A stretch of 64,000 bases of DNA from Mucilaginibacter conchicola (GTDB lineage: Bacteria > Bacteroidota > Bacteroidia > Sphingobacteriales > Sphingobacteriaceae): assembly GCF_003432115.1 (NCBI RefSeq), contig NZ_QWDC01000002.1, positions 1,268,878-1,332,877 on the forward strand, given 5' to 3'. Below are positions 1 through 64,000 of the stretch, piece by piece. A model generated the notes under the pieces. It was not told the DNA's origin. It made no database searches and saw only the letters and a list, made by a program, of their open reading frames with translations. Position numbers and translations under genes: made by a program. Numbering within the stretch: the first letter of the stretch is position 1; each line of letters opens with the position of its first letter.

Positions 1-93
1 GCTTTTACCCGTTTAAACACGTATAAATTTATTAGTGTACATGTAACACTTTTGATAAGGCTCCCGTCATATATACATCTAACATTTATTGCG

Positions 94-537
94 ATGAAAA
101 CTACTGTGAATTTTAAACAGCCCGATGCGGCTGAAAATATAGAGATGCCGGGGATACGCATGACGGTGATATTAAGTACGGAGTGTAGCGGCGGCAAGCT
201 TACCATAATTGAAGATGAAGTGAACGTTGGCGCAGGCTCACCCACATACACCTGTAACCGCGAGGATAAGGTGATACTGGTCAACGAGGGCAAGTTTATG
301 ATCAGTGCCAATGGCGAGCAATACCTTGCCGAAAAGGGCTGTAACATCTTTATCCCGAAGGGAACTATGCACAACTTTAAGAATGTAGGTACGGTTACCG
401 GCAAATTGCTGATAACACTTACCCCGGGAGGGCACGAGCATTTTTTGAAAGACTTAAGCCAGTCTGTAAAAGTATTTGGGCAAAACTACGAGGTAATGAA
501 TAACGTTGCCCGCAAGTATGATGTGGTGATGGCTTAA
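94..537 (+). CDS. cupin-domain protein
   Basis: Small single-domain cupin of 147 aa; ligand or reaction unknown. The ATG at 94 is preferred to an upstream non-ATG start because it opens directly on the conserved-looking domain. The second cupin motif is visible (IPKGTMHNF, about residues 88-96), followed by the strands GKLLITLTPGG. In the first motif, where metal-binding cupins have HxH, this protein reads PTYTCNREDK, so the usual histidines are missing and classical metal binding is doubtful. It is a single gene, separated from the convergent protease gene by a strong bidirectional terminator. It may be a sugar- or small-molecule-binding cupin. The fold is likely; the function is unassigned. 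Confidence 0.75.
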   Translation: MKTTVNFKQPDAAENIEMPGIRMTVILSTECSGGKLTIIEDEVNVGAGSPTYTCNREDKVILVNEGKFMISANGEQYLAEKGCNIFIPKGTMHNFKNVGTVTGKLLITLTPGGHEHFLKDLSQSVKVFGQNYEVMNNVARKYDVVMA

Positions 538-570
538 ACAGGCTACTTGCCTTCAATTATATAAACAAAA

Positions 571-597
571 AGGGCGCTACATGTAGCGCCCTTTTTT
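571..597. terminator. bidirectional intrinsic terminator
   Basis: A perfect 22-bp palindrome (571-592, arms AGGGCGCTACA and TGTAGCGCCCT) flanked by A-run and T-run on opposite sides. It lies between two convergent genes and can stop transcription from both directions. Confidence 0.88.
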
Positions 598-620
598 ATG
601 CAATAAGTTTTATTAAAACA

Positions 621-2750
621 TTATGGATTAACCGCTGCTGTTTTATTGCCAAGCGTAATGTAATCTGTCAAGATCTGGCCTGCTTCTTTTTGCAGGAAGT
701 CGAGGTCTTCGTTTTTAGGTTTGGCCTCACCCTTTTTAAGCGGGCGTAAGCCTAATGCTACGCGGCGCAGGTTGTTACGGTCAAATGCTTTTTGCTCATC
801 GGTATCGCGTTGTTTTTTCAATTCAGCTTCATTAAGGGTGATGCTTTTTTCGGCTTCTTGCTTTTTAGATTCCTGGATATCCTCAAGCAAATACTTATAG
901 CTTTGGCTGGCGTTCATGCGCTCATCATGCAGTTTGCGTAGTTGTGGTATTACCGTAGCAAAATTACCAACTGATGTAAACGGTGTTTTCGCGATCACAT
1001 CAAACGGCATTGCCGATGGCTCGGTATCCTCTCCATATTTATCCAACGGAATAATTGACGGGAACTGAACGTCAGGTATCACACCTTTGTGTTGGGTTGA
1101 GTTGCCGCTGATGCGGTAGAACTTAGCAATAGTAAGGTTCAGCTGGCCAAATTTGTTCTGGCTGCCGGTAGCAACAGTTTTTGGTTTAGCCAATGCCATC
1201 AATTTATCTTTAAGGCTTGGAGTGATCACTTTATCCAGATCGATAGCGTTTTGAACCGAACCCTTACCATAGGTTTGTGTGCCCACAATTAATCCACGAC
1301 CGTAATCCTGTATAGCACCTGAGAAAATTTCTGATGCCGATGCGCTAAACCTATCTACTACCACAGCTAAAGGGCCGCTGTAGGTAATATCTTCGTCCTC
1401 ATCTTTATCAACCTCTATCTGGTTACGGGCATCGCGTACCTGTACTACAGGGCCGGTTTTAATAAATAAACCTGTTAATTCAATAGCTTCCATTAATGAG
1501 CCGCCACCGTTTTGGCGAAGGTCAATAACCACACCTTCAACATTCTCTTTTTTAAGGCTGTCTAATATCAGCTTTACATCGCGTGTGGTGCTTTTATAGT
1601 TAGGGTTACCAGCTTTGTAATCGGCAAAATCAAGATAGAAGGCAGGGATAGATATCACACCGATCCTTACTTTTTTACCATTGCTATCATACGTGCGGAT
1701 ATCTTTCTTAGCCGAAATATCTTTAAGGATGATCTTTTCGCGTACCAGTTCAATAACTCTTGGTTTAGCAGTAGCCGGGGCGCTTTTTGCTAATAATTGC
1801 AGCCTTACTGTAGTGCCTTTGGGGCCGCGGATAAGCGCAATAGCATTATCAATTCTCCAGCCCACAATGTCCTGCCATTCACCGGTTTTACCTTGTGCAA
1901 CGGCAACAATGCGGTCATCGGCATTTACCAGTTTGCTTTTATCTGCAGGGCCACCGGGTGTTACGTTTTTGATGGTAACGTACTCGTTCTCGCTCAAAAG
2001 TGATGCGCCGATGCCTTCCAGTGAACGCGACATATCGATATTGAAATTGGCCGCGTTTGACGGATTAAAGTAATTGGTGTGCGGGTCTATAGCTTCAGTA
2101 AAAGCATCCATAAACGCCTGGAAAACGTCCTGGTTTGAAAGCTTATTTGATTGCGACAGAATATTGGTATAGCGTTTCTTTAAAGTTTCTTTGTTTGCAG
2201 CCAGTTCTTTGCCGGTAAGCTTAAGGTTGAGCAGATCGTATTTTACCCGTTTTGCCCAAAGCTCATGCAGTTCAGCATCAGATTTTGCCCATGGCAGGCT
2301 GTCGCGGTCATAGGTATAACTTTCGTTCTTTGTGAAATCGAAATTTTTGTTTAGTTCAGCAACAGAGAAGTTTACATACTCGTTGTAACGTTTCTGGAAA
2401 ATGTTGAATATGTAGAACACACTGTTCAGGTTTCCGGCTTTAATGTCGTCATCAAGAATATTACGGAACTGCTCAAAATTTTTGATGTCGCCTTGGGTAA
2501 GGTAATTGTGATTCTCATCAAGTTTTTTTACATAACGGTCAAAAATTACGCTTGATACCGAATCATTAAGCGGTACTTTTTTGTAGTTATAATCGGTAAT
2601 AAGCTTAGCTACGTAGCTTAAAACCACACTTTGCTGCTCATCTGGTTTAAGATCATTGGGGCCTAATGGCTTGTACACAGGTTTTGATGGAGACGCGTTG
2701 CAGGCAAGAGCGGCCGCTAAAACCAGCATTAAATATAATTTCTTGAACAT
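621..2750 (-). CDS. prc: carboxy-terminal (tail-specific) processing protease, S41 family
   Basis: Periplasmic serine protease that cleaves proteins from their C-terminus. Starting at the ATG at 2750 it has 709 aa, close to E. coli Prc (682). The N-terminus is a lipoprotein-type signal (LVLAAALAC), which makes this start better than the ATGs 39-42 bases upstream. Order: signal, N-terminal helical domain, PDZ domain (about 240-335, with LEGIGASLL), then the S41 protease core. By alignment with E. coli Prc the catalytic residues are Ser471 in FSASASEI, Asp482 and Lys496 in TYGKGSVQ. A C-terminal helical extension (DUF3340-like, rich in K/E) follows. Monocistronic, between two terminators. The family assignment is firm; the cellular substrate is unknown. 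Confidence 0.93.
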   Translation of the reverse strand: MFKKLYLMLVLAAALACNASPSKPVYKPLGPNDLKPDEQQSVVLSYVAKLITDYNYKKVPLNDSVSSVIFDRYVKKLDENHNYLTQGDIKNFEQFRNILDDDIKAGNLNSVFYIFNIFQKRYNEYVNFSVAELNKNFDFTKNESYTYDRDSLPWAKSDAELHELWAKRVKYDLLNLKLTGKELAANKETLKKRYTNILSQSNKLSNQDVFQAFMDAFTEAIDPHTNYFNPSNAANFNIDMSRSLEGIGASLLSENEYVTIKNVTPGGPADKSKLVNADDRIVAVAQGKTGEWQDIVGWRIDNAIALIRGPKGTTVRLQLLAKSAPATAKPRVIELVREKIILKDISAKKDIRTYDSNGKKVRIGVISIPAFYLDFADYKAGNPNYKSTTRDVKLILDSLKKENVEGVVIDLRQNGGGSLMEAIELTGLFIKTGPVVQVRDARNQIEVDKDEDEDITYSGPLAVVVDRFSASASEIFSGAIQDYGRGLIVGTQTYGKGSVQNAIDLDKVITPSLKDKLMALAKPKTVATGSQNKFGQLNLTIAKFYRISGNSTQHKGVIPDVQFPSIIPLDKYGEDTEPSAMPFDVIAKTPFTSVGNFATVIPQLRKLHDERMNASQSYKYLLEDIQESKKQEAEKSITLNEAELKKQRDTDEQKAFDRNNLRRVALGLRPLKKGEAKPKNEDLDFLQKEAGQILTDYITLGNKTAAVNP

Positions 2751-2821
2751 ATCTTTTACACTATTAAGATCGGGACCTTGGTTAAACATCAATACTTGTG
2801 CCTGTTTTTAAATACCGTTAT

Positions 2822-2852
2822 AAAAAAAGAGACAGCTATAATAGCCGTCCCG
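2822..2852 (-). terminator. intrinsic terminator of the TPR gene
   Basis: On the minus strand GACGGCTAT and ATAGCTGTC form a 9-bp stem with one mismatch, followed by a run of seven T. It lies downstream of the 2941-3567 gene and upstream of the protease start. Confidence 0.7.
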
Positions 2853-2940
2853 AATATATTGAATAAACAATAGTACAATAATGTTTGCTTTGTTTTTTTA
2901 TACGACTTGCATTTTACCGAAATGTTACAATGCCAATAAG

Positions 2941-3567
2941 TTATTTAGATTTTGCGGTAACCTCGGCGGCATCAGCATACCTAAGCTCTGATTTTGGCAA
3001 CCAGGTTTTGTTGGTTTGGATAAATTTTAACTTTTCCTCGCACAATTTCAGATCCTGGGCACGGCCTGTACTGCGGGCCATATCCCGGGCCTCGGTAAGA
3101 TCCTGATGGGCTTGAGACAGATCGCCAAGATCGGCTTTTATCAGCGCAAGGCAAATAAGGTTACTGATGGTATGTGGGTAATCGTTTTGCTGGCGCGATA
3201 TATTGTTGCTTTGCAGGTAATACCATTTAGCTTCAGACAGGCGGTTGGCTTTTGCATACAGCTGCGCCAACTCGCTAAAACGGTAGCTGGCCTCGCCATA
3301 CTGGCGAAAGCGCATAAAGTGTTGTGCTGCACGCATAATGATACGCTCGCCTGCTTCCAGTTCAAGCTGGCTGATCATAGGTGGTACAGGGGCAATTTTT
3401 TTTGTTGTTGGCAACGGATAGGTAGCCATCTCCCTTTTCAAAGCATTGTATTTTGCCGCAGCAACCTGTGGATATCTTACATGCTTTTTAAAATCGAGCT
3501 TATACCACTGCGCAGATGCAGTAAGGTTAAAAGCCGCAAGCATAACTAATAGTAAAAAATATCTCAT
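2941..3567 (-). CDS. secreted TPR-like protein of unknown function
   Basis: Protein of 208 aa with a clear Sec signal peptide (hydrophobic residues 3-18, cleavage near TASAQ). The rest is helical: from about residue 75 to 175 there are paired helices with the spacing of tetratricopeptide repeats, for example the segments around YGEASYRFSELAQLYAKANR and AKWYYLQSNNISRQ. TPRs mediate protein contacts, so this is probably a periplasmic scaffold or adaptor; no partner can be named. It is transcribed from its own promoter (3610-3640) and ends at the terminator at 2822-2852, so it is a single-gene unit. The TPR call rests on pattern only. Confidence 0.72.
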   Translation of the reverse strand: MRYFLLLVMLAAFNLTASAQWYKLDFKKHVRYPQVAAAKYNALKREMATYPLPTTKKIAPVPPMISQLELEAGERIIMRAAQHFMRFRQYGEASYRFSELAQLYAKANRLSEAKWYYLQSNNISRQQNDYPHTISNLICLALIKADLGDLSQAHQDLTEARDMARSTGRAQDLKLCEEKLKFIQTNKTWLPKSELRYADAAEVTAKSK

Positions 3568-3609
3568 TTAAATTTTTTAAAGGGGGGATGGTAAATAATT
3601 AACCGTAAA

Positions 3610-3640
3610 CAAACTTAAAAATTAGTTTTCTGATTTACAA
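3610..3640 (-). promoter_or_regulatory. Bacteroidota-type promoter for the TPR gene
   Basis: On the minus strand a TTG (3640-3638), a 20-bp spacer and TAAGTTTG (3617-3610) match the Bacteroidota consensus TTG/TAnnTTTG. The expected start of transcription is near 3604, giving a leader of about 37 bases. The remaining sequence up to 3790 shows no gene. Confidence 0.72.
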
Positions 3641-3790
3641 TAGCTTAAACACAACGCAGTACTCAACTCAACACTTAATCTTTTTTAAGACTTAAGAAAC
3701 TATATTACCTTATACCGGCTCCGGCAGCAAAAAGTTTCAATCAACCTTAAACGAAAATGGCCTTGTGATAGTATACTGACACAAAAATAA

Positions 3791-4429
3791 TCACCCTTTG
3801 CTTTTTGGCTTACGGCTTTGCAAATAAAAATGCCATAGCAGCATACTGGCAATGGTTCTATAGGGTTTCCATGTTTCGCCGATGGCTATCAGTTCCTCAC
3901 GAGGAGTGTCCTTCGGCAGGCTTTTCAGCAGTTTGATGGCATTAACAATGGCAAGGTCGCCAATAGGCAGTACATCTGTGTGCTGCAGGGCAAACATCAC
4001 ATATACATCCACCGTCCAGTTGCCAATGCCTTTGAGGGCTGTTAGCTGGCTGCGGATATCGGCATCTTCCATCTGTTCAAAAGCAGCAAGGTTTATCTGA
4101 CCAGCAATAATAGCCTCTGCCAGGTATTTTATGTAGGCGGTTTTTTGCCGGCTGCAATAACACTCGCGCATTTCCGCATCTGTAAGCGGCAACACCTTGG
4201 CCGGAGTGATCTCGCCAACACGCTCACGCAATTTATTCAGGGCTGATAAAGCCGAAGCCAATGATACCTGCTGCTCTAAAATGATGTGTACCAAACTCTC
4301 AAATGTGTTCGGCCTGCTCCAGAACGGTGGGTAACTGTATTGCTCAATAACCCAGGCAAAATCGGCATCCAAGGCGGCTAATTCATCGCAAAGGGTATGG
4401 TAATTGGCTTTAGTAAACTGTTGGGGCAT
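3791..4429 (-). CDS. DNA-3-methyladenine glycosylase II-like base-excision enzyme
   Basis: Helix-hairpin-helix glycosylase of the AlkA/MAG type, which removes alkylated bases from DNA. The HhH-GPD signature is clear: LTALKGIGNWTVD at residues 129-141, followed by the catalytic aspartate Asp158 in LPIGDLA. At 212 aa it is shorter than E. coli AlkA (282) and lacks that protein's N-terminal domain, as in the yeast-type 'DNA-3-methyladenine glycosylase 2' proteins. The small membrane-protein gene 4462-4743 lies 32 bases upstream on the same strand and may share its transcript. No iron-sulphur cysteine cluster is present, which argues against an endonuclease III or MutY identity. Confidence 0.88.
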   Translation of the reverse strand: MPQQFTKANYHTLCDELAALDADFAWVIEQYSYPPFWSRPNTFESLVHIILEQQVSLASALSALNKLRERVGEITPAKVLPLTDAEMRECYCSRQKTAYIKYLAEAIIAGQINLAAFEQMEDADIRSQLTALKGIGNWTVDVYVMFALQHTDVLPIGDLAIVNAIKLLKSLPKDTPREELIAIGETWKPYRTIASMLLWHFYLQSRKPKSKG

Positions 4430-4461
4430 TGGGTTGTTAAAAGTTAAATTTCTGTCACGAA

Positions 4462-4743
4462 TTAATACATCCAGCTCGGGTTATACTTTTCTAACATCAG
4501 CATAACTTCTACATTAAATTCACACACTATGATAAACAGGCATAGTCCAATTTTAAAGTTGAGGCCATATTTGAGCGATCTTATCCAATACCATGCAGCT
4601 ATAAAAGTCAAAAGCATGCTAATTAAATTAAGCACATGCAAAATTTTAGGGCTTATCACAATTGATCCTAAAATTGTTATAACTAATAATACTGCCACTA
4701 CCAGGGTTACTGTGTATGTTTTTTTCAAATAATTTGTATACAT
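4462..4743 (-). CDS. small integral membrane protein, unknown function
   Basis: A 93-aa protein made almost entirely of three hydrophobic helices (about residues 12-31, 35-53 and 62-82), with short charged loops. It starts at an ATG 69 bases from the divergent rarA start. No catalytic motif or recognised family. It may be co-transcribed with the glycosylase gene that follows. Composition and helix pattern support a real membrane protein; nothing points to a function. Confidence 0.55.
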   Translation of the reverse strand: MYTNYLKKTYTVTLVVAVLLVITILGSIVISPKILHVLNLISMLLTFIAAWYWIRSLKYGLNFKIGLCLFIIVCEFNVEVMLMLEKYNPSWMY

Positions 4744-4812
4744 AATGATTAGGCCGAACTAAATTACTAATTTTTTTAGGATTTCGATTTTCTTATTCTG
4801 ATTTTTACCATT

Positions 4813-6093
4813 ATGAATAATCTGCCGCCTTTAGCCGAACGCATGCGGCCCGCATCTCTTGATGATTATGTGGGCCAGAAACACCTTGTGGGTAAAGGCG
4901 CAGTTTTGCGCAAAGCTATTGAGAGTGGTTCGTTGCCGTCCATGATTTTCTGGGGGCCGCCGGGTGTGGGTAAAACCACGCTGGCTTATATTATTTCGCA
5001 ATCGCTTTACCGGCCGTTCTTTTCGCTGAGCGCTATCAACTCGGGCGTGAAAGACGTACGCGAGGTGATAGAAAAAGCATCAGTCCTTAAAGAACAGGGC
5101 GAGGTTTTGCCGGTGCTGTTTATTGATGAGATCCACCGTTTCTCCAAATCGCAGCAGGATTCGCTTTTGGGTGCAGTGGAGCGGGGTATTGTTACGCTGA
5201 TTGGTGCCACAACTGAAAATCCTTCTTTCGAAGTGATCTCGGCTTTGCTATCGCGATGCCAGGTGTACATTTTGAAAGCTTTGGAAGAGCAGGATCTTTT
5301 GGATCTGCTTACCAAAGCCATGAAAGAAGATGTGGTGCTCAGCAAGCGCAACATCACCATAAAAGAACACGAAGCCCTGTTACGCTTAAGCGGCGGCGAC
5401 GCACGTAAACTGCTCAATATATTTGAACTGCTGGTAAATGCTATCGACAGCAAAAAGATAGTACTCACCAATGATGTAGTGCTTGAGCATGTGCAGCAGA
5501 ACATGGCGCTTTACGATAAAGCCGGCGAGCAGCATTATGACATTATCTCGGCCTTCATCAAATCCATGCGGGGCAGCGACCCTAACGGTGCCGTTTACTG
5601 GCTGGCGCGGATGATTGCCGGTGGCGAAGACCCGCTGTTTATTGCCCGCCGTATGCTGATACTGGCATCTGAGGATATAGGTAATGCCAACCCCAACGCA
5701 CTGCTGCTGGCGCAAAGCTGTTTTAATTCGGTGCAGGTTATCGGTATGCCCGAGTCGCAACTGATCCTGTCGCAAACCTGTATCTACCTGGCAACATCGG
5801 CCAAAAGTAATTCGGCCACTACGGCTATCGGCGCAGCCTTGAGTTTGGTGCGCGAAACCGGCGACCTGCCCGTGCCGCTGCACCTGCGCAATGCCCCAAC
5901 CAAGCTGATGAAGAACATTGGCTATGGCAAAAACTACAAGTATGCCCACAGCTACGAAGGCAACTTTGCCGACCTTGATTTTCTGCCCGAACAGATCCGC
6001 GGGACTAAAATTTATGAACCGGGTAACAATCCGCGCGAGGCCGAGTCAAAAGAGCGTTTAAAGAAATTATGGGGCAGCAGATACAATTATTAG
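4813..6093 (+). CDS. rarA: replication-associated recombination protein A (AAA+ ATPase)
   Basis: RarA/MgsA, the clamp-loader-like AAA+ ATPase that acts at stalled replication forks and at ssDNA-duplex junctions. The 426-aa length is typical (E. coli 447). Walker A is GPPGVGKT (residues 48-55), Walker B is VLFIDEIH (101-108), and the sensor region TLIGATTENPSFEV is characteristic of this family. The C-terminal half carries the MgsA tetramerisation domain, with SDPNGAVYWLARMIAGGEDP as its hallmark. It is divergent from the small membrane-protein gene and is followed after 45 bases by the ABC exporter operon, with no visible terminator between them. Confidence 0.95.
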   Translation: MNNLPPLAERMRPASLDDYVGQKHLVGKGAVLRKAIESGSLPSMIFWGPPGVGKTTLAYIISQSLYRPFFSLSAINSGVKDVREVIEKASVLKEQGEVLPVLFIDEIHRFSKSQQDSLLGAVERGIVTLIGATTENPSFEVISALLSRCQVYILKALEEQDLLDLLTKAMKEDVVLSKRNITIKEHEALLRLSGGDARKLLNIFELLVNAIDSKKIVLTNDVVLEHVQQNMALYDKAGEQHYDIISAFIKSMRGSDPNGAVYWLARMIAGGEDPLFIARRMLILASEDIGNANPNALLLAQSCFNSVQVIGMPESQLILSQTCIYLATSAKSNSATTAIGAALSLVRETGDLPVPLHLRNAPTKLMKNIGYGKNYKYAHSYEGNFADLDFLPEQIRGTKIYEPGNNPREAESKERLKKLWGSRYNY

Positions 6094-6138
6094 TATCTTG
6101 AGCTCCGTAATAGTACGCTTACCTTTTCACGCTCTCTC

Positions 6139-7614
6139 ATGATCTCTACCTTTTTTAGTCACGAGCTTAAATCTTTCTGGCGGTCAAAAAATACCGGTAA
6201 AAGCATTGCCGTTAAAATTTTCCTGGGCTTAATGCTGCTATACCTGGCCGCCATATTTGTTGGGGCAGGCCTGCTATTGGATAAAATGCTCGAAGGGGTT
6301 TTCCCTAACGATGACCTGGTGGTTGCCTTTTGCGGCATCCTGCTGGTTTACTTTGTATTTGATATGGTAACGCGTTTGCAGTTACAGGAGTTGCCCACTT
6401 TAAAAGTGCAGCCTTATTTGCATTTGCCTGTAAAACGCAACACTATTATAGGTTATCTGGCTTTATCGGCTATCTTCTCTTTCTTTAACCTTTCGCCTAT
6501 TATATTATTTACTCCGTTCATCGTCAAGATCATCCTGCCGGAGAATGGCGCATTGGTGGCAGCCGCCGTTTGGGTATCTATTGTAGCTATATCTATATTC
6601 AGCAATTACCTTGCTTTATACATCAAACGCCGCTCAAACATTAACGGGTGGATCTTTTTAGTGGTTGGTGCGGCCTTAGCGCTACTGGTTTGCGGCGATT
6701 ATTTATGGCATTTGTACTCTATTCAAAAGGTATCAAACCTGTTTTTCGGTAACCTGATAAAAACGCCTGTACTGGTTTTATTACCGGTTTTATTGGCCGT
6801 GATAATGTTCTTTGTGAACTTTTATTATCTGAAGGCTAACCTTTACCTTGAAGAGCTTAGCTCCAAAAAAGCCGAAGACCGCAAAAGCACTACCGAGATC
6901 CCTTTCCTTGGCCGGTTTGGCCATATCGGCGACTTGGTAGCTAATGAGATCAAACTCATCCTACGCAATAAACGCCCGCGCAGTGCCCTCATTATGGGTT
7001 TGTTCTTTATGTTTTACGGGCTCATCTTCTACACACAAAAAGCTTACGGCGAAAGCATGAAGGTTTTTGTGGGTATGTTTATGACCGGTATTTTCATCAT
7101 CAGCTACGGGCAGTTTATGTTTAGCTGGCAGGCGGCGCATTTCGATGGCATACTGGTAAGCAAGATCAAATTCCGCGATTTTTTGAAGGCAAAATACCTG
7201 CTGTTTACCGGCGTATCAACCGTGGCGTTTATCCTTACGCTGCCCTATGTTTATTTCGGTTGGCGGGTGGTAATTATACACTTTGTAATGTACTTGTGGA
7301 ATATAGGGATCAATACTACAATTGTACTTTGGTTTGCCAACTTTAATCAAAAACGTATCGATCTGAGCAAAGGAGCTTCTTTTAACTGGGAAGGCGTGGG
7401 GGCAAGTCAGTTGCTGCTATCGTTTCCGCTGCTTATCTGTCCGTACATTATTTACTTGCCCTTCCATTTGTTGCACCATACTGATATGGGCCTTGCCGTG
7501 ATGGCTATCCTGTCGCTGATATTTATTTTTACCCGCGAGTTCTGGATCGCACAATTGGAGAAAGATTTTACTAATAAACGATATAAAATAGCCGAAGGCT
7601 TCAGAAATAAATAG
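6139..7614 (+). CDS. DUF5687-family ABC transporter permease
   Basis: Polytopic membrane protein of 491 aa with roughly ten to twelve hydrophobic helices spread over the whole length, and one longer cytoplasmic stretch around residues 245-275. The N-terminal part (FFSHELKSFWRSKNTGKSI) and the general layout match the DUF5687 family of Bacteroidota, whose genes are usually followed by an ABC ATPase, as here (2 bases between stop and next start). It is inferred to be the membrane half of an ABC-2-like exporter. The substrate is unknown. The M1 peptidase gene at 8372 is in the same operon, but a functional link is only suggested by position. Confidence 0.82.
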   Translation: MISTFFSHELKSFWRSKNTGKSIAVKIFLGLMLLYLAAIFVGAGLLLDKMLEGVFPNDDLVVAFCGILLVYFVFDMVTRLQLQELPTLKVQPYLHLPVKRNTIIGYLALSAIFSFFNLSPIILFTPFIVKIILPENGALVAAAVWVSIVAISIFSNYLALYIKRRSNINGWIFLVVGAALALLVCGDYLWHLYSIQKVSNLFFGNLIKTPVLVLLPVLLAVIMFFVNFYYLKANLYLEELSSKKAEDRKSTTEIPFLGRFGHIGDLVANEIKLILRNKRPRSALIMGLFFMFYGLIFYTQKAYGESMKVFVGMFMTGIFIISYGQFMFSWQAAHFDGILVSKIKFRDFLKAKYLLFTGVSTVAFILTLPYVYFGWRVVIIHFVMYLWNIGINTTIVLWFANFNQKRIDLSKGASFNWEGVGASQLLLSFPLLICPYIIYLPFHLLHHTDMGLAVMAILSLIFIFTREFWIAQLEKDFTNKRYKIAEGFRNK

Positions 7615-7616
7615 CC

Positions 7617-8372
7617 ATGATCGAGATAAAGAATTTAAAAAAGGTTTATAATGGTATAACCGTTGTAAATGTACCGGCACTACAAATAAACAAAGGCGAA
7701 AGCATTGGTTTGGTGGGTAACAATGGCGCAGGTAAAACCACACTGTTCCGTATGATATTGGATCTGATCCGTGCCGAAGCGGGCGAGGTAAGATCAAACG
7801 GAGAAGTGGTTGCAGGCGGCGAAAGCTGGAAAAAATACACCGCTGCTTACCTCGACGAAGGTTTCCTGATAGATTATCTTACACCCGAAGAATACCTGTA
7901 TTTCATAGGCGGCCTGCATCAGCAAAGCAAAGCGCAGGTTGATGAGGAAATTACCGCACTTGCGGAGTTTTTTAACGGCGAGATCATCAAAAAAGGCAAG
8001 TACATCCGCGACCTGTCGAAAGGTAACCAGTGTAAGGTTGGCGTGGCCAGCTGCCTGCTGCAAAATCCTGAGCTACTGATGTTGGATGAGCCTTTTGCTA
8101 ATATCGACCCGAGCACGCAGTTTAGGTTGAAGAACATCCTGAAAGACCAGAACAAGAATAAAGGTGTAACCACCATAGTATCCAGTCATGACCTTAACCA
8201 CGTTACCGATGTTTGTGAGCGCATCCTGCTGATGGAAAAAGGTGTGGTGATAAAAGATATCGCCACCAACTCATCAACTTTGGCCGAACTGGAAGAATAC
8301 TTTGGCGTAGGCCAGTCATCCCCCATAACAAATACTTCTGTTGAATTTTTTGATAAAGAGGAGAACCACTAA
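7617..8372 (+). CDS. ABC transporter ATP-binding protein
   Basis: ATPase subunit of the exporter whose permease is encoded immediately upstream. Walker A is GNNGAGKT (residues 34-41), Walker B LLMLDE (153-158), and the H-loop histidine is His191 in SSHDLNHV. The ABC signature reads LSKGNQ (133-138) instead of LSGGQ, a common variation in the ABC-2 exporter group. The 251-aa length is normal for a single nucleotide-binding domain. Its stop codon overlaps the next start by one base (TAATG), so the peptidase gene is translationally coupled. Substrate unknown. Confidence 0.92.
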   Translation: MIEIKNLKKVYNGITVVNVPALQINKGESIGLVGNNGAGKTTLFRMILDLIRAEAGEVRSNGEVVAGGESWKKYTAAYLDEGFLIDYLTPEEYLYFIGGLHQQSKAQVDEEITALAEFFNGEIIKKGKYIRDLSKGNQCKVGVASCLLQNPELLMLDEPFANIDPSTQFRLKNILKDQNKNKGVTTIVSSHDLNHVTDVCERILLMEKGVVIKDIATNSSTLAELEEYFGVGQSSPITNTSVEFFDKEENH

Positions 8373-9964
8373 TGCTTAAACCCCTATCACTTTTAGTAAC
8401 ATTGGCTTTGGCCGCACCGGCTTTTGCGCAGCAGCCGGGTCAATCGGTAGATGTACAGAACTATCGTTTCGCCCTAACCCTTACCGATGCCAGTAACCTG
8501 ATATCGGTAAGGGCATCCATAACCGCAAAAGCTATCAAAACTACCAAACAGGTAACTTTTGACCTGGCGCGCAAAAATGCTGCCGGCAAAGGTATGACCG
8601 TTTCTAAAGTGACCGAAGCCGGCAAGCCCCTGAAGTTTACCCAGGATAGCAGCAAACTTTACATTAATGCTGTTGCAGCAACAGGCACAATGCATACCTA
8701 TAATATTACTTACAAAGGCATACCGTCTGACGGGTTGATCATCTCTGCCAACCGTTATGGTCACCGTACCTTCTTTGGCGATAACTGGCCAAACCGCGCC
8801 AAAAACTGGCTGCCTTGCGTTGATGATCCGTCAGACAAAGCATCGGTTGAATTTGTAGTGACAGCGCCATCAAAATACACCGTTGTAGCCAACGGCTTAA
8901 AAGTGTTAGAGAAACCACTACCCGGCGCCAAAAAAATAACCCAATGGAAAGAGACAGCTAAGTTGCCTACCAAAGTGATGGTGATAGGCGTTGCGGAGTT
9001 TGCGGTTGATAAAGTTGGGGCACCTGATAATGTGCCGATAAGTACTTATGTATTCCCCGAAGATAAAGAGGTAGGCTTTAAATCGTATGCTGTAGCTGCG
9101 GAGATATTGCCCTGGTTCAGCAAACGGATAGGGGCGTTCCCTTATAAGAAGCTGGCCAACGTGCAATCTAAAACCATTTTTGGCGGTATGGAGAATGCCG
9201 GTGCTATCTTCTATTTTGAAGAGTCGGTTAAATCAAAAGGGATTGAGGCGCTGATGGCGCACGAGATTGCCCACCAATGGTTCGGTGATGCCGTAAGCGA
9301 GAAAAACTGGCAGCACGTTTGGCTGAGCGAAGGCTTTGCCACCTATATGACCAACCTTTATCTTGAAGGCAAATACGGTGTGGATACCCTGAAGAAAAGT
9401 TTAGCCGCCGAGCGTAACCAGATCTTTGATTTTGAGAAGAAATACCGCGCACCTGTGGTTGATTCAGCATATAAAGGCCCGTTGATGCAATTGCTTAGCC
9501 CTAATGCGTACAAAAAAGGCGGTTGGGTGCTGCACATGCTTCGCCGCAAAATTGGCGATGATGCATTTTGGAAAGGTATAGCAGCTTACTACAAACAATA
9601 CAGCGGCGGCAATGCCACAACCGATAACCTTCGTGTAGTGATGGAAACGGCGAGCGGCAAAGACCTGAAAACCTTTTTTACCCAATGGCTGCGCACAGAT
9701 GGCCACCCTATATTAAGGGTTAACTGGGAGTATAAACCACAAACCAAACAGGTTATGGTACATTTAACCCAGGCACAAGAAAAACCCTATGCGTTTACGT
9801 TTGAATGCAGTGTTGATGGTAAACTATACAAAACGGAGATAAAGAGTAAAAGCGTCAATTTCTCGTTCCCGGCAAGCTCTGCAACGGCTGATGTTAATGT
9901 AGATCCCGAAGTTAACTTGCTGGCAACTTACGTAACCGATGAGAAACCACCGGTAAAAAAGTAA
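8372..9964 (+). CDS. M1-family zinc aminopeptidase, secreted
   Basis: Secreted gluzincin peptidase of 530 aa. A Sec signal peptide ends near PAFAQQ. The N-terminal beta-saddle is followed by the substrate-binding motif GGMENAG (271-277) and the zinc site HEIAH (297-301) with the third ligand Glu320 in WLSEGFA, the exact M1 spacing HExxH-18-E. The large C-terminal helical domain of aminopeptidase N is absent, as in short M1 enzymes of Bacteroidota; a small beta domain (about 440-520) ends the protein. It probably trims peptides in the periplasm or outside the cell. It is coupled to the ABC exporter genes by a one-base overlap. Confidence 0.93.
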   Translation: MLKPLSLLVTLALAAPAFAQQPGQSVDVQNYRFALTLTDASNLISVRASITAKAIKTTKQVTFDLARKNAAGKGMTVSKVTEAGKPLKFTQDSSKLYINAVAATGTMHTYNITYKGIPSDGLIISANRYGHRTFFGDNWPNRAKNWLPCVDDPSDKASVEFVVTAPSKYTVVANGLKVLEKPLPGAKKITQWKETAKLPTKVMVIGVAEFAVDKVGAPDNVPISTYVFPEDKEVGFKSYAVAAEILPWFSKRIGAFPYKKLANVQSKTIFGGMENAGAIFYFEESVKSKGIEALMAHEIAHQWFGDAVSEKNWQHVWLSEGFATYMTNLYLEGKYGVDTLKKSLAAERNQIFDFEKKYRAPVVDSAYKGPLMQLLSPNAYKKGGWVLHMLRRKIGDDAFWKGIAAYYKQYSGGNATTDNLRVVMETASGKDLKTFFTQWLRTDGHPILRVNWEYKPQTKQVMVHLTQAQEKPYAFTFECSVDGKLYKTEIKSKSVNFSFPASSATADVNVDPEVNLLATYVTDEKPPVKK

Positions 9965-10086
9965 CACAAAAGTTTCAATAGTTTTGGCGATTTAGTTCGG
10001 ATAATCTCGTTGGTGGGATATAATATTTTGAAATATGTAAAAATTCAAAACTTTATATCATTATAAAATGTTTTTCCGTATAATTG

Positions 10087-10126
10087 AATACTGGTTGCTG
10101 GCGGGACAACGGCGACCAGTATTTTG
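10087..10126. other. hairpin in the spacer after the peptidase gene
   Basis: AATACTGGTTGC (10087-10098) and GCGACCAGTATT (10112-10123) can form a 12-bp stem with one mismatch, followed by TTT. It could be a weak terminator for the ABC-peptidase operon or a leader structure of the next gene. The rest of 9965-10165 is AT-rich without a recognisable gene. Confidence 0.4.
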
Positions 10127-10165
10127 AGTACTAACAGATTGTTTCACTTTCTAAACATTACTATC

Positions 10166-10540
10166 ATGACAAAAGCCTATCAATCCATTTATGTAGCGTT
10201 TTACAGATGGAGCTTCAAAAATTTTGGTCAGGGCAGCTTACCTCAGTTTAAATCATTATTTAATGTGAGCTTTTTGCTGGTGGTAGTGCTAACCAATGTA
10301 ATGCTGGTAACCAAATTAATGCTTAAAAGCCAGCTGCTTACCTTAAACATGGGTACAGTGGTATTAATTACCGGTGGTGCAATGTTCTTTTTGCTGTTAA
10401 GCCATTTTGTGTTGCTTAACAACAGGATGTTAAAATCGCTTAACATGAAGCTGGCTACTATAAGCCGCCATAACAAGAACTTTTTTAGCGTAGTACTACT
10501 GGTAAACGTGATGTTTGCCTGCAGCCTGTGCTTCTTGTAA
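10166..10540 (+). CDS. small membrane protein, unknown function
   Basis: Starting at the ATG at 10166 (MTKAYQS), 124 aa with three hydrophobic helices: about 30-50, 57-77 and 103-122. The in-frame upstream extension begins at a non-ATG codon and adds nothing domain-like, so the shorter form is preferred. No motif is recognised. The gene stands alone and ends at a strong terminator. Confidence 0.6.
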   Translation: MTKAYQSIYVAFYRWSFKNFGQGSLPQFKSLFNVSFLLVVVLTNVMLVTKLMLKSQLLTLNMGTVVLITGGAMFFLLLSHFVLLNNRMLKSLNMKLATISRHNKNFFSVVLLVNVMFACSLCFL

Positions 10541-10565
10541 GATACCAACCAATTATAAACCGATA

Positions 10566-10600
10566 AAAGGCTCAGCTATCTCTTAGCTGAGCCTTTTTGT
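10566..10600 (+). terminator. intrinsic terminator
   Basis: A perfect 13-bp stem, AAAGGCTCAGCTA (10566-10578) with TAGCTGAGCCTTT (10584-10596), followed by a T-rich tail. Confidence 0.88.
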
Positions 10601-10623
10601 TTTAAGAGGAAGCCTGTCACGAA

Positions 10624-10933
10624 CTTCGTAGGAGTTAAAGGCCGGTAGCATATTGTATTATCTAACAATCGCTCCGTCAGGTGCGAAACAAAGAGAGGTT
10701 ACGTACCTACGGCACGCAGGAATTTCTATTTTATTTTTCTACCGACCTTTTGCCCCGATGGGGCAATGTCTGGGTTCGTTCAAACTCCGTAGGAGTTTAA
10801 GGTCGGTAGCATATCGCATTATCAAACAATCGCTCCGTCAGGTGCGAAACCCAAGGCAAGTGGCGTACCTACGGCACGCACTTTTTTAAATGTTGGTCTT
10901 TCTACCGACCTTACGCACCGATGGTGCGTTCCG
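10624..10933. repeat. tandem pair of REP-like palindromic repeats, period 161 bp
   Basis: Two copies of one element, 10624-10766 and 10785-10933. Both read CGTAGGAGTT(T)AAGG then CGGTAGCATAT, followed by a shared core CAATCGCTCCGTCAGGTGCG and GTACCTACGGCACGC, and close with CTACCGACCTT, the reverse complement of AAGGTCGGTAG at the other end. Each copy can therefore fold into a long stem-loop, and each ends in a small hairpin (GCCCC GAT GGGGC; CGCACC GAT GGTGCG). No credible gene lies within 10541-11009. Elements of this kind are dispersed in Bacteroidota genomes; copy number here is unknown. Confidence 0.8.
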
Positions 10934-11009
10934 AAGAATTTGCAATCATCAAATCGCCTTGCCCATAGCAATCAAAACTTATTCAGCATCTGCAGGTTAT
11001 TTGTAAACT

Positions 11010-12092
11010 ATGGCTAAACCATTGCTTGAGTTTACAGACCGCGGCATTTACTGCCAACAGGGCAAATTTTACATTGACCCCTGGAAACCTGTGGACGATG
11101 CCGTAATTACCCACGCCCACGCCGATCATGCTTATTGGGGCCACAAACGCTACCTGGCGCACCACCTGTCGCGCGAGGTGCTGCTGTATCGCCTCGGCGA
11201 GATCAACCTGCAAACCATTGAGTATGGCGAAAGCATCGTGAAGAACGGTGTAAAGATCTCTATGTATCCTGCCGGCCACGTTATTGGCTCGGCTCAGATA
11301 CGGGTGGAGTATAAAGGTGTGGTCTGGGTGGTATCCGGCGATTACAAAACTGAGGATGATGGTATCTCCACACCCTTTGAGCCGGTTAAATGCCATCACT
11401 TTATATCAGAATGCACCTTCGGGATGCCGGTGTACACCTGGAAACCGCAGTCGCAGATATTTGAAGATGTGAACGGCTGGTGGAAAAGCAACCTGGAACA
11501 CGGGTTAGCAACTGTAATAGTGGGTTACTCATTAGGCAAGGCGCAACGCATCCTGCAAAACCTTGACCTGAACTTGGGCAAGGTTTATACCCACGGTGTT
11601 ATCGAGAATACCAACGAAGCCTTGCGCCGTAACGGGGTAATACTGAACCCTACCGAACGCATCACATCAGAATCATCAAAGGAAGCGGTGCGAAAAGGCA
11701 TCATCATTGCGCCGCCGTCATCAGTAGGTACCCCATGGATGCGCAAGTTTGGCCCGTACAGTTTTGGTTATTGCAGCGGCTGGATGGCTATCCGCGGAGC
11801 TAAGCGCCGAAGGGCGGCCGACCGCGGTTTCGTCATGTCAGACCATGCAGATTGGGACGGACTGGTGAGCGCCATTGACGCTACTGATTGTGAGTGTGTT
11901 TATCTTACCCACGGTTATACCGCAACATTTACCCGATACCTCAATGAGATAGGTTTTAATGCCCGCGAGGTGCATACATTATATGGCGGTGAGGAAGAGG
12001 ATGATGCCGTCACCGAAAAAGACGAGAAAGAGGAGATAAGCGAACTGCCCAAAGATGAGCGCTCGCCCGAATTGAAGGAGGCCGCTAAATGA
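11010..12092 (+). CDS. ligase-associated DNA exonuclease, metallo-beta-lactamase fold
   Basis: MBL-fold nuclease of the beta-CASP/SNM1-related type found next to ATP-dependent DNA ligases. The metal-binding motif HAHADH is at residues 35-40; further conserved histidines and aspartates occur in SGDYKTEDD, SECTFGMP and SDHADWDG. The 360-aa length fits the family; the last 35 residues are an acidic, lysine-rich tail. The gene overlaps the downstream ligase by four bases (ATGA), so the two are coupled and likely process and seal DNA ends together. Complete four-gene versions of this repair operon also contain a DEXH helicase and a metallophosphoesterase; neither is present here. Confidence 0.92.
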   Translation: MAKPLLEFTDRGIYCQQGKFYIDPWKPVDDAVITHAHADHAYWGHKRYLAHHLSREVLLYRLGEINLQTIEYGESIVKNGVKISMYPAGHVIGSAQIRVEYKGVVWVVSGDYKTEDDGISTPFEPVKCHHFISECTFGMPVYTWKPQSQIFEDVNGWWKSNLEHGLATVIVGYSLGKAQRILQNLDLNLGKVYTHGVIENTNEALRRNGVILNPTERITSESSKEAVRKGIIIAPPSSVGTPWMRKFGPYSFGYCSGWMAIRGAKRRRAADRGFVMSDHADWDGLVSAIDATDCECVYLTHGYTATFTRYLNEIGFNAREVHTLYGGEEEDDAVTEKDEKEEISELPKDERSPELKEAAK

Positions 12093-13729
12093 AAGCCTTC
12101 GCCAATTTATTCCTCGCTTTAGACGAGACCAACAAAACTAATGAGAAGGTAAAGGTGCTGAAGGACTATTTCACCAGCGTACCCGATACCGATAAGATGC
12201 ACATGCTCGCCTTATTCACCGGGCGTAAACCTAAACGACAGATCAACGCTACGCTGATCCGTACATGGGCCATAGAGGCATCTAACATACCGCAATGGCT
12301 TTTTGAGGAAAGTTACCATGTGGTCGGCGACCTGGCTGAAACTATGTCGCTATTGATGCCGGCCAGCGAGAGCAGCAGCAGTAAATCGCTTACCGAATGG
12401 ATAGCCGAGATAAACAACCTTGCCGATAAGAACGAGGAAGAGAAGAAGCTATGGCTCATGTCTTCGTGGGCGATGCTGGATAGCCAGGAGCGCTTTGTGT
12501 TCAATAAATTGTTGACAGGGAGTTTCCGCATTGGGGTGTCGCAGAACTTAGTAGTAAAAGCCCTTGCTGATGTTACTGGAATTGAAGCTCCGGCTCTCAC
12601 CCATCGCATTATGGGTAAATGGATGCCGGAAGATTATACCTATGAGCAACTGGTGCAGGAGCAAACTGCATCAGATGATATATCGCGCCCATATCCGTTT
12701 TTTCTGGCTTATCCTATACAAGAGACCTCAGAGAAACAAAAGTCGGCTGAAGACCTGCATTTGGCGCTTGGTGATGCAACAGAATGGCAGGCCGAGTGGA
12801 AGTGGGATGGCATCCGTGCCCAGATGATCAAGCGCGATGGCGAGATCTTTATCTGGAGCAGGGGAGAAGATCTTGCTACAGAGAAATTCCCTGAGCTGCA
12901 TCCTTTCCTTTATGACCTGCCGAATGGTACCGTTCTCGACGGAGAGATACTCAGCTTCAGCAACGGCAAACCGCTGCCTTTTAATGTGCTGCAAACCCGC
13001 ATCGGCAGGAAGAACTTAAGCAAAAAGATATTGGCGGAAAGCCCCGTGGCCACCATCGTTTATGATTGCCTGGAATATGAGGGTGAGGATATCCGCCACA
13101 AAACACAATCAGAAAGGCGGGAGATACTGGAAACACTACAAAGCCAAACCAGCGACCCGGAAACTTTCAGGATCTCATCATTGATTGAATTTGATACCTG
13201 GCAGGAATTGGAAACGCAGCGTGAACAATCGCGCGCCATGATTGCTGAAGGCATTATGCTGAAACGCAAAAGCGCCACTTACCAGGTTGGCCGCCGCCGC
13301 GGTGATTGGTGGAAATGGAAGATAGACCCATTATCCGTTGATGCTGTGATGGTATACGCCCAAAAAGGCCACGGCCGCCGTGCCGACCTGTACACCGACT
13401 ATACCTTCGCCGTTTGGGATGGCGACAAGTTAGTGCCTTTTGCCAAAGCTTATTCAGGCTTAACGGATGCCGAGATAAACAAGGTGGATTATTTTGTTAA
13501 ACGCAACACGCTGGAGAAATTCGGCCCCGTACGTACCGTAAAACCCGAACTGGTTTTTGAGATAGGTTTCGAGGGTATCAATAAATCATCAAGACATAAA
13601 TCGGGGATAGCTTTACGTTTCCCGAGGATATTGCGCTGGCGGCATGATAAACCTAAGGAAGAGGCGGATACACTGGAAAGTTTGAAGACTTTGCTGGAAA
13701 TAGGGTATGAGGATGAAACGCCAGACTGA
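12089..13729 (+). CDS. ATP-dependent DNA ligase
   Basis: Ligase of 546 aa that seals nicks using ATP. Order: N-terminal DNA-binding domain (1-200), nucleotidyltransferase domain with the AMP-accepting Lys238 in EWKWDGIR, motif III-like CLEYEGEDI, motif IV/V GIMLKRKSATY and WWKWK, then a C-terminal OB domain. This is the bacterial type paired with the MBL exonuclease, not the NAD-dependent housekeeping LigA. Translation is coupled to the exonuclease by a 4-base overlap. A repeat palindrome and a terminator follow immediately. Probable role: repair-associated end joining or gap closure. Confidence 0.94.
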   Translation: MKAFANLFLALDETNKTNEKVKVLKDYFTSVPDTDKMHMLALFTGRKPKRQINATLIRTWAIEASNIPQWLFEESYHVVGDLAETMSLLMPASESSSSKSLTEWIAEINNLADKNEEEKKLWLMSSWAMLDSQERFVFNKLLTGSFRIGVSQNLVVKALADVTGIEAPALTHRIMGKWMPEDYTYEQLVQEQTASDDISRPYPFFLAYPIQETSEKQKSAEDLHLALGDATEWQAEWKWDGIRAQMIKRDGEIFIWSRGEDLATEKFPELHPFLYDLPNGTVLDGEILSFSNGKPLPFNVLQTRIGRKNLSKKILAESPVATIVYDCLEYEGEDIRHKTQSERREILETLQSQTSDPETFRISSLIEFDTWQELETQREQSRAMIAEGIMLKRKSATYQVGRRRGDWWKWKIDPLSVDAVMVYAQKGHGRRADLYTDYTFAVWDGDKLVPFAKAYSGLTDAEINKVDYFVKRNTLEKFGPVRTVKPELVFEIGFEGINKSSRHKSGIALRFPRILRWRHDKPKEEADTLESLKTLLEIGYEDETPD

Positions 13730-13731
13730 TC

Positions 13732-13864
13732 TCATTGCCGTTGGCTTCAGCCAACGGAGAATTGTTAAAGTAAACTGGCTTTAGCCGAAACCCACCAAGA
13801 GAGTTTGGGCTGAAGCCCGAAGAAACTCGACTTTGTTATCCGTTGCTGAAGCCAACGGCAATGA
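13732..13864. repeat. palindromic repeat built from GGCTTCAGCC units
   Basis: Outer arms ATTGCCGTTGGCTTCAGCC (from 13734) and its near-perfect reverse complement (13840-13864, one base deleted) enclose inner palindromes GGCTTTAGCC and GGGCTGAAGCCC. The element could fold into a multi-hairpin RNA. It has no coding content and resembles a dispersed intergenic repeat. Confidence 0.75.
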
Positions 13865-13884
13865 ATAAAACCATTATCCAACAA

Positions 13885-13917
13885 AAAAGCGACGAAGTAT
13901 CACTCCGTCGCTTTTCT
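13885..13917. terminator. bidirectional intrinsic terminator
   Basis: AAAAGCGACGAAG (13885-13897) pairs with CTCCGTCGCTTTT (13903-13915) with one non-Watson-Crick position; A and T tracts on both sides. It separates the convergent ligase and acyl-carrier-like genes. Confidence 0.8.
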
Positions 13918-13936
13918 ATTTTGTCCGTATATCTGC

Positions 13937-14629
13937 TTATGCGAATCTTGCTTGTTTGGTTAAGGTTGCCGGCTCCAGCTGGAAGTTATCGGCAAACAGG
14001 TCGCGTACTTTGTCGATGATCTCGGTACGGTTTACGGTTTGTGCATCGCGGCGGCATTTAAGGTAATGCTCGCGGGCAATTTTTTCAGACAGGTCGCCAA
14101 GCGTTTTAACCTTAAGCTCTTTGCCAAATTTACCGGCAAGTATCAAGCCTGTAATTGAAGCTACCATGCCTACGTAACCTACAATGCTGTAAACAAAGCT
14201 AACCGTGATAAACACCAGTAATGAAAGGGCAAATGCCCATACAATACCTTGCTTAGGGCGCAACAGATTCATGTGTAAACCCATCTCTTCTTCCACATCG
14301 GCAATTACTTCAATACGGTTATCGCGCGGGAAAAGCTCACAAAGTTTTGTGGTTGGTTTAAGATCGCAACGGTCAACTTCTTTTTTGGCGTTGATAGCGT
14401 TACGCAACTTGTAGAAAGCCTGCTGCGTGGTGCAGCTATCGGCTTGTACTTGCTTTACTTTACCAATAACCAGGTCGCATAGTGCGCCGAAGGTTTTTAC
14501 GTGGTTAAGATCCTCACTCTCGAATTTAATATTGAACGAACACTCAATTTTCGCCAATACATCACCTATATCTTCCGGGTCGATAGTATTTAAATTTACT
14601 ACCGGCGCACTCTTCAAACTAACTTTCAA
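13937..14629 (-). CDS. acyl-carrier-like membrane protein, unknown function
   Basis: Protein of 230 aa; the best start is a TTG at 14629, because a stop lies five codons further upstream and no ATG exists nearby. Residues 15-60 resemble the helix pattern of an acyl carrier protein or DUF1493 protein (IGDVLAKIECSFNIKF then LNHVKTFGALCDLVIGKV), but the serine that carries phosphopantetheine is absent. Two transmembrane helices follow (about 130-152 and 155-173). A C-terminal segment (TEIIDKVRDLFADNFQLEP) again looks like the first helix of a carrier protein. The role is unknown. It lies downstream of carB but has its own promoter. Confidence 0.62.
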   Translation of the reverse strand: MKVSLKSAPVVNLNTIDPEDIGDVLAKIECSFNIKFESEDLNHVKTFGALCDLVIGKVKQVQADSCTTQQAFYKLRNAINAKKEVDRCDLKPTTKLCELFPRDNRIEVIADVEEEMGLHMNLLRPKQGIVWAFALSLLVFITVSFVYSIVGYVGMVASITGLILAGKFGKELKVKTLGDLSEKIAREHYLKCRRDAQTVNRTEIIDKVRDLFADNFQLEPATLTKQARFA

Positions 14630-14654
14630 TCCTATAGCACTAAATTAAACAATG

Positions 14655-14699
14655 GGATAAGCCGCCGCAAATATACGGTGGCTTATCCGTTAATTCAAA
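14655..14699 (-). promoter_or_regulatory. promoter with a dyad around the -7 box
   Basis: On the minus strand TTTG (14699-14696), a 20-bp spacer and TATATTTG (14675-14668) give a near-ideal promoter. The -7 octamer is exactly the loop of an inverted repeat: GGATAAGCCGCCG (14655-14667) and CGGTGGCTTATCC (14676-14688), 12 of 13 positions complementary. The dyad could be an operator or the end hairpin of carB. Confidence 0.72.
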
Positions 14700-14718
14700 A
14701 CTGATGCCAGCTCTTGAA

Positions 14719-17535
14719 TTATTTACTTAAATACATTGATTTTTCTTTGTACAGATGCCTGAAGTAAGGGTCCTGCAGATCAGGGATAAATCTGATGGCC
14801 TCACCTGTCGATTTCATCTCAGGGCCCAGTTGTTTTTCAACCTCAGGGAACTTATCAAATGAGAATACAGGCTCTTTTATAGCATAACCTTTAAGCTTAC
14901 GCTCAATGGTGAAATCTTTAAGTTTATTAGCGCCAAGCATTACTTTGGCAGCAATGTTAATGTAAGGTACATCGTAAGCTTTAGCTATAAACGGCACCGT
15001 ACGTGATGCACGTGGGTTAGCTTCAATTACGTATACTTTATCATCTTTTATAGCAAACTGGATGTTAAGCAAACCGCGTACGTTAAGCGCGCGGGCTACT
15101 TTCTCCGTGTACTCTTCCATCTGGCTGATAACGCTTTCGCTCAGGTCAAACGGTGGCAATACAGCATAAGAGTCGCCAGAGTGGATACCGGCAGGCTCAA
15201 TGTGCTCCATCATACCAATGATGTGTACATCCTCGCCATCGTGGATAGAATCTGACTCGGCCTCGGCAGCACGGTCAAGGAAGTGGTCGATCAATACACG
15301 GTTGCCGGGGAGATTTTTCAACAAATTAACCACAGCTTTCTCCAGGTCCTCATCGTTTATCACAATGCTCATACCCTGGCCGCCAAGTACGTAACTCGGG
15401 CGAACCAATACAGGGTAACCTACCTCGTGTGCAACTTCAAGAGCCTCTTCAGCGCTTTCGGCAACACCGTATTTAGGGTAAGGGATACCCAGGTCTTTCA
15501 GCAGGTCAGAGAAACGGCCACGGTCTTCGGCAATATCCATATTGTCGAATGATGTACCGATGATCTTGATGCCGTGTGCGTGTAACTTCTCAGCCATTTT
15601 AAGAGCGGTTTGGCCACCCAACTGAACGATCACGCCTTCAGGTTTTTCAAGATCGATGATCTCGCGTACATGCTCCCAGAAAACAGGCTCGAAGTAAAGT
15701 TTATCGGCCATGTTAAAGTCGGTTGATACGGTCTCAGGGTTACAGTTAACCATGATAGCCTCGTAACCGGCCTCTTTAGCAGCTAATAAGCCGTGTACAC
15801 AGCTGTAGTCGAACTCAATACCCTGACCGATACGGTTAGGGCCCGATCCTAATACGATAATCTTTTTCTTATCAGATACTTTCGACTCGTTCTCGCCTTC
15901 GTAAGTTGAGTAGTAGTATGGCGTTTGTGCAGCAAACTCGGCAGCACAGGTATCTACCATTTTGTAAACCCTTCTCAGGCCTAACTCTTTGCGGCGTTGG
16001 TAAACATCTTCTTCGGTAACGTTACCAAGGATGTAAGCGATTTGCGTATCAGAGAAACCTTTTTGTTTAAGGGTGTAGAAGAAATCGTCAGGAATGTTGT
16101 TCAGCGAGTATCTGCGAAGCTCATTCTCTAAGTTAACCACATCCTGGATCTGGTTCAGGAACCAGCGGTCTATCTTAGTTACCTTACGGATAGACTCCAT
16201 TGGTACACCAAGGCTCATGGCATCATAAACGTGGAACAATCTGTCCCAGCTTGGATGCTCAAGACTGTGCATAATTTCCTCAAGGTTGCGGCTCTGGCGG
16301 CCATCGGCACCTAAACCGGCACGACCGATCTCTAAGCTTTGGCAAGCTTTCTGTAAAGCCTCGATAAAGCTACGACCTATACCCATAACCTCACCAACAG
16401 ATTTCATCTGCAAGCCAAGCTCGCGGTTAGCGCCTTTAAATTTATCAAAGTTCCAGCGAGGGATCTTCACGATTACGTAGTCTAACGTTGGCTCAAAGTA
16501 AGCTGAAGTAGTTTTGGTGATCTGGTTCTCAATTTCATCAAGGTTGTAACCTATGGCCAGCTTGGCAGCAATTTTGGCGATAGGGTAACCTGTTGCTTTT
16601 GATGCCAGGGCCGATGAACGCGATACGCGAGGGTTGATCTCGATAGCGATGATCTCCTCGTTTGCAGGGTTAACCGAGAACTGTACGTTACAGCCACCGG
16701 CAAAGTTACCAATGGCACGCATCATTTTGATGGCCTGGTTACGCATTTCCTGGTAGCAGCGGTCGCTCAGGGTCATGGCTGGTGCCACGGTTATAGAGTC
16801 GCCGGTGTGGATACCCATTGGGTCGAAGTTCTCGATAGAACAGATGATAATTACGTTGTCCCGGTTATCACGTAATAGCTCCAGCTCATATTCTTTCCAG
16901 CCCAAAACGGCCTGCTCAACCAATACCTCGTGGGTTGGTGAAGCCTGTAAACCACGACTAAGCGCGGCATCAAAGTCTTCTTTTTTGTGTACAAAGCCTG
17001 CGCCTTTACCACCCAGCGTATAGCTTGGGCGAATTACCAGCGGGAAGCCAATTTCTTGCGCACCCTCTTTACCTTCAAGGAAAGAGTTGGCAATTTTTGA
17101 TTTGGCAACACCCACGCCGATGTCAACCATCAGCTGGCGGAATGCTTCGCGGTTTTCTGTTTTCTCGATAGCAGCAACGTCAACACCTACTACCTTTACA
17201 CCATATTTTTCCCAAATGCCGCGCTCTGATGCCTCAATACAAAGGTTAAGCGCAGTTTGGCCGCCCATGGTAGGCAGTACAGCGTCTATCTGTTGTTCCT
17301 GAAGGATCTGCTCCAGGCTTTCGCAGGTTAGCGGTAAAAGGTAAACGTGATCGGCTATAACCTTATCGGTCATGATGGTTGCCGGGTTGCTGTTGATGAT
17401 AGATACGGAGATGCCTTCGTCTTTAAGCGAAAGGGCAGCTTGCGAACCCGCATAATCAAACTCACATGCCTGGCCGATAATGATAGGGCCAGAACCAATA
17501 ATTAGTACGGATTTGATGGATGTATCCTTGGGCAT
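14719..17535 (-). CDS. carB: carbamoyl-phosphate synthase large chain, short form
   Basis: Makes carbamoyl phosphate for pyrimidine and arginine synthesis from ammonia (supplied by CarA), bicarbonate and two ATP. Both ATP-grasp halves are present: the first opens with IGSGPIIIGQACEFDYAGSQ, the second with VLGSGPNRIGQGIEFDYSCV at about residue 560. The protein is 938 aa against about 1073 in E. coli and ends at the close of the second ATP-grasp domain, so the C-terminal methylglyoxal-synthase-like domain that binds UMP, IMP or ornithine is missing. The frame is intact, so this is a natural short form. carA is not in the window. Confidence 0.95.
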   Translation of the reverse strand: MPKDTSIKSVLIIGSGPIIIGQACEFDYAGSQAALSLKDEGISVSIINSNPATIMTDKVIADHVYLLPLTCESLEQILQEQQIDAVLPTMGGQTALNLCIEASERGIWEKYGVKVVGVDVAAIEKTENREAFRQLMVDIGVGVAKSKIANSFLEGKEGAQEIGFPLVIRPSYTLGGKGAGFVHKKEDFDAALSRGLQASPTHEVLVEQAVLGWKEYELELLRDNRDNVIIICSIENFDPMGIHTGDSITVAPAMTLSDRCYQEMRNQAIKMMRAIGNFAGGCNVQFSVNPANEEIIAIEINPRVSRSSALASKATGYPIAKIAAKLAIGYNLDEIENQITKTTSAYFEPTLDYVIVKIPRWNFDKFKGANRELGLQMKSVGEVMGIGRSFIEALQKACQSLEIGRAGLGADGRQSRNLEEIMHSLEHPSWDRLFHVYDAMSLGVPMESIRKVTKIDRWFLNQIQDVVNLENELRRYSLNNIPDDFFYTLKQKGFSDTQIAYILGNVTEEDVYQRRKELGLRRVYKMVDTCAAEFAAQTPYYYSTYEGENESKVSDKKKIIVLGSGPNRIGQGIEFDYSCVHGLLAAKEAGYEAIMVNCNPETVSTDFNMADKLYFEPVFWEHVREIIDLEKPEGVIVQLGGQTALKMAEKLHAHGIKIIGTSFDNMDIAEDRGRFSDLLKDLGIPYPKYGVAESAEEALEVAHEVGYPVLVRPSYVLGGQGMSIVINDEDLEKAVVNLLKNLPGNRVLIDHFLDRAAEAESDSIHDGEDVHIIGMMEHIEPAGIHSGDSYAVLPPFDLSESVISQMEEYTEKVARALNVRGLLNIQFAIKDDKVYVIEANPRASRTVPFIAKAYDVPYINIAAKVMLGANKLKDFTIERKLKGYAIKEPVFSFDKFPEVEKQLGPEMKSTGEAIRFIPDLQDPYFRHLYKEKSMYLSK

Positions 17536-17595
17536 AGGGCTTTAAATCAAAAAGTTAAAAACGGGCGTTTAGCCATTTAACAATAAGTTCTATGC

Positions 17596-17644
17596 GCTGA
17601 GATTGTGAAGTATTTTCCCGTCTCAGCATCGGGGTGCAAAGATA
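17596..17644 (-). promoter_or_regulatory. carB -7 box and leader hairpin
   Basis: On the minus strand TATCTTTG (17644-17637) is an exact TAnnTTTG match; the -33 element is weak. The roughly 95-base leader holds a 7-bp inverted repeat, TCTCAGC (17621-17627) with GCTGAGA (17596-17602). The rest of 17645-17832, between the carB leader and the next gene, shows no gene, only A/G-rich sequence. Confidence 0.5.
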
Positions 17645-17832
17645 GTAACTTACAAGGATTTGCAGCGTTAAATTTTCAAATTTAATACGCGGCAAATAAA
17701 GAATGGATTTAATTAAAGTTAAGGATATATTATTAGGGTTTTAACCACATGGGGGAGAAGTAAAATTGGGGAGAGAAAGGGGGGCGGCGCAGGTGATGAT
17801 GTAGCAGGCGCTAAAAGAAACAGTACTAATTC

Positions 17833-18399
17833 TTAATGGGACATATCTATAAAATAGTCGTCATAAGGTTTCAACAATAAACAGTCGATGACTTTTTGAT
17901 CTTTCCCGTTAAAATTGATCATATTAAGTAACGTTTGTTGAATAATATTCCTGTGCATAAAAACCCTACTAATCTTTGTCGCAAACATGCGGGCTTCGTC
18001 ATTTGATACCGTATCTTGCTTTAAGGAAGGGAAAGAACAACTGTGCAGATAGCTATAAACAAATGGTTGAACGACTGCTTTGTTTAATTTTTTAAGTGTG
18101 TTCATTAAAGGTCTGTCATTTTGTAAAGCTTTCACGGCTGTCCGTAAAGCGTCTTCTACAAATTTGGTCGAATCGTTACTAAATGTTATGTTGTTTATGA
18201 TGCCCTGTTTGTTCACCTCAAATTTTACGAATACTAAGGCCTGTTTACAAACCTTCAGAAGTTCAGCTGTATCTGGTTTGTAATTTTTTCTGATCGATTG
18301 CCGGACGCGATCAGCTATTTGCTCATTCGTCAGCATTTGTGCTTTTGCATTAACTATAAAAGCAGAAATGCTGACAATAAGGAAAAGTATTCTCTTCAT
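17833..18399 (-). CDS. secreted protein with weak resemblance to a TonB C-terminal domain
   Basis: Read from the ATG at 18399 (MKRILFLIV), 188 aa with a signal peptide ending near NAKAQ. The upstream in-frame part lacks a sensible start. Residues 45-85 (LVFVKFEVNKQGIINNITFS then a run ending in ALRTAVKAL) follow the strand-strand-helix pattern of TonB_C domains, but the final strand is degenerate. It follows the bona fide TonB_C gene by 67 bases on the same strand, so it may be a diverged duplicate. No function can be stated. Confidence 0.6.
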   Translation of the reverse strand: MKRILFLIVSISAFIVNAKAQMLTNEQIADRVRQSIRKNYKPDTAELLKVCKQALVFVKFEVNKQGIINNITFSNDSTKFVEDALRTAVKALQNDRPLMNTLKKLNKAVVQPFVYSYLHSCSFPSLKQDTVSNDEARMFATKISRVFMHRNIIQQTLLNMINFNGKDQKVIDCLLLKPYDDYFIDMSH

Positions 18400-18466
18400 A
18401 AGTGCTTTTGTCAAGATCAAATAACTTATATTATTCCCAATTGGATTGTATTTGCATACGCCAATA

Positions 18467-19429
18467 TTACTGCAACGCAAAATTTATCGGAACACTGTAC
18501 TGCACACGAACCGGGATACCATGCCTTAATCCCGGCAACCATTTTGGAGACTTTTTCAATATTCTCATCGCTTCCTGGTCAAGTAACGGATGTGCTGACC
18601 GGGCTACGCGGATGTCTGATACATCGCCATTTTTCTCTACTATAAATGTTAATATAACATAGCCGTAAATATCATTTTTACGGGCCTCGTTCGGGTATTT
18701 GAGATTTCTCGAAAGAAATTGGCTGAAAGCCGGCACGCCACCTTCAAAAGCCGGAGCCCTTAGGTTTACACCATCATAGGTAAACGTCTCGCCATCTTTT
18801 ACCGATGTGCCTTTGATGAGTTTGCCATCTTTATATTCTTCAGTAAAAGTAAATCCGTATTTTTTGTCTTCGCCGTGCCAGGTGCTGTCTCTTTTGCCGT
18901 CAGTTATCTTTCCCCATTCGTTCAGGTACTTAAAATCCCAGTCGTAGCCCTTGTAAAAGCCCTTGCCGTTTTGCACCAGAGCTTTGCCTAACGAATCATA
19001 ATTGGCTACAACGGTGAACCGCGCCATGATCTCGTTATCGCGTGCGCCATCTGTGGGGTAAATGATAGTTCTGTAGAGTTTTCCGTTTGGATAATATTCA
19101 GAGGTTTCGCCGCCTTTGATGTTGCCTGTATAAATGGATCGGCTTTGTATAATGCCCGATTGAAAGTACTCCGTACATTTGCCTTCTAATGAAACGGCCG
19201 GCGAATTTTTGGTAGAGAAGGCTTCCATTTTTGTTTTGCCGTTTTTGTAAACGTCAGTAACAATATAGAGGTTTGGGTTGCCGTCAATAGGGTTTATGGT
19301 ACGGGTATAATCCGCGCTATCGGGAATATCCACATACCTGCCGTTCTTTTTTAAGTAGTAAACGTTTTGCTGGGCAAAGCCGGCAAATGCAAGAAAAAGT
19401 AAAAAAGCTAAAGTGAAAAGAGGTTTCAT
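18467..19429 (-). CDS. TonB_C-domain protein with MORN-like repeats
   Basis: Protein of 320 aa. A Sec signal peptide (cleavage near FAGFAQ) is followed by about 200 residues of short beta-hairpin repeats of the MORN/YwqK kind, such as EYYPNGKLYRTI and EEYKDGKLIKG. The last 90 residues form a TonB_C domain (VPAFSQFLSRNLKYPNEARK, then YGYVILTFIVEKNGDV and VQYSVPINF). True TonB keeps an uncleaved N-terminal anchor and a Pro-rich linker; here neither is visible, so classical energy transduction is doubtful. It lies 26 bases after panD. Confidence 0.82.
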   Translation of the reverse strand: MKPLFTLAFLLFLAFAGFAQQNVYYLKKNGRYVDIPDSADYTRTINPIDGNPNLYIVTDVYKNGKTKMEAFSTKNSPAVSLEGKCTEYFQSGIIQSRSIYTGNIKGGETSEYYPNGKLYRTIIYPTDGARDNEIMARFTVVANYDSLGKALVQNGKGFYKGYDWDFKYLNEWGKITDGKRDSTWHGEDKKYGFTFTEEYKDGKLIKGTSVKDGETFTYDGVNLRAPAFEGGVPAFSQFLSRNLKYPNEARKNDIYGYVILTFIVEKNGDVSDIRVARSAHPLLDQEAMRILKKSPKWLPGLRHGIPVRVQYSVPINFALQ

Positions 19430-19455
19430 TAACAGTGCGTTCAGGCACTGCTAAA

Positions 19456-19806
19456 TTACTTAATTAACTTGTTATTACCGTCAGGGAAAACCAGAATTGG
19501 TTCGTATTTGCGGGCTTCATCCATCTCCATGTAGGCGTATGACATGATGATCACAATATCGCCAACCTGAGCCAGGCGTGCAGTTGCGCCGTTAAGGCAG
19601 ATAGTGCCACTACCACGCTCGCCTTTAATAACATAGGTTTCAAAGCGGGCGCCGTTATTGTTGTTAACAATTTGCACTTTTTCGTTCGGGATGATATTAG
19701 CAGCGTCTATCAGGTCTTCGTCAATAGTTATACTGCCAACGTAGTTCAACTCGGCCTGTGTAACTTTAACCCTGTGAAGCTTTGATTTTAATACCTCAAT
19801 TATCAT
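19456..19806 (-). CDS. panD: aspartate 1-decarboxylase
   Basis: Pyruvoyl enzyme that makes beta-alanine from aspartate for pantothenate synthesis. The 116-aa chain begins [17 protein letters not shown] and contains the self-cleavage site Gly24-Ser25 in YVGSITID, which becomes the pyruvoyl group. Tyr58-equivalent and other family residues ([20 protein letters not shown]) are present. panC lies 175 bases upstream on the same strand, with a repeat-filled spacer. The start codon is only four bases beyond a perfect -7 box, so the mRNA may be leaderless. Confidence 0.95.
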
Positions 19807-19810
19807 GGCG

Positions 19811-19818
19811 CAAAGGTA
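19811..19818 (-). promoter_or_regulatory. panD -7 box next to the start codon
   Basis: TACCTTTG on the minus strand matches TAnnTTTG exactly and ends four bases before the panD ATG. No good TTG lies 19-21 bases upstream, so the -33 part is weak. Confidence 0.5.
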
Positions 19819-19824
19819 GGAATA

Positions 19825-19981
19825 ATTTTAGTCGATAGTCCATAGGCAATAGTCCATGGTAAGTAAAGATTTGTTTGGTTCATGGTTGATAGATGATGGT
19901 TCATGGCCGAAGCCAGCTATCATCTATTAAAAATAAACACATACTATGAACCATTAACCATGATCCATGAACTTAATACAG
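19825..19981. repeat. imperfect palindromic spacer between panC and panD
   Basis: The spacer is built from variants of GATAGTCCATGG and GTTCATGGTTGATAGATG, with inverted copies (CCATGAAC, GAACCATTAACCATGA) at the other end. It has no coding content. Such degenerate word repeats are common between genes in Bacteroidota. Confidence 0.55.
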
Positions 19982-20812
19982 CTAATAAATCAACACATTG
20001 TCTATCAATCTTGTTTTACCCACTTTGGCAGCAGTAAGAGCCACAACTGATGTGGATGCAGGGGTAGCAGGCAGCAACGTTTTTCCATCTACAATGCGAA
20101 AGTATTCAGGTTCTACGCCTTCTTCCGCTGCAAGCATTTCCATGGCTTGTTCTTCCAATTCGGCTTCCTGGCTGATATCGAAATGCTCTTTAATATAATT
20201 GAGGGTTTTGGAAAGGACGAGAGAATGCTTGCGCTCATCTGCAGATAAATGCACATTGCGCGAACTCATGGCCAATCCGTCGGTTTCGCGTTCAATGGGG
20301 CACATCACCATATTTACGGGGATGCTCAGCAATTCCACCATGCGGCTCACGATCAGGAACTGCTGATAGTCTTTCTGGCCCATGTATAAGTTGGTAGGCT
20401 TAACAATATCAAGCAGTTTGTAAACCACCTGGGTAACCCCCTGGTAATGGCCCGGGCGAAATTCGCCTTCAAGCAACTGCTCAAGCGGGCCAATATCTAA
20501 ATGCCATTGCTCATTATCGTCATACATTTCGTTTACCTCGGGGTTAAACAAAATGTCGCAACCGGCTGCTTCCAGTTTGGCCATATCGGCCTCAATGGGG
20601 CGCGGATATTTCTCCAGATCTTTGGGGTCGTTAAACTGGGTGGGGTTAACAAATATGCTGCAAACGGTAATGTCGTTTTCGGCTTTGGCGCGTTTTATAA
20701 GAGCGATGTGGCCGTTATGTAAAGCACCCATGGTGGGTACAAAACCTACGGTTGCGTTAGCTTGTGCTGACAGATATTCGCGGATAGCCTGCCGTGTTTT
20801 GAATGTTTTCAA
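19982..20812 (-). CDS. panC: pantothenate synthetase
   Basis: Joins pantoate and beta-alanine using ATP, the last step of pantothenate synthesis. From the TTG at 20812 the protein (276 aa) starts MKTFKTRQAI, as usual for the family. A longer reading from a TTG at 20845 would begin upstream of the predicted transcription start, so it is rejected. The nucleotidyl-transferase motif PTMGALHNGH and the KMSKS-equivalent MSSRN are present, as are FVNPTQF and GQKDYQQF. panD follows on the same strand; a half-length glycogen-synthase-like gene is divergent. Confidence 0.94.
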   Translation of the reverse strand: MKTFKTRQAIREYLSAQANATVGFVPTMGALHNGHIALIKRAKAENDITVCSIFVNPTQFNDPKDLEKYPRPIEADMAKLEAAGCDILFNPEVNEMYDDNEQWHLDIGPLEQLLEGEFRPGHYQGVTQVVYKLLDIVKPTNLYMGQKDYQQFLIVSRMVELLSIPVNMVMCPIERETDGLAMSSRNVHLSADERKHSLVLSKTLNYIKEHFDISQEAELEEQAMEMLAAEEGVEPEYFRIVDGKTLLPATPASTSVVALTAAKVGKTRLIDNVLIY

Positions 20813-20842
20813 ATCCAGAGAAAATTTGTGGCAAAAATTTGG

Positions 20843-20874
20843 CAAAGGTGTATAATTCTTTAAAAACTACCAAA
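20843..20874 (-). promoter_or_regulatory. panC promoter
   Basis: On the minus strand TTTG (20874-20871), a 20-bp spacer and CACCTTTG (20850-20843), one base off TAnnTTTG. The predicted transcript start near 20837 supports translation from 20812. Confidence 0.58.
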
Positions 20875-20892
20875 ACATAGTTGCACAAGTGG

Positions 20893-20923
20893 TTGCCAGT
20901 GTTTATAATAATGCTTATATTTG
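20893..20923 (+). promoter_or_regulatory. promoter of the glycogen-synthase-like gene
   Basis: TTG (20893-20895), a 20-bp spacer and a perfect TATATTTG (20916-20923). Transcription should start near 20930, about 44 bases before the ATG. The promoter is back to back with that of panC. Confidence 0.75.
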
Positions 20924-20973
20924 CAGACTCAAATTTTTTTGACTTCTTACATTTACATTAATATCGATTAGTG

Positions 20974-21798
20974 ATGGGTAAATCAAAACTACTGTTCATA
21001 ACTCATGAAATGTCTCCTTTTCTCGAAATTTCTAAAATTGCTGAGATAACACGCCAATTGCCGCAGGCAATGCAAGATAAGGGTTTCGAGATCCGTATCC
21101 TGATGCCGCGTTTTGGTAACATTAATGAGAGAAGGAACCGTTTACATGAGGTTATCCGTTTATCGGGCATGAACATTATTATCAATGATAATGATAACCC
21201 GCTTATTATCAAGGTAGCCTCTATCCCTGCAGCCCGCATGCAGGTTTATTTCCTGGACAACGAAGAGTACTTTCAGCGCAAACACGTATTTAACGACAAA
21301 GACGGTAAGTTTTATGCCGATAACGATGAGCGCATGATCTTCTTCTGTAAAGGTGCGTTAGAAACCGTTAAAAAATTAGGCTGGGCGCCTGATGTTGTTC
21401 ACTGCCACGGCTGGATGAGTGCATTGGTACCTGCTTACTTAAAAACTACTTATAAAGACGACCCTACTTTCAAAAATTCAAAAGTAGTTTACTCTATTTA
21501 CGGTAACGATTTTAAAGATAAGCTTGACCCTGAGTTTGCACGTAAAGCAGTTATGGGCAACATGACAGAGGAGCATACCGAAGCTTACAAAGAAGGTACT
21601 AATACCGCGCTTTACGCGGGTGCCGTACAATACAGTGATGCAATAGTTTTAGGCAGTGCAGATGTTGATGCCGATGTGTTAAATATTGTTAAAAACAGCA
21701 ATAAATCGGTGTTAGATTACGTTTCCACTTCTGATTTCGAAAATTATTACAATTTTTACGAAGAAATCACCGATGAGCAATTGGTGGATGTTGCATAA
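20974..21798 (+). CDS. glycogen/starch synthase-like protein, N-terminal domain only
   Basis: Protein of 274 aa that matches the N-terminal GT5 half of glycogen synthase: LFITHEMSPFLEISKIAEI replaces the usual sugar-nucleotide loop (K-x-G-G-L), and DVVHCHGWMSALVP is the conserved DxxHxHDW-like motif. The C-terminal Rossmann domain that binds ADP-glucose is missing, and the K-x-G-G-L lysine is not evident, so catalysis as a glycogen synthase is unlikely. The ATG at 20974 follows an in-frame GTG. The frame is intact, so this is a stand-alone domain. It is followed after 15 bases by a DUF4270 lipoprotein gene and is divergent from panC, an arrangement that I recognise from other Bacteroidota. 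Confidence 0.82.
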   Translation: MGKSKLLFITHEMSPFLEISKIAEITRQLPQAMQDKGFEIRILMPRFGNINERRNRLHEVIRLSGMNIIINDNDNPLIIKVASIPAARMQVYFLDNEEYFQRKHVFNDKDGKFYADNDERMIFFCKGALETVKKLGWAPDVVHCHGWMSALVPAYLKTTYKDDPTFKNSKVVYSIYGNDFKDKLDPEFARKAVMGNMTEEHTEAYKEGTNTALYAGAVQYSDAIVLGSADVDADVLNIVKNSNKSVLDYVSTSDFENYYNFYEEITDEQLVDVA

Positions 21799-21813
21799 GC
21801 TATAAAAGATTAT

Positions 21814-23211
21814 ATGAAATTTTACAAATTAGGCTTATTAACCCTGTTAATAAGTCTTTTTATTTTCGGTGGCTGTAAAAGGCAGGATGGCATAGGTTTG
21901 GATGTAGACCCTGCAAATCAGATAAATGGCACCCTGCTTGTTGATACAAGCGCTGTTTTAACAACAGTGCCAGAAGATACCGTTGTTACCAATAACCTTA
22001 CTTCGAGGGCGCCATTAGCCTACTTTCAAGACCCTATTTATGGTAACACCGAGGCAAATATTGCTGCGTTGCTTAACCTGCCCGGAAGCACCACTTATAC
22101 CCTGCCAACAGGTACTATCTCAATTGACTCGGCAGTATTGGTACTGCCTTATGCTACAGATGGTTTTTACGGTGACTCCCTGCTGTCAACATTTAAAATA
22201 AATGTGCACCAATTGGCAGAAAACATTGTAACATCAAAAAGCTATTACAATACCGCCCAGTTTAAGTTTAACGACCAAACTATAGGTTCTAAAACCTTTA
22301 AGGCCCGTGCACATGATAGCTTACAGATTTACAATATTGTAAAAGGTGGCCCCGATACTTTGATAAAAGTGGTACCGCAGATACGTATCCCTATCAGCAA
22401 TGCTTTTGTTTACAATAATTTCTTTAACGCGCCCTCTGGTATGTTACGTACAAATGCAGCTTACCAGAACTATGTTAAAGGCCTTTATTTCACTATCGAC
22501 AAAAATGGCTCAACCGGCGTAGGTGGTAACCTTGCTTTAAGTATTGATAGTAATGCCAGGATACAGGTTTATTATAAACTTACATCATCTGGCACAATTG
22601 ATACTACTTCGGTTTCGTTACCTATAAATACAAACGTTAACCAGATAAAGCATACTTACAGCAGCCGTGTAGATGCAGCTTTGAAACAAACATCAACAGA
22701 TGGATTGGTTTACCTGCAGGGTTTAGTTGGTTTAAGGTCTAAGATAACCTTCCCTAATGTAAAGGATATCCTGGGCACTGTTGGCAAAAATGCGGTAATA
22801 AACAGGGCCGAGCTTGTGATAAAAGTAGCTCCGGGAACAACAACCCCTTTTGCTCCCAATCAGCAACTAACCCTTTACAGGCTTGATCTTGCAAGGCAGC
22901 GAGCACAATTGCAGGATGCATCAACTACAGATATACGTAATGCAGGGGTGTTTGGCGGAAGATATAATGCAGCCGATGGTACTTATCGCTTCCTGGTGAC
23001 TGCTTATTTGCAAGATCTTATAGATGGCAAAGCTGTTGACTACGGAACTTATCTGGCGCCGGTTGGCCCAACTATAGCTACGGGCACAACAACACAGCAA
23101 ACCGTAGATATATCGCCTACATCAACCTATGCCCAGCGTACGGTTATCATTGGCAAAAATTCGCCGGATAGGGTTAAGCTTAACATCATTTACACTAAGA
23201 TAAATCCGTAA
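21814..23211 (+). CDS. DUF4270-family lipoprotein
   Basis: A 465-aa envelope lipoprotein: signal sequence with lipobox FGGC (cysteine 21). The body is beta-rich, with the family features DPIYGNTEANI, IDSAVLVLPY and, late, NRAELVIKV and QLTLYRLD. DUF4270 is a conserved Bacteroidota family without an assigned reaction; surface or periplasmic location is inferred from the lipobox. It lies 15 bases downstream of the half glycogen synthase, so the two are likely one unit, closed by the terminator at 23233. Family call good, function unknown. Confidence 0.85.
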   Translation: MKFYKLGLLTLLISLFIFGGCKRQDGIGLDVDPANQINGTLLVDTSAVLTTVPEDTVVTNNLTSRAPLAYFQDPIYGNTEANIAALLNLPGSTTYTLPTGTISIDSAVLVLPYATDGFYGDSLLSTFKINVHQLAENIVTSKSYYNTAQFKFNDQTIGSKTFKARAHDSLQIYNIVKGGPDTLIKVVPQIRIPISNAFVYNNFFNAPSGMLRTNAAYQNYVKGLYFTIDKNGSTGVGGNLALSIDSNARIQVYYKLTSSGTIDTTSVSLPINTNVNQIKHTYSSRVDAALKQTSTDGLVYLQGLVGLRSKITFPNVKDILGTVGKNAVINRAELVIKVAPGTTTPFAPNQQLTLYRLDLARQRAQLQDASTTDIRNAGVFGGRYNAADGTYRFLVTAYLQDLIDGKAVDYGTYLAPVGPTIATGTTTQQTVDISPTSTYAQRTVIIGKNSPDRVKLNIIYTKINP

Positions 23212-23232
23212 AAAACTTTTTAAAGTAAATTA

Positions 23233-23264
23233 AAAAGATACCTCATTTGGGGTATCTTTTTTTG
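23233..23264 (+). terminator. intrinsic terminator
   Basis: AAAAGATACC (23233-23242) and GGTATCTTTT (23251-23260) form a perfect 10-bp stem, followed by a T-run. Confidence 0.83.
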
Positions 23265-23276
23265 TATGTGAACTTT

Positions 23277-23309
23277 TTTGCGGTAATGCGGTTTATTACC
23301 GTACTTTTG
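23277..23309 (+). promoter_or_regulatory. glmS promoter with a dyad filling the spacer
   Basis: TTTG (23277-23280) and TACTTTTG (23302-23309), an exact TAnnTTTG, are separated by 21 bp. That spacer is itself a perfect 7-7-7 dyad: CGGTAAT, seven bases, ATTACCG (23281-23301). It is a candidate operator. Predicted leader: about 38 bases. No glmS ribozyme is apparent in this short leader. Confidence 0.8.
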
Positions 23310-23352
23310 CGCTTACATCTGATTTGAAAAACATTAAAAATTACATCTATCT

Positions 23353-25188
23353 ATGTGTGGAATTGTAGGTTACATAGGCTTTAGAGATGCCTATCCAATA
23401 GTTATAAAAGGCTTGCACCGACTGGAGTACAGAGGCTATGACAGTGCCGGTATTGCACTGGCCGACGGCGACCTTAAACTTTTTAAAAAGGCCGGAAAAG
23501 TAAGCGATCTGGAAGCCTTTGTTGAAGGCGAAAATACAAGCGGCAGTGTTGGTATGGGCCACACCCGCTGGGCTACTCACGGTGCCCCAAGCGACAGGAA
23601 CTCGCACCCGCATACCTCAGGCGATGGCAAACTGACCATCATCCATAACGGTATCATCGAAAACTACGCAGTGCTTAAAGAAGCCCTGACCTCAAAAGGC
23701 CACGAGTTTAAAAGTGATACAGATACCGAGGTGCTTATACACCTTATTGAGGAAATAAAAGACGTTACCGGCCTTGGCCTGCGCGAAGCAGTTAGATTGG
23801 CACTTAACCGTGTGGTTGGTGCTTACGCCATTGTTATCATGAGCGAAGAAGAGCCTGATGAACTGATAGCCGCCCGTAAAGGTAGCCCTATGGTTATTGG
23901 TGTTGGAAAAGGCGAATACTTTATCGCATCTGATGCTACTCCGATAGTAGAGTACACTAAAAACGTTATCTACTTAAACGATAACGAGATTGCCTATGTA
24001 CGCCGCGATGACCTGCTGATCAAACACATTGACAATACGGTACAAACTCCATACATACAGGAGTTGGAGCTTAAGTTGGAAATGCTGGAAAAAGGCGGCT
24101 ATGATCACTTTATGTTGAAAGAGATCTATGAGCAGCCTCGCTCTATCCGCGATTGTCTGCGTGGCCGTATTTACCCCGAGCAGGGTGTTGTACAGTTAGG
24201 CGGCATAAAAGAGTACGTAGAGAAGATCAAAAATGTTGACCGTATCATCATTGTAGCTTGTGGCACCTCGTGGCATGCAGGTTTGGTAGGCGAGTATTTG
24301 ATTGAAGAGTATGCCCGTGTACCGGTTGAGGTGGAGTATGCTTCAGAGTTTAGGTACCGCAACCCTATCATCACCTCAAAAGATCTGGTGATTGCCATTT
24401 CACAATCTGGCGAAACGGCCGATACCATGGCGGCTATTGAGCTGGCTAAAGAGAAAGGTGCTACCATATTTGGTATCTGTAATGTGGTGGGTGCTTCAAT
24501 CCCTCGTATTACCCACGCGGGTGTTTACACGCACGCCGGTCCCGAGATCGGTGTGGCATCTACCAAAGCATTTACTGCGCAGGTTAGCGTATTAACGTTG
24601 ATGGCTTTCTACATAGCCCAGCAACGCGGTACCATTACTCAAAGCAAATTTGTTGAATACTTAACCGAGCTTGATGAGATACCGCAACTGGTTGAAAAAG
24701 CTTTGTTATGCAACGAAGAAGTAATTAAGATCGCCGAACGTTTTAAAGATTCTGCCAACTGTTTGTTCCTGGGTAGAGGCAGCTCGTTCCCTGTGGCATT
24801 AGAGGGTGCTTTAAAGCTTAAGGAGATCTCGTACATACATGCCGAAGGTTACCCGGCGGCAGAGATGAAACACGGCCCTATTGCCTTAATTGATGCCGAT
24901 ATGCCTGTAGTGTTCATCGCTACCAAAAACTCACAGTATGAGAAAGTGATCAGTAACATTCAGGAGGTAAAAGCACGTGGCGGCCACGTAATTGCCATCG
25001 TATCAGAAGGTGACACTGATGTTAAGGCAATGGCCGATTACACCATTGAGATACCGTTGACCGGCGAAACTTTTGTGCCGCTGTTAGCTACTATTCCGTT
25101 GCAGTTATTATCGTACCATATTGCGGTAATGCGTGGCTGTAATGTCGACCAGCCTCGTAACCTTGCAAAATCGGTTACGGTTGAGTAA
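23353..25188 (+). CDS. glmS: glutamine-fructose-6-phosphate aminotransferase (isomerising)
   Basis: Makes glucosamine-6-phosphate, the entry to peptidoglycan and lipid A sugars. The nucleophile Cys2 is exposed after removal of Met (MCGIVGYIG). The glutaminase domain covers about 1-235 (HTRWATHG, NGIIEN), then two SIS domains (CGTSWHAG; SQSGETADT; GRGSSFPVALEGALKLKEI). The C-terminal LAKSVTVE is the conserved tail with the catalytic lysine. The 611-aa length is normal. Single-gene unit with its own promoter and terminator. The dyad between its promoter elements suggests control by a DNA-binding protein. Confidence 0.97.
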   Translation: MCGIVGYIGFRDAYPIVIKGLHRLEYRGYDSAGIALADGDLKLFKKAGKVSDLEAFVEGENTSGSVGMGHTRWATHGAPSDRNSHPHTSGDGKLTIIHNGIIENYAVLKEALTSKGHEFKSDTDTEVLIHLIEEIKDVTGLGLREAVRLALNRVVGAYAIVIMSEEEPDELIAARKGSPMVIGVGKGEYFIASDATPIVEYTKNVIYLNDNEIAYVRRDDLLIKHIDNTVQTPYIQELELKLEMLEKGGYDHFMLKEIYEQPRSIRDCLRGRIYPEQGVVQLGGIKEYVEKIKNVDRIIIVACGTSWHAGLVGEYLIEEYARVPVEVEYASEFRYRNPIITSKDLVIAISQSGETADTMAAIELAKEKGATIFGICNVVGASIPRITHAGVYTHAGPEIGVASTKAFTAQVSVLTLMAFYIAQQRGTITQSKFVEYLTELDEIPQLVEKALLCNEEVIKIAERFKDSANCLFLGRGSSFPVALEGALKLKEISYIHAEGYPAAEMKHGPIALIDADMPVVFIATKNSQYEKVISNIQEVKARGGHVIAIVSEGDTDVKAMADYTIEIPLTGETFVPLLATIPLQLLSYHIAVMRGCNVDQPRNLAKSVTVE

Positions 25189-25211
25189 TTGATAATATAT
25201 CCTTTAAAATA

Positions 25212-25246
25212 AAAAGCGCCCCGGTTGTCATCGGGGCGCTTTTGTT
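25212..25246 (+). terminator. glmS terminator
   Basis: AAAAGCGCCCCG and CGGGGCGCTTTT form a perfect 12-bp stem with an 8-base loop, followed by TTTGTTT. It may also serve the convergent dtd gene. Confidence 0.87.
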
Positions 25247-25261
25247 TATAACGAGGTAAAG

Positions 25262-25714
25262 TTATTCTTTCACTTTGGTATCGATGGTGATAGTCACCGG
25301 TCCATCGTTCACCAGGCTTACCTTCATATCGGCACCAAAAATGCCGGTAGCTACTTTTTTGCCAATGAGTCCCTCGAGTGTGGCTATCATTTTTTCATAA
25401 AGCGGGATAGCCTTATCAGGCCTTGCCGCACGTAGGAACGATGGGCGGTTACCCTTCTTAGTAGCGGCAAACAAAGTGAATTGCGAGATGAGCAGGATAT
25501 TGCCATCAATATCGGCCAAAGCTTTATTCATCAAACCATCTTCGTCGCCAAAAACACGCAGGCCCACAATTTTTTGTGCCAGCCATTGCATGTCTTCGTC
25601 TGTATCGGCATCCTCAATGCCTAATAAGATCATAAAACCAATTCCAATCTCGCCGGTAATGTTACCATCAACCCGGCAGGCCGCTTCGGATACTCTTTGT
25701 ATAACTGCACGCAT
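25262..25714 (-). CDS. dtd: D-aminoacyl-tRNA deacylase
   Basis: Proofreading enzyme that removes D-amino acids (and Gly from tRNA-Ala) from mischarged tRNA. The start is the ATG at 25714 (MRAVIQRVSEAA); the two extra upstream codons begin with TTG. Family motifs SQFTLFA and the cross-subunit motif NDGPVT are present; 150 aa is the usual size. The start codon is 30 bases from the divergent start of the 25745 gene, leaving room only for overlapping promoters. TATAATTG (25725-25718), one base off the -7 consensus, lies three bases before its ATG, so the mRNA may be leaderless. Confidence 0.95.
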   Translation of the reverse strand: MRAVIQRVSEAACRVDGNITGEIGIGFMILLGIEDADTDEDMQWLAQKIVGLRVFGDEDGLMNKALADIDGNILLISQFTLFAATKKGNRPSFLRAARPDKAIPLYEKMIATLEGLIGKKVATGIFGADMKVSLVNDGPVTITIDTKVKE

Positions 25715-25731
25715 GTGCAATTATAAATTAA

Positions 25732-25739
25732 TACTTTTG
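25732..25739 (+). promoter_or_regulatory. -7 box five bases before the 25745 start
   Basis: TACTTTTG is an exact TAnnTTTG match and ends five bases before the ATG. The -33 element is not clear. The position implies an mRNA with almost no leader. Confidence 0.5.
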
Positions 25740-25744
25740 AAATA

Positions 25745-26764
25745 ATGAAACTCCGCCTGCTGTTATTGCTTTTTCTCTTATCGGCCTGCAGGCACGAAAG
25801 AAAAACCGATACTGCTTTTTATTACTGGAAAACGGTTTATAAGGCCAATCCGGCCGAAGTAATTTACAGGCAGCAATTACATTCAGGCAAACTTTACGTG
25901 CGTATAATGGACGTTGATATGGATGAGACCGGCACTGTGCCGGTACCTGTATCGCCCATAATATTTAAAAATAAACTGCCTGATACCGTTAGTATGGTGC
26001 CGGTTGTATTTATTGTGAATGATGTATTAAAGAACATCACTAAACCGGCGCTTGATAACCTCGCCAAGAAGATATTATTTTTTGTAAACGGCAAAGCGGA
26101 GCAGGCAGGTAAGCCCGGGTACCAGGAACTGCAAATAGACTGCGACTGGACACTAACTACCCGCGATAATTATTTTTATCTGCTCAATAAAATACGCAGC
26201 CAATTCTGCGGGCAAAAAAGGTTGCTTTCGGTTACGCTAAGACTGCATCAGTTAAAAAATCAGAAACGCAACGGCGTGCCGCCTGCAGACCGTGTTATGC
26301 TGATGTGTTATAACATGGGCAATCTGCGTAAATATGGTAGCCAGAATTCCATATTAGATATTGCTGAAATGAAAAAATATATCAACAGCAACATTAGCGA
26401 ATACCATTTACCGGTAGATATTGCGCTGCCTTTATTCAGTTGGGCTGTTGCTTTTAGGAATAAGAAATATATAGGCATTCCTAAGCAGGTAAGTTACCGT
26501 GACCTTGCTGATACAGAGCAGTTCATTAAACAGGGCGATAATATGTATCGTGCAAAAACAGAACTGCCGCAATACGGGTTGAGGTTAAATGATGAGGTGC
26601 GGTGGGAAAATTCATCATTGCCGGCATTGCAAAACGCTGCAAAATATTTATCCGGACTGATAAGGTCAGATACCGTAAATGTTGCCTATTTTCACCTTGA
26701 TGAGGCAACCATAAAAGCCTTTAAACATGAAGACCTGGACAAGATCACTCATTTATTTAATTAG
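25745..26764 (+). CDS. lipoprotein, possibly TIM-barrel fold (DUF3142-like)
   Basis: A 339-aa lipoprotein with lipobox LSAC (cysteine 15). The body has alternating strands and helices; segments such as ELQIDCDWTLTTRDNYFYLL, MLMCYNMG and VDIALPLFSWAVAF look like successive strands of a glycosidase-type TIM barrel, similar in pattern to DUF3142 proteins. No catalytic glutamate pair can be pointed out with confidence. The end overlaps the following gene by 38 bases, so the two are coupled and probably act together. Fold guess weak; envelope location good. Confidence 0.6.
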   Translation: MKLRLLLLLFLLSACRHERKTDTAFYYWKTVYKANPAEVIYRQQLHSGKLYVRIMDVDMDETGTVPVPVSPIIFKNKLPDTVSMVPVVFIVNDVLKNITKPALDNLAKKILFFVNGKAEQAGKPGYQELQIDCDWTLTTRDNYFYLLNKIRSQFCGQKRLLSVTLRLHQLKNQKRNGVPPADRVMLMCYNMGNLRKYGSQNSILDIAEMKKYINSNISEYHLPVDIALPLFSWAVAFRNKKYIGIPKQVSYRDLADTEQFIKQGDNMYRAKTELPQYGLRLNDEVRWENSSLPALQNAAKYLSGLIRSDTVNVAYFHLDEATIKAFKHEDLDKITHLFN

Positions 26765-29132
26765 TTTTTCGGTTTGCTTTTTTGGCGAGGTGGTTATTAA
26801 CCTGGCCTGCGGGCCCGAGCCTGATCCTTATGATTATTACGTATCGTTTTTTCATAATGATCTTTCGCAAAGCAATGGCTTCCGCCCGTTTACATTCACT
26901 AACTATTCGTTTTTATACAGCGATGAGGAGCCGGTAAATGAGCAGGATATTAACGCGGCAGAATGGGCAGCTTACCTTGGTCATAATACTACCACAGCCC
27001 ACGTAAAGCAAGCTATGTATAAACTCAATGGCAAAACCGATACGCTTTTAAATAACGGTTTTCTAATAAGCGGTTCGCGCCTGCCCGATAGTTTAAGAGG
27101 GAATAGCTTTTTAAAAAATCTGCCGACTAATAAAAGTGCCTATAAATATTATGGCTTTACAAAAAGAATAGAGCCGCTGGTTAACTACGCTACCGATTAT
27201 TGGGATCCTAAACCTATTGATACCCCTGCGTTAAAGCGATCGGCAGGAGAAGCGCTGTCTCTGGCCGCAACTACCGGCGATAAATTTACCAGACTGAGGT
27301 ACTATTACCAGGCACAGCGCCTGCTTCATTATTCGGCACAATATAAACAGGCGGCAAAAGTATATGATAAACATATTGCCGGCGAGGTGTCAGGCAGCCG
27401 TATTAAAGCATGGGCCCTGGCATTACGCGCCGGCGAGGAACGCCGTATAGGTGATACGGTTAAGGCTGCTTACCTGTTTTCGAAAGTTTTTGCTCTTTAC
27501 CCCGAGCGACGCGTACAGGCCTATCGTAATTACAGGGCTATTGATGTACCAAAGGCCGCTATACTAACGATAGCTAAAACCAATGAAGAAAAAGCAACCA
27601 TATATGCTATTGAAAGCTTTGGCAACCCTAAGCCTGATGTGGAGGCAATAAAAAATATTTATGATATACAGCCAACATCGCCACTGATCACTACACTGAT
27701 AACGCGCGAAATGAACAAACAGGAGGAGTATTACCTTTCAAGGGTACTCAATGACCCTCAAACGCCTATAATGAATTCGTTTTACGGGATTGATTGGGCC
27801 GGTTCAGAAAAAAATGCAACCGCCCAGGTAAATCAGTTAGATAACCTTTGTAACCGCATAGCCAGCGAACATAAAAATCCTGATCACGCTATCGGCTACC
27901 TTGCATCGGCTTATCTGGCATGGATGCAAAAAAATACTTCAAAAGGCCTTGATGAAATAAGCCTTTTGAATAACGTAAAGCTTACTGAAAAGCTGGACGG
28001 CCAAAAACAGATCATTAAACTGCTGCTGGCATCACAAGGTATGCAGGCAAAAAATAAGATGGATGAGGCTGTACTGCTGCCATCGTTAAAATGGCTGGAT
28101 AGCAAGGTAAAGGCAGAGACCCGGGATTTTTATAAAAAGCACTCCGGCGCCAATTATTATTATTACGGCGAAACAGACGAGCGGCGCTTTGCTGTAACGG
28201 CCCGGAATTTTTATCATTCGGTTTTGGCACCAATGTACCTTAAACAAAAAGATACCGCCATGGCGGCATTAGCCATGGTAACCGGCGATATCCCCGGCAA
28301 CAAACCTGATCTGAGTTACGAAACGATTGATTTTTTGCAGAACTTCATCCATTCAAAAGCATTTGTAAAATTAATACAATGGAGGACTAAGGCCCCAACC
28401 ATGCCTTATCTGAAATTCATGAGCCAAAAAATTGCTGCAGCAAAACCCGCATGGTTATATGAATTATTAGGTACCGCATACCTGCGCGAACACCAATATG
28501 AGAAGGCTATATCGGCATATAGCCATACTACCAAAGCGGCGATCAACCAGGGAGATGAAGCCTCAAACCCGTTTATAAGTCAGTTGGCCGATTATCCTAA
28601 AATATACCAGGATGGTTCAAGGCGCAGCTATAATAAACTCGAATTTGCAAAAGCGATGGCAAAGCTTCAGCGGCAAATTGCGCAAAAGCCTACGGCAGCC
28701 GTTTACTTCAAATATGCAACCGGACTATATAACACTGCCATGCACGGTAATTCGTGGGACCTGATCAGCTACAACTGGACGGCTAATGATTTTGGCCGCA
28801 ATAAATATTATTATGATGTTGATTACATCAGATCTGCCAATGCCGAGGTCTATTATTTAAAAGCACGTGCCTTGAGTAAAGATCCGGAGTTTAAAGCCCG
28901 GTGTACCTTTATGGCGGCCAAATGCAGGCAGAAACAAATCCGTATCCCTAACTATCGTGACAGCGACTACGAAACCGCTGATTTAAATTACAGCAGGTTA
29001 GTAAGACAAAACGCATATTTTAAACAACTTGGCGACGGGTATAAAGGAACTGCTTTTTTTAAACGCGCGGTAAACGAATGCAGCTATCTGCAGGATTTTT
29101 TAAAAGGAAGAATAAAAAGAAGTAAGCGTTAA
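26727..29132 (+). CDS. large secreted helical-repeat protein, unknown function
   Basis: An 801-aa protein with an N-terminal hydrophobic signal (residues 7-27) ending in LACGPEPDPYDYY. Much of the rest is helical, with paired helices like TPR or SEL1 repeats, for example AQRLLHYSAQYKQAAKVYDK (about 195-215), AYLFSKVFALYP, and ELLGTAYLREHQYEKAISAY (about 570-590). No enzyme motif is visible. The first 38 bases overlap the end of the lipoprotein gene. The pairing suggests a two-component envelope system. I do not recognise a named family. Confidence 0.68.
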   Translation: MKTWTRSLIYLISFSVCFFGEVVINLACGPEPDPYDYYVSFFHNDLSQSNGFRPFTFTNYSFLYSDEEPVNEQDINAAEWAAYLGHNTTTAHVKQAMYKLNGKTDTLLNNGFLISGSRLPDSLRGNSFLKNLPTNKSAYKYYGFTKRIEPLVNYATDYWDPKPIDTPALKRSAGEALSLAATTGDKFTRLRYYYQAQRLLHYSAQYKQAAKVYDKHIAGEVSGSRIKAWALALRAGEERRIGDTVKAAYLFSKVFALYPERRVQAYRNYRAIDVPKAAILTIAKTNEEKATIYAIESFGNPKPDVEAIKNIYDIQPTSPLITTLITREMNKQEEYYLSRVLNDPQTPIMNSFYGIDWAGSEKNATAQVNQLDNLCNRIASEHKNPDHAIGYLASAYLAWMQKNTSKGLDEISLLNNVKLTEKLDGQKQIIKLLLASQGMQAKNKMDEAVLLPSLKWLDSKVKAETRDFYKKHSGANYYYYGETDERRFAVTARNFYHSVLAPMYLKQKDTAMAALAMVTGDIPGNKPDLSYETIDFLQNFIHSKAFVKLIQWRTKAPTMPYLKFMSQKIAAAKPAWLYELLGTAYLREHQYEKAISAYSHTTKAAINQGDEASNPFISQLADYPKIYQDGSRRSYNKLEFAKAMAKLQRQIAQKPTAAVYFKYATGLYNTAMHGNSWDLISYNWTANDFGRNKYYYDVDYIRSANAEVYYLKARALSKDPEFKARCTFMAAKCRQKQIRIPNYRDSDYETADLNYSRLVRQNAYFKQLGDGYKGTAFFKRAVNECSYLQDFLKGRIKRSKR

Positions 29133-29149
29133 ATCTTTTAAACTCAGAT

Positions 29150-29196
29150 GCAGCCAGTTTTAATTCTTGATTCTTGCCTCTTGTCTTCCTGCTTCT
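29150..29196. repeat. degenerate spacer words between convergent genes
   Basis: Reverse-strand copies of the word AAGAATCAAGA with variants (AGACAAGAGGCAAGAATC); the same words occur at 32829-32860 on the plus strand. No terminator hairpin is visible here. Confidence 0.5.
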
Positions 29197-29201
29197 CTTA
29201 T

Positions 29202-30119
29202 CTATGCCCTTGTGTCGTTCCCGTTGTAAATGCTCAGATAGCTTTCATATCGGGTAATGGCTATCTCATCCTCATCAAGTGCTTCTAACACCGCGCAGCC
29301 CGGTTCATTGATATGACGGCAGTTGTTAAAACGGCACTCATTCATTCGTTCGCGCATCTCGGGGAAGAAATGGCCAAGCTCTTGTTTTTCTATATCGATA
29401 ACACCTAACTCGCGGATGCCGGGGGTATCTACTATGAAGCCACCTTCTGGCAACTCAAACATTTCGGCAAAGGTGGTGGTGTGCATACCCTTGTCGCTCC
29501 ACTCAGATATGATATGCGTTTTCAGGTCGAGATCAGGCAACAGGCGGTTGATGAGGCTGGATTTGCCCACGCCCGAGTGACCTGTTAACAGGGTAACCTT
29601 ATCTTTCAGCAGATCCTGAACCTGCTGGATATTGGTGCCCTCTTTGGCAGATACCTCATAGCAGGGGTAACCTATGCGCTCGTAGATGTCTTTGTAATCA
29701 CCAAGGATGGCTAAGCCCTCATCACTAAAAAGATCGAGCTTGTTAAATATCAAACTTGCAGGAATATCGTAAGCCTCGGCAGTTACCAAAAAGCGGTCGA
29801 TAAAGCCGAGCGAGGTACGTGGTGATGCCAGTGTAACGATCAGAAAGGCCTGATCCAGATTAGCCGCGATGATATGTGCCTGTTTTGACAGGTTTACCGA
29901 TTTACGAATAATATAGTTTTTACGCTGATGCAGGTTGGTGATCACACCGGTACTTTGATCTGGCTCCATATCAAAATCAACCACATCACCTACCGCAATT
30001 GGGTTGGTAGTAGTAAGGCCTTTGATCCGGAACTTGCCTTTTATACGGCAGTCGATAACTTCGTTACCCGCCTTTACCTGGTACCAGCTTCCGGTTGATT
30101 TTGTAATTAAACCCTGCAT
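29202..30119 (-). CDS. rsgA: ribosome small subunit-dependent GTPase A
   Basis: Circularly permuted GTPase that checks late maturation of the 30S subunit. An N-terminal OB domain (1-70) is followed by motifs in permuted order: G4 NKLDL (about 125), then G1 GHSGVGKSS (about 180) and G3 DTPGIREL. The C-terminal zinc site is C-x5-C-x-H-x5-C in ECRFNNCRHINEPGC. The 305-aa length is standard. It starts 99 bases from the divergent threonine leader peptide; the two promoters must share this short region. Confidence 0.95.
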   Translation of the reverse strand: MQGLITKSTGSWYQVKAGNEVIDCRIKGKFRIKGLTTTNPIAVGDVVDFDMEPDQSTGVITNLHQRKNYIIRKSVNLSKQAHIIAANLDQAFLIVTLASPRTSLGFIDRFLVTAEAYDIPASLIFNKLDLFSDEGLAILGDYKDIYERIGYPCYEVSAKEGTNIQQVQDLLKDKVTLLTGHSGVGKSSLINRLLPDLDLKTHIISEWSDKGMHTTTFAEMFELPEGGFIVDTPGIRELGVIDIEKQELGHFFPEMRERMNECRFNNCRHINEPGCAVLEALDEDEIAITRYESYLSIYNGNDTRA

Positions 30120-30175
30120 AAGAGGCGCAATTTACACACATTAAAGCCTTTGAAAGAAATAATTACAAATTGCAC

Positions 30176-30207
30176 TTGCTTATTTAAATAATATCTACTT
30201 ACTTTAC
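30176..30207 (+). promoter_or_regulatory. candidate promoter of the threonine operon
   Basis: TTG (30176-30178), 21 bp, TACTTTAC (30200-30207), two bases off TAnnTTTG. If right, transcription starts a few bases before the leader-peptide ATG at 30219. Confidence 0.42.
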
Positions 30208-30218
30208 CGACATTATAT

Positions 30219-30284
30219 ATGACAATTAACAACACAACAATTACAACTATTATTACCACCGGTATAAACCTCGGAGGAAGATAG
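30219..30284 (+). CDS. thrL: threonine operon leader peptide
   Basis: A 21-codon open frame with 7 threonine and 5 isoleucine codons; residues 6-14 read TTITTIITT. This matches the logic of E. coli thrL, where shortage of charged tRNA-Thr or tRNA-Ile stalls the ribosome. It lies directly upstream of thrA and ends in GINLGGR before a TAG stop. The codons for the last residues form the 5' arm of an antiterminator (30271-30280). No other role is apparent for such a biased short frame. Confidence 0.87.
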   Translation: MTINNTTITTIITTGINLGGR

Positions 30285-30354
30285 TCGTATGGTGTAAAAA
30301 ACATAAAATGAAACCAAACAGAAAGCCTTCCTCCGAAACGGGGAAGGCTTTTTT
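30271..30354 (+). promoter_or_regulatory. threonine attenuator: antiterminator and terminator
   Basis: Terminator: AAAGCCTTCC (30322-30331) with GGAAGGCTTT (30342-30351), then T residues to 30354. Antiterminator: TCGGAGGAAG (30271-30280) is the exact complement of CTTCCTCCGA (30327-30336), which overlaps the terminator's 5' arm, so the two cannot form together. A ribosome stalled at Thr codons (30222-30260) leaves 30271-30280 free and allows read-through; one that reaches the stop at 30282-30284 covers it and lets the terminator form. Confidence 0.87.
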
Positions 30355-30367
30355 ATTATAACTTAAA

Positions 30368-32818
30368 ATGAAAGTATTAAAATTTGGAGGTACATCAGTA
30401 GGGTCGGTAGGAAGTATAAAAACCCTGCTTGATATTTTAAAAGCCGAGGACAAGCCACAAAGCAGGCCGGTGGTAGTGTTATCAGCCATGGGCGGGGTAA
30501 CCAACCTGCTTATTGCGATGGCAGAAGGCGCTGCCGAAGGCAAAGAGTTTACCGCTCAATTAGCCGAGTTGGAGAAACGCCACTTTGATGTGGTGAAAGC
30601 GTTGCTTGACGTGCAGAACCAGAACCCTGCCTTTACCCGCCTCAAGATCCACTTTAACCAGCTGGAAGAATTGCTGCAAGGCGTGCTTACCCTGCGCGAA
30701 CTTACCCCCAAAACCCGCGACCAGATCGTGAGCTTTGGCGAACGCTGCTCTGCGCTGATGGTGAGCAAAATTGCTGCCCAGCATTTTAAAGATGTATTGT
30801 TTGTTGATGCCTCTGAATTAATTAAAACTGATAGCGCTTTCGGCAATGCTAAAGTGAACAGCGATTTGACCGAGCTGTTGATCAACAGTTTTTACCACGA
30901 GCACAAGAATGAGCTGCTAATAGTAACCGGTTTTATTGCCGGTAACGATGCAGGCCAGATAACCACCCTTGGCCGCGGTGGCAGCGATTATACTGCAGCC
31001 ATATTCGGTGCGGCGCTTAATGCCGAAGAGATTCAGATATGGACTGACGTGAACGGCATGATGACCGCCGACCCACGTATGGTAAAAAAGGCATTCCCGC
31101 TTGAGGAGCTTTCATACACCGAGGCTATGGAGCTTTCTTACTTCGGTGCCAAGGTGATCTACCCGCCAACTATGATCCCGGCGTTTTTGAAGAAGATCCC
31201 TATCGTCATCAAAAACACTTTTGAGCCGGCGTTTGCGGGTACGGTTATCCGTCATGATTGTAAATCGTCAAACCTGCCTATCAAGGGTATCTCATCAATC
31301 AATAACATCAGCATATTAAACCTGCAGGGTAGCGGCATGGTGGGTAAATCGGGCTTTAGCGGCAGGTTGTTCTCGCTGCTGGCGAGGGAGCAGATCAATA
31401 TCATTCTCATCACCCAGTCGTCGTCAGAGCATAGTATCACCTTTGCGGTACAGCCTCAGGATGTAGATAAGGCCAGGCAACTGATAGAGCAGGAATTTGA
31501 GCTGGAACTATTAGCCAACAAGCTGGAACCACTGGTGATTGAAAGCAACCAGGCCATTTTAGCCATAGTGGGCGAGAACATGAAACAAACCCCGGGCATG
31601 AGCGGTAAATTGTTCCACGCACTGGGCCGTAACGGTGTAAACGTGCGTGCTATTGCGCAGGGTTCATCAGAGTATAACATCTCGGTGATCATCTCAGCTA
31701 ATGACCTTTCAAAAGCGCTGAACGCCGTGCACGATAGTTTCTTTACCGAACTCACCAAAACACTGCATGCATTTTGCCTGGGTACCGGCAATATCGGCAA
31801 AACCCTGTTTGCGCAGTTAAATGCCCATAAAGATTACCTGCAAAAAAATAACGGCATACAGGTTAAAGTAGTTGGCATCAGCAATACCCGTAAAATGGTG
31901 TTCAACAGCGACGGGCTTTCGTTAGATACCTGGCAGGATGATTTGCAGGCATCAACCCACGAGGCTGATCTGCCGGGCTTTATCGCCAAAATGAAAGAAA
32001 TGAATTTGCCGAACTGCGTGTTCATCGATAATACCGCCAGCCCAAAACCGGTTGAGTTTTACGAGGAAGCGTTTAAGGCAAACGTATCGGTGGTAACCTG
32101 TAATAAGATAGGTAATTCGGCTTCGTTAGCCCAGTACCAAAACTTCAGGGATACCGCACGCAGGCATGGCGTCGATTTCTTTTATGAGACCAACGTAGGC
32201 GCAGGCCTGCCTATCATCCGCACACTAAAAGACCTGATGGGTAGCGGTGACAGGATCCAGAAAATTGAGGCAATATTATCGGGTACTATCTCATTCATCT
32301 TTAATCACTTTAAAGGTGATGCCAATTTCCACGATGTGGTAAAAGAGGCCCAGGAAAAAGGTTATACCGAACCCGACCCGCGCGATGACCTGAGCGGTAA
32401 AGATTTTATGCGCAAGATATTGATCCTTGCCCGTGACGCCGGTCATGAAATGGAAGAGGCCGATGTATCGATAGAAAGCGTGTTGCCGAAAGCTTGTCTG
32501 GAAGCAAAAACCGTTGATGATTTCTACGCAGCCCTTAAAGCCGAAGATGCTTTCTTTGCCGACCTGAAGAACCGTGCCGAAAGTGAAAAAAAAGTACTGC
32601 GTTACATCGGTAAACTGGAGAATGGCAAAGCATCCATCACCCTGCAAATGGTTGATGAGAATCATCCGTTCTACATGCTCAGCGGTAGCGATAACATTAT
32701 CTCCTTCACTACCGATAGGTACCGTGAACGCCCGCTGGTTGTAAAAGGCCCCGGTGCAGGTGCCGAAGTAACCGCCGCCGGCGTATTTGCTGATCTGATA
32801 AATGTGGGAGCTAATTAG
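30368..32818 (+). CDS. thrA: bifunctional aspartate kinase / homoserine dehydrogenase
   Basis: Catalyses the first and third steps from aspartate to threonine. Residues 1-290 are the aspartokinase (KFGGTSVGSV at the start; GRGGSDYTAA around 200), about 310-450 hold two ACT domains for amino-acid feedback (SGMVGKSGFSGRLF; NVRAIAQGSSEYNISV), and 460-816 are homoserine dehydrogenase with the nucleotide motif GTGNIG and the GLPIIRTL segment. The 816-aa length equals E. coli ThrA (820). First structural gene of the thr operon, 14 bases after the attenuator. Confidence 0.97.
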   Translation: MKVLKFGGTSVGSVGSIKTLLDILKAEDKPQSRPVVVLSAMGGVTNLLIAMAEGAAEGKEFTAQLAELEKRHFDVVKALLDVQNQNPAFTRLKIHFNQLEELLQGVLTLRELTPKTRDQIVSFGERCSALMVSKIAAQHFKDVLFVDASELIKTDSAFGNAKVNSDLTELLINSFYHEHKNELLIVTGFIAGNDAGQITTLGRGGSDYTAAIFGAALNAEEIQIWTDVNGMMTADPRMVKKAFPLEELSYTEAMELSYFGAKVIYPPTMIPAFLKKIPIVIKNTFEPAFAGTVIRHDCKSSNLPIKGISSINNISILNLQGSGMVGKSGFSGRLFSLLAREQINIILITQSSSEHSITFAVQPQDVDKARQLIEQEFELELLANKLEPLVIESNQAILAIVGENMKQTPGMSGKLFHALGRNGVNVRAIAQGSSEYNISVIISANDLSKALNAVHDSFFTELTKTLHAFCLGTGNIGKTLFAQLNAHKDYLQKNNGIQVKVVGISNTRKMVFNSDGLSLDTWQDDLQASTHEADLPGFIAKMKEMNLPNCVFIDNTASPKPVEFYEEAFKANVSVVTCNKIGNSASLAQYQNFRDTARRHGVDFFYETNVGAGLPIIRTLKDLMGSGDRIQKIEAILSGTISFIFNHFKGDANFHDVVKEAQEKGYTEPDPRDDLSGKDFMRKILILARDAGHEMEEADVSIESVLPKACLEAKTVDDFYAALKAEDAFFADLKNRAESEKKVLRYIGKLENGKASITLQMVDENHPFYMLSGSDNIISFTTDRYRERPLVVKGPGAGAEVTAAGVFADLINVGAN

Positions 32819-32828
32819 GAGAGAGGGT

Positions 32829-32907
32829 CAAGAAACAAGATCCAAGAATCAAGACAAAGGAAAAGAGCGCCGCGTTCCCCCTCTTGAGAGGGGCAGAGGT
32901 GTGTCCT
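32829..32907. repeat. intergenic repeat words before thrB
   Basis: Contains AAGAAACAAGATCCAAGAAT and then a CCCCTCTTGAGAGGGG palindrome with AGAGG, the same type as the elements just before thrC and xth. The spacer (32819-32923) has no gene. Confidence 0.6.
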
Positions 32908-32923
32908 TAAAAAGATAAATAAA

Positions 32924-33910
32924 ATGAGTAACGATATACAAGATTTAAAACAACCATTGGCGAAGGCCAACGCGGGCTTAGACAGCGTTCACGTTTTTGC
33001 CCCGGCCACCGTGGCCAATGTGGTTTGTGGGTTTGATGTGCTGGGCTTTGCAGTTAACGAGCCTGGCGACGAGGTGGTAATGCGCCGCACCAATAAGCCG
33101 GGCATCAGCATCAGCAAAATAACCGGCGATAACGGCCGTTTGCCAATGGATCCGGCTAAGAACACCGTGAGCGTAAGCGTAGAGCATTACCTTAAAAGTG
33201 TTGGCCGTTTGGATGTAGGTGTGGATATTGAACTGCACAAGAAAATGCCGATAGGCAGCGGGCTGGGCTCAAGCTCAGCGAGCACGGTGGCGGGTTTATA
33301 TGCCATTAAAACTTTATTGGGCGATGATTCTAACCCAGCTAAACTGTTGCCCTTTGCCATGAAAGGCGAGGAGCTGGCTTGTGGTCATGGTCATGCCGAT
33401 AACGTGGCGCCGGCTTTATTTGGCGGCTTTGTTTTGATCCGTAGCTATGAGCCTTTGGATGTAGTTAGATTACCTCACCCTAAAGATCTGTGGTGTGCCA
33501 TTGTGTTCCCTGATGTGGATGTGCCTACCCGCGAGGCCAGGCAGATCATCCGCAACAAAATAAACATGAAGGATGCCGTAACCCAGTGGGGCAACATTGC
33601 CGGCCTGGTAAGCGGCTTGTTTATGCAGGATATTGACCTGATAGGCCGCAGCATGCAGGATGTGCTGGTTGAGCCGGTGCGCAGCATGCTGATCCCCGAT
33701 TTTTATGAGATGCGCAAAATGGCTATGGATCTTGGCGCGGTAAGTTTCGGCATCTCAGGCTCGGGGCCATCAGTATTTGCCTTTACCCGCGATGAACAGA
33801 CTGCAAGGCTCATCACCGGTAAACTGAAACAACACCTCAATAGCATCAAAATAGGCGCTAATACTTATGTATCTACCATTAACGATGCCGGGCCGAGGGT
33901 GATAGGGTAA
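32924..33910 (+). CDS. thrB: homoserine kinase
   Basis: GHMP-family kinase that phosphorylates homoserine. The ATP loop PIGSGLGSSSAS is at about residues 106-117, and the C-terminal GHMP motif FGISGSGPSVFAF at about 272-284. The first 20 residues before VHVFAPATVANV are an extra lead compared with E. coli ThrB, which opens with the equivalent strand; the ATG at 32924 is still the only good start. 328 aa. It lies between thrA and thrC in the threonine operon, separated by repeat-rich spacers. Confidence 0.95.
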   Translation: MSNDIQDLKQPLAKANAGLDSVHVFAPATVANVVCGFDVLGFAVNEPGDEVVMRRTNKPGISISKITGDNGRLPMDPAKNTVSVSVEHYLKSVGRLDVGVDIELHKKMPIGSGLGSSSASTVAGLYAIKTLLGDDSNPAKLLPFAMKGEELACGHGHADNVAPALFGGFVLIRSYEPLDVVRLPHPKDLWCAIVFPDVDVPTREARQIIRNKINMKDAVTQWGNIAGLVSGLFMQDIDLIGRSMQDVLVEPVRSMLIPDFYEMRKMAMDLGAVSFGISGSGPSVFAFTRDEQTARLITGKLKQHLNSIKIGANTYVSTINDAGPRVIG

Positions 33911-33956
33911 GTGGGAGAGAAGTCAAAATTAAAAAGTAAAAAGTCAAAAGACCCGG

Positions 33957-34064
33957 CACGTCATTGCGAGGAGTCCCGATGAATATCGGGACGACGTGGC
34001 AATCCCCTACTTACAGAGCGGATCTGCTAATCGAGGATTGCCACGCTACGTTCGCAATGACGTG
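33957..34064. repeat. three-way-junction repeat between thrB and thrC
   Basis: Outer stem CACGTCATTGCG (33957-33968) with CGCAATGACGTG (34053-34064), perfect over 12 bp. Inside are two hairpins: GTCCCGAT/ATCGGGAC (33973-33980, 33985-33992) and CGTGGCAATCC/GGATTGCCACG (33995-34005, 34035-34045), all perfect. The element would fold as a branched RNA or cruciform in the operon's mRNA. Likely a dispersed element. Confidence 0.83.
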
Positions 34065-34103
34065 TTGGGATAAACAGTTATTCAAATTAAAAAATATACA
34101 AAG

Positions 34104-34138
34104 TCTCCCCCTTCAGGGGGAGATTTAGAGGGGGCTCC
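34104..34138. repeat. CCCCCTTCAGGGGG element abutting the thrC start
   Basis: CTCCCCCTTCAGGGGGAG palindrome followed by a GAGGGGGC stretch that ends five bases before the thrC ATG. Related copies precede thrB (32874-32907) and xth (41444-41468). Confidence 0.7.
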
Positions 34139-34139
34139 A

Positions 34140-35450
34140 ATGAAATTCTACAGCACAAATAACAAAGACCTTAGGGTTGGTTTTAAAGAAGCGGTTTTCA
34201 ACAGCATGCCGCAGGATAAGGGTTTATACATGCCGGAGCATATCCCGCACCTGGATGATAAATTCCTGAATAATCTGGATCAGTACACACTGCCCGAGAT
34301 CGCTTACCACGTAGCGCAAAACCTGCTGGGTGATGATATCCCTGCCGATGACCTGAAGGCCATCATTAACGATGCCATTAACTTTTACGCACCGATAGTT
34401 GAACTGGAAAAGAATGTTTTTGTGCTGGAGCTTTTCCACGGCCCATCATTGGCGTTTAAAGATTTTGGCGCGAGATTTATGAGTCGCGTAATGAGCTATT
34501 TCCTTGAGGAAGGCGAGAAACAACTGGACGTGCTGGTAGCCACATCCGGCGATACCGGAGGTGCCGTTGCACTGGGCTTTTTGGGCGTGCCCAACACAAG
34601 GGTAACCATCCTTTATCCAAAAGGGAAGGTAAGCCATATACAAGAACTGCAACTCACCACCAACGGACAAAACATCCGTGCGCTTGAAATTGATGGTACT
34701 TTTGATGATTGCCAGGCGCTGGTTAAACAGGCGTTTACTGATAAAGAACTGAATGAGAAGTTCCGTTTAACATCGGCTAACTCTATCAATATTGCGAGGC
34801 TGATCCCGCAGACTTTCTACTACTTTAATGCCTATGCCCAACTGCTTCGCCAGGGTATCAGCAAAGCAGTATTCTGCGTGCCGAGCGGCAACTTCGGTAA
34901 CATAGGCGCAGGCTTGTTGGCCTGGAAGATGGGCCTGCCTGTGGAGCATTTCATAGCAGCAACCAATGCAAATGATACCGTACCTGCTTTTTTAAAGACC
35001 GGCGTTTACGAAGCCAAACCATCAGTAGCTACCCTGTCAAACGCTATGGACGTAGGTAACCCGAGCAACTGGGTACGTATTGCCGATCTGTTTGATCAGG
35101 ATATGGATACGCTGAAACAACTCATAACCGGCTACAGCTACAACGATGAAGAAACACTTGCTGCCATCGAAGCACTATCAAAAGATGATAACTATGTGGC
35201 CTGCCCGCATACCGCCATTGCCTGGAAGGCCTTGAAAGCTTACCAACAGGAGCATCCTGCTGATGATACTGCCGGTATATTCCTGTCAACCGCGCACCCT
35301 TGTAAATTCCCGGATGTGTTTAAACCGGAGATAGCTGAAAAAATAGAGGTGCCTGCACAGGTGAAAGACCTGGAAGCCAGAGAAAGCAAGGCTGTAAGCC
35401 TAAGTACAAACTTTGATGATTTTAAGAGCTATTTACTAACCAATGCCTGA
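34140..35450 (+). CDS. thrC: threonine synthase
   Basis: PLP enzyme that converts phosphohomoserine into threonine. The PLP lysine lies in LAFKDFGARF (about residue 110), and the phosphate-binding and substrate motifs SGDTGGAV and VPSGNFGNIGAG are present. The protein has 436 aa, the usual size of the E. coli-type enzyme (428), with the N-terminal signature YMPEHIP. Third structural gene of the thr operon; its end overlaps the next acetyltransferase gene by eight bases. Confidence 0.96.
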   Translation: MKFYSTNNKDLRVGFKEAVFNSMPQDKGLYMPEHIPHLDDKFLNNLDQYTLPEIAYHVAQNLLGDDIPADDLKAIINDAINFYAPIVELEKNVFVLELFHGPSLAFKDFGARFMSRVMSYFLEEGEKQLDVLVATSGDTGGAVALGFLGVPNTRVTILYPKGKVSHIQELQLTTNGQNIRALEIDGTFDDCQALVKQAFTDKELNEKFRLTSANSINIARLIPQTFYYFNAYAQLLRQGISKAVFCVPSGNFGNIGAGLLAWKMGLPVEHFIAATNANDTVPAFLKTGVYEAKPSVATLSNAMDVGNPSNWVRIADLFDQDMDTLKQLITGYSYNDEETLAAIEALSKDDNYVACPHTAIAWKALKAYQQEHPADDTAGIFLSTAHPCKFPDVFKPEIAEKIEVPAQVKDLEARESKAVSLSTNFDDFKSYLLTNA

Positions 35451-35916
35451 AGTTGAATACCCGGCACGCTTAACTGAGCAACAGAAGCAAACGCTGCTGG
35501 ATATCTGGAATACCGAATATCCCAAACAGTTATGCATGCCGGGTATCAACGAATTTGATGCCTATCTAAACTCGCTCACTAATCCTACTTATTTATTGCT
35601 GAGAGCTGATGACGGCGAGATCATCGGCTGGGCTACTTTGTTTACGGTGGAGACCGTTCGCTGTTTCTTTATCATGCTGAAGAGTAAAATGCATGGCAAA
35701 GGCTGTGGCACCTTATTGTTAAATGCTCTCAAAGCAAAGGAGAGCGTTCTCTTCGGTTGGGCGGTTGACCATAACCGGGATGTAAAAGCCGATGGCACGC
35801 CATACCCATCGCCTGTTGATTTTTACCGAAAGAATGGGTTTACCATCAATAATGAGTTGAGATTAGAGACGGATATCCTATCCGCAGTAAACATTCATTG
35901 GCAGGCGGATGCTTAA
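35443..35916 (+). CDS. GNAT-family acetyltransferase in the thr operon
   Basis: A 157-aa N-acetyltransferase-like protein. The acetyl-CoA loop is HGKGCGTLLLNAL (about residues 85-97), between a strand ending in CFFIMLKS and the later strand ESVLFGWAV; the C-terminal YRKNGF is also typical of the fold. It starts inside the last codons of thrC, so translation is coupled and expression should follow threonine attenuation. The substrate is unknown; a role linked to amino acids is only suggested by position. Confidence 0.78.
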   Translation: MPEVEYPARLTEQQKQTLLDIWNTEYPKQLCMPGINEFDAYLNSLTNPTYLLLRADDGEIIGWATLFTVETVRCFFIMLKSKMHGKGCGTLLLNALKAKESVLFGWAVDHNRDVKADGTPYPSPVDFYRKNGFTINNELRLETDILSAVNIHWQADA

Positions 35917-35936
35917 ATCATCACCCCTCAAAATAA

Positions 35937-35968
35937 TTGTATAGTTTTAATTATTTAAGAGATATTTG
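35937..35968 (+). promoter_or_regulatory. promoter of the small lipoprotein gene
   Basis: TTG (35937-35939), 21 bp, GATATTTG (35961-35968), one base off the -7 consensus; start of transcription expected about 15 bases before the ATG at 35992. Confidence 0.5.
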
Positions 35969-35991
35969 CCTCAACAATACTCATTGCTTAT

Positions 35992-36387
35992 ATGGGCCGC
36001 AGCGCAACCGCCAATTTTTTTTTCGTTATGCTATTGATGGCAACCATTATTACGGGTTGTACCGCAAACCAGGAGTTTGACCGCCGGGGCTGGAATGATG
36101 GCGACGGGATCGATTTTCCGCGCCGCAACCTGATGGTTGACGATCTGCTGAAGAAATATAATTTTAAAGGCTGGAAATACAGAAACGTAAGGGGCTTGCT
36201 GCATGAGCCGGATCGTTTTAGTAACGACAGTACGAATTTCCATTATGAGATCATCCGGAAGATGGATGGCATCGATACCGTCCGTACCAAGAACCTCGTT
36301 TTCTGGTGGAACAAAAAAGATTCTACCATTACCGACTATAAGGTGACTGAGAAAGAATATCCAAAAAAAGACCGCAAAAAGAAGTGA
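35992..36387 (+). CDS. small lipoprotein, unknown function
   Basis: A 131-aa protein with a lipoprotein signal and lipobox ITGC (cysteine 23). The mature part is charged, with many Arg and Lys residues and aromatic strands such as FKGWKYRNVRG and NLVFWWNKKDS; it ends in a lysine-rich tail. No family recognised. The TGA stop lies within GTGA, whose GTG begins the HAD phosphatase gene, so the two are coupled. Confidence 0.62.
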   Translation: MGRSATANFFFVMLLMATIITGCTANQEFDRRGWNDGDGIDFPRRNLMVDDLLKKYNFKGWKYRNVRGLLHEPDRFSNDSTNFHYEIIRKMDGIDTVRTKNLVFWWNKKDSTITDYKVTEKEYPKKDRKKK

Positions 36388-36989
36388 TCAACACCATCAT
36401 ATTCGATTTAGGTGCAGTGTTGATAGACTGGAACCCGCACTACATGTACCGTACCCTTTTTGATAAAGAAGAGGACATGCTGCACTTCCTGGCCAACATT
36501 ACCACATCCGATTGGAACGAAGAACAGGATGCCGGTCGCTCACTGCAGGAAGGCACCGAATTACTGGTGAAACGCTTCCCTGAACATGAAGCAAACATCC
36601 GTGCCTTCTACGGCCGCTGGAACGAGATGCTGGGCGACGCTTTTGATGATACGGTCGCTATCTTAAAAAAGCTAAAAGAAAGCGGCAAATACAAAATATA
36701 TGCGCTCACCAACTGGTCGGCAGAGACTTTCCCTGTGGCCCTGGAGCGCTTCGAGTTTCTGAGGTGGTTTGATGGTATCGTAGTATCGGGCACCGAGAAA
36801 ATGCGCAAACCTGCGCCCGAGTTTTATCATCTATTACTTACCCGTTACCATGTTAAGGCTGATGAGGCCCTGTTTATTGATGATAATCTACGCAACGTTT
36901 TGGCGGCAGAGCAGGTCGGTATCAAGTCGATACATTATCAATCTGCGGAACAACTTGCGCAAGAGTTATCTTCTTTAAACATCTTCTAA
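36384..36989 (+). CDS. HAD-superfamily phosphatase (YihX-like)
   Basis: Haloacid-dehalogenase hydrolase of 201 aa. Motif I is IFDLGAVLIDW, with the nucleophile Asp8 and Gly replacing the second Asp, as in E. coli YihX (DLGNVIVD). Motif II is ALTNWS, motif III Lys in EKMRKPAPEFY, motif IV LFIDDNLRNV. YihX acts on alpha-glucose-1-phosphate; the substrate here is not known. Translation starts at a GTG that overlaps the previous stop (GTGA). The gene ends at a terminator shared with the convergent receptor gene. Confidence 0.88.
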   Translation: MINTIIFDLGAVLIDWNPHYMYRTLFDKEEDMLHFLANITTSDWNEEQDAGRSLQEGTELLVKRFPEHEANIRAFYGRWNEMLGDAFDDTVAILKKLKESGKYKIYALTNWSAETFPVALERFEFLRWFDGIVVSGTEKMRKPAPEFYHLLLTRYHVKADEALFIDDNLRNVLAAEQVGIKSIHYQSAEQLAQELSSLNIF

Positions 36990-36996
36990 AAAAATC

Positions 36997-37030
36997 GAAA
37001 GCCCCGTTATTGCTAACGAGGCCTTCTTTC
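36997..37030. terminator. bidirectional terminator
   Basis: GAAAGCCCCGTTA (36997-37009) pairs with TAACGAGGCCTTC (37014-37026) over 11 of 13 positions, with A-run before and T-rich sequence after, between two convergent genes. Confidence 0.65.
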
Positions 37031-37055
37031 TAACTAAACTAACTAACTTTTATTT

Positions 37056-39362
37056 TTATCTATTGGTCCCGAAAGGGATATAAACGCCGAATGTAACGTT
37101 GCGACCCATGTTGTATATACCAAATGTTGGGTCTTCCTGGCTAAAGCGGCCCGGCCTTAAACGGCTAAGTGCATCGTAGTAAGCCTTGTTGGTAAGGTTT
37201 GTACCAGAAACGTATAACTTAAGTGGTTGTTTGCCAATGTTGAAGGTTGCTCCGATACCGGCATTTAACAAAGTATAACCACCTGCTGCTGTCTCAAAAG
37301 TTTCATCAACGCGGCCTTGTTTAAAGTAATTATCAATACCTGCGTAGAAGTAGAAATCTTTCAGTCCTTTAACCTTAGGTTCAAAACGCAGAGTGTTATG
37401 TAAAGTACCTGCAGGGATCAGCGCCAGCGGGCGATTGAAAGTGTTGTTTTGCGCGTGGGTATAGCTAAAAGTATTCTCGAAGTGGATGAAAGGTACAGGG
37501 TGCAGGGTTAAGTTACCCTCAAAACCGTAAAGGTTGGCATTGACTTGTCCATAGCGGTAGGTGTCATAAGCACGGCTTTCACCTGTTATTTCATCAACCA
37601 CAGTAGTTTGCTCTTTGTTGGTGTTTGATGCGTAGATGTAGTTATGGATGTAGTTCTCATAAATCCCCACGCTACCGGTAACAAAGCCAGAGCCATACTC
37701 TAAAGTTGCATCGGCCTGGTAGCTGCGCTCAGGAGCAAGATTTGCATCACCTATCTCATAACGGGTGGTACCCTCGTGAACGCCGTTTGAGCCTAATTCG
37801 GCAGGGTTTGGCGCACGGAATGCGGTACCGGCATTAGCTTTAAAGCTCAGATCATCGTTAAATACGTGGGTAAAGCCTAAAGCACCACTCATATTTGAGA
37901 ATTGGTTGTTAAACCCAGGGAATTTCACATTTCCATCTTCCTCAGTAAGTGCTTTACCTTTGTTTTTAATGAAATCGTAACGGGCACCTGCACTAAAGGT
38001 GTTTTGTCCCCACATTTTTTTCAGGTAAACAAAAGCACCTGTGCTGTATTCATCGTAAGCAGGGATCAATAACTCTTCGCCAAGGTTAATGCTGTGGCTA
38101 AGCGCGCCGCTTAAACCCACTACCGGGTGCCAGCCGTTCATCTCAGGCAGGCTGTATTTTGCATCTAATGAATAAGTATTCATGTCAAAAAACAACGACG
38201 GGGTTGTGCTTTCTTCCAACTCGCGGCGTTGGTTTTTCTGGTAACCCAGGTCTAATTTTAACGAGCTGCCGCCATCAAACAAGAAGTTATTATTAAGGGC
38301 AACTTTATAGTGGCGGATATCCTGGCGAGGGAAATCAAGCGTGCGGCTGGTTGATGTATTATAAAGCTCATCGCCCGGCTCAGCATCCAAAAAGCCGATG
38401 TTGTTTTTGTAGTACGAGAAATTTAAGTGCGAGTAACCCCAAGGCTTGTTAACCCCTACCATAGCGCTGGCATTGGTTTGGTTAAAACCGCTATTGATAA
38501 CACGGCCTGCAGGGGTGTTGTATGAGTATGCATTTTGGTAAGTACCACGGCCTCTCCATACAAAACCATTCTGGTTACCGGTTACCATAGCAGATGTATT
38601 GGTTAAACCGTTGTTGCTTGAGTAGTTGGTTAAAAACTCGCCTGCAACGGTGCCTTCTGCAGGGATAGCCGGGTCAATAACGTTGATCACACCACCTAAC
38701 GCATCAGAACCGTATTGTAGTGATGCAGCACCTCTTAAAACCTCAACTCTGCCGGCAGAGAACTGGTCCATCTCAATACCGTGCTCATCGCCCCATTGCT
38801 GGCCTTGTTGTTTAACGCCATCGTTTAAAGTAACCACACGGTTATAGCTTAAACCACGGATAACCGGCTTAGAGATAGCCTGGCTGGTAGTGATCTGGCT
38901 CATACCCGGTACCTGTTTGGCCAATGCGTCGATTAAGTTTGTTGATGAGCCTTGCAGCTGATCTTTAGTAACCACGCTGGCCGATGTGCTGTTATACCTG
39001 CTGCCTGCAGTGATAGGCGTACCGGTAATAACTACCTCGTGCGTTTCAATAACGCTTGGCTGCAATGCAAATACCAATGGCGTTTGCGACGATAGGTTAA
39101 TAGTTTGGGTAAGAGTTTTGTAGCTTAAGTACTGCACCTGTACCACAAAATTTCCGCGTTGCGGGATGGATTTTATAGTGAACTCGCCATTTAAATTGGT
39201 TGCAACGGCTATGCGTAAGTCGGGGATGCTTACAGTGGCGCCGGCAAGTGGCTCATTGGTTTTGGCGTCAATAACTTTACCTTTCAGGTCAATAACATCA
39301 GCTGCCGAAGCAGAAATACACACGAATAAAAATATAAAGCAATAAAATAGCTTCAGTTTCAT
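37056..39362 (-). CDS. TonB-dependent outer-membrane receptor
   Basis: Outer-membrane import receptor of 768 aa. Signal peptide to about residue 21; CarboxypepD_reg-like domain (about 23-110, LKGKVIDAKTNEPLAGATVS); plug domain (about 120-235, with KPVIRGLSYNRVVTL and RVEVLRGAASLQYGSDALGG); then a 22-stranded barrel to the C-terminal strand FGVYIPFG. No SusD partner is adjacent, which argues against polysaccharide uptake. The gene just upstream on the same strand encodes a His/Cys-rich small protein, which points to a metal or metal-chelate substrate; this is an inference. Confidence 0.92.
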   Translation of the reverse strand: MKLKLFYCFIFLFVCISASAADVIDLKGKVIDAKTNEPLAGATVSIPDLRIAVATNLNGEFTIKSIPQRGNFVVQVQYLSYKTLTQTINLSSQTPLVFALQPSVIETHEVVITGTPITAGSRYNSTSASVVTKDQLQGSSTNLIDALAKQVPGMSQITTSQAISKPVIRGLSYNRVVTLNDGVKQQGQQWGDEHGIEMDQFSAGRVEVLRGAASLQYGSDALGGVINVIDPAIPAEGTVAGEFLTNYSSNNGLTNTSAMVTGNQNGFVWRGRGTYQNAYSYNTPAGRVINSGFNQTNASAMVGVNKPWGYSHLNFSYYKNNIGFLDAEPGDELYNTSTSRTLDFPRQDIRHYKVALNNNFLFDGGSSLKLDLGYQKNQRRELEESTTPSLFFDMNTYSLDAKYSLPEMNGWHPVVGLSGALSHSINLGEELLIPAYDEYSTGAFVYLKKMWGQNTFSAGARYDFIKNKGKALTEEDGNVKFPGFNNQFSNMSGALGFTHVFNDDLSFKANAGTAFRAPNPAELGSNGVHEGTTRYEIGDANLAPERSYQADATLEYGSGFVTGSVGIYENYIHNYIYASNTNKEQTTVVDEITGESRAYDTYRYGQVNANLYGFEGNLTLHPVPFIHFENTFSYTHAQNNTFNRPLALIPAGTLHNTLRFEPKVKGLKDFYFYAGIDNYFKQGRVDETFETAAGGYTLLNAGIGATFNIGKQPLKLYVSGTNLTNKAYYDALSRLRPGRFSQEDPTFGIYNMGRNVTFGVYIPFGTNR

Positions 39363-39436
39363 AATTAAAAATTAAAGAATCAGACAATTAGCGGCATTGG
39401 GGGCAATGCGGCTATAAAAGAAAAAATAACGGGTAA

Positions 39437-39766
39437 TTATGAAATAGCCGGGGGGGCCCTGCCCGAGGCAAGGATAAGGCCTATACTTGCAAAGTTGTAT
39501 TGCTGAAAGGTATAAACACGTGTAGCCTTGGTGAAATATACGGCAAACTGCGGCTTAACCAGTTCCATAAAATCATGATGCATGCTATCACATACCTCAC
39601 ATTTTTCTGTCAGGATCTGGGCTTTTGTGTGGTGCTTGCTATCAATGCAAAGCTGGTGTAGGTGCCTGTTGGCATTGTGCTGGTGGGCATATACCATATA
39701 CTGGCCCGCAACAAAGCAGAACAGCAGCGCCCATGCGCAAATAATATGGTAAGTGCTTTTTTTCAC
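39437..39766 (-). CDS. small His/Cys-rich exported protein, possible metal binding
   Basis: Read from the GTG at 39766 it has 109 aa: a signal or anchor helix (WALLFCFVAGQYMVYAH), then HQHNANRHLHQLC, CEVCDSMHHDF and a C-terminal SGRAPPAIS. The density of His and paired Cys suggests metal binding, and the Pro-Pro tail recalls the small HYC_CC_PP-type proteins that sit beside metal-related TonB receptors in Bacteroidota. The longer in-frame reading to 39877 adds an unlikely N-terminus. TATTTTTG (39797-39790) is a fitting -7 box. It lies 74 bases upstream of the receptor gene on the same strand. Confidence 0.65.
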   Translation of the reverse strand: MKKSTYHIICAWALLFCFVAGQYMVYAHQHNANRHLHQLCIDSKHHTKAQILTEKCEVCDSMHHDFMELVKPQFAVYFTKATRVYTFQQYNFASIGLILASGRAPPAIS

Positions 39767-39863
39767 AGCAACGCCTTTATATTTCGGCACAAAAATAAAT
39801 AATAATAATGCAATACTGTTGCATAAACGTAACAATATTGTTAATCGTATATCAGAAAAGCAC

Positions 39864-39892
39864 TTGATGCAGGCCAAGCTTCAGTATATTTG
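39864..39892 (+). promoter_or_regulatory. promoter ending five bases before the 39898 start
   Basis: TTG (39864-39866), 18 bp, TATATTTG (39885-39892), an exact -7 match. The ATG is at 39898, so the start of transcription should be at or next to the start codon. Confidence 0.65.
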
Positions 39893-39897
39893 CCGGT

Positions 39898-40251
39898 ATG
39901 AAACCTGCTGAGATCAACGCAAAGTGGGCTGTGCTGCAAAACAGGATAGCTGAGGAATTTGATAACGAGAAGCCCGATATGAAAGTGATCCTGTTCCTGA
40001 TAGGGGTACAGGAGCTGGGGCAGGGGCCACGTAAATTCAGCAAAAGGCAAAAAGAAGAGCTAATGCATATTGCTACCTGCAAGCTGTTTAGCCAAATGGG
40101 CTTTTACGAACTGGAAGGCCTCGATCAGGATGGCTGGCCGCATTGGAAACTGGCTAAAACCATCCCCAATTATACCCTGCTTGAGCAGGAAATGATATTG
40201 AAAACATTGGTGATCACCTATTTTGAAACCGAATTAGAGTGGGAACTTTAA
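39898..40251 (+). CDS. conserved-looking hypothetical protein
   Basis: A soluble 117-aa protein without signal peptide. It is helical, with the segments MKVILFLIGVQELGQGPRK and KEELMHIATCKLFSQMGFYE and an acidic C-terminus ETELEWEL. I do not recognise the family. It overlaps no coding region, has a strong promoter and is followed after 14 bases by the cyclophilin gene, so the two are likely co-transcribed. Confidence 0.68.
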   Translation: MKPAEINAKWAVLQNRIAEEFDNEKPDMKVILFLIGVQELGQGPRKFSKRQKEELMHIATCKLFSQMGFYELEGLDQDGWPHWKLAKTIPNYTLLEQEMILKTLVITYFETELEWEL

Positions 40252-40265
40252 CCTGCACAATTAAT

Positions 40266-40973
40266 ATGAAAAGAATTTTAACCCTTTGCCTGCTGTTCAT
40301 CACAGCCGTGGCTTTTGCCAAGCCGCCAAAAAATCAATATGTGCGCATCAGATCGGGCTATGGCGATGTTATTATCCGTTTGTATAACGAAACGCCAAAG
40401 CATCGTGATAACTTTATCAAACTCACCAAACAGGGGTTTTATAATGGCACATTGTTTCACCGCGTGATACAGGATTTTATGATCCAGGGCGGCGACCCGG
40501 ATTCGCGCGATACCTCAAAAAATAAAAAAGGGGCCGAGTTGGGCAACGGCGACGTGAACTATACCGTACCGGCCGAGTTTCGCGATAGCCTGTTCCACAA
40601 ACGTGGTGTGCTGGCTGCTGCGCGCGATGATAACCCCGAGAAAGCCTCAAGCGGATGCCAGTTTTATATTGTAGAGGGTAAGCGCTTTACCCCGGGCAAA
40701 TTGGATACACTGGAAATAAAACGCCTTAAAGGCCGCAAGATCCCGACATGGCAGCGCGATATCTACACATCTGTTGGCGGTGCGCCACACCTCGACCAAA
40801 ATTATACCGTGTATGGCGAGGTAGTGACCGGCATTGATATGGTTGACCGAATAGCCGCCGTAAAACGCGATGGCAACGACCGCCCCGAAGTGGATATCCC
40901 CATGACGGTTGAACTGCTCAGCAAAAAGGAATGCGAGCGCATGGATGAATTGTTGTGGCCTAAATCAAAATGA
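40266..40973 (+). CDS. cyclophilin-type peptidyl-prolyl isomerase, secreted
   Basis: Periplasmic folding catalyst of 235 aa; start at the ATG at 40266, which opens a signal peptide (LLFITAVAFAK). The core motifs are FHRVIQDFMIQGGD (catalytic Arg) and SGCQFYIV; the strand YTVYGEVVTGIDMVDRI follows. Between QFYIV and YTVYGEV lies an insertion of about 35 residues (KLDTLEIKRLKGRKIPTWQR region) not found in minimal cyclophilins. Followed directly by an acetyltransferase gene (ATGA overlap). Confidence 0.93.
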   Translation: MKRILTLCLLFITAVAFAKPPKNQYVRIRSGYGDVIIRLYNETPKHRDNFIKLTKQGFYNGTLFHRVIQDFMIQGGDPDSRDTSKNKKGAELGNGDVNYTVPAEFRDSLFHKRGVLAAARDDNPEKASSGCQFYIVEGKRFTPGKLDTLEIKRLKGRKIPTWQRDIYTSVGGAPHLDQNYTVYGEVVTGIDMVDRIAAVKRDGNDRPEVDIPMTVELLSKKECERMDELLWPKSK

Positions 40974-41425
40974 GACTTGCTACGATAAATGATCTGGAAC
41001 AAATAACGCAGCTTTACCGGGATACTATCCTTACCGTAAACCTGAAAGATTATTCCGCAGAGCAAACAGCTGTGTGGGCCAGCCGTGCTGATAATACACA
41101 TGCCTGGGCGGGTAAGATAAGCGATCAGCATTTTTTACTTGAAGAAGAAGGCGGCGTTATCACCGGTTTTTCATCTTTAACAGATGGTGGGCATGTGGAT
41201 ATGTTATTTGTGCATAAAGATCACCAGGGGAAAGGCGTTGCTGGTAAATTATTACGTGAGATAGAACAGGAAGCCGGGCGGCGTGGCATAACGCGTTTAA
41301 CAACCGATGCCAGCAAAACAGCACGCCCGGTTTTTGAGCATTTCGGCTTTAGCGTAATAACCGAACAAACCGTAATGGTTGACGGCGTAGCATTGAACAA
41401 CTTTAAAATGGCGAGATCGCTGTAA
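40970..41425 (+). CDS. GNAT-family N-acetyltransferase
   Basis: A 151-aa GNAT protein with the acetyl-CoA loop HQGKGVAGKLLREIE (about 86-100) preceded by the strand VDMLFVHKD, and the later ARPVFEHFGF typical of the family. The order resembles YafP-like enzymes; the acetyl acceptor is unknown. Translation is coupled to the cyclophilin gene by the ATGA overlap. Confidence 0.86.
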   Translation: MRLATINDLEQITQLYRDTILTVNLKDYSAEQTAVWASRADNTHAWAGKISDQHFLLEEEGGVITGFSSLTDGGHVDMLFVHKDHQGKGVAGKLLREIEQEAGRRGITRLTTDASKTARPVFEHFGFSVITEQTVMVDGVALNNFKMARSL

Positions 41426-41443
41426 ATATAAATTAAAACAAAA

Positions 41444-41468
41444 ATCCCCCTTCAGGGGGTATGGGGGC
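41444..41468. repeat. CCCCCTTCAGGGGG element abutting the xth start
   Basis: TCCCCCTTCAGGGGGTATGG followed by GGGC and directly the ATG. Same element type as at 34104-34138; its G-rich end takes the place of a ribosome-binding site. Confidence 0.68.
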
Positions 41469-42236
41469 ATGAAGATAGTCACTTATAACGTAAACGGGAT
41501 CCGCTCGGCAATAAGCAAAAACTGGCTGGCATGGCTGCAGGCCACCGATGCCGATGTGGTTTGCCTGCAGGAAATTAAAGCTACACCTGATGTATTGACT
41601 GACTTGGGTTTGGTTGATGCCCTGGGCTACCAGCACTTCTGGTTCCCGGCCGAGAAGAAGGGGTATAGCGGCACGGCTATTTTTAGCAAAATATTGCCTA
41701 AGCACGTAGAGTATGGCTGCGGTATCCCCGATTTTGACCGCGAGGGCCGTTGTATCCGTGTGGATTTTGATGAGGTATCGGTGATGAGTGCCTACTTTCC
41801 ATCGGGCTCAAGCGGTGATGAGCGCCAGGCTTTCAAGTTCCGCTTTCTGGATGAGTTTGGTAAATACCTCACGCTGTTAAAAGCCAGCATTCCTAACCTG
41901 GTTATCTGTGGTGATTATAATATTTGTCACAAACCTATTGATATCCATAACCCGAAATCAAACGCCAACTCATCAGGCTTTTTGCCCGAGGAGCGCGAGT
42001 GGATGGAGAATTTTCTTGAGTCGGGCTTCATTGATACCTTCCGACACGTGAATAAGGAGCCACACAATTATACCTGGTGGAGTTACCGCGCCAATGCCCG
42101 CGCTAAAAATCTGGGCTGGCGTATCGATTACGCCCTGGCAAGTAAAGAAATGGAAGAGAACATCAAACGCTGCATGATACTGCCCGAAGCCAAACACTCC
42201 GACCATTGCCCGGTGCTGTTGGAACTTGAGTTTTAG
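41469..42236 (+). CDS. xth: exodeoxyribonuclease III
   Basis: Class II AP endonuclease and 3'-5' exonuclease of 255 aa. Active-site motifs in order: NVNGIRSA, LQEIKA (metal Glu), GYSGTAIF, GDYNICH (Asp/Asn), RIDYALAS and SDHCPV (catalytic His). The length fits the family (E. coli 268). The start codon touches a palindromic repeat. The convergent gene at 42243 ends six bases away, so the 3' ends may interfere. Confidence 0.95.
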   Translation: MKIVTYNVNGIRSAISKNWLAWLQATDADVVCLQEIKATPDVLTDLGLVDALGYQHFWFPAEKKGYSGTAIFSKILPKHVEYGCGIPDFDREGRCIRVDFDEVSVMSAYFPSGSSGDERQAFKFRFLDEFGKYLTLLKASIPNLVICGDYNICHKPIDIHNPKSNANSSGFLPEEREWMENFLESGFIDTFRHVNKEPHNYTWWSYRANARAKNLGWRIDYALASKEMEENIKRCMILPEAKHSDHCPVLLELEF

Positions 42237-42242
42237 CGGGTA

Positions 42243-42764
42243 TCATAAACTGCAAAACTGAACAAAGATCGTTCGTCCGTCTTTAAAGAAACCGATATAG
42301 CCCTCATCGTCATTTTGATACCCGTGTGCTATATCGGTTTCTTTGTACCTGCTCAAAACATCATGTGATGCCGATGACCAGCCAAATTCCCCTTTTTGAA
42401 AACGCTTGTCGGTTTTTATATCGTTTAACAATTTATTGTAATCATGCGGAGAGAGTTTAATTACTGATGCAGAACAATAATCTCCATGAAAATCGGGATA
42501 CGATGCCGATTTATCAGAAATATCAGCAGATGGCGGTATTTCTCTAAAAGTTATCTTTTTAAAATCTTCATAATAAAACGCATCCCCGGGGTAAAAGGCC
42601 CTGTAAATATTCCAGGTTAAAAAGCCGGTTATACCTGCAATAATGAGCAGGGCTATCCAGCCTTTGTTGTGTTTCGCAAAGTATTTATACATGCGCCTGA
42701 AGAGCCATCCTACAAAAGCTAAAATGACCAGCGGAATTACAATTAACCAAAAAAGAAAGCCCAT
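42243..42764 (-). CDS. membrane-anchored protein, unknown function
   Basis: A 173-aa protein with two N-terminal hydrophobic helices (about 2-22 and 36-54), followed by a soluble domain of about 115 residues with aromatic and Asp/Lys-rich character (ISDKSASYPDFHGDYCSASV; QNDDEGYIGFFKDG). No motif recognised. It is convergent with xth, six bases apart, and stands alone. Its reading frame is uninterrupted and its composition fits a real gene. Confidence 0.6.
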   Translation of the reverse strand: MGFLFWLIVIPLVILAFVGWLFRRMYKYFAKHNKGWIALLIIAGITGFLTWNIYRAFYPGDAFYYEDFKKITFREIPPSADISDKSASYPDFHGDYCSASVIKLSPHDYNKLLNDIKTDKRFQKGEFGWSSASHDVLSRYKETDIAHGYQNDDEGYIGFFKDGRTIFVQFCSL

Positions 42765-42874
42765 CAGATGATAAGATTTGGTGCAGCCAATCTATCTAAA
42801 AAATGTAAAATATAGAAAAGCATTGTGCTACTCTCGTTAACAAACCGTTGATTTGGGTTGTTAAACATTGTGCT

Positions 42875-43720
42875 ATGAAATTAACTATCGGCTTTTCGCC
42901 TTGCCCAAACGATACCTTTATTTTTGATGCCCTTATTCACCATAAAATTGACACCGAAGGACTGGAGTTTGAGGTGTTTTATGATGATGTGGAAACGCTT
43001 AATCAAAAGGCTTTCCGCGGCGAACTGGATATTACCAAGCTAAGCTATCATGCCTTTGCCTACGCAGCAGATAAATATGTTTTGCTTGATGCCGGCAGTG
43101 CGCTGGGTTTCGGTGTAGGGCCAATGCTGATCACAAAGCAGGAAGACATCTCACATCTCATATCTCAAATCTCACATCTAAAGATAGCTATCCCCGGTAA
43201 ATATACTACGGCTAACTTCCTGTTGAGTTTGGCTTTTCCTGATGCCACCAACAAACAGGAGTTGGTTTTTTCTGATATTGAGAATGCGGTTTTAGATGGC
43301 CGTGCCGATGTGGGCCTCATCATCCACGAGAACCGTTTTACCTATCAGGATAAAGGCCTTCACAAAGTGATGGATCTTGGGGACTACTGGGAAAAACGTA
43401 CGGGCTGTGCTATCCCACTGGGTGGTATTGTGGCTAACCGCAACCTGCCTGAGGATGTGCAGCAGAAGGTTAACCGCCTCATCAGGCAGTCGGTTGAATT
43501 TGCCTTTGCCGACCCTAAATCGGGACTGGATTATATCCGCCAGCACGCACAGGAAATGAGCGAGGAAGTAATGTACAAACACATTGAGTTGTACGTAAAC
43601 AAATTCTCTGTCGATTTGGGCGAAGAAGGTAAAAAGGCTGTTAAATTAATGTTTGATACCGCCCTGGAGAAAGCTATTATCCCGCCGATAGATAAACCGC
43701 TTTTTCTTAACCCTTTGTAA
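42875..43720 (+). CDS. mqnD: 1,4-dihydroxy-6-naphthoate synthase
   Basis: Late step of the futalosine route to menaquinone: converts cyclic dehypoxanthinyl futalosine into 1,4-dihydroxy-6-naphthoate. From the ATG at 42875 the protein (281 aa) starts MKLTIGFSPCPNDTFIFDAL, the signature of the family, and continues with FDALIHHKI, TKLSYHAFAYA and GVGPML. The fold is a periplasmic-binding-protein type. The upstream in-frame non-ATG extension is rejected. Presence of mqnD implies that this organism makes menaquinone by the futalosine pathway; the other mqn genes are not in the window. Confidence 0.94.
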   Translation: MKLTIGFSPCPNDTFIFDALIHHKIDTEGLEFEVFYDDVETLNQKAFRGELDITKLSYHAFAYAADKYVLLDAGSALGFGVGPMLITKQEDISHLISQISHLKIAIPGKYTTANFLLSLAFPDATNKQELVFSDIENAVLDGRADVGLIIHENRFTYQDKGLHKVMDLGDYWEKRTGCAIPLGGIVANRNLPEDVQQKVNRLIRQSVEFAFADPKSGLDYIRQHAQEMSEEVMYKHIELYVNKFSVDLGEEGKKAVKLMFDTALEKAIIPPIDKPLFLNPL

Positions 43721-43843
43721 CAATCTGCTCACCCGGAAACTTTAACAAGGCTGTTCTGTTTGTAACTGAGTATATTGCAGTGTAAACCTGTCCCTCAGGG
43801 TTGCGATCTATTGCCTTTTAAAAACGCTCAAACAAAAACTAAT

Positions 43844-45067
43844 ATGACATCTGCTAAAAACAAACAACTGCTTGTTGCGCTGGGCTTTGCTGCGCTAACG
43901 GGCGGCACTGTACAGGCAAAAGCCATCCAAAAAGATACGGTGCTGGCTCCTGTGGAAACACAAAAAGCCAATACCGATTATAAACCGGCCTTTCGCGGGC
44001 AAACGCGCATTGGCGGTATCAAAACCAAAACTGCCTACACAGCAACGGTTATCAACAGTGACCTGAAGAATCCCTGGGGAATCCACGTACTGCCCGATGG
44101 TAGATTTATCATCACAGAAAAGGCAGGATCTATCCGCATCCTGAAAGCTAATGGTGCTTTTGATAAACAGGTAACCGGTTTCCCTGCTGTGGTATTTAAA
44201 GGCCAGGGTGGCTTGCTTGATATTACCATCGACCCTGCATTTGCAACCAACCGCATGGTATATTGGGGTTATGCCGAAGAAGCGCCGGGCGGCTCCCTGC
44301 TGGCCATAGCCAAAGGCAAACTATCTGCCGATGAAACCAAACTGGAGAACGTAGAAGTGATCTATCGTGCCCAACCGGCTTACCGTGGTAACCTGCAGTT
44401 TGGCTGCCGCATTGTGTTTGATAAACAAGGCAACCTGTTTGTGAGCACCGGCGAGCGCAGTGGCGCAGATATCCGCATGAAGGCGCAGGACTTGAGCGCC
44501 GGCATTGGTAAAGTAATCCATATCACCAAAGCAGGCAAAGCTGTACCGGGTGGCCCGTTTGCGGGCAAGGCGGGTGCCCTGCCCGAGATCTATAGCTACG
44601 GGCACCGCAACCCCGATGGCCTGGCTTACAACCCTGCAACCGGCGACCTTTGGGAAGCCGAGTTTGGCCCCCGCGGCGGCGACGAGATCAACATCATTAA
44701 ACCGGGTAACAACTACGGCTGGCCGGTAATTACTTACGGCATTGAGTACAGCGGCGAAAAAGTTGGCGACGGCATTCAGCAAAAAGAAGGCATGACCCAA
44801 CCGGTTTACTATTGGGATCCCACCATCTCTCCGGGTGGCATCACCTTCTACACTGGCAATATTGCCGAGTGGAAGAATAACCTATTTGTTGGCGGCCTAA
44901 GCGGTGCACACATTGCCCGCCTGGTGATCAAAAATAACAAAGTTGTTGGCGAAGAGCGCCTGCTGCGCGACAAGAACGAACGCTGGCGTGCCCTGGTGAC
45001 CGGCAAAGACGGTGCCCTGTATGGCCTTACCGATAATGGTAAATTGTACAGGATAGCAAAGAAATAA
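43844..45067 (+). CDS. PQQ-dependent sugar dehydrogenase (YliI/Asd-type)
   Basis: Soluble periplasmic aldose dehydrogenase with a six-bladed propeller, 407 aa from the ATG at 43844. A signal peptide (ALGFAALTGGTVQAKA) fits export. Family motifs: NPWGIHVLPDGRFIITEKAG, GGLLDITIDPAF, YSYGHRNPDGLAYNP and EFGPRGGDEINIIKPGNNYG. The enzyme would oxidise sugars using PQQ; no PQQ synthesis genes lie nearby. A strong terminator follows. Confidence 0.93.
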   Translation: MTSAKNKQLLVALGFAALTGGTVQAKAIQKDTVLAPVETQKANTDYKPAFRGQTRIGGIKTKTAYTATVINSDLKNPWGIHVLPDGRFIITEKAGSIRILKANGAFDKQVTGFPAVVFKGQGGLLDITIDPAFATNRMVYWGYAEEAPGGSLLAIAKGKLSADETKLENVEVIYRAQPAYRGNLQFGCRIVFDKQGNLFVSTGERSGADIRMKAQDLSAGIGKVIHITKAGKAVPGGPFAGKAGALPEIYSYGHRNPDGLAYNPATGDLWEAEFGPRGGDEINIIKPGNNYGWPVITYGIEYSGEKVGDGIQQKEGMTQPVYYWDPTISPGGITFYTGNIAEWKNNLFVGGLSGAHIARLVIKNNKVVGEERLLRDKNERWRALVTGKDGALYGLTDNGKLYRIAKK

Positions 45068-45071
45068 AAGA

Positions 45072-45106
45072 AAAGCCCCCGATGAAGATCGGGGGCTTTC
45101 TTTTTT
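45072..45106 (+). terminator. intrinsic terminator
   Basis: AAAGCCCCCGAT and ATCGGGGGCTTT, a perfect 12-bp stem with a GAAG loop, then CTTTTTT. Confidence 0.9.
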
Positions 45107-45131
45107 ATAATCAACGTATATTTATGGAGTT

Positions 45132-45437
45132 ATGAAGGTGGCGAAATTTTTCATTTGTGTTATGGCAATTGTAATGGCTGGCATGTTGATTCGTCATAAA
45201 GTCAGTATTCACCAGGAGTTGAATCTTGGATTTAAAGGAGTTGTTCAAAAAGTAACCTATTCTGAAAATAAGGGCACACCAACTATAACAGTAAATAATA
45301 TTAATTATTCTTTGCACAACAGTATAGATTTCAGGCACATGATTGATGTTGGCGATACTATCTCTAAGGAGAAAGGTGTAGTTTTATACAAATTGATCAA
45401 GAAAGGTACGGATAAGGTTTTGCTTTTTAATGATTAA
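45132..45437 (+). CDS. small membrane-anchored protein, paralogue of 62709 gene
   Basis: A 101-aa protein with one N-terminal hydrophobic helix (5-20) and a short extracytoplasmic domain. Its C-terminal part (IDVGDTISKEKG then YKLIKKGTDKVLLF) matches the C-terminus of the protein at 62709 (FDVGDTIIKKHN then IKLIKKNTTDTLSF), so the two are paralogues. Function unknown; the beta-rich tail suggests a small OB-like domain. Confidence 0.68.
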   Translation: MKVAKFFICVMAIVMAGMLIRHKVSIHQELNLGFKGVVQKVTYSENKGTPTITVNNINYSLHNSIDFRHMIDVGDTISKEKGVVLYKLIKKGTDKVLLFND

Positions 45438-45466
45438 GCTTTGAGCGTATTCACAGTACTTGAAAT

Positions 45467-46285
45467 CTACTTTAATTTTCTTCGCCACCTTTCAATCCAA
45501 TTATCCGCCACCAAGGCCAACCCCTCATCGTCGCTTTTATTTTTCAGGGCGGTTAATGCTTCAGCGGTATCTTCTGCAGACCAGCCTTTACTGTTGAGGG
45601 AGAACCAGGCTTCTTTGAATTGATCGTTTGCGAGGTAGGCGTAGAATAAGGTTTTCTTATCGTTGCCATCGGTTAGCCAGGCGGGCAGGTTATCAGTCTG
45701 TTTTAGTTTTTCATCAGCGGCGATCTCGTATTTAGATGAGTTTTGAACAATAGCCGGCGTGTTCAAAATGTGGATGGATGATGGGAAATCGCCATCGTAA
45801 TCAGATAACTCTTTAACATATTTAAACGGCAGCGTTTTGCCGAAGTAGGGCAAATGTCTAAACTCAGCCGGGTCGTCGCCATGATCTATCACAAACTGAT
45901 CTGCGGCCTCATAAGCGGTGTAATCAAGTTGTTTGCAAAAGCTGATGATCTCGTCAGTAAGCTCATCTTTGGTGATAAGCATTTTGAGCACCATAAGGGT
46001 AATGAACTGGTCGGCATTGCGGGCGATCTCGGAGATGTAACCATTCTCTAAAGAATACTCCACATAAGTTACTTCCCTATCGCAAAAGAAATGTTTAACC
46101 ACGCCTTTGTATGATGCACCTTGCCCAAGAAACAACGGCACTAAACAAGGTGGGTGCGGGTACCAATGTTCATCGACAGAATTATAGTCAAGAAGATAAG
46201 ATGGGACGGACACCTCTTTGTACATTAGCTTTTGTATCCGCTGGTCAATACCAAGGATGTTTATCAGTTCGGGAGAATTGCTCAT
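45467..46285 (-). CDS. hypothetical protein, no recognised domain
   Basis: A 272-aa soluble protein without signal peptide. Start MSNSPELINILGIDQR at a good ATG. N-terminal half contains aromatic strands (VPSYLLDYNSVDEHWYPHPP, VKHFFCDREVTYVEYS); the C-terminal half is helical with alternating charged residues (KKTLFYAYLANDQFKEAW, SAEDTAEALTALKN). The layout is reminiscent of SMI1/KNR4-like or immunity-type proteins, but no motif proves that. Convergent with the small-protein gene at 45132, 29 bases apart. Confidence 0.62.
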   Translation of the reverse strand: MSNSPELINILGIDQRIQKLMYKEVSVPSYLLDYNSVDEHWYPHPPCLVPLFLGQGASYKGVVKHFFCDREVTYVEYSLENGYISEIARNADQFITLMVLKMLITKDELTDEIISFCKQLDYTAYEAADQFVIDHGDDPAEFRHLPYFGKTLPFKYVKELSDYDGDFPSSIHILNTPAIVQNSSKYEIAADEKLKQTDNLPAWLTDGNDKKTLFYAYLANDQFKEAWFSLNSKGWSAEDTAEALTALKNKSDDEGLALVADNWIERWRRKLK

Positions 46286-46382
46286 GGGTTGATAGGATTA
46301 ACATTTAAAGAACGACGAACAAAAGTTTCTGTTTAGATTTATCTTATCTGCAACAATCCCACCCGCATACAGTTATAAAAAC

Positions 46383-46943
46383 ATGGTGAACATTAAATTC
46401 TCTCTGCGCATCCTTCTATTATGTTTGGCTTTCGGCTTTTACGGGCAACGGGCTTCGGCGCAGCAAGACCTGAAAGTAATCATCATTCGCCATGCGGAGA
46501 AACCTGTTGTGGGCGATAACCTTTCCTGCGCCGGGTTTGATCGTGCAATGAAGCTCCCGGCAGTTATCAAGGCTAAATTTGGTGTGCCCAATTACCTATA
46601 TGTGCCTGCTCCCAATACCGGAAAGGCCACCAAAGCACTGCGTATGCTGCAAACCATATCGCCTTTGGCGGTTAAGTACAACCTGCCGCTAAATACCAAT
46701 TACGATGTTACGCAAACCGCCAAGCTTGCCAATAACATTATGAAACGCCAGGGCACTGTGCTGGTGGTTTGGGAACATGATAATATCCGGGGTATTATTG
46801 ATGCTTTCGGCATCAAAACAAAAAAGTTGAAATGGGCAGGTAACGATTTCGATGGTATATGGATAGTCACCTTCCATAACGGGAGTGCGTCACTTTCTGT
46901 GGATAAGGAAAACATCCAACCGGTGGCAAATTGCGCATTCTAA
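46383..46943 (+). CDS. secreted histidine phosphatase-like protein
   Basis: A 186-aa protein with a signal peptide (LCLAFGFYGQRASAQ) and the phosphatase motif VIIIRHAEKP (Arg-His-Ala/Gly type, His37), followed by LSCAGFDRAMKL. The later segment VLVVWEHDNIRGIIDAF supplies the second conserved histidine (EHDN). The chain is short for the branch-1 fold but complete. Function likely dephosphorylation in the periplasm; substrate unknown. It lies upstream of the exopolysaccharide locus but is probably not part of it. Confidence 0.82.
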   Translation: MVNIKFSLRILLLCLAFGFYGQRASAQQDLKVIIIRHAEKPVVGDNLSCAGFDRAMKLPAVIKAKFGVPNYLYVPAPNTGKATKALRMLQTISPLAVKYNLPLNTNYDVTQTAKLANNIMKRQGTVLVVWEHDNIRGIIDAFGIKTKKLKWAGNDFDGIWIVTFHNGSASLSVDKENIQPVANCAF

Positions 46944-46998
46944 ACGCGCTTTTATCAATAAAATAAACGAGAAAAGCACAAGCCTTCACGGTTATTCG

Positions 46999-47055
46999 TA
47001 TTCATTTTGTTCATCTCTTTTGTTCATTCTGTTCAGCGTGTTCACTTTATCCATT
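46999..47055. repeat. array of TGTTCA words upstream of the Wzc gene
   Basis: Five TTCA words preceded by T/G-rich bases at 8-13 base spacing (ATTTTGTTCATC, TTTTGTTCATTCTGTTCA, GTGTTCAC). A matching array lies at 58171-58226. The rest of 46944-47157 holds no gene. Confidence 0.6.
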
Positions 47056-47157
47056 GTTGGTCAGCCAGTATCATAACGTGCATGTTTAGGTTAAATTAGT
47101 ACAACAATATGGTACCCCACGTATTTAATTAACCACTGTTTGCTACCTAAAATTTGG

Positions 47158-49566
47158 ATGGTTATGAACGACAGAGATATACTTGCCCAAAAGCTCGATT
47201 TTACTTATAAAAAGCAGGATGATGTTGGTGAAGTAAGGCAACTGATAGCCATAGTTGTAAACTATTGGTATCTTTTTGTAGGGGGATTGATCCTGAGTAT
47301 CATCATTGCTTTTTTTGTTATCCAATACACGCCTAAACAATGGAATGTAATGGGTAAGATCATTATCGAGGATGAAAAAAATTCGCCATCGAAACTACTT
47401 ACCAACGGCGTAAGCTCCGATCTTTCTTCGCTTTTTGATATCAAGAGCAATTCGTATAACGAGGTGCGCGTGCTGGAATCACGCAACCTTTTGCGCCGGG
47501 TGATCACCGAGATGAACATCAATGTGCATGTTTACGATATGAATGGTTTGTTAAAAAAGGAACTGTATGATAATTCCCCCTTCAAGATCGTTTTGTCGCA
47601 CAACGAGGAGTTAAACCGATCGAGTAATTACAAGGTTACGGTTATTAATAACCAAACCTATCACCTGGTTGATGATGACAATGATATAGATTTAAATGGC
47701 TCGTTTGGTGTTCCGGTTAAGCTTCCGGATTATTCTATTACTCTTATTAAAACACCGGGGTTTAAACCCGAAGGCGATTACAGGATCGCTGTAAGGTCAA
47801 TAAAACGTGCTGAAAACGAGCTTGCTGCAAAATTTGGTGCATCGCTAAGCGATAAGCAATCAACTGTTATTGATGTTCAGCTAAATTATGGTAATTCGAA
47901 ACGCGGCGAGTTGATACTGCAAAAGTTTATGGAGTTGTACCTTAAAAACAATCTCTCTAACAAAGTACGTATGGCTGATAGTACCATTAAGTTTATAGAT
48001 AGCCGCCTAACCGTGGTAAGTGCTGAGCTGGGAAAGGTGGAAAAGAACCTGGAAACGTATAAGGTTAACAATAAAATATCAGACATTAACGCCCAATCAA
48101 AAGCACTTGTACAAGGTGCCAGCGATTATCAGCAAAAACTAAACGAGACCGAAGTACAGTTGGCCGTTGTGAACGACCTTTATAAATACGTTAGCAACGA
48201 GCGCAACGCGCAGGTGGTACCAAGTTCGCTTATCACCAAAGATATGTCGTTCGGTAGTGCCATTAATGCCTATAATGAAATGCTGCTGCGCCGTGAGCAA
48301 TTGCAACTGAATTTACAGGAATCGAGCTCGGTGATCAAAAACCTGGATCAACAGATAGAGACCGCCCGCAAAATGTTATTAACCAGCCTTAAGAGCTACA
48401 GGCATAGTTTAAACATATCACAATCGGCAATTGTAAGGCAAAATGCTGCAATAGGCAGCAAAATTGCCGATGCCCCCGTGAAAGAGCGTGTATATCTTGA
48501 TTACTCGAGGCAACAGAGCCTTAAGCAAGATCTGTACCTGTTCCTGCTTCAAAAAAGGGAAGAGACTGCTATCTCGCAAAAAGCCACCATCTCAAACTGC
48601 CGTATACTGGATAATGCTGAAAGTGATGAAGCCCCATTTGCGCCTAAAAAGTCATTTATCTACACTATTGCGTCTTTATTGGGTTTGTTTGCCCCAGCCG
48701 CAGGGCTTGGCCTAAAGCAGATAATGAACAACCGCATCAGCAAAAAAGATGATATTGAGAAACATACTACCGTTGCTGTTTTGGGCCAGATAAGCAAGAA
48801 TACGCACAAGCAAAAAATGCTGATCTACAATGAAGCCAGAACGGTTATCAGTGAAGAGATACGCGCCCTGCGCACCAACCTTAAGTATATAACAGATGGC
48901 GGAAAATCAAACGTTATCATGTTTACTTCCAGCATGAGCGGCGAGGGCAAATCATTTATATCACTTAATTTGGGTAACTCCATTGCGCTATCAGGCAAAA
49001 AAGTGGTGTTGCTTGAGTTGGATCTTCGTAAACCTAAATTGTTGAAATACCTGGGTACACAGGCTAATTACGGCTTTACCGATTATGTGATATCGCCGGA
49101 TAGGGATTGTATTGATGACCTTATCCACCCCTCAAATTTTAACGAGAATTTTTATTTCATCTCATCGGGCACCATACCGCCTAACCCTGCAGAGATGCTG
49201 ATGAGCCCCCGTTTAAAGGAGCTGATAGAAGAGTTAAGGGTGAAGTTTGATTACGTGATTATTGATACTGCCCCGGTTGGCCAGGTATCTGATGCGCTGG
49301 TTATAGAAGAGTTTGCCGATGTTACCTGCTATGTAATGCGACAAAATTATACCTACAAATCGCAACTAAACATTGTGAACGACCTGCAGAAGTATCGTAA
49401 AGTAAAACAGCTGTACCTGGTAGTGAATGATATTGAGCTAAATACCAATGGCATTACAGGCTATGGTTACGGCTATGGTAACTATAATAATTACCAGGAG
49501 ATTGAGGAGACTTACGGTAGCAAGCTATCTACCTTGATGAGGAAATTCAGGCCAAGTGTAAAATAG
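47158..49566 (+). CDS. wzc: polysaccharide tyrosine autokinase, chain-length regulator (Wzc type)
   Basis: Inner-membrane copolymerase with a cytoplasmic BY-kinase domain that controls polymer length and export. Start at ATG 47158 or 47164 (802 or 800 aa); an upstream TTG is less likely. N-terminal helix 33-55, a periplasmic coiled-coil region with Wzz and GNVR segments, second helix near 500-515, then the kinase: Walker A SSMSGEGKS (591-599), Walker A' VVLLELDLRKP (Glu in place of the usual Asp), Walker B YVIIDTAPVG. The C-terminus carries a tyrosine cluster (GYGYGYGNYNNYQEIEETYG) for autophosphorylation. First gene of the exopolysaccharide locus; the flippase gene follows after nine bases. 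Confidence 0.93.
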   Translation: MVMNDRDILAQKLDFTYKKQDDVGEVRQLIAIVVNYWYLFVGGLILSIIIAFFVIQYTPKQWNVMGKIIIEDEKNSPSKLLTNGVSSDLSSLFDIKSNSYNEVRVLESRNLLRRVITEMNINVHVYDMNGLLKKELYDNSPFKIVLSHNEELNRSSNYKVTVINNQTYHLVDDDNDIDLNGSFGVPVKLPDYSITLIKTPGFKPEGDYRIAVRSIKRAENELAAKFGASLSDKQSTVIDVQLNYGNSKRGELILQKFMELYLKNNLSNKVRMADSTIKFIDSRLTVVSAELGKVEKNLETYKVNNKISDINAQSKALVQGASDYQQKLNETEVQLAVVNDLYKYVSNERNAQVVPSSLITKDMSFGSAINAYNEMLLRREQLQLNLQESSSVIKNLDQQIETARKMLLTSLKSYRHSLNISQSAIVRQNAAIGSKIADAPVKERVYLDYSRQQSLKQDLYLFLLQKREETAISQKATISNCRILDNAESDEAPFAPKKSFIYTIASLLGLFAPAAGLGLKQIMNNRISKKDDIEKHTTVAVLGQISKNTHKQKMLIYNEARTVISEEIRALRTNLKYITDGGKSNVIMFTSSMSGEGKSFISLNLGNSIALSGKKVVLLELDLRKPKLLKYLGTQANYGFTDYVISPDRDCIDDLIHPSNFNENFYFISSGTIPPNPAEMLMSPRLKELIEELRVKFDYVIIDTAPVGQVSDALVIEEFADVTCYVMRQNYTYKSQLNIVNDLQKYRKVKQLYLVVNDIELNTNGITGYGYGYGNYNNYQEIEETYGSKLSTLMRKFRPSVK

Positions 49567-49575
49567 AGATAAGCT

Positions 49576-50937
49576 ATGTTGCAGACTATACAAACCGGTT
49601 TCCGCAGCTTTTTTACCAAAGGCCACGAGCGCTCGCTTAGGGCCAAGCGTAATATTTTTCAGTCGTTGCTGATAAAAACCGGCGGTGTGTTCTGTTCTTT
49701 CGCGCTTATACCGCTTACTATTAAATACGTAGGGGCAACCAATTATGGTGTTTGGCTTACGCTTAGCTCTATCATTAGTTGGGCCGCTTTGTTTGATCTT
49801 GGGTTGGGCAACGGGTTAAAAAATAAACTGGCCGAAGATATTGCCCTCAATAACCTTGATGAAGGTAAAACCCACATCAGTTCAACCTACGCTATCCTAA
49901 CGCTTATCTCAGTTATCCTGTTAACGGTGTTTTGTTTTATCAACCCTTACATTAACTGGCACAGCATTTTGAACGTGCCCGCAAATGAACTGACTAACCT
50001 TAACCATTTGGTGGCGGTCATCTTCATTTTCTTTTGCCTGCAATTCATTATCCAACTGATAAATACGGTGCTTACCGCTAACCAAAAACCGGCTTTGCCC
50101 GCCTTGCTAAGCGTATTGGGGCAAGCCTTTACCATTATAAGCGTTCTGTTCCTCATCAACTTTACGGCAAGCTCTTTAACTTATTTGGTTTATGTGGTTA
50201 CCGGTATCCCGCTGATGGTTTTGCTGGTGGCCAGCATTTGGTTTTATAAAGGTGTGTACAAGCCCATAGCGCCAGGCTTTAAAGCAGTAAACGCAAAATA
50301 TGCCCGGCAGCTGATCTCTGCCGGCGGGGCTTTTTTTATTATCCAAATAGGCACACTGGTACTTTACGAGACCGATAACATCGTTATCACGCAGCTATTT
50401 AGCCCTAAAGATGTAACCACATTTAATATAGCGTACAAGCTGTTCTCGGTTGTGTTGATGTTCTTTGTGATGATCATTACACCCTTCTGGAGCGCATTTA
50501 CAGAGGCTTATGTGAAAAGAGATTACGACTGGATAAAACTAACCCTCAACAAAATGAATAAGCTTTGGCTGGGGTTAAGTATGTGTACTGTGTTACTGTT
50601 GGTTTGCTCGCCCATTATTTACAGGTTATGGCTGGGCGAGGAAATGGTTGTTCCGTTCACACTGTCATTGGCTATGTGCGGGTATACTATTGCGTTAATA
50701 TGGCAGGCTATATATGTGCAGTTTCTTAACGGTATCAGCAAAATACGCCTGCAATTGTACCTAAGCATTTTTTGTGCGCTCATTAATATCCCATTGTCAA
50801 TTGTGATGGGTAGGTATTGGGGGCTGGCTGGCGTTACTACATCAAACACCATTATTTTTCTGATAATGGGGGTAGCATTTTCATTACAAACAAAAAGAAT
50901 TATAAACGGCACCGCTACGGGGATATACAATATGTGA
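49576..50937 (+). CDS. wzx: polysaccharide flippase (Wzx type)
   Basis: MATE/PST-superfamily membrane protein of 453 aa with about twelve helices, N-terminal motif GGVFCSFALIPLTIKYVGATNY and WLTLSSIISWAALFDLGLGNGLKN typical of oligosaccharide flippases. It would move lipid-linked repeat units across the inner membrane. Located nine bases after the Wzc kinase gene and 22 bases before an acyltransferase gene, clearly in one operon. Confidence 0.9.
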   Translation: MLQTIQTGFRSFFTKGHERSLRAKRNIFQSLLIKTGGVFCSFALIPLTIKYVGATNYGVWLTLSSIISWAALFDLGLGNGLKNKLAEDIALNNLDEGKTHISSTYAILTLISVILLTVFCFINPYINWHSILNVPANELTNLNHLVAVIFIFFCLQFIIQLINTVLTANQKPALPALLSVLGQAFTIISVLFLINFTASSLTYLVYVVTGIPLMVLLVASIWFYKGVYKPIAPGFKAVNAKYARQLISAGGAFFIIQIGTLVLYETDNIVITQLFSPKDVTTFNIAYKLFSVVLMFFVMIITPFWSAFTEAYVKRDYDWIKLTLNKMNKLWLGLSMCTVLLLVCSPIIYRLWLGEEMVVPFTLSLAMCGYTIALIWQAIYVQFLNGISKIRLQLYLSIFCALINIPLSIVMGRYWGLAGVTTSNTIIFLIMGVAFSLQTKRIINGTATGIYNM

Positions 50938-50959
50938 AGGCGCTAAAGAAGGGTTAATA

Positions 50960-51595
50960 ATGGCTATAATACACTACATACGGAAAGCTTACAGAGGGAT
51001 GCGTGTAGTTTACTACCAAACTGCGCGGGTTTATTCGCATGCAGTTACCACCTTCAAATTTCATCTTAACGGTGTTCAGTTCAGTAGTGATTTTGTAGGG
51101 TTTGGCATTCCTATCCTTGATATAAATATGGGGGGAAAGTTTACTATTGGCAAACGCTTTTGGTTCAACAGCGGTAAATACCATGCTATGGGCGGCAGGC
51201 AGCAGCAATGCTATTTTGTGGCAGCCAAGGGTGCCGAAATATGCATAGGCGATAATGTAGGTGTAACATCTATAGCCATCATTTGCCATAACCGTATCAG
51301 TATTGGCAACAACGTAAAAATTGGCATTAACACAGTTATTTACGATACCGATTTCCACTCGCTTGATGCCCGCATCCGTAACCAGATACCTGAGAGTATT
51401 GAGGGGGTAAGATCAAAACCCGTTACCATCAAAGATGGCGCTTTCATTGGTGGGCACACTACTATTTTAAAGGGGGTAACCATTGGCAAAAATGCCATTG
51501 TGGGGGCTGGTTCGGTAGTTTTTAAAGACATACCCGACGAGCAGGTTTGGGCCGGCAACCCCGCTGCCTATGTAAAGGATAATACCTACAATTAA
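50960..51595 (+). CDS. hexapeptide-repeat acyltransferase (1 of 4)
   Basis: Left-handed beta-helix O-acyltransferase of 211 aa. Hexapeptide repeats run from about residue 80: ICIGDNVGVTSIAIICH, ISIGNNVKIGINTVIYDTDFHSL (catalytic-type His in DFHSL), GAFIGGHTTILKGVTIGKNAIVGAGSVV. It would add acetyl or another acyl group to a sugar of the repeat unit. In the exopolysaccharide operon between flippase and polymerase. It resembles the minus-strand enzyme at 57370 in size and layout. Confidence 0.88.
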   Translation: MAIIHYIRKAYRGMRVVYYQTARVYSHAVTTFKFHLNGVQFSSDFVGFGIPILDINMGGKFTIGKRFWFNSGKYHAMGGRQQQCYFVAAKGAEICIGDNVGVTSIAIICHNRISIGNNVKIGINTVIYDTDFHSLDARIRNQIPESIEGVRSKPVTIKDGAFIGGHTTILKGVTIGKNAIVGAGSVVFKDIPDEQVWAGNPAAYVKDNTYN

Positions 51596-51605
51596 CAATA
51601 AAGCC

Positions 51606-52874
51606 ATGAGAGAAAAGCTTTTTTCGACTTTACTACTTGTGCTGGTTGTTGCATCGTTCTTCCACATGCAGGCCATTGTTATTGGTGTATCAGCCATTGT
51701 TATTGCCATGCCTTTAAAAAGGCATGTAGCAGCATTAAAGCTGATAAGGCTATTTGCCATCTTGATCATTCCGGTGGTGTTGGGGTTATTTGCCGGCTTC
51801 TCTAATAACAACTATCTTATTTTAAAAGATTTCTATTATTTTTTGCTGCCGGTGATATTCATACTGGCAGGCATTCTGCTTGCCTGCAGGTTAGAGATAG
51901 GCGTATTCCTGAAAACGCTTATATACGCCGGCGTGCTTACCTCATTGTTGGTTACATCCATCTCCGTTTATTACATGGGCATGGGTTCCCTCTCTGATCC
52001 GTATTCTGCACATTATGCCATTGGTATTGTTGGTACGCCGGGGCCACCCATTGCGTTGGCCGCTTTGCTGCTCACCAGGAAATTCAATATCAAATTATTT
52101 AGTAAGTTCTATTTTAACCTGTTTGTAGCCATAAATGCCTTCGGGATATATATGTGTGCATCTCGTACCTATCTCATTATCACCCTTTGCTTTGTGATGC
52201 TGTTGGTAGCCGATAAATTGAAAAGGCAATGGGTGTTGCCGGTATCGTTCATTGTTATTGTATTGATTTCGTTACTGCCGCTTGATATTTTTAGGCCCAA
52301 CCAATCATCAACATCGTTTATAGATAAAATATTGGGGTCGTTCAACGAACTCAGTATTGGTAACTACAGTACCGAAGAAGATATCAATACCAAGTACCGG
52401 GGCTACGAATCATTTATGGCACTTAACCAGTATATGGAAGGTGATACCAAAGACTGGATCTTCGGTGGCCTGGGCAAGTTGGTTGACCTGAAGACCTTCC
52501 TGCGCCTGGGCGAGGATACCGACTACGAATTTATCCCCGTGCTGCACAATGGCTGGCTCTATCTGCTGATAAAGACAGGCGTTATGGGTATAGTGGCCTA
52601 TCTGTTTGTATTTGCAAGGCTTACGGTAACCAACTGGCGCAAGTATGCCAGCGCAGATTATCCGCCGGCTATACGGTTGTTTGCGGCGCTTACCGTTGGC
52701 TGTATTTTTAGCCTTTTCCTTACCAATTATATTATAACAGCCTTTTTTAATGTAGAGATGAGCATCCTGATGGTAACATTGGGATATAGCTATCTCAACT
52801 TTAACTACCTGCTGTCTCTTAATGAAAGTGCCGGAGAGCCTGCTGAGCCATCTGTAAACCAATTTGCCTATTAG
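51606..52874 (+). CDS. wzy: O-antigen ligase/polymerase-like membrane protein (Wzy type)
   Basis: A 422-aa membrane protein with ten or more helices and one large loop (about 240-305, containing NEDINTKYRGYESF-like sequence and GGLGKLVDL) between helices, the layout of Wzy polymerases and WaaL ligases. The neighbourhood of flippase and glycosyltransferases favours the polymerase role. Such proteins are too divergent for a firm name from sequence alone. The next gene starts four bases after its stop. Confidence 0.78.
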   Translation: MREKLFSTLLLVLVVASFFHMQAIVIGVSAIVIAMPLKRHVAALKLIRLFAILIIPVVLGLFAGFSNNNYLILKDFYYFLLPVIFILAGILLACRLEIGVFLKTLIYAGVLTSLLVTSISVYYMGMGSLSDPYSAHYAIGIVGTPGPPIALAALLLTRKFNIKLFSKFYFNLFVAINAFGIYMCASRTYLIITLCFVMLLVADKLKRQWVLPVSFIVIVLISLLPLDIFRPNQSSTSFIDKILGSFNELSIGNYSTEEDINTKYRGYESFMALNQYMEGDTKDWIFGGLGKLVDLKTFLRLGEDTDYEFIPVLHNGWLYLLIKTGVMGIVAYLFVFARLTVTNWRKYASADYPPAIRLFAALTVGCIFSLFLTNYIITAFFNVEMSILMVTLGYSYLNFNYLLSLNESAGEPAEPSVNQFAY

Positions 52875-52878
52875 CCCT

Positions 52879-53658
52879 ATGAATACACAAAACTATACAG
52901 CCAACCCCAAAGTAAGCATCATAACAACGGTGCGTAACGCGGTGGATACCATAGAGCAAACCATCCTTAGCGTGCTTAATCAAACGTACAGGAATATAGA
53001 GTATATCATTATTGATGGTGGCTCAACCGATGGCACGCTGGAGATTATTGAAAAGTATCGCGATAACATAGCGGTTATATTGAGCGAACCTGATAAAGGC
53101 ATCGCCGATGGTTTTAACAAAGGCATTGCCCGTGCTACCGGCCAATGGATAGGAATGATAAATGCTGACGACTGGTACACCCAAGATGCTGTAGAGCTGA
53201 TGATGATAAACACCTATGCTAATGATGATGTATGCTGCGCCAATTTGCTGCTGATAGGTGATAACGGTTTTAAGCGTATCAAAAAAAGTAAGATAGGCTG
53301 GCTTAACTACGGCATGTATATTATGCATCCAACCTGTTTTGTGAAAGCCACTGTTTATAAATCTGTTGGGGGCTATGATCTTACTTATAAAATAGCCATG
53401 GATTTTGATATGTTCCTGCGGATAAAACATGCCGATTACCGCATAAAGCATATTGATGAGCACATTGCCTGCATGCGCACCTTTGGGGTAAGTAACGATG
53501 TTAAGAAAATGCATGCCGAGGAACTTGCCGTTATGAAACGCAACCTGCACTGGAGCAGTTTCTTTTTTGCCAGCCTGTTTAACCAGTTAAACCGATTACG
53601 CTGGCGCTTGTGGTATAAAGACCCTTTCCGTATAGCAAAAACGCCTGCCATATTTTGA
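52879..53658 (+). CDS. glycosyltransferase family 2
   Basis: GT-A inverting glycosyltransferase of 259 aa from the ATG at 52879 (MNTQNYTANPKVSIIT); an in-frame TTG 15 bases upstream would overlap the previous gene. Motifs: VSIITTVRNAVDTIEQTILS, IIDGGSTDGT, KGIADGFNKGI, metal-binding INADD (about 99-103). No membrane helix; peripheral inner-membrane enzyme. Adds one sugar of the exopolysaccharide repeat unit; donor and acceptor unknown. Confidence 0.93.
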   Translation: MNTQNYTANPKVSIITTVRNAVDTIEQTILSVLNQTYRNIEYIIIDGGSTDGTLEIIEKYRDNIAVILSEPDKGIADGFNKGIARATGQWIGMINADDWYTQDAVELMMINTYANDDVCCANLLLIGDNGFKRIKKSKIGWLNYGMYIMHPTCFVKATVYKSVGGYDLTYKIAMDFDMFLRIKHADYRIKHIDEHIACMRTFGVSNDVKKMHAEELAVMKRNLHWSSFFFASLFNQLNRLRWRLWYKDPFRIAKTPAIF

Positions 53659-54959
53659 AAAAAAAACTCCTCATATCAGCCTATGCAATATCCCCAACAA
53701 GAGGATCAGAATATGCTGCGGCCTGGAATACGGTTACGCACCTGGCTGCTGAGCATGAACTATGGGTACTCTACGGTATGTCTGACAACCACATGGGCGA
53801 TACCCAAACCTTGAAAGGTTATATTGAAGATAACCCCATGCGTCATGTGCATTTTGTTGAAGTAAGGGCAGGGTGGCTGGCAAAAGCTATTAACCTGCTA
53901 AATAAGGCGGGGTTTGGCTGGTTCTTCTATTTTGCATATTATTTGTGGCAAAAGCGGGCGTTAAGAGCAGCTCAGGAAATTGTAAAAACTGTTGATATTG
54001 ATGTAGTACATCAACTTGGCCCAATAGGCTTCCGCGAGCCGGGCTTTTTGGCAGGGTTGGGCAAGCCATTAGTATGGGGGCCGATAGGCGGAATGAAAAT
54101 AATGGACAGCCGGTTTATTGCATTGCTGCCTTTTAAAGCGAGGATGAAATTTACTATCAAGAATTTCATAAACAGGTACCAGTTGGGGCACTCGCACCGT
54201 ATAAAGTCCGCGTTTAAGAATGCTGACGTGCTGATAGCTGCCACACGCCTGGGCCAGCAAACCATCAAACAATATTTTGATCGCGATAGCTTTTACCTGC
54301 CCGAGCAGGGAATAGGCGGTAATGTGTTACCCTGCGTAAACCGGTACAACAATATAGAGCAGCAGGATGTGCACCTGGTGTGGAGCGGCAGCTTAATTGA
54401 ACGCAAAAATCTTAAAATGTGCCTGGATGCCTTATCTGCAGTGGCTAAGAAAAATTGGGAGCTGCATGTATTGGGTGATGGCCCGCTGCGAAAAACATTG
54501 GAGCATTACGCTGCCCAAAAAGGTTTGGCAGATAAAGTAACCTTTCATGGCCATTTGCCACGAAGAGAGGCTTTGCGAGTTATGGCCGATGCACACCTGC
54601 ACATTATCACCAGTATAGGCGAAGATAACCCTGCGGTAATTTTTGAGGCCATGGGTAATGGTATACCTACGCTAACTATAGATCATTGCGGTATGGGCGA
54701 TGTGATATGCTGTAAATGCGGCGTTAAGGTACCGGTTGATAGCTATGAGAATATGCTGCAACGAATGAGTTCAGTTTTGAATATACTGCTTACCAATACA
54801 AAAATATTGGTTGATATGCACCAAAGCACCCTATTGTGCGCTAACGAGCATAAGTGGGATAAGCGACTTAAGAAGTTGAACAATATTTATGATGAGGCCA
54901 TCGCTACACACAACCAGCGAAGCATGTACATGAGCGGTAATCATTTAACGATGGTTTGA
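53655..54959 (+). CDS. glycosyltransferase family 4 (1)
   Basis: GT-B enzyme of 434 aa. It starts with a TTG that overlaps the previous stop (TTGA), giving MKKKLLISAYAISPTRGSEY. C-terminal UDP-sugar domain: LVWSGSLIERKNLKMCLDAL, HVLGDGPLRKTLE, HGHLPRREALRVMADAHLHI and EDNPAVIFEAMGNGIPTLT (the E-x7-E segment). Retaining transferase in repeat-unit assembly. The last bases are followed directly by the next GT gene. Confidence 0.92.
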   Translation: MKKKLLISAYAISPTRGSEYAAAWNTVTHLAAEHELWVLYGMSDNHMGDTQTLKGYIEDNPMRHVHFVEVRAGWLAKAINLLNKAGFGWFFYFAYYLWQKRALRAAQEIVKTVDIDVVHQLGPIGFREPGFLAGLGKPLVWGPIGGMKIMDSRFIALLPFKARMKFTIKNFINRYQLGHSHRIKSAFKNADVLIAATRLGQQTIKQYFDRDSFYLPEQGIGGNVLPCVNRYNNIEQQDVHLVWSGSLIERKNLKMCLDALSAVAKKNWELHVLGDGPLRKTLEHYAAQKGLADKVTFHGHLPRREALRVMADAHLHIITSIGEDNPAVIFEAMGNGIPTLTIDHCGMGDVICCKCGVKVPVDSYENMLQRMSSVLNILLTNTKILVDMHQSTLLCANEHKWDKRLKKLNNIYDEAIATHNQRSMYMSGNHLTMV

Positions 54960-54960
54960 T

Positions 54961-56097
54961 ATGGGCAACATAACCGGAAAGATAAATGTAGGGATTGATG
55001 CCAAGTGGTTTTTCAGCGGGCCACCAAGCGGCAACATGGTGGTGAAAAATCTGGTTAATGAAATGATACTGCATAACCGAGATCGCTTTAACCTGCATTT
55101 ACTCATTAACAGTAAAGACAGTAAGCAGGCAGCAGCGTATTTTCCGGCAGGGGTTAATCTGATCCAACTGCCTGCTGTTCCAAATATGCTATCCAACTTG
55201 TTGCTGGTGCCATTGGCAGCTATGCGTTATAATTTAAAAACGGTACTGTTCCAGAATTTCGCCAGCACCTGGCCGGGCAAACTTCACAAAATAGCCTACA
55301 TCCACGATGTGTTGTTTCTGGACTACCCTGAGTACTATACCAAAACAGAGCGTTTTTACTTTAAGCAAATGAAACGGCTGGCATCTAAAGCAAATAATAT
55401 CATTGCTATATCAGCTTCAGAAAAAGAGCGTTTAATAGCTAATGATTTTGCCGGTAACGCCGATATTAACGTGGTTTACCATGGTATAAATGACAGCTTT
55501 AAGCCGGTTGGAAGCTATGCTGCGGATGAGGTTTATGCTATTATAAACAGGTATCAACTCCCTGCCAAATACCTGCTATTTGTTGGCCGGGTTAATATCC
55601 GCAAGAACTTGCTGAACCTTGTTAAAGCAATAAGTTTCGTTGATGATAAAAGCATCCCATTGTTAATTGTTGGCGAAAAGAATAACCAGAACGCCGAACT
55701 GGAGAAACTTATTAACGAAGAGCAATTGGGGCACAGGATCCTGATCATAGGTCATGTACCCGAGAATGACCTGCAGTTGATCTACGCCTGCGCTACTATT
55801 TTCTGTTTTCCTTCCTATGCCGAAGGTTTTGGTTTGCCGCCGCTTGAAGCCATGAAATGTGGTGTGCCGGTAGTAACATCAGACCGTACTGCCATGCCCG
55901 AGGTTTGTGGCGATGCTGCCGTGTATATAGACCCGGATAACCCACATGATATGGCCCGCAAAATAAACGCGTTATTGAATAATACTGAACTATATAACGA
56001 CAAGGTAAAGCGGGGGCTGGAACGGGCCGCAAATTTTATATGGGCCAAATCGGCACAGCAGATCTTAACCATAATTGAAGAAACCAGTGTTAGTTGA
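54961..56097 (+). CDS. glycosyltransferase family 4 (2)
   Basis: GT-B enzyme of 378 aa that starts one base after the preceding stop. Motifs: GIDAKWFFSGPPSGNMVVKN at the N-terminus, KIAYIHDVLFLDYPEYY in the middle, then LLFVGRVNIRKNLLNLVKAI, ILIIGHVPENDLQLIYACAT and YAEGFGLPPLEAMKCGVPVV (the EGFGLPxLE donor-site motif). Related to mannosyltransferases of the WbaZ kind by motif pattern. Its end overlaps the next gene by 11 or 23 bases. Confidence 0.93.
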   Translation: MGNITGKINVGIDAKWFFSGPPSGNMVVKNLVNEMILHNRDRFNLHLLINSKDSKQAAAYFPAGVNLIQLPAVPNMLSNLLLVPLAAMRYNLKTVLFQNFASTWPGKLHKIAYIHDVLFLDYPEYYTKTERFYFKQMKRLASKANNIIAISASEKERLIANDFAGNADINVVYHGINDSFKPVGSYAADEVYAIINRYQLPAKYLLFVGRVNIRKNLLNLVKAISFVDDKSIPLLIVGEKNNQNAELEKLINEEQLGHRILIIGHVPENDLQLIYACATIFCFPSYAEGFGLPPLEAMKCGVPVVTSDRTAMPEVCGDAAVYIDPDNPHDMARKINALLNNTELYNDKVKRGLERAANFIWAKSAQQILTIIEETSVS

Positions 56098-56821
56098 AAA
56101 ATTGATACGAACCATAAAGCGCAATCCCAACTATAAATGGGAAAGCGACCATAGCCCCCGCGACCTGGCCATTGTGCTATGGGGAAGGGCAAGGCAAATG
56201 CTGCGTGGTATGCTGGTTAAGCTTTTTGTACGCTCAGATGGTTTTATGTTTGTAGGTACCGGTGTAAAGATCAAACACGGGCATCTGATATCAGCAGGAA
56301 AAAATCTTATTCTTGAAGATGGCGTTTATCTTAATGGTTTATCAGCCAACGGCATCAGGATAAAAGATAATGTAAGCATTGCACGCAATAGCACTATACT
56401 TTGTACAGGTGTTATAGCGCATAAAGGCACCGGCGTAAATATAGGCAACAACTGCGGCATTAATACAGGCGTTTTTATTGGCGGGCAGGGAGGTGTTACA
56501 ATCGGCAACGATGTAATTATTGGCCCCGGCGCTAAAATATTCTCTGAGAACCATGAGTATTGCCATCCAGATATCATCATTAAAAACCAAGGGGTAACCC
56601 GTAAAGGCGTTGTGATACAAGATAATTGCTGGATAGGCGCTAATGTAATAATCCTTGATGGTGTAACGGTGGGCGAGGGCTGCGTAATTGCAGCCGGTAG
56701 TGTGGTAATAAAGTCTGTTCCGGCAAATTCGGTAGTGGGCGGGGTGCCTGCAAAGGTAATAAAAGGCAGGGTAGCGGGAGTAGAGCCGACGTTAATAAAA
56801 GAAGAATTAAAAATCGCATAA
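56075..56821 (+). CDS. hexapeptide-repeat acyltransferase (2 of 4)
   Basis: Left-handed beta-helix acyltransferase of 248 aa. The start is a TTG at 56075 or a GTG at 56087; no ATG is available nearby. Repeats cover about residues 75-235: ISAGKNLILEDGVYLNGL, VNIGNNCGINTGVFIGGQGG, VTIGNDVIIGPGAKIFSENH (catalytic-type His, NHEY), and CWIGANVIILDGVTVGEGC. Typical of serine- or galactoside-acetyltransferase-like enzymes of capsule loci. Confidence 0.9.
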   Translation: MKKPVLVEKLIRTIKRNPNYKWESDHSPRDLAIVLWGRARQMLRGMLVKLFVRSDGFMFVGTGVKIKHGHLISAGKNLILEDGVYLNGLSANGIRIKDNVSIARNSTILCTGVIAHKGTGVNIGNNCGINTGVFIGGQGGVTIGNDVIIGPGAKIFSENHEYCHPDIIIKNQGVTRKGVVIQDNCWIGANVIILDGVTVGEGCVIAAGSVVIKSVPANSVVGGVPAKVIKGRVAGVEPTLIKEELKIA

Positions 56822-56830
56822 ACTTTCACC

Positions 56831-57373
56831 ATGGCAAACGGCTTTGCAAAATTCAAAGGCTCGTGTATCTACATCGTATGTGGAACCATCGCCCTTTTAC
56901 CATTCCATAGCCTGCGGATAGCCTTGTTAAGATTGTTGAAGGCAAGCATAGGTAAAAAGGTAGGCCTGTACCGTGGGTTTGAGGTACGCTCGCCATGGAA
57001 AATGAGAATAGGCAATAGCACCATCATCGGCCATAAAGCCATGCTTGATGCCCGCATGGGGTTGTTTATTGGCAGCAATGTAAACTTAAGCAACGAGGTA
57101 ATGATCTGGACGCTGCACCATGATTATAACAGCCCCGATTTTGCTCAGGCCGGTGCACCCGTTTCCATAGAAGATTATGCCTGGATCTGTTCACGGGCAG
57201 TGATATTGCCCGGGGTTACCATTGGTAAGGGAGCGGTTGTAGCTGCCGGCGCGGTAGTTACCCGTAATGTTGCCCCGTACACTGTAGTGGGCGGTGTACC
57301 CGCCAAAAAAGTTGCCGACCGTAACCCAAACCTGGTTTATGATCTTGGCAATTACGTGCTGCCGATCATTTAA
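56831..57373 (+). CDS. hexapeptide-repeat acyltransferase (3 of 4)
   Basis: A 180-aa member of the same fold, close in pattern to colanic-acid acetyltransferases WcaF/WcaB: IGNSTIIGHKAMLDARMGLF, GSNVNLSNEVMIWTLHHDYN (active-site His pair), YAWICSRAVILPGVTIGKGA and PYTVVGGVPAKKVADR. Starts nine bases after the previous gene. Its stop overlaps that of the opposite-strand gene in the four bases TTAA. Confidence 0.92.
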   Translation: MANGFAKFKGSCIYIVCGTIALLPFHSLRIALLRLLKASIGKKVGLYRGFEVRSPWKMRIGNSTIIGHKAMLDARMGLFIGSNVNLSNEVMIWTLHHDYNSPDFAQAGAPVSIEDYAWICSRAVILPGVTIGKGAVVAAGAVVTRNVAPYTVVGGVPAKKVADRNPNLVYDLGNYVLPII

Positions 57374-58035
57374 TACCACCAGGATATCCCGGTTTTGAGT
57401 ACCCTTATAGGATTGCCGCCAAAAATGCTTTTCTCGCCAACGAGGGCCTTTGTTATCATCGAGTTTGCTGCAACCACGCATCCGTTAGGGATAACCGCTC
57501 CTTTTAATATGGTGCATTTGCATGCCACCCAAACATTATCGCCAATAATAATTTCTTTAGGGTGATTAAACACAGTGCCCGTTTCATCAGCAATATGATG
57601 GAAATCTGTATCCATTACCAGGCTCTCCCATGATATGCCGCTGTGGTTACCAATCTGTATCTTTTTGTGTGCTACAATGGCGCACTCGGTACTCATGTTA
57701 AAATCATCGCCAAAAATGAGTTGAGCACCTGCAGCCACGTTAAGTTTGCATCCATGCATAATAAACGCCCGGCCGTTAAAAACCACATCGCCATGCACTT
57801 CCCAAATTGCCCGCGAGCGCTTGAAATCTGAGATGCCGATCTTGCCATATCCTATCTGTACCAAGGCTGTTTTTATAGGGCCGTTTATGATAACCCGGCC
57901 TTTCATCTGGTGCAAAAAAACGTTGTTAGATATAAAAACAGGGAATTTAATTGCCGTTTTAAAAGGGAAATACTTAAAGTTAAAACGAATCGTCTTCAGG
58001 TTTATCCTTGTTAAAAATTTGAGGACGTTATTCAT
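57370..58035 (-). CDS. hexapeptide-repeat acyltransferase (4 of 4), opposite strand
   Basis: A 221-aa acyltransferase on the minus strand, the only inverted gene of the locus. Repeats: FIMHGCKLNVAAGAQLIFGD, IAHKKIQIGNHSGISWESLV-like sequence with DTDFHHI (active-site His), and VWVACKCTILKGAVIPNGC. Layout and length resemble the enzyme at 50960 rather than its neighbours. The two facing genes share their last four bases, so no terminator separates them. Confidence 0.87.
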   Translation of the reverse strand: MNNVLKFLTRINLKTIRFNFKYFPFKTAIKFPVFISNNVFLHQMKGRVIINGPIKTALVQIGYGKIGISDFKRSRAIWEVHGDVVFNGRAFIMHGCKLNVAAGAQLIFGDDFNMSTECAIVAHKKIQIGNHSGISWESLVMDTDFHHIADETGTVFNHPKEIIIGDNVWVACKCTILKGAVIPNGCVVAANSMITKALVGEKSIFGGNPIRVLKTGISWWY

Positions 58036-58343
58036 AGTTTATGCCTGTTAAATAAGTTTTGGGTATCCTCTGAAAAAGTAATAAATGTTACGCCCTTTTT
58101 TGCTGTTTTCCCAACTGCTCTACTGTCTTAATTTAAAGCAATGGAAACTATTCACTCAAAACACAACGGTCTGTTTTGTTCACTCTGTTCATTCTTGTTC
58201 ATTTCGTTCATATAGGCCTTGTTCACATGTTTTAAGCGGTTTTTGATGTAATATAGAGTATTGATTAAGGCCCCCTAATGATCAAATAACGTCTAAATTA
58301 CTATCAGGTATTTAGGAATATCGTCTACTAATAATTAAATACC
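58036..58343. other. 308-bp non-coding region with a TGTTCA word array
   Basis: Lies between two divergent genes and must hold promoters for both. 58171-58226 carries repeated T/G-rich TTCA words (TTTTGTTCACTCTGTTCATT, CTTGTTCATTTCGTTCA) like those at 46999-47055. The half nearest 58343 is AT-rich with no exact TAnnTTTG box that I can identify. No small gene is supported. Confidence 0.6.
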
Positions 58344-59504
58344 ATGCGCATCGCTATCATTGGAACAAGAGGCATCCCCAACAACTACGGCGGGTTTGAA
58401 CAATGTGCAGAATACTTGTCGGTTGGTTTAGTAAAAAGAGGATTTGAAGTTGCGGTTTATAATTCGCACAACCATCCTTACCAGGAAAAGCAATGGAACG
58501 GGGTGGAGATATGCCACTGTTATGACCCCGAATATAAAATGGGTACACCGGGCCAGTTCTTTTATGATCTGAACTGCATAAGGGATGCCCGTAAAAGAAA
58601 TTTTGATGTGATACTGCAACTGGGTTATACCAGCAGCTCTGTTTGGGGCTGGTTGCTACCCAAGCAATCGGTAATAACTACCAATATGGATGGCATGGAA
58701 TGGAACCGTGCTAAATATTCAAAAAGGGCCAAAGCTTTTTTGCGCCTCGCCGAACGCCTTGCCGTGCTCACCAGTGACCATCTTATTGCTGACTCTACCG
58801 AGATACAGCGTTACATCAAAAATAAGTACGGTAAAGAACCTGTGTTCATCCCCTACGGAGCTACGTTGTTTAATAACAATGATCTGTCGGCCATTGAAGA
58901 ATATAACGTTGAGCCTTACCGGTACAGCATACTGATAGCCAGGATGGAGCCTGAAAATAGTGTTGAGGTGATACTGGATGGTTACTCGCAGGCGCAAACA
59001 GGGCAAAAGTTCCTGGTGGTTGGCGATACCAACAATGCCTTTGGCAGCTACCTGGTCAACAAGTTTAAATATAACCAGGATATCGTTTTTTTAGGCGGCA
59101 TTTTCCGCGCCGAGAAGCTGAATAACCTTAGGTATTACTCTAACCTGTATTTCCACGGGCATACGGTTGGTGGCACTAATCCATCGCTGCTTGAGGCTAT
59201 GGCATCAAACGCCTTGATATGTGCCAATGATAATGTTTTTAACCGCGCTGTACTTAATGAGAATGCGCAGTACTTCAGCACTGCCAAAGACGTTGCAGAA
59301 CATTTAATGAATGTGAACAAGGCATCAGGCAACTACGATCACATGATAGCTAATAACCGCGATAGGATAGAGAATTTTTACAGCATCGATAATATAGTTA
59401 ATTCTTACGCCAGCCATTTTGAACAGATAGTGAGGGAGAGGGCTGCTTTAAACCCGCAAAATGTTGCGGAAGCGCAAATAAAACTCCAACTAAAAAACAA
59501 CTAA
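58344..59504 (+). CDS. glycosyltransferase with DUF1972 domain (GT4)
   Basis: A 386-aa GT-B transferase of the DUF1972/WsaF-related kind, often annotated as rhamnosyltransferase. The N-terminus MRIAIIGTRGIPNNYGGFEQ is the signature; other motifs are VITTNMDGMEWNRAKYS, ADSTEIQRYI and GGTNPSLLEAMASNALI (donor site). First gene of the second transcription unit of the exopolysaccharide locus; Wza follows after four bases. Confidence 0.92.
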   Translation: MRIAIIGTRGIPNNYGGFEQCAEYLSVGLVKRGFEVAVYNSHNHPYQEKQWNGVEICHCYDPEYKMGTPGQFFYDLNCIRDARKRNFDVILQLGYTSSSVWGWLLPKQSVITTNMDGMEWNRAKYSKRAKAFLRLAERLAVLTSDHLIADSTEIQRYIKNKYGKEPVFIPYGATLFNNNDLSAIEEYNVEPYRYSILIARMEPENSVEVILDGYSQAQTGQKFLVVGDTNNAFGSYLVNKFKYNQDIVFLGGIFRAEKLNNLRYYSNLYFHGHTVGGTNPSLLEAMASNALICANDNVFNRAVLNENAQYFSTAKDVAEHLMNVNKASGNYDHMIANNRDRIENFYSIDNIVNSYASHFEQIVRERAALNPQNVAEAQIKLQLKNN

Positions 59505-59508
59505 GAAA

Positions 59509-60312
59509 ATGGCTACTAAAAAGTGGTTGAGCAATTATCGGATGGCCTTTACTGCAGGCGTATTACTGATGCTTACAGCATCGTGTTCATACAAGCAAAA
59601 CCAGTTGCTTTTTGAAACGCATGGCGCTAATGACAGGAACATATCAATGGGCGTAGCACCCCCTGAGTATAAGATACAAACGCAGGACATATTGCAGATG
59701 CGCAACCTGCAGGATATAAACTATGTGGTTACGGTACCTGCCGGCGGCAGCGCTACCGGTGGCACAGGCTCGGCCCCTAATGCCCCCGTGCCGCAAACCT
59801 ACCAGGTAGAGAATGATAGTACCGTGGCGCTGCCTGCATTAGGGAAAGTTAAAGTAGCCGGTTTAACCAAGTTAGAAGCCAGTAAAAAGATACAGATGCT
59901 GTATGGCCGCACGGTGCTTAAGAACCCCATCATTGATCTGCAGATCATGAACCTTAAGGTTTCCATATTTGGTGAAGTGAGGCAGCCGGGCAGCTACATG
60001 CTGGTGAGCGATAAAACCAATTTGATAGATATACTGGCGCAAGCCGGGGGCTTAACAGATAAAGGTGACGAGAAGAAGGTGAAGATAGTACGCGGCGGTA
60101 TGAAAGACCCGCAGGTGATGTATTTTGACCTTGGCGATTTCAGGACGGTATCAAACCCGGCCATCATCTTGCAAAGCCAGGATATTATTTATGTGGCTCA
60201 AAACAGGCGCGCTATAAAGAACGAGAAGATGCAGGATTTCTCTACCATAGTGCAACCGGGGCTACTTTTTTTAAACACGGCGCTGCTGATATTCACTATA
60301 GCACGCAAATAG
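59509..60312 (+). CDS. wza: polysaccharide export outer-membrane lipoprotein (Wza type)
   Basis: A 267-aa exporter: lipobox LTASC (cysteine about 26), Poly_export domain with YKIQTQDILQMR, then the SLBB-type segment IFGEVRQPGSYMLVSDKTNL and LIDILAQAGGLTDKGDEKKV. A C-terminal hydrophobic helix (LLFLNTALLIFTIA) corresponds to the outer-membrane helix of Wza. Shorter than E. coli Wza (379). It is separated from the Wzc gene by ten genes, whereas the two are often adjacent. Confidence 0.92.
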   Translation: MATKKWLSNYRMAFTAGVLLMLTASCSYKQNQLLFETHGANDRNISMGVAPPEYKIQTQDILQMRNLQDINYVVTVPAGGSATGGTGSAPNAPVPQTYQVENDSTVALPALGKVKVAGLTKLEASKKIQMLYGRTVLKNPIIDLQIMNLKVSIFGEVRQPGSYMLVSDKTNLIDILAQAGGLTDKGDEKKVKIVRGGMKDPQVMYFDLGDFRTVSNPAIILQSQDIIYVAQNRRAIKNEKMQDFSTIVQPGLLFLNTALLIFTIARK

Positions 60313-60356
60313 AAAAACGCTTATTGAAACAAGTTTAATAGTTAATAAACCAGTTT

Positions 60357-61202
60357 ATGGAAAGAGTTACATCCCTTAGCCGAATCATTTCTATCCTGGT
60401 ACACGACGGGTTTTCCAGCAGTTATATGCAATTATTTAAACCATCGTTACGGGTTGAGCACGATAAAGAACTGATGCGATATTTTGGTCAGTCGTATCCG
60501 CATATCACTTTCCCGGCGCATACGCACATGCTTATCAACAATGCCTTCACATTTAATGGTTTGCTGTTAGAGATTGATAACGAGAATGTTTTTTACACCA
60601 ACAATTATTGGTTTAGGGCAAGCAAGCGGGCATTTGATATCGTATTCTCTCTGGCGGTCATCATCCTGGTGTTAAGCTGGCTACTCCCCATTATCGCTTT
60701 GCTGATAAGGCTTGAATCAAAAGGCCCGGTGATTTTTTCACAAAAACGATCGTCCCGCGATAACAGGGCATTTAATTGCTATAAGTTCAGGAGTATGTGC
60801 ATCAATAAAGACTGCGACTCTGCACAAACTGCAATGGGCGACCCCCGCATAACCAGGGTAGGCGCATTTTTAAGGCGCACCAACCTGGATGAATTGCCTC
60901 AGTTTTTTAATGTGCTGATGGGCGATATGTCTGTAGTGGGCCCGCGGCCGCACATGCTTTCGCAAACCAGAGAATACTCTGAGCTGATAGATATTTTTAT
61001 GATACGGCACCTAGTTAAACCGGGCATAACCGGTTGGGCACAGGCCAATGGTTTGCGCGGCCGTACGGCTACTGTAAATGAGATGCTTAACCGCGTTGAG
61101 GCGGATGTATGGTACCTCAAAAACTGGACCTTTCTGCTGGATATGTATATCATCTTCTTAACGGTGGTGTATACGCTTGCGGGCAACAAAAATGCTTATT
61201 GA
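60357..61202 (+). CDS. priming sugar transferase (polyprenyl-phosphate glycosyl-1-phosphate transferase)
   Basis: Starts repeat-unit assembly by moving a sugar-1-phosphate onto undecaprenyl phosphate. Catalytic domain: KRAFDIVFSLAVIILVL (membrane helix, about 93-118), KGPVIFSQKRSSRDNRAFNC, YKFRSMCINK, RRTNLDELPQFFNVLMGDMS, VGPRPHM, KPGITGWAQANGLRG. At 281 aa it lacks the four extra helices and CoA-binding-like region of WcaJ; instead it has an unusual soluble N-terminus of about 90 residues. Last gene of the locus. Confidence 0.92.
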   Translation: MERVTSLSRIISILVHDGFSSSYMQLFKPSLRVEHDKELMRYFGQSYPHITFPAHTHMLINNAFTFNGLLLEIDNENVFYTNNYWFRASKRAFDIVFSLAVIILVLSWLLPIIALLIRLESKGPVIFSQKRSSRDNRAFNCYKFRSMCINKDCDSAQTAMGDPRITRVGAFLRRTNLDELPQFFNVLMGDMSVVGPRPHMLSQTREYSELIDIFMIRHLVKPGITGWAQANGLRGRTATVNEMLNRVEADVWYLKNWTFLLDMYIIFLTVVYTLAGNKNAY

Positions 61203-61275
61203 TCTAATTAACGGTTTGTGAATTCATGCATATACGATAGTTCTTTATATGATAACACCTAAAAAATTTACCATC

Positions 61276-62586
61276 ATGAAAATAACATTTAAAAAATGTT
61301 GCCTTATCGCATCATTAATGGCAATCTCCGGTATGGGGATGGCCCAAACTGCCGGTGTTGACACCAGCACCCAAAACCTGCGCAGATTTTCTCTCGGTGC
61401 AAACGGGGGCTTCCTTACCCACTGGACCCCCTTTAACCGCACTACTAACGGAGATTATGGTAAGCCCAATTCAAAATTTGGCTTCTCGGCCTTTGCTAAA
61501 TATCAGATCCTTTCGCCGTTTGGTTTACAGGCTAATTTCCTGTTTGGTAAGGTGAACGGTTCCAGGTTAAATAACATCCCCGAGGGCACACCCGGCCGGG
61601 ATGATAGCGGTTACGAAACCAATATCAACTGGGCGGCAGACCTTAGTGCATATTTCACTATACCTAATATCGGCTTATCTATCAAGCGCGCTGCAGTAGT
61701 GCCTTATTTAACTGCGGGTGTGGGTTACATGTCATACAGTACAACGGTACGTAATATACCGCCGCCCGTTGCCGGCGCAATGACTGCCGAGAATGGCGAT
61801 GGAAAAAGCTGGTATCTGCCAATCGGGATAGGCTTTAAGTTCGGTGTATCAGAAGCAGTTAACATCGACCTGGGATATACCGTTTACTCGTTGCGTACCA
61901 ACAACTTTGACGGCTACAAAAGCGGTTTGCATGATCACATGTCATACGGCCACCTGGGTATAGAGTACAGGTTCGGTAAAAAACACTCGCGCTCGCTTGA
62001 GAATTTCAGCACCGTGGCCGTAGTGCATGAGGAAGTGAAAGAAACCAATGCACAACTTGCCGCACAGGCCGCCGCCGCCGAGCAAAAACGTCTGCAGGAC
62101 GAAAGGGATATGGCTGATGATGATAACGATGGCGTAGCCAACAAATACGACAAATGCCCTGGCACACCTGCCGGTGTTAAGGTTGATGGCGGTGGCTGTC
62201 CGTTACCGGTAGTTAAAGAGAAAGAGGTTATAACCATTGATGATCGCCGCGTAATTGGTGATGCTATTAAAAACCTTGAGTTTGCTTACGGTAAAGCAGT
62301 TATTAAAGAAAGCTCATACCCAACGCTTGACCGTGTTGCCGAACTGCTGATCAAAAAAGATTTCAGCCTTAAACTGGCCGGCCATACCGATAACCGCGGA
62401 AAAATGATGGCTAACATGATACTGTCAAAAGCAAGGGCACAGGCGGTTAAAAACTACCTCGTATCAAAAGGTGCAAATGCATCACGTATTGAGGCTACCG
62501 GTTACGGTTATACCCAGCCAATAGCTACCAACAAAACAGCTAAAGGCCGCCAGATGAACCGCAGGGTTGAGTTCACGTTGTTTTAA
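61276..62586 (+). CDS. OmpA-family outer-membrane protein with TSP3-type linker
   Basis: A 436-aa protein from the ATG at 61276: signal peptide (ISGMGMAQ), N-terminal beta-barrel-like domain (about 35-235, ending IEYRFGKKHS), an Ala-rich helix, a calcium-type TSP3 segment (DDNDGVANKYDKCPGTP) and a C-terminal OmpA domain that binds peptidoglycan (AGHTDNRGK and RQMNRRVEF hold the Asp and Arg ligands). Links the outer membrane to the wall. It lies after the exopolysaccharide locus but is probably independent; a strong terminator follows. Confidence 0.92.
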   Translation: MKITFKKCCLIASLMAISGMGMAQTAGVDTSTQNLRRFSLGANGGFLTHWTPFNRTTNGDYGKPNSKFGFSAFAKYQILSPFGLQANFLFGKVNGSRLNNIPEGTPGRDDSGYETNINWAADLSAYFTIPNIGLSIKRAAVVPYLTAGVGYMSYSTTVRNIPPPVAGAMTAENGDGKSWYLPIGIGFKFGVSEAVNIDLGYTVYSLRTNNFDGYKSGLHDHMSYGHLGIEYRFGKKHSRSLENFSTVAVVHEEVKETNAQLAAQAAAAEQKRLQDERDMADDDNDGVANKYDKCPGTPAGVKVDGGGCPLPVVKEKEVITIDDRRVIGDAIKNLEFAYGKAVIKESSYPTLDRVAELLIKKDFSLKLAGHTDNRGKMMANMILSKARAQAVKNYLVSKGANASRIEATGYGYTQPIATNKTAKGRQMNRRVEFTLF

Positions 62587-62608
62587 GATTGAGAAATATA
62601 GTTAATGT

Positions 62609-62645
62609 AAAAGGCCGCTTCCTGAGAGGGAAGCGGCCTTTTTAA
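62609..62645 (+). terminator. intrinsic terminator
   Basis: AAAAGGCCGCTTCC (62609-62622) pairs perfectly with GGAAGCGGCCTTTT (62629-62642), followed by TTT. Confidence 0.92.
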
Positions 62646-62708
62646 CGAGCTTGTACGCGTTGAAACCACCGGATTTTTTTATATTAGGCTGGTGATTTAC
62701 TATTGGTT

Positions 62709-63023
62709 ATGATGCGTTGGAAATATTTAGGAATTGGGCTTGCTGTGATTTTTTTCTGCTGCATGGACCTCAAGCTGATGGTGGATAAACGCAAAGCCTA
62801 TATATGGGATATTAACGGCCCGATAGAGGCTGTTTACTATTACAAGAAAAGCATCGCTCACTTTACTGTAAAAGGAAAGGAATATGAGTCCTTCCATCTG
62901 ATATGGCGCTCTAATATGAAATTCGATGTTGGCGACACTATTATAAAAAAGCACAATAGCTATTTAATAAAATTGATTAAAAAGAATACTACAGATACCT
63001 TATCATTCGGTAATGAAGAATAA
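62709..63023 (+). CDS. small membrane-anchored protein, paralogue of 45132 gene
   Basis: A 104-aa protein starting MMRWKYLGIG (ATG at 62709 or 62712; an earlier TTG is less likely). One hydrophobic helix (6-20), then a small domain ending FDVGDTIIKKHN and IKLIKKNTTDTLSF, matching the C-terminus of the protein at 45132. The end overlaps the next gene by 11 bases, so the two are coupled. Function unknown. Confidence 0.7.
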   Translation: MMRWKYLGIGLAVIFFCCMDLKLMVDKRKAYIWDINGPIEAVYYYKKSIAHFTVKGKEYESFHLIWRSNMKFDVGDTIIKKHNSYLIKLIKKNTTDTLSFGNEE

Positions 63024-63489
63024 AATGTTTTGGATAACCTGCCTGGCGAGTTTGCTGAGTTGTTTTACTGGGCATGCTCAGACCTTGCTGGGTAAAAGCA
63101 AAGAACAAATATTATCGTTCAGTAGTCAGAGAAACGGCCAAATTAGAGGTATAGATACAATGGGAAAGGGTTCTTGTGAAATAGATATTGCTTTCCCAAA
63201 GGTTACTACCACATCAGGTGGTATGTATTTTTCTACATATTATTTGAAAGGTAACGTCTGTGTTAAATCTGAAGAGCTAATTGCCGGTCAAAAATATATT
63301 GATCTTCTGTGCAATAAATTCGATAAAGATTCCGGATATAAGCGGGTCGGGAACGAATTTGTTTGGATAAATAAAAAGAAGAAGCAAAAGATTTTGGTGC
63401 AGTACCACTACAGAAACGGCGCTTTAACAGATAGGGCTTCTCTAATATCTATGCGATTGAATGCGGGTGTCACAGACGATAGCTTGTAG
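63013..63489 (+). CDS. secreted protein, unknown function
   Basis: A 158-aa protein with a signal peptide (LASLLSCFTGHAQ). The mature part is basic with aromatic strands (GGMYFSTYYLKGNVC, YKRVGNEFVWINKKKKQKIL) and starts with a helix around SKEQILSFS. No family recognised. Its start lies inside the end of the small-protein gene, suggesting that the two form a functional pair in the envelope. Confidence 0.65.
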   Translation: MKNKMFWITCLASLLSCFTGHAQTLLGKSKEQILSFSSQRNGQIRGIDTMGKGSCEIDIAFPKVTTTSGGMYFSTYYLKGNVCVKSEELIAGQKYIDLLCNKFDKDSGYKRVGNEFVWINKKKKQKILVQYHYRNGALTDRASLISMRLNAGVTDDSL

Positions 63490-63729
63490 GTTGACCTCGC
63501 TGGTGCCTCCTTCCCCTGCGCACACGTTCAGCGTGTGTCGTTTGCAAAAAGCTAAATAGCCAACCGTGGTTCAATAGCCAACTTTGCAATTGCGATAAGG
63601 TTTAGGTTCAAAAAAACCGGAAGGAGTAATTCTCCGGATTGCACTTTTAAAAATACCATGCTGCCGTGTGGTTCCGAAAAAAATAATGTAAATGGTGGTT
63701 TGCGGGGGGTAAACGGTTATATTAGCATT
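63490..63729. other. intergenic region with small hairpins
   Basis: Contains CGCACACG/CGTGTGTCG (about 63519-63541), another repeat-like hairpin, and a CCGGA hairpin near 63619-63640. No coding signal is supported here, and no clear TAnnTTTG box precedes the kinase gene. Confidence 0.45.
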
Positions 63730-64000
63730 GTGAAGTTGAAGAAGTTGTACGTTTATCACATGTTGGCCTGGGCTGTTTTTATTACCTACGAGATTTCTAC
63801 ATCGTATGTTTTGGCCGGTCGCGTGGCACCAACTTCCGACTACGTTTTCCACTATCTGCTTAACATGCTGCTTTTTTATGTGCATGTTGCAAACATAACA
63901 AGCAGCCTCAGCAGAAAGCAAAAAGCCCTGCTTACCCTTTGCGAAATTGCCGGCTACATTATCCTCAATCATGCCGAAAACCTGTTTCTGTGGAATTTTA
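63730..64000 (+). CDS. LytS-type sensor histidine kinase, N-terminal part (cut by window end)
   Basis: An open frame from the GTG at 63730 runs off the window after 90 codons. It reads MKLKKLYVYHMLAWAVFITY then EIS, with further helices YVFHYLLNMLLFYVHV and LTLCEIAGYIILNHAENLF. The W-x-x-F-x-x-Y-E motif in the first helix and the four-helix layout are typical of the membrane part of Bacteroidota His_kinase (PF06580) proteins that partner LytTR regulators. The kinase domain lies outside the window, so this is a strong guess only. Confidence 0.62.
   Translation, partial: MKLKKLYVYHMLAWAVFITYEISTSYVLAGRVAPTSDYVFHYLLNMLLFYVHVANITSSLSRKQKALLTLCEIAGYIILNHAENLFLWNF

Follow-up and report, generated by a model that had tools for sequence, protein, structure and literature searches.

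What controls transcription of the threonine operon in Mucilaginibacter conchicola? Mucilaginibacter is a soil bacterium, and the threonine attenuator is a textbook device of E. coli. The window, the whole 64,000-nt stretch of M. conchicola DNA that was analysed, carries upstream of thrA an element at 30219–30354 through which a translating ribosome very probably controls transcription of thrABC by attenuation. The original prediction, attenuation by threonine and isoleucine through translation of a leader, is the best reading of this element. The leader, the pairings, their conservation across the family and the covariation are seen in the sequences. The promoter, the ribosome positions, the coupling of transcription to translation and the response to threonine are proposed here from the sequence and by analogy with E. 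coli thrL.

The operon comprises three genes:

30368–32818, forward strand: thrA, bifunctional aspartate kinase/homoserine dehydrogenase (NF006959, 1056.9 bits against a cut-off of 726; PF00696, PF00742)
32924–33910, forward strand: thrB, homoserine kinase (NF002288, TIGR00191)
34140–35450, forward strand: thrC, threonine synthase (TIGR00260)

The closest homologues of the window's ThrA are 96–98% identical and come from Mucilaginibacter records. The upstream neighbour of the attenuator is rsgA, which is divergently oriented; a terminator at this place can therefore act only on transcripts that start between rsgA and thrA.

A short reading frame precedes thrA:

30219–30284, forward strand: leader reading frame MTINNTTITTIITTGINLGGR, closed by a stop codon, with seven Thr and five Ile codons among 21 sense codons

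The leader begins with ATG at 30219 and ends with TAG at 30282–30284, leaving 83 nt to the thrA ATG. All coordinates and codon counts of the original prediction proved exact on re-reading. The run of Thr and Ile codons is exceptionally dense. None of 5000 dinucleotide shuffles of the intergenic region (248 nt) reached a density of 12 per 16 residues; among 1030 window segments a single one did, presumably the leader's own. The peptide matched no Pfam or NCBIfam family at E up to 10, a 21-residue query being near the limit of the method.

The leader is conserved. A total of 167 thrA upstream regions were compared, composed of the window, 78 loci from a genome contig scan and 88 from a family survey in which 134 of 161 genomes had such a thrA. 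A Thr/Ile leader is present in all 167. The strongest run per region in the relatives has a median of 11 Thr/Ile residues in 16 and a minimum of 7, whereas 7 is reached by 15 of 162 reverse-complement controls and 8, the highest value there, by two. Just past the leader stop, 30288–30297 (TATGGTGTAA) contains ATG GTG TAA and is near-invariant in Mucilaginibacter. At several loci of other genera (L076, L080–L082 and L138–L140), the leader frame reads on through a block of this type and stops at its TAA.

A candidate promoter of the Bacteroidota type lies upstream of the leader:

30176–30207, forward strand: candidate promoter, with a −33 TTG at 30176–30178 and a −7 box, TACTTTAC, at 30200–30207

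In a search of the 70 nt that precede the leader start, 130 of 162 relatives have the pattern TTG-N17–24-T[AT]nnTTT[GA], compared with 23 of 162 reverse-complement controls. Transcription would start near 30212–30216, which would place the leader AUG only a few nucleotides from the 5′ end of the transcript. A match to an E. coli-type sigma-70 promoter within the leader was at chance level and was set aside.

A strong hairpin followed by a T-run separates the leader from thrA:

30320–30354, forward strand: intrinsic terminator, in which 30320–30331 pairs with 30342–30353 and, inside, 30333–30335 with 30339–30341, followed by a T-run at 30349–30354

As originally predicted, AAAGCCTTCC (30322–30331) and GGAAGGCTTT (30342–30351) are perfect complements, and six T follow. 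The fold of 30320–30353 has a free energy of −21.1 kcal/mol (z −5.7), and none of 200 shuffles is as good. Among 74 divergent sequences in alignment A1, two-sided compensatory changes occur at 8 of the 10 counted pairs and 95.7% of cells are paired; the covariation score is higher than those of all 500 shuffles and all slid versions. The complete device, leader plus T-tailed terminator, is found at 162 of the 167 regions, nearly all from Sphingobacteriaceae; besides Mucilaginibacter, the regions represent over ten genera of the family. The other five regions have a leader and a hairpin with an interrupted T-run. At L037, leader and terminator were missed in the 300 nt searched but are present within 400 nt upstream.

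Two kinds of intervening sequence were observed between terminator and gene. First, a long unrelated sequence separates the attenuator from thrA at L037 and L122, so that the leader stop lies about 270 nt before thrA; leader and terminator are unchanged. Second, a palindromic repeat, with a CCTCTCCNNAGGAGAGG core inside GCCTCACCC...GGGTGAGGC, lies between the terminator and thrA in several Mucilaginibacter (L004–L006, L010, L012, L020, L031, L050, L114 and L115). It apparently reflects more than one insertion, also occurs elsewhere in some of these loci, and is absent from the window.

A leader could also act mainly on translation of thrA, by reinitiation or by occlusion of the start, and leader genes near a structural gene have been proposed to boost translation by reinitiation (PMC4833913). 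This explanation is very improbable here. The distance from leader stop to thrA ATG is 83 nt in the window and about 270 nt in L122, and the strong T-tailed hairpin is retained in almost every relative.

For attenuation of transcription, the state of the leader has to be transmitted to the terminator. The last codons of the leader provide a competing structure:

30271–30280, forward strand: arm 2, TCGGAGGAAG, the last leader codons and 5′ arm of the antiterminator
30327–30336, forward strand: arm 3, CTTCCTCCGA, which pairs with arm 2 in the antiterminator or forms the 5′ side of the terminator
30290–30293, forward strand: UGGU, 5′ side of an inner antiterminator helix, within a conserved block (UAUGGUGUAA) just past the leader stop
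30313–30316, forward strand: ACCA, 3′ side of the inner helix and partner of UGGU

The exact complementarity of arms 2 and 3 was confirmed letter by letter (TCGGAGGAAG against CTTCCTCCGA). A perfect 10-nt complement arises by chance in 1 of 5000 shuffles. With the 3′ arm of the terminator withheld, the 2:3 antiterminator folds with −23.5 kcal/mol (z −4.4), a value matched by none of 200 shuffles.

The antiterminator also covaries, and it excludes the terminator by sharing arm 3. In alignment A1, made with MAFFT, the cells paired, the two-sided cells and the covariation score of the antiterminator are all above shuffles, and these pair counts are understated because arm 2 falls out of register across genera. 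Greater weight is therefore given to a register-free swap test, in which leader ends were paired with the terminator arms of their own or of another genome. In the 25 sequences with a terminator arm other than CCUUCCUC, the mean energy is −13.96 kcal/mol for own and −10.87 kcal/mol for swapped arms, and 0 of 5000 permutations was as good (P < 1/5000), in a test that ignores kinship among the sequences and is made conservative by swaps within a genus. Compensated arm pairs include CGGGAC/GUCCCG in G232, CGGGAGC/GCUCCCG in G254 and CGAGGGGAG/CGCUUCCCUC in G181. The core of arm 2 is nearly constant within Mucilaginibacter, and the covariation comes mainly from other genera. Covariation of the 10-bp pairing across related genera, the check that the original prediction had named for itself, is thus present. 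Leader frame and pairing, on whose conservation in relatives that prediction had staked its case, are both conserved with compensatory changes.

The inner UGGU/ACCA helix is paired in 65% of cells. Own and swapped halves differ with P = 0.005 overall and with P = 0.17 in the subset lacking UGGU, which gives moderate support to the suggestion that this helix lengthens the antiterminator.

The GGAGGAAG-like element at the end of the leader is read in different frames among the relatives: as Gly-Gly-Arg in frame 0 (101 cases), Arg-Arg-Lys in frame 1 (17) and Glu-Glu-Gly in frame 2 (10). Since all three frames are used, the RNA rather than the peptide is under selection at this end. The same shift bears on the possibility that a T-box, a metabolite riboswitch or a protein governs the terminator, the reading frame being incidental. 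Such control is common in amino-acid operons of Firmicutes. It is nonetheless highly unlikely at this locus: the leader retains its start, its Thr/Ile density and a stop although its C-terminal frame shifts, and Rfam searches found no T-box or riboswitch family at the gathering threshold in the window and none convincing among the weak matches at the locus.

The third structure involves the region just before and within arm 2:

30256–30277, forward strand: 1:2 (protector/pause) hairpin, in which 30256–30257 and 30259–30262 pair with 30271–30274 and 30276–30277

Its 5′ arm contains the last two Thr codons. No separate pause hairpin had been seen at first, and the original prediction had suggested a simpler attenuator of two structures. 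The window by itself would favour that suggestion, as its 1:2 hairpin (30256–30262/30271–30277) is weak (−5.5 kcal/mol, z −0.9). The family contradicts it. In 75 sequences the mean z is −1.16, and z is below zero in 63. The two halves of the hairpin in 73 divergent relatives give −7.04 kcal/mol when paired with their own partner and −5.40 kcal/mol when swapped, with 0 of 5000 permutations as good. In 36 variants with a 5′ arm other than CCACCGG, own halves give −7.36 and swapped halves −4.79 kcal/mol, again with 0 of 5000 permutations as good. Covariation of the hairpin is also found in the pair counts. An attenuator without a 1:2 hairpin is therefore improbable. As read from these conserved pairings, the attenuator is of the full three-structure type (1:2, 2:3 and 3:4). 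Because the hairpin is weak in the window, the behaviour of this copy without translation is uncertain.

These elements suggest how leader translation would control the operon. RNA polymerase would start near 30214, and a ribosome would translate the leader. With Thr-tRNA, and probably Ile-tRNA as well, in ample supply, the ribosome would reach the stop codon at 30282–30284 and cover arm 2 (30271–30280). Arm 3 would then be free, the terminator at 30320–30354 would form, and transcription would end short of thrA. A shortage of Thr-tRNA would make the ribosome stall on a Thr codon within 30222–30260. In that position it would sit on the 5′ half of the 1:2 hairpin, leaving arm 2 available for pairing with arm 3 (30327–30336). 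This pairing would block the terminator, and thrABC would be transcribed. Isoleucine is made from threonine, and the Ile codons at 30225–30252 would add a response to isoleucine.

The spacing of the leader is consistent with this scheme. A ribosome shields some 12 nt of mRNA ahead of the codon that it is reading (PMC4833913). By this footprint, arm 2 stays accessible whichever of the seven Thr codons the ribosome waits at. When the last of them (30258) occupies the A site, the leading edge is at about 30270 and just reaches the border of arm 2; one codon further on, the ribosome begins to cover the arm. At the leader stop the calculation gives full cover, in line with the original proposal that a ribosome there would mask the antiterminator arm. 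In some relatives the leader stop lies 20–23 nt past the start of arm 2, and a ribosome at that stop would cover the arm only partly.

The element resembles thrL of E. coli and other gamma-proteobacteria in several respects. Both have a Thr/Ile-rich leader peptide before thrABC, last leader codons that pair with the 5′ arm of the terminator, 1:2, 2:3 and 3:4 structures, and a T-run. The E. coli thrL peptide also has Thr-Thr-Gly after its Thr/Ile run, like the window leader. The arms here (GGAGGAAG/CTTCCTCC) are unlike the gamma-proteobacterial arm sequences. Thr_leader (RF00506) is the best Rfam match at the locus, with 41.7 bits, below its gathering cut-off of 55. Of 20 relatives, 14 gave a match to it with E no higher than 0.1, and the scores in relatives, 27.4–49.6 bits, are all below 55. 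The origin of the element may be shared with gamma-proteobacterial thrL or convergent on it, since RF00506 is the best match but below threshold, and most other Bacteroidota examined have a different leader design.

Leader-peptide control has been described elsewhere in the phylum. In 2010, leader-peptide systems beyond Proteobacteria and Actinobacteria were still called undemonstrated (PMC2965389). The Bacteroid-trp RNA (RF01692) is a Trp leader with a terminator in Bacteroidota (Weinberg et al. 2010, PMC2864571). It shares with the present element a leader peptide of cognate codons and a T-tailed terminator, but differs in its Trp codons, its sequence and its taxa. At the locus its score is 20.6 bits, below the cut-off of 49, the leader has no Trp codon, and a search of the window's own genome gave no RF01692 match at E 0.01. 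In Flavobacterium psychrophilum, attenuation by leader peptides upstream of amino-acid operons has been inferred from transcriptome data (PMC9723704). These predictions concern the same class of control in the same phylum; threonine is absent from the main text of that paper, and the Flavobacteriaceae thr leaders examined here lack a T-tailed terminator. A literature search, with most subscription papers beyond its reach, found no thr attenuator reported for Bacteroidota. Attenuation itself is already precedented in the phylum; a thr attenuator spanning a family appears to be new.

A second leader design is seen in other Bacteroidota. At 29 of 31 Flavobacteriaceae thrA loci (L226–L254 except L228 and L248, plus L092 and L094), the leader finishes within a strongly conserved hairpin of the type ACCCC-loop-GGGGU, which encloses the stop codon, and there is no T-tailed terminator. 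Thr and Ile codons usually lie ahead of the hairpin, several frames are used (TPLG-stop, TPFGV-stop, TP-stop and TLWGC-stop), and a conserved TATATAT block follows. The hairpin also occurs at 9 of 24 Bacteroidales thrA loci (L108, L113, L255, L257, L258, L260, L261, L270 and L276). The pattern was set after inspection of the loci, and these counts are descriptive. Twelve class-wide loci that lack the window's design, 11 of the hairpin type plus L089, matched no Rfam leader family. The terminator-less hairpin type is also found at L277, in a Sphingobacteriaceae genome (G152) with a distant ThrA (43% identity), so the leader type may follow the ThrA lineage. L278, from another family (G035), has the terminator-type arrangement.

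Other operons of the window's own genome were inspected as well. Upstream of hisG (L202, G000:C1 near 1220964), a His leader, MEKYKLHHLHLHHHHAVVNR followed by a stop codon, lies about 130 to 67 nt before the gene. It ends in a hairpin, CACCACGCUGUGGUG, just before the stop, and has no T-run terminator. The region upstream of ilvD contains no leader of the thr-attenuator type. A motif GATART...GTTTCTACG, considered as common to the his leader and the Bacteroidales thr leaders, was unenriched relative to a reversed control in 148 genomes and was rejected.

It is tentatively suggested that thrA in Bacteroidota is under two leader-peptide devices, although the odds lean somewhat against it: the terminator type of Sphingobacteriaceae and a terminator-less type with the ACCCC-loop-GGGGU stop-codon hairpin, found in Flavobacteriaceae and part of Bacteroidales and perhaps also at the window genome's own hisG. 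If this is true, the terminator-less leader would represent an undescribed mechanism of attenuation. The Sphingobacteriaceae attenuator offers a contrast to these Flavobacteriaceae leaders.

Bacteroidota largely lack Shine-Dalgarno-led initiation, and to our knowledge there has been little testing in the phylum of control through coupled transcription and translation. The threonine attenuator, known from gamma-proteobacteria, is extended here to a whole Bacteroidota family. Because one RNA element is read in three leader frames across genera, the family allows selection on the RNA to be told apart from selection on the peptide, as in a natural experiment. The thr leaders are also candidate reporters of amino-acid starvation for Mucilaginibacter, Pedobacter and Sphingobacterium relatives.
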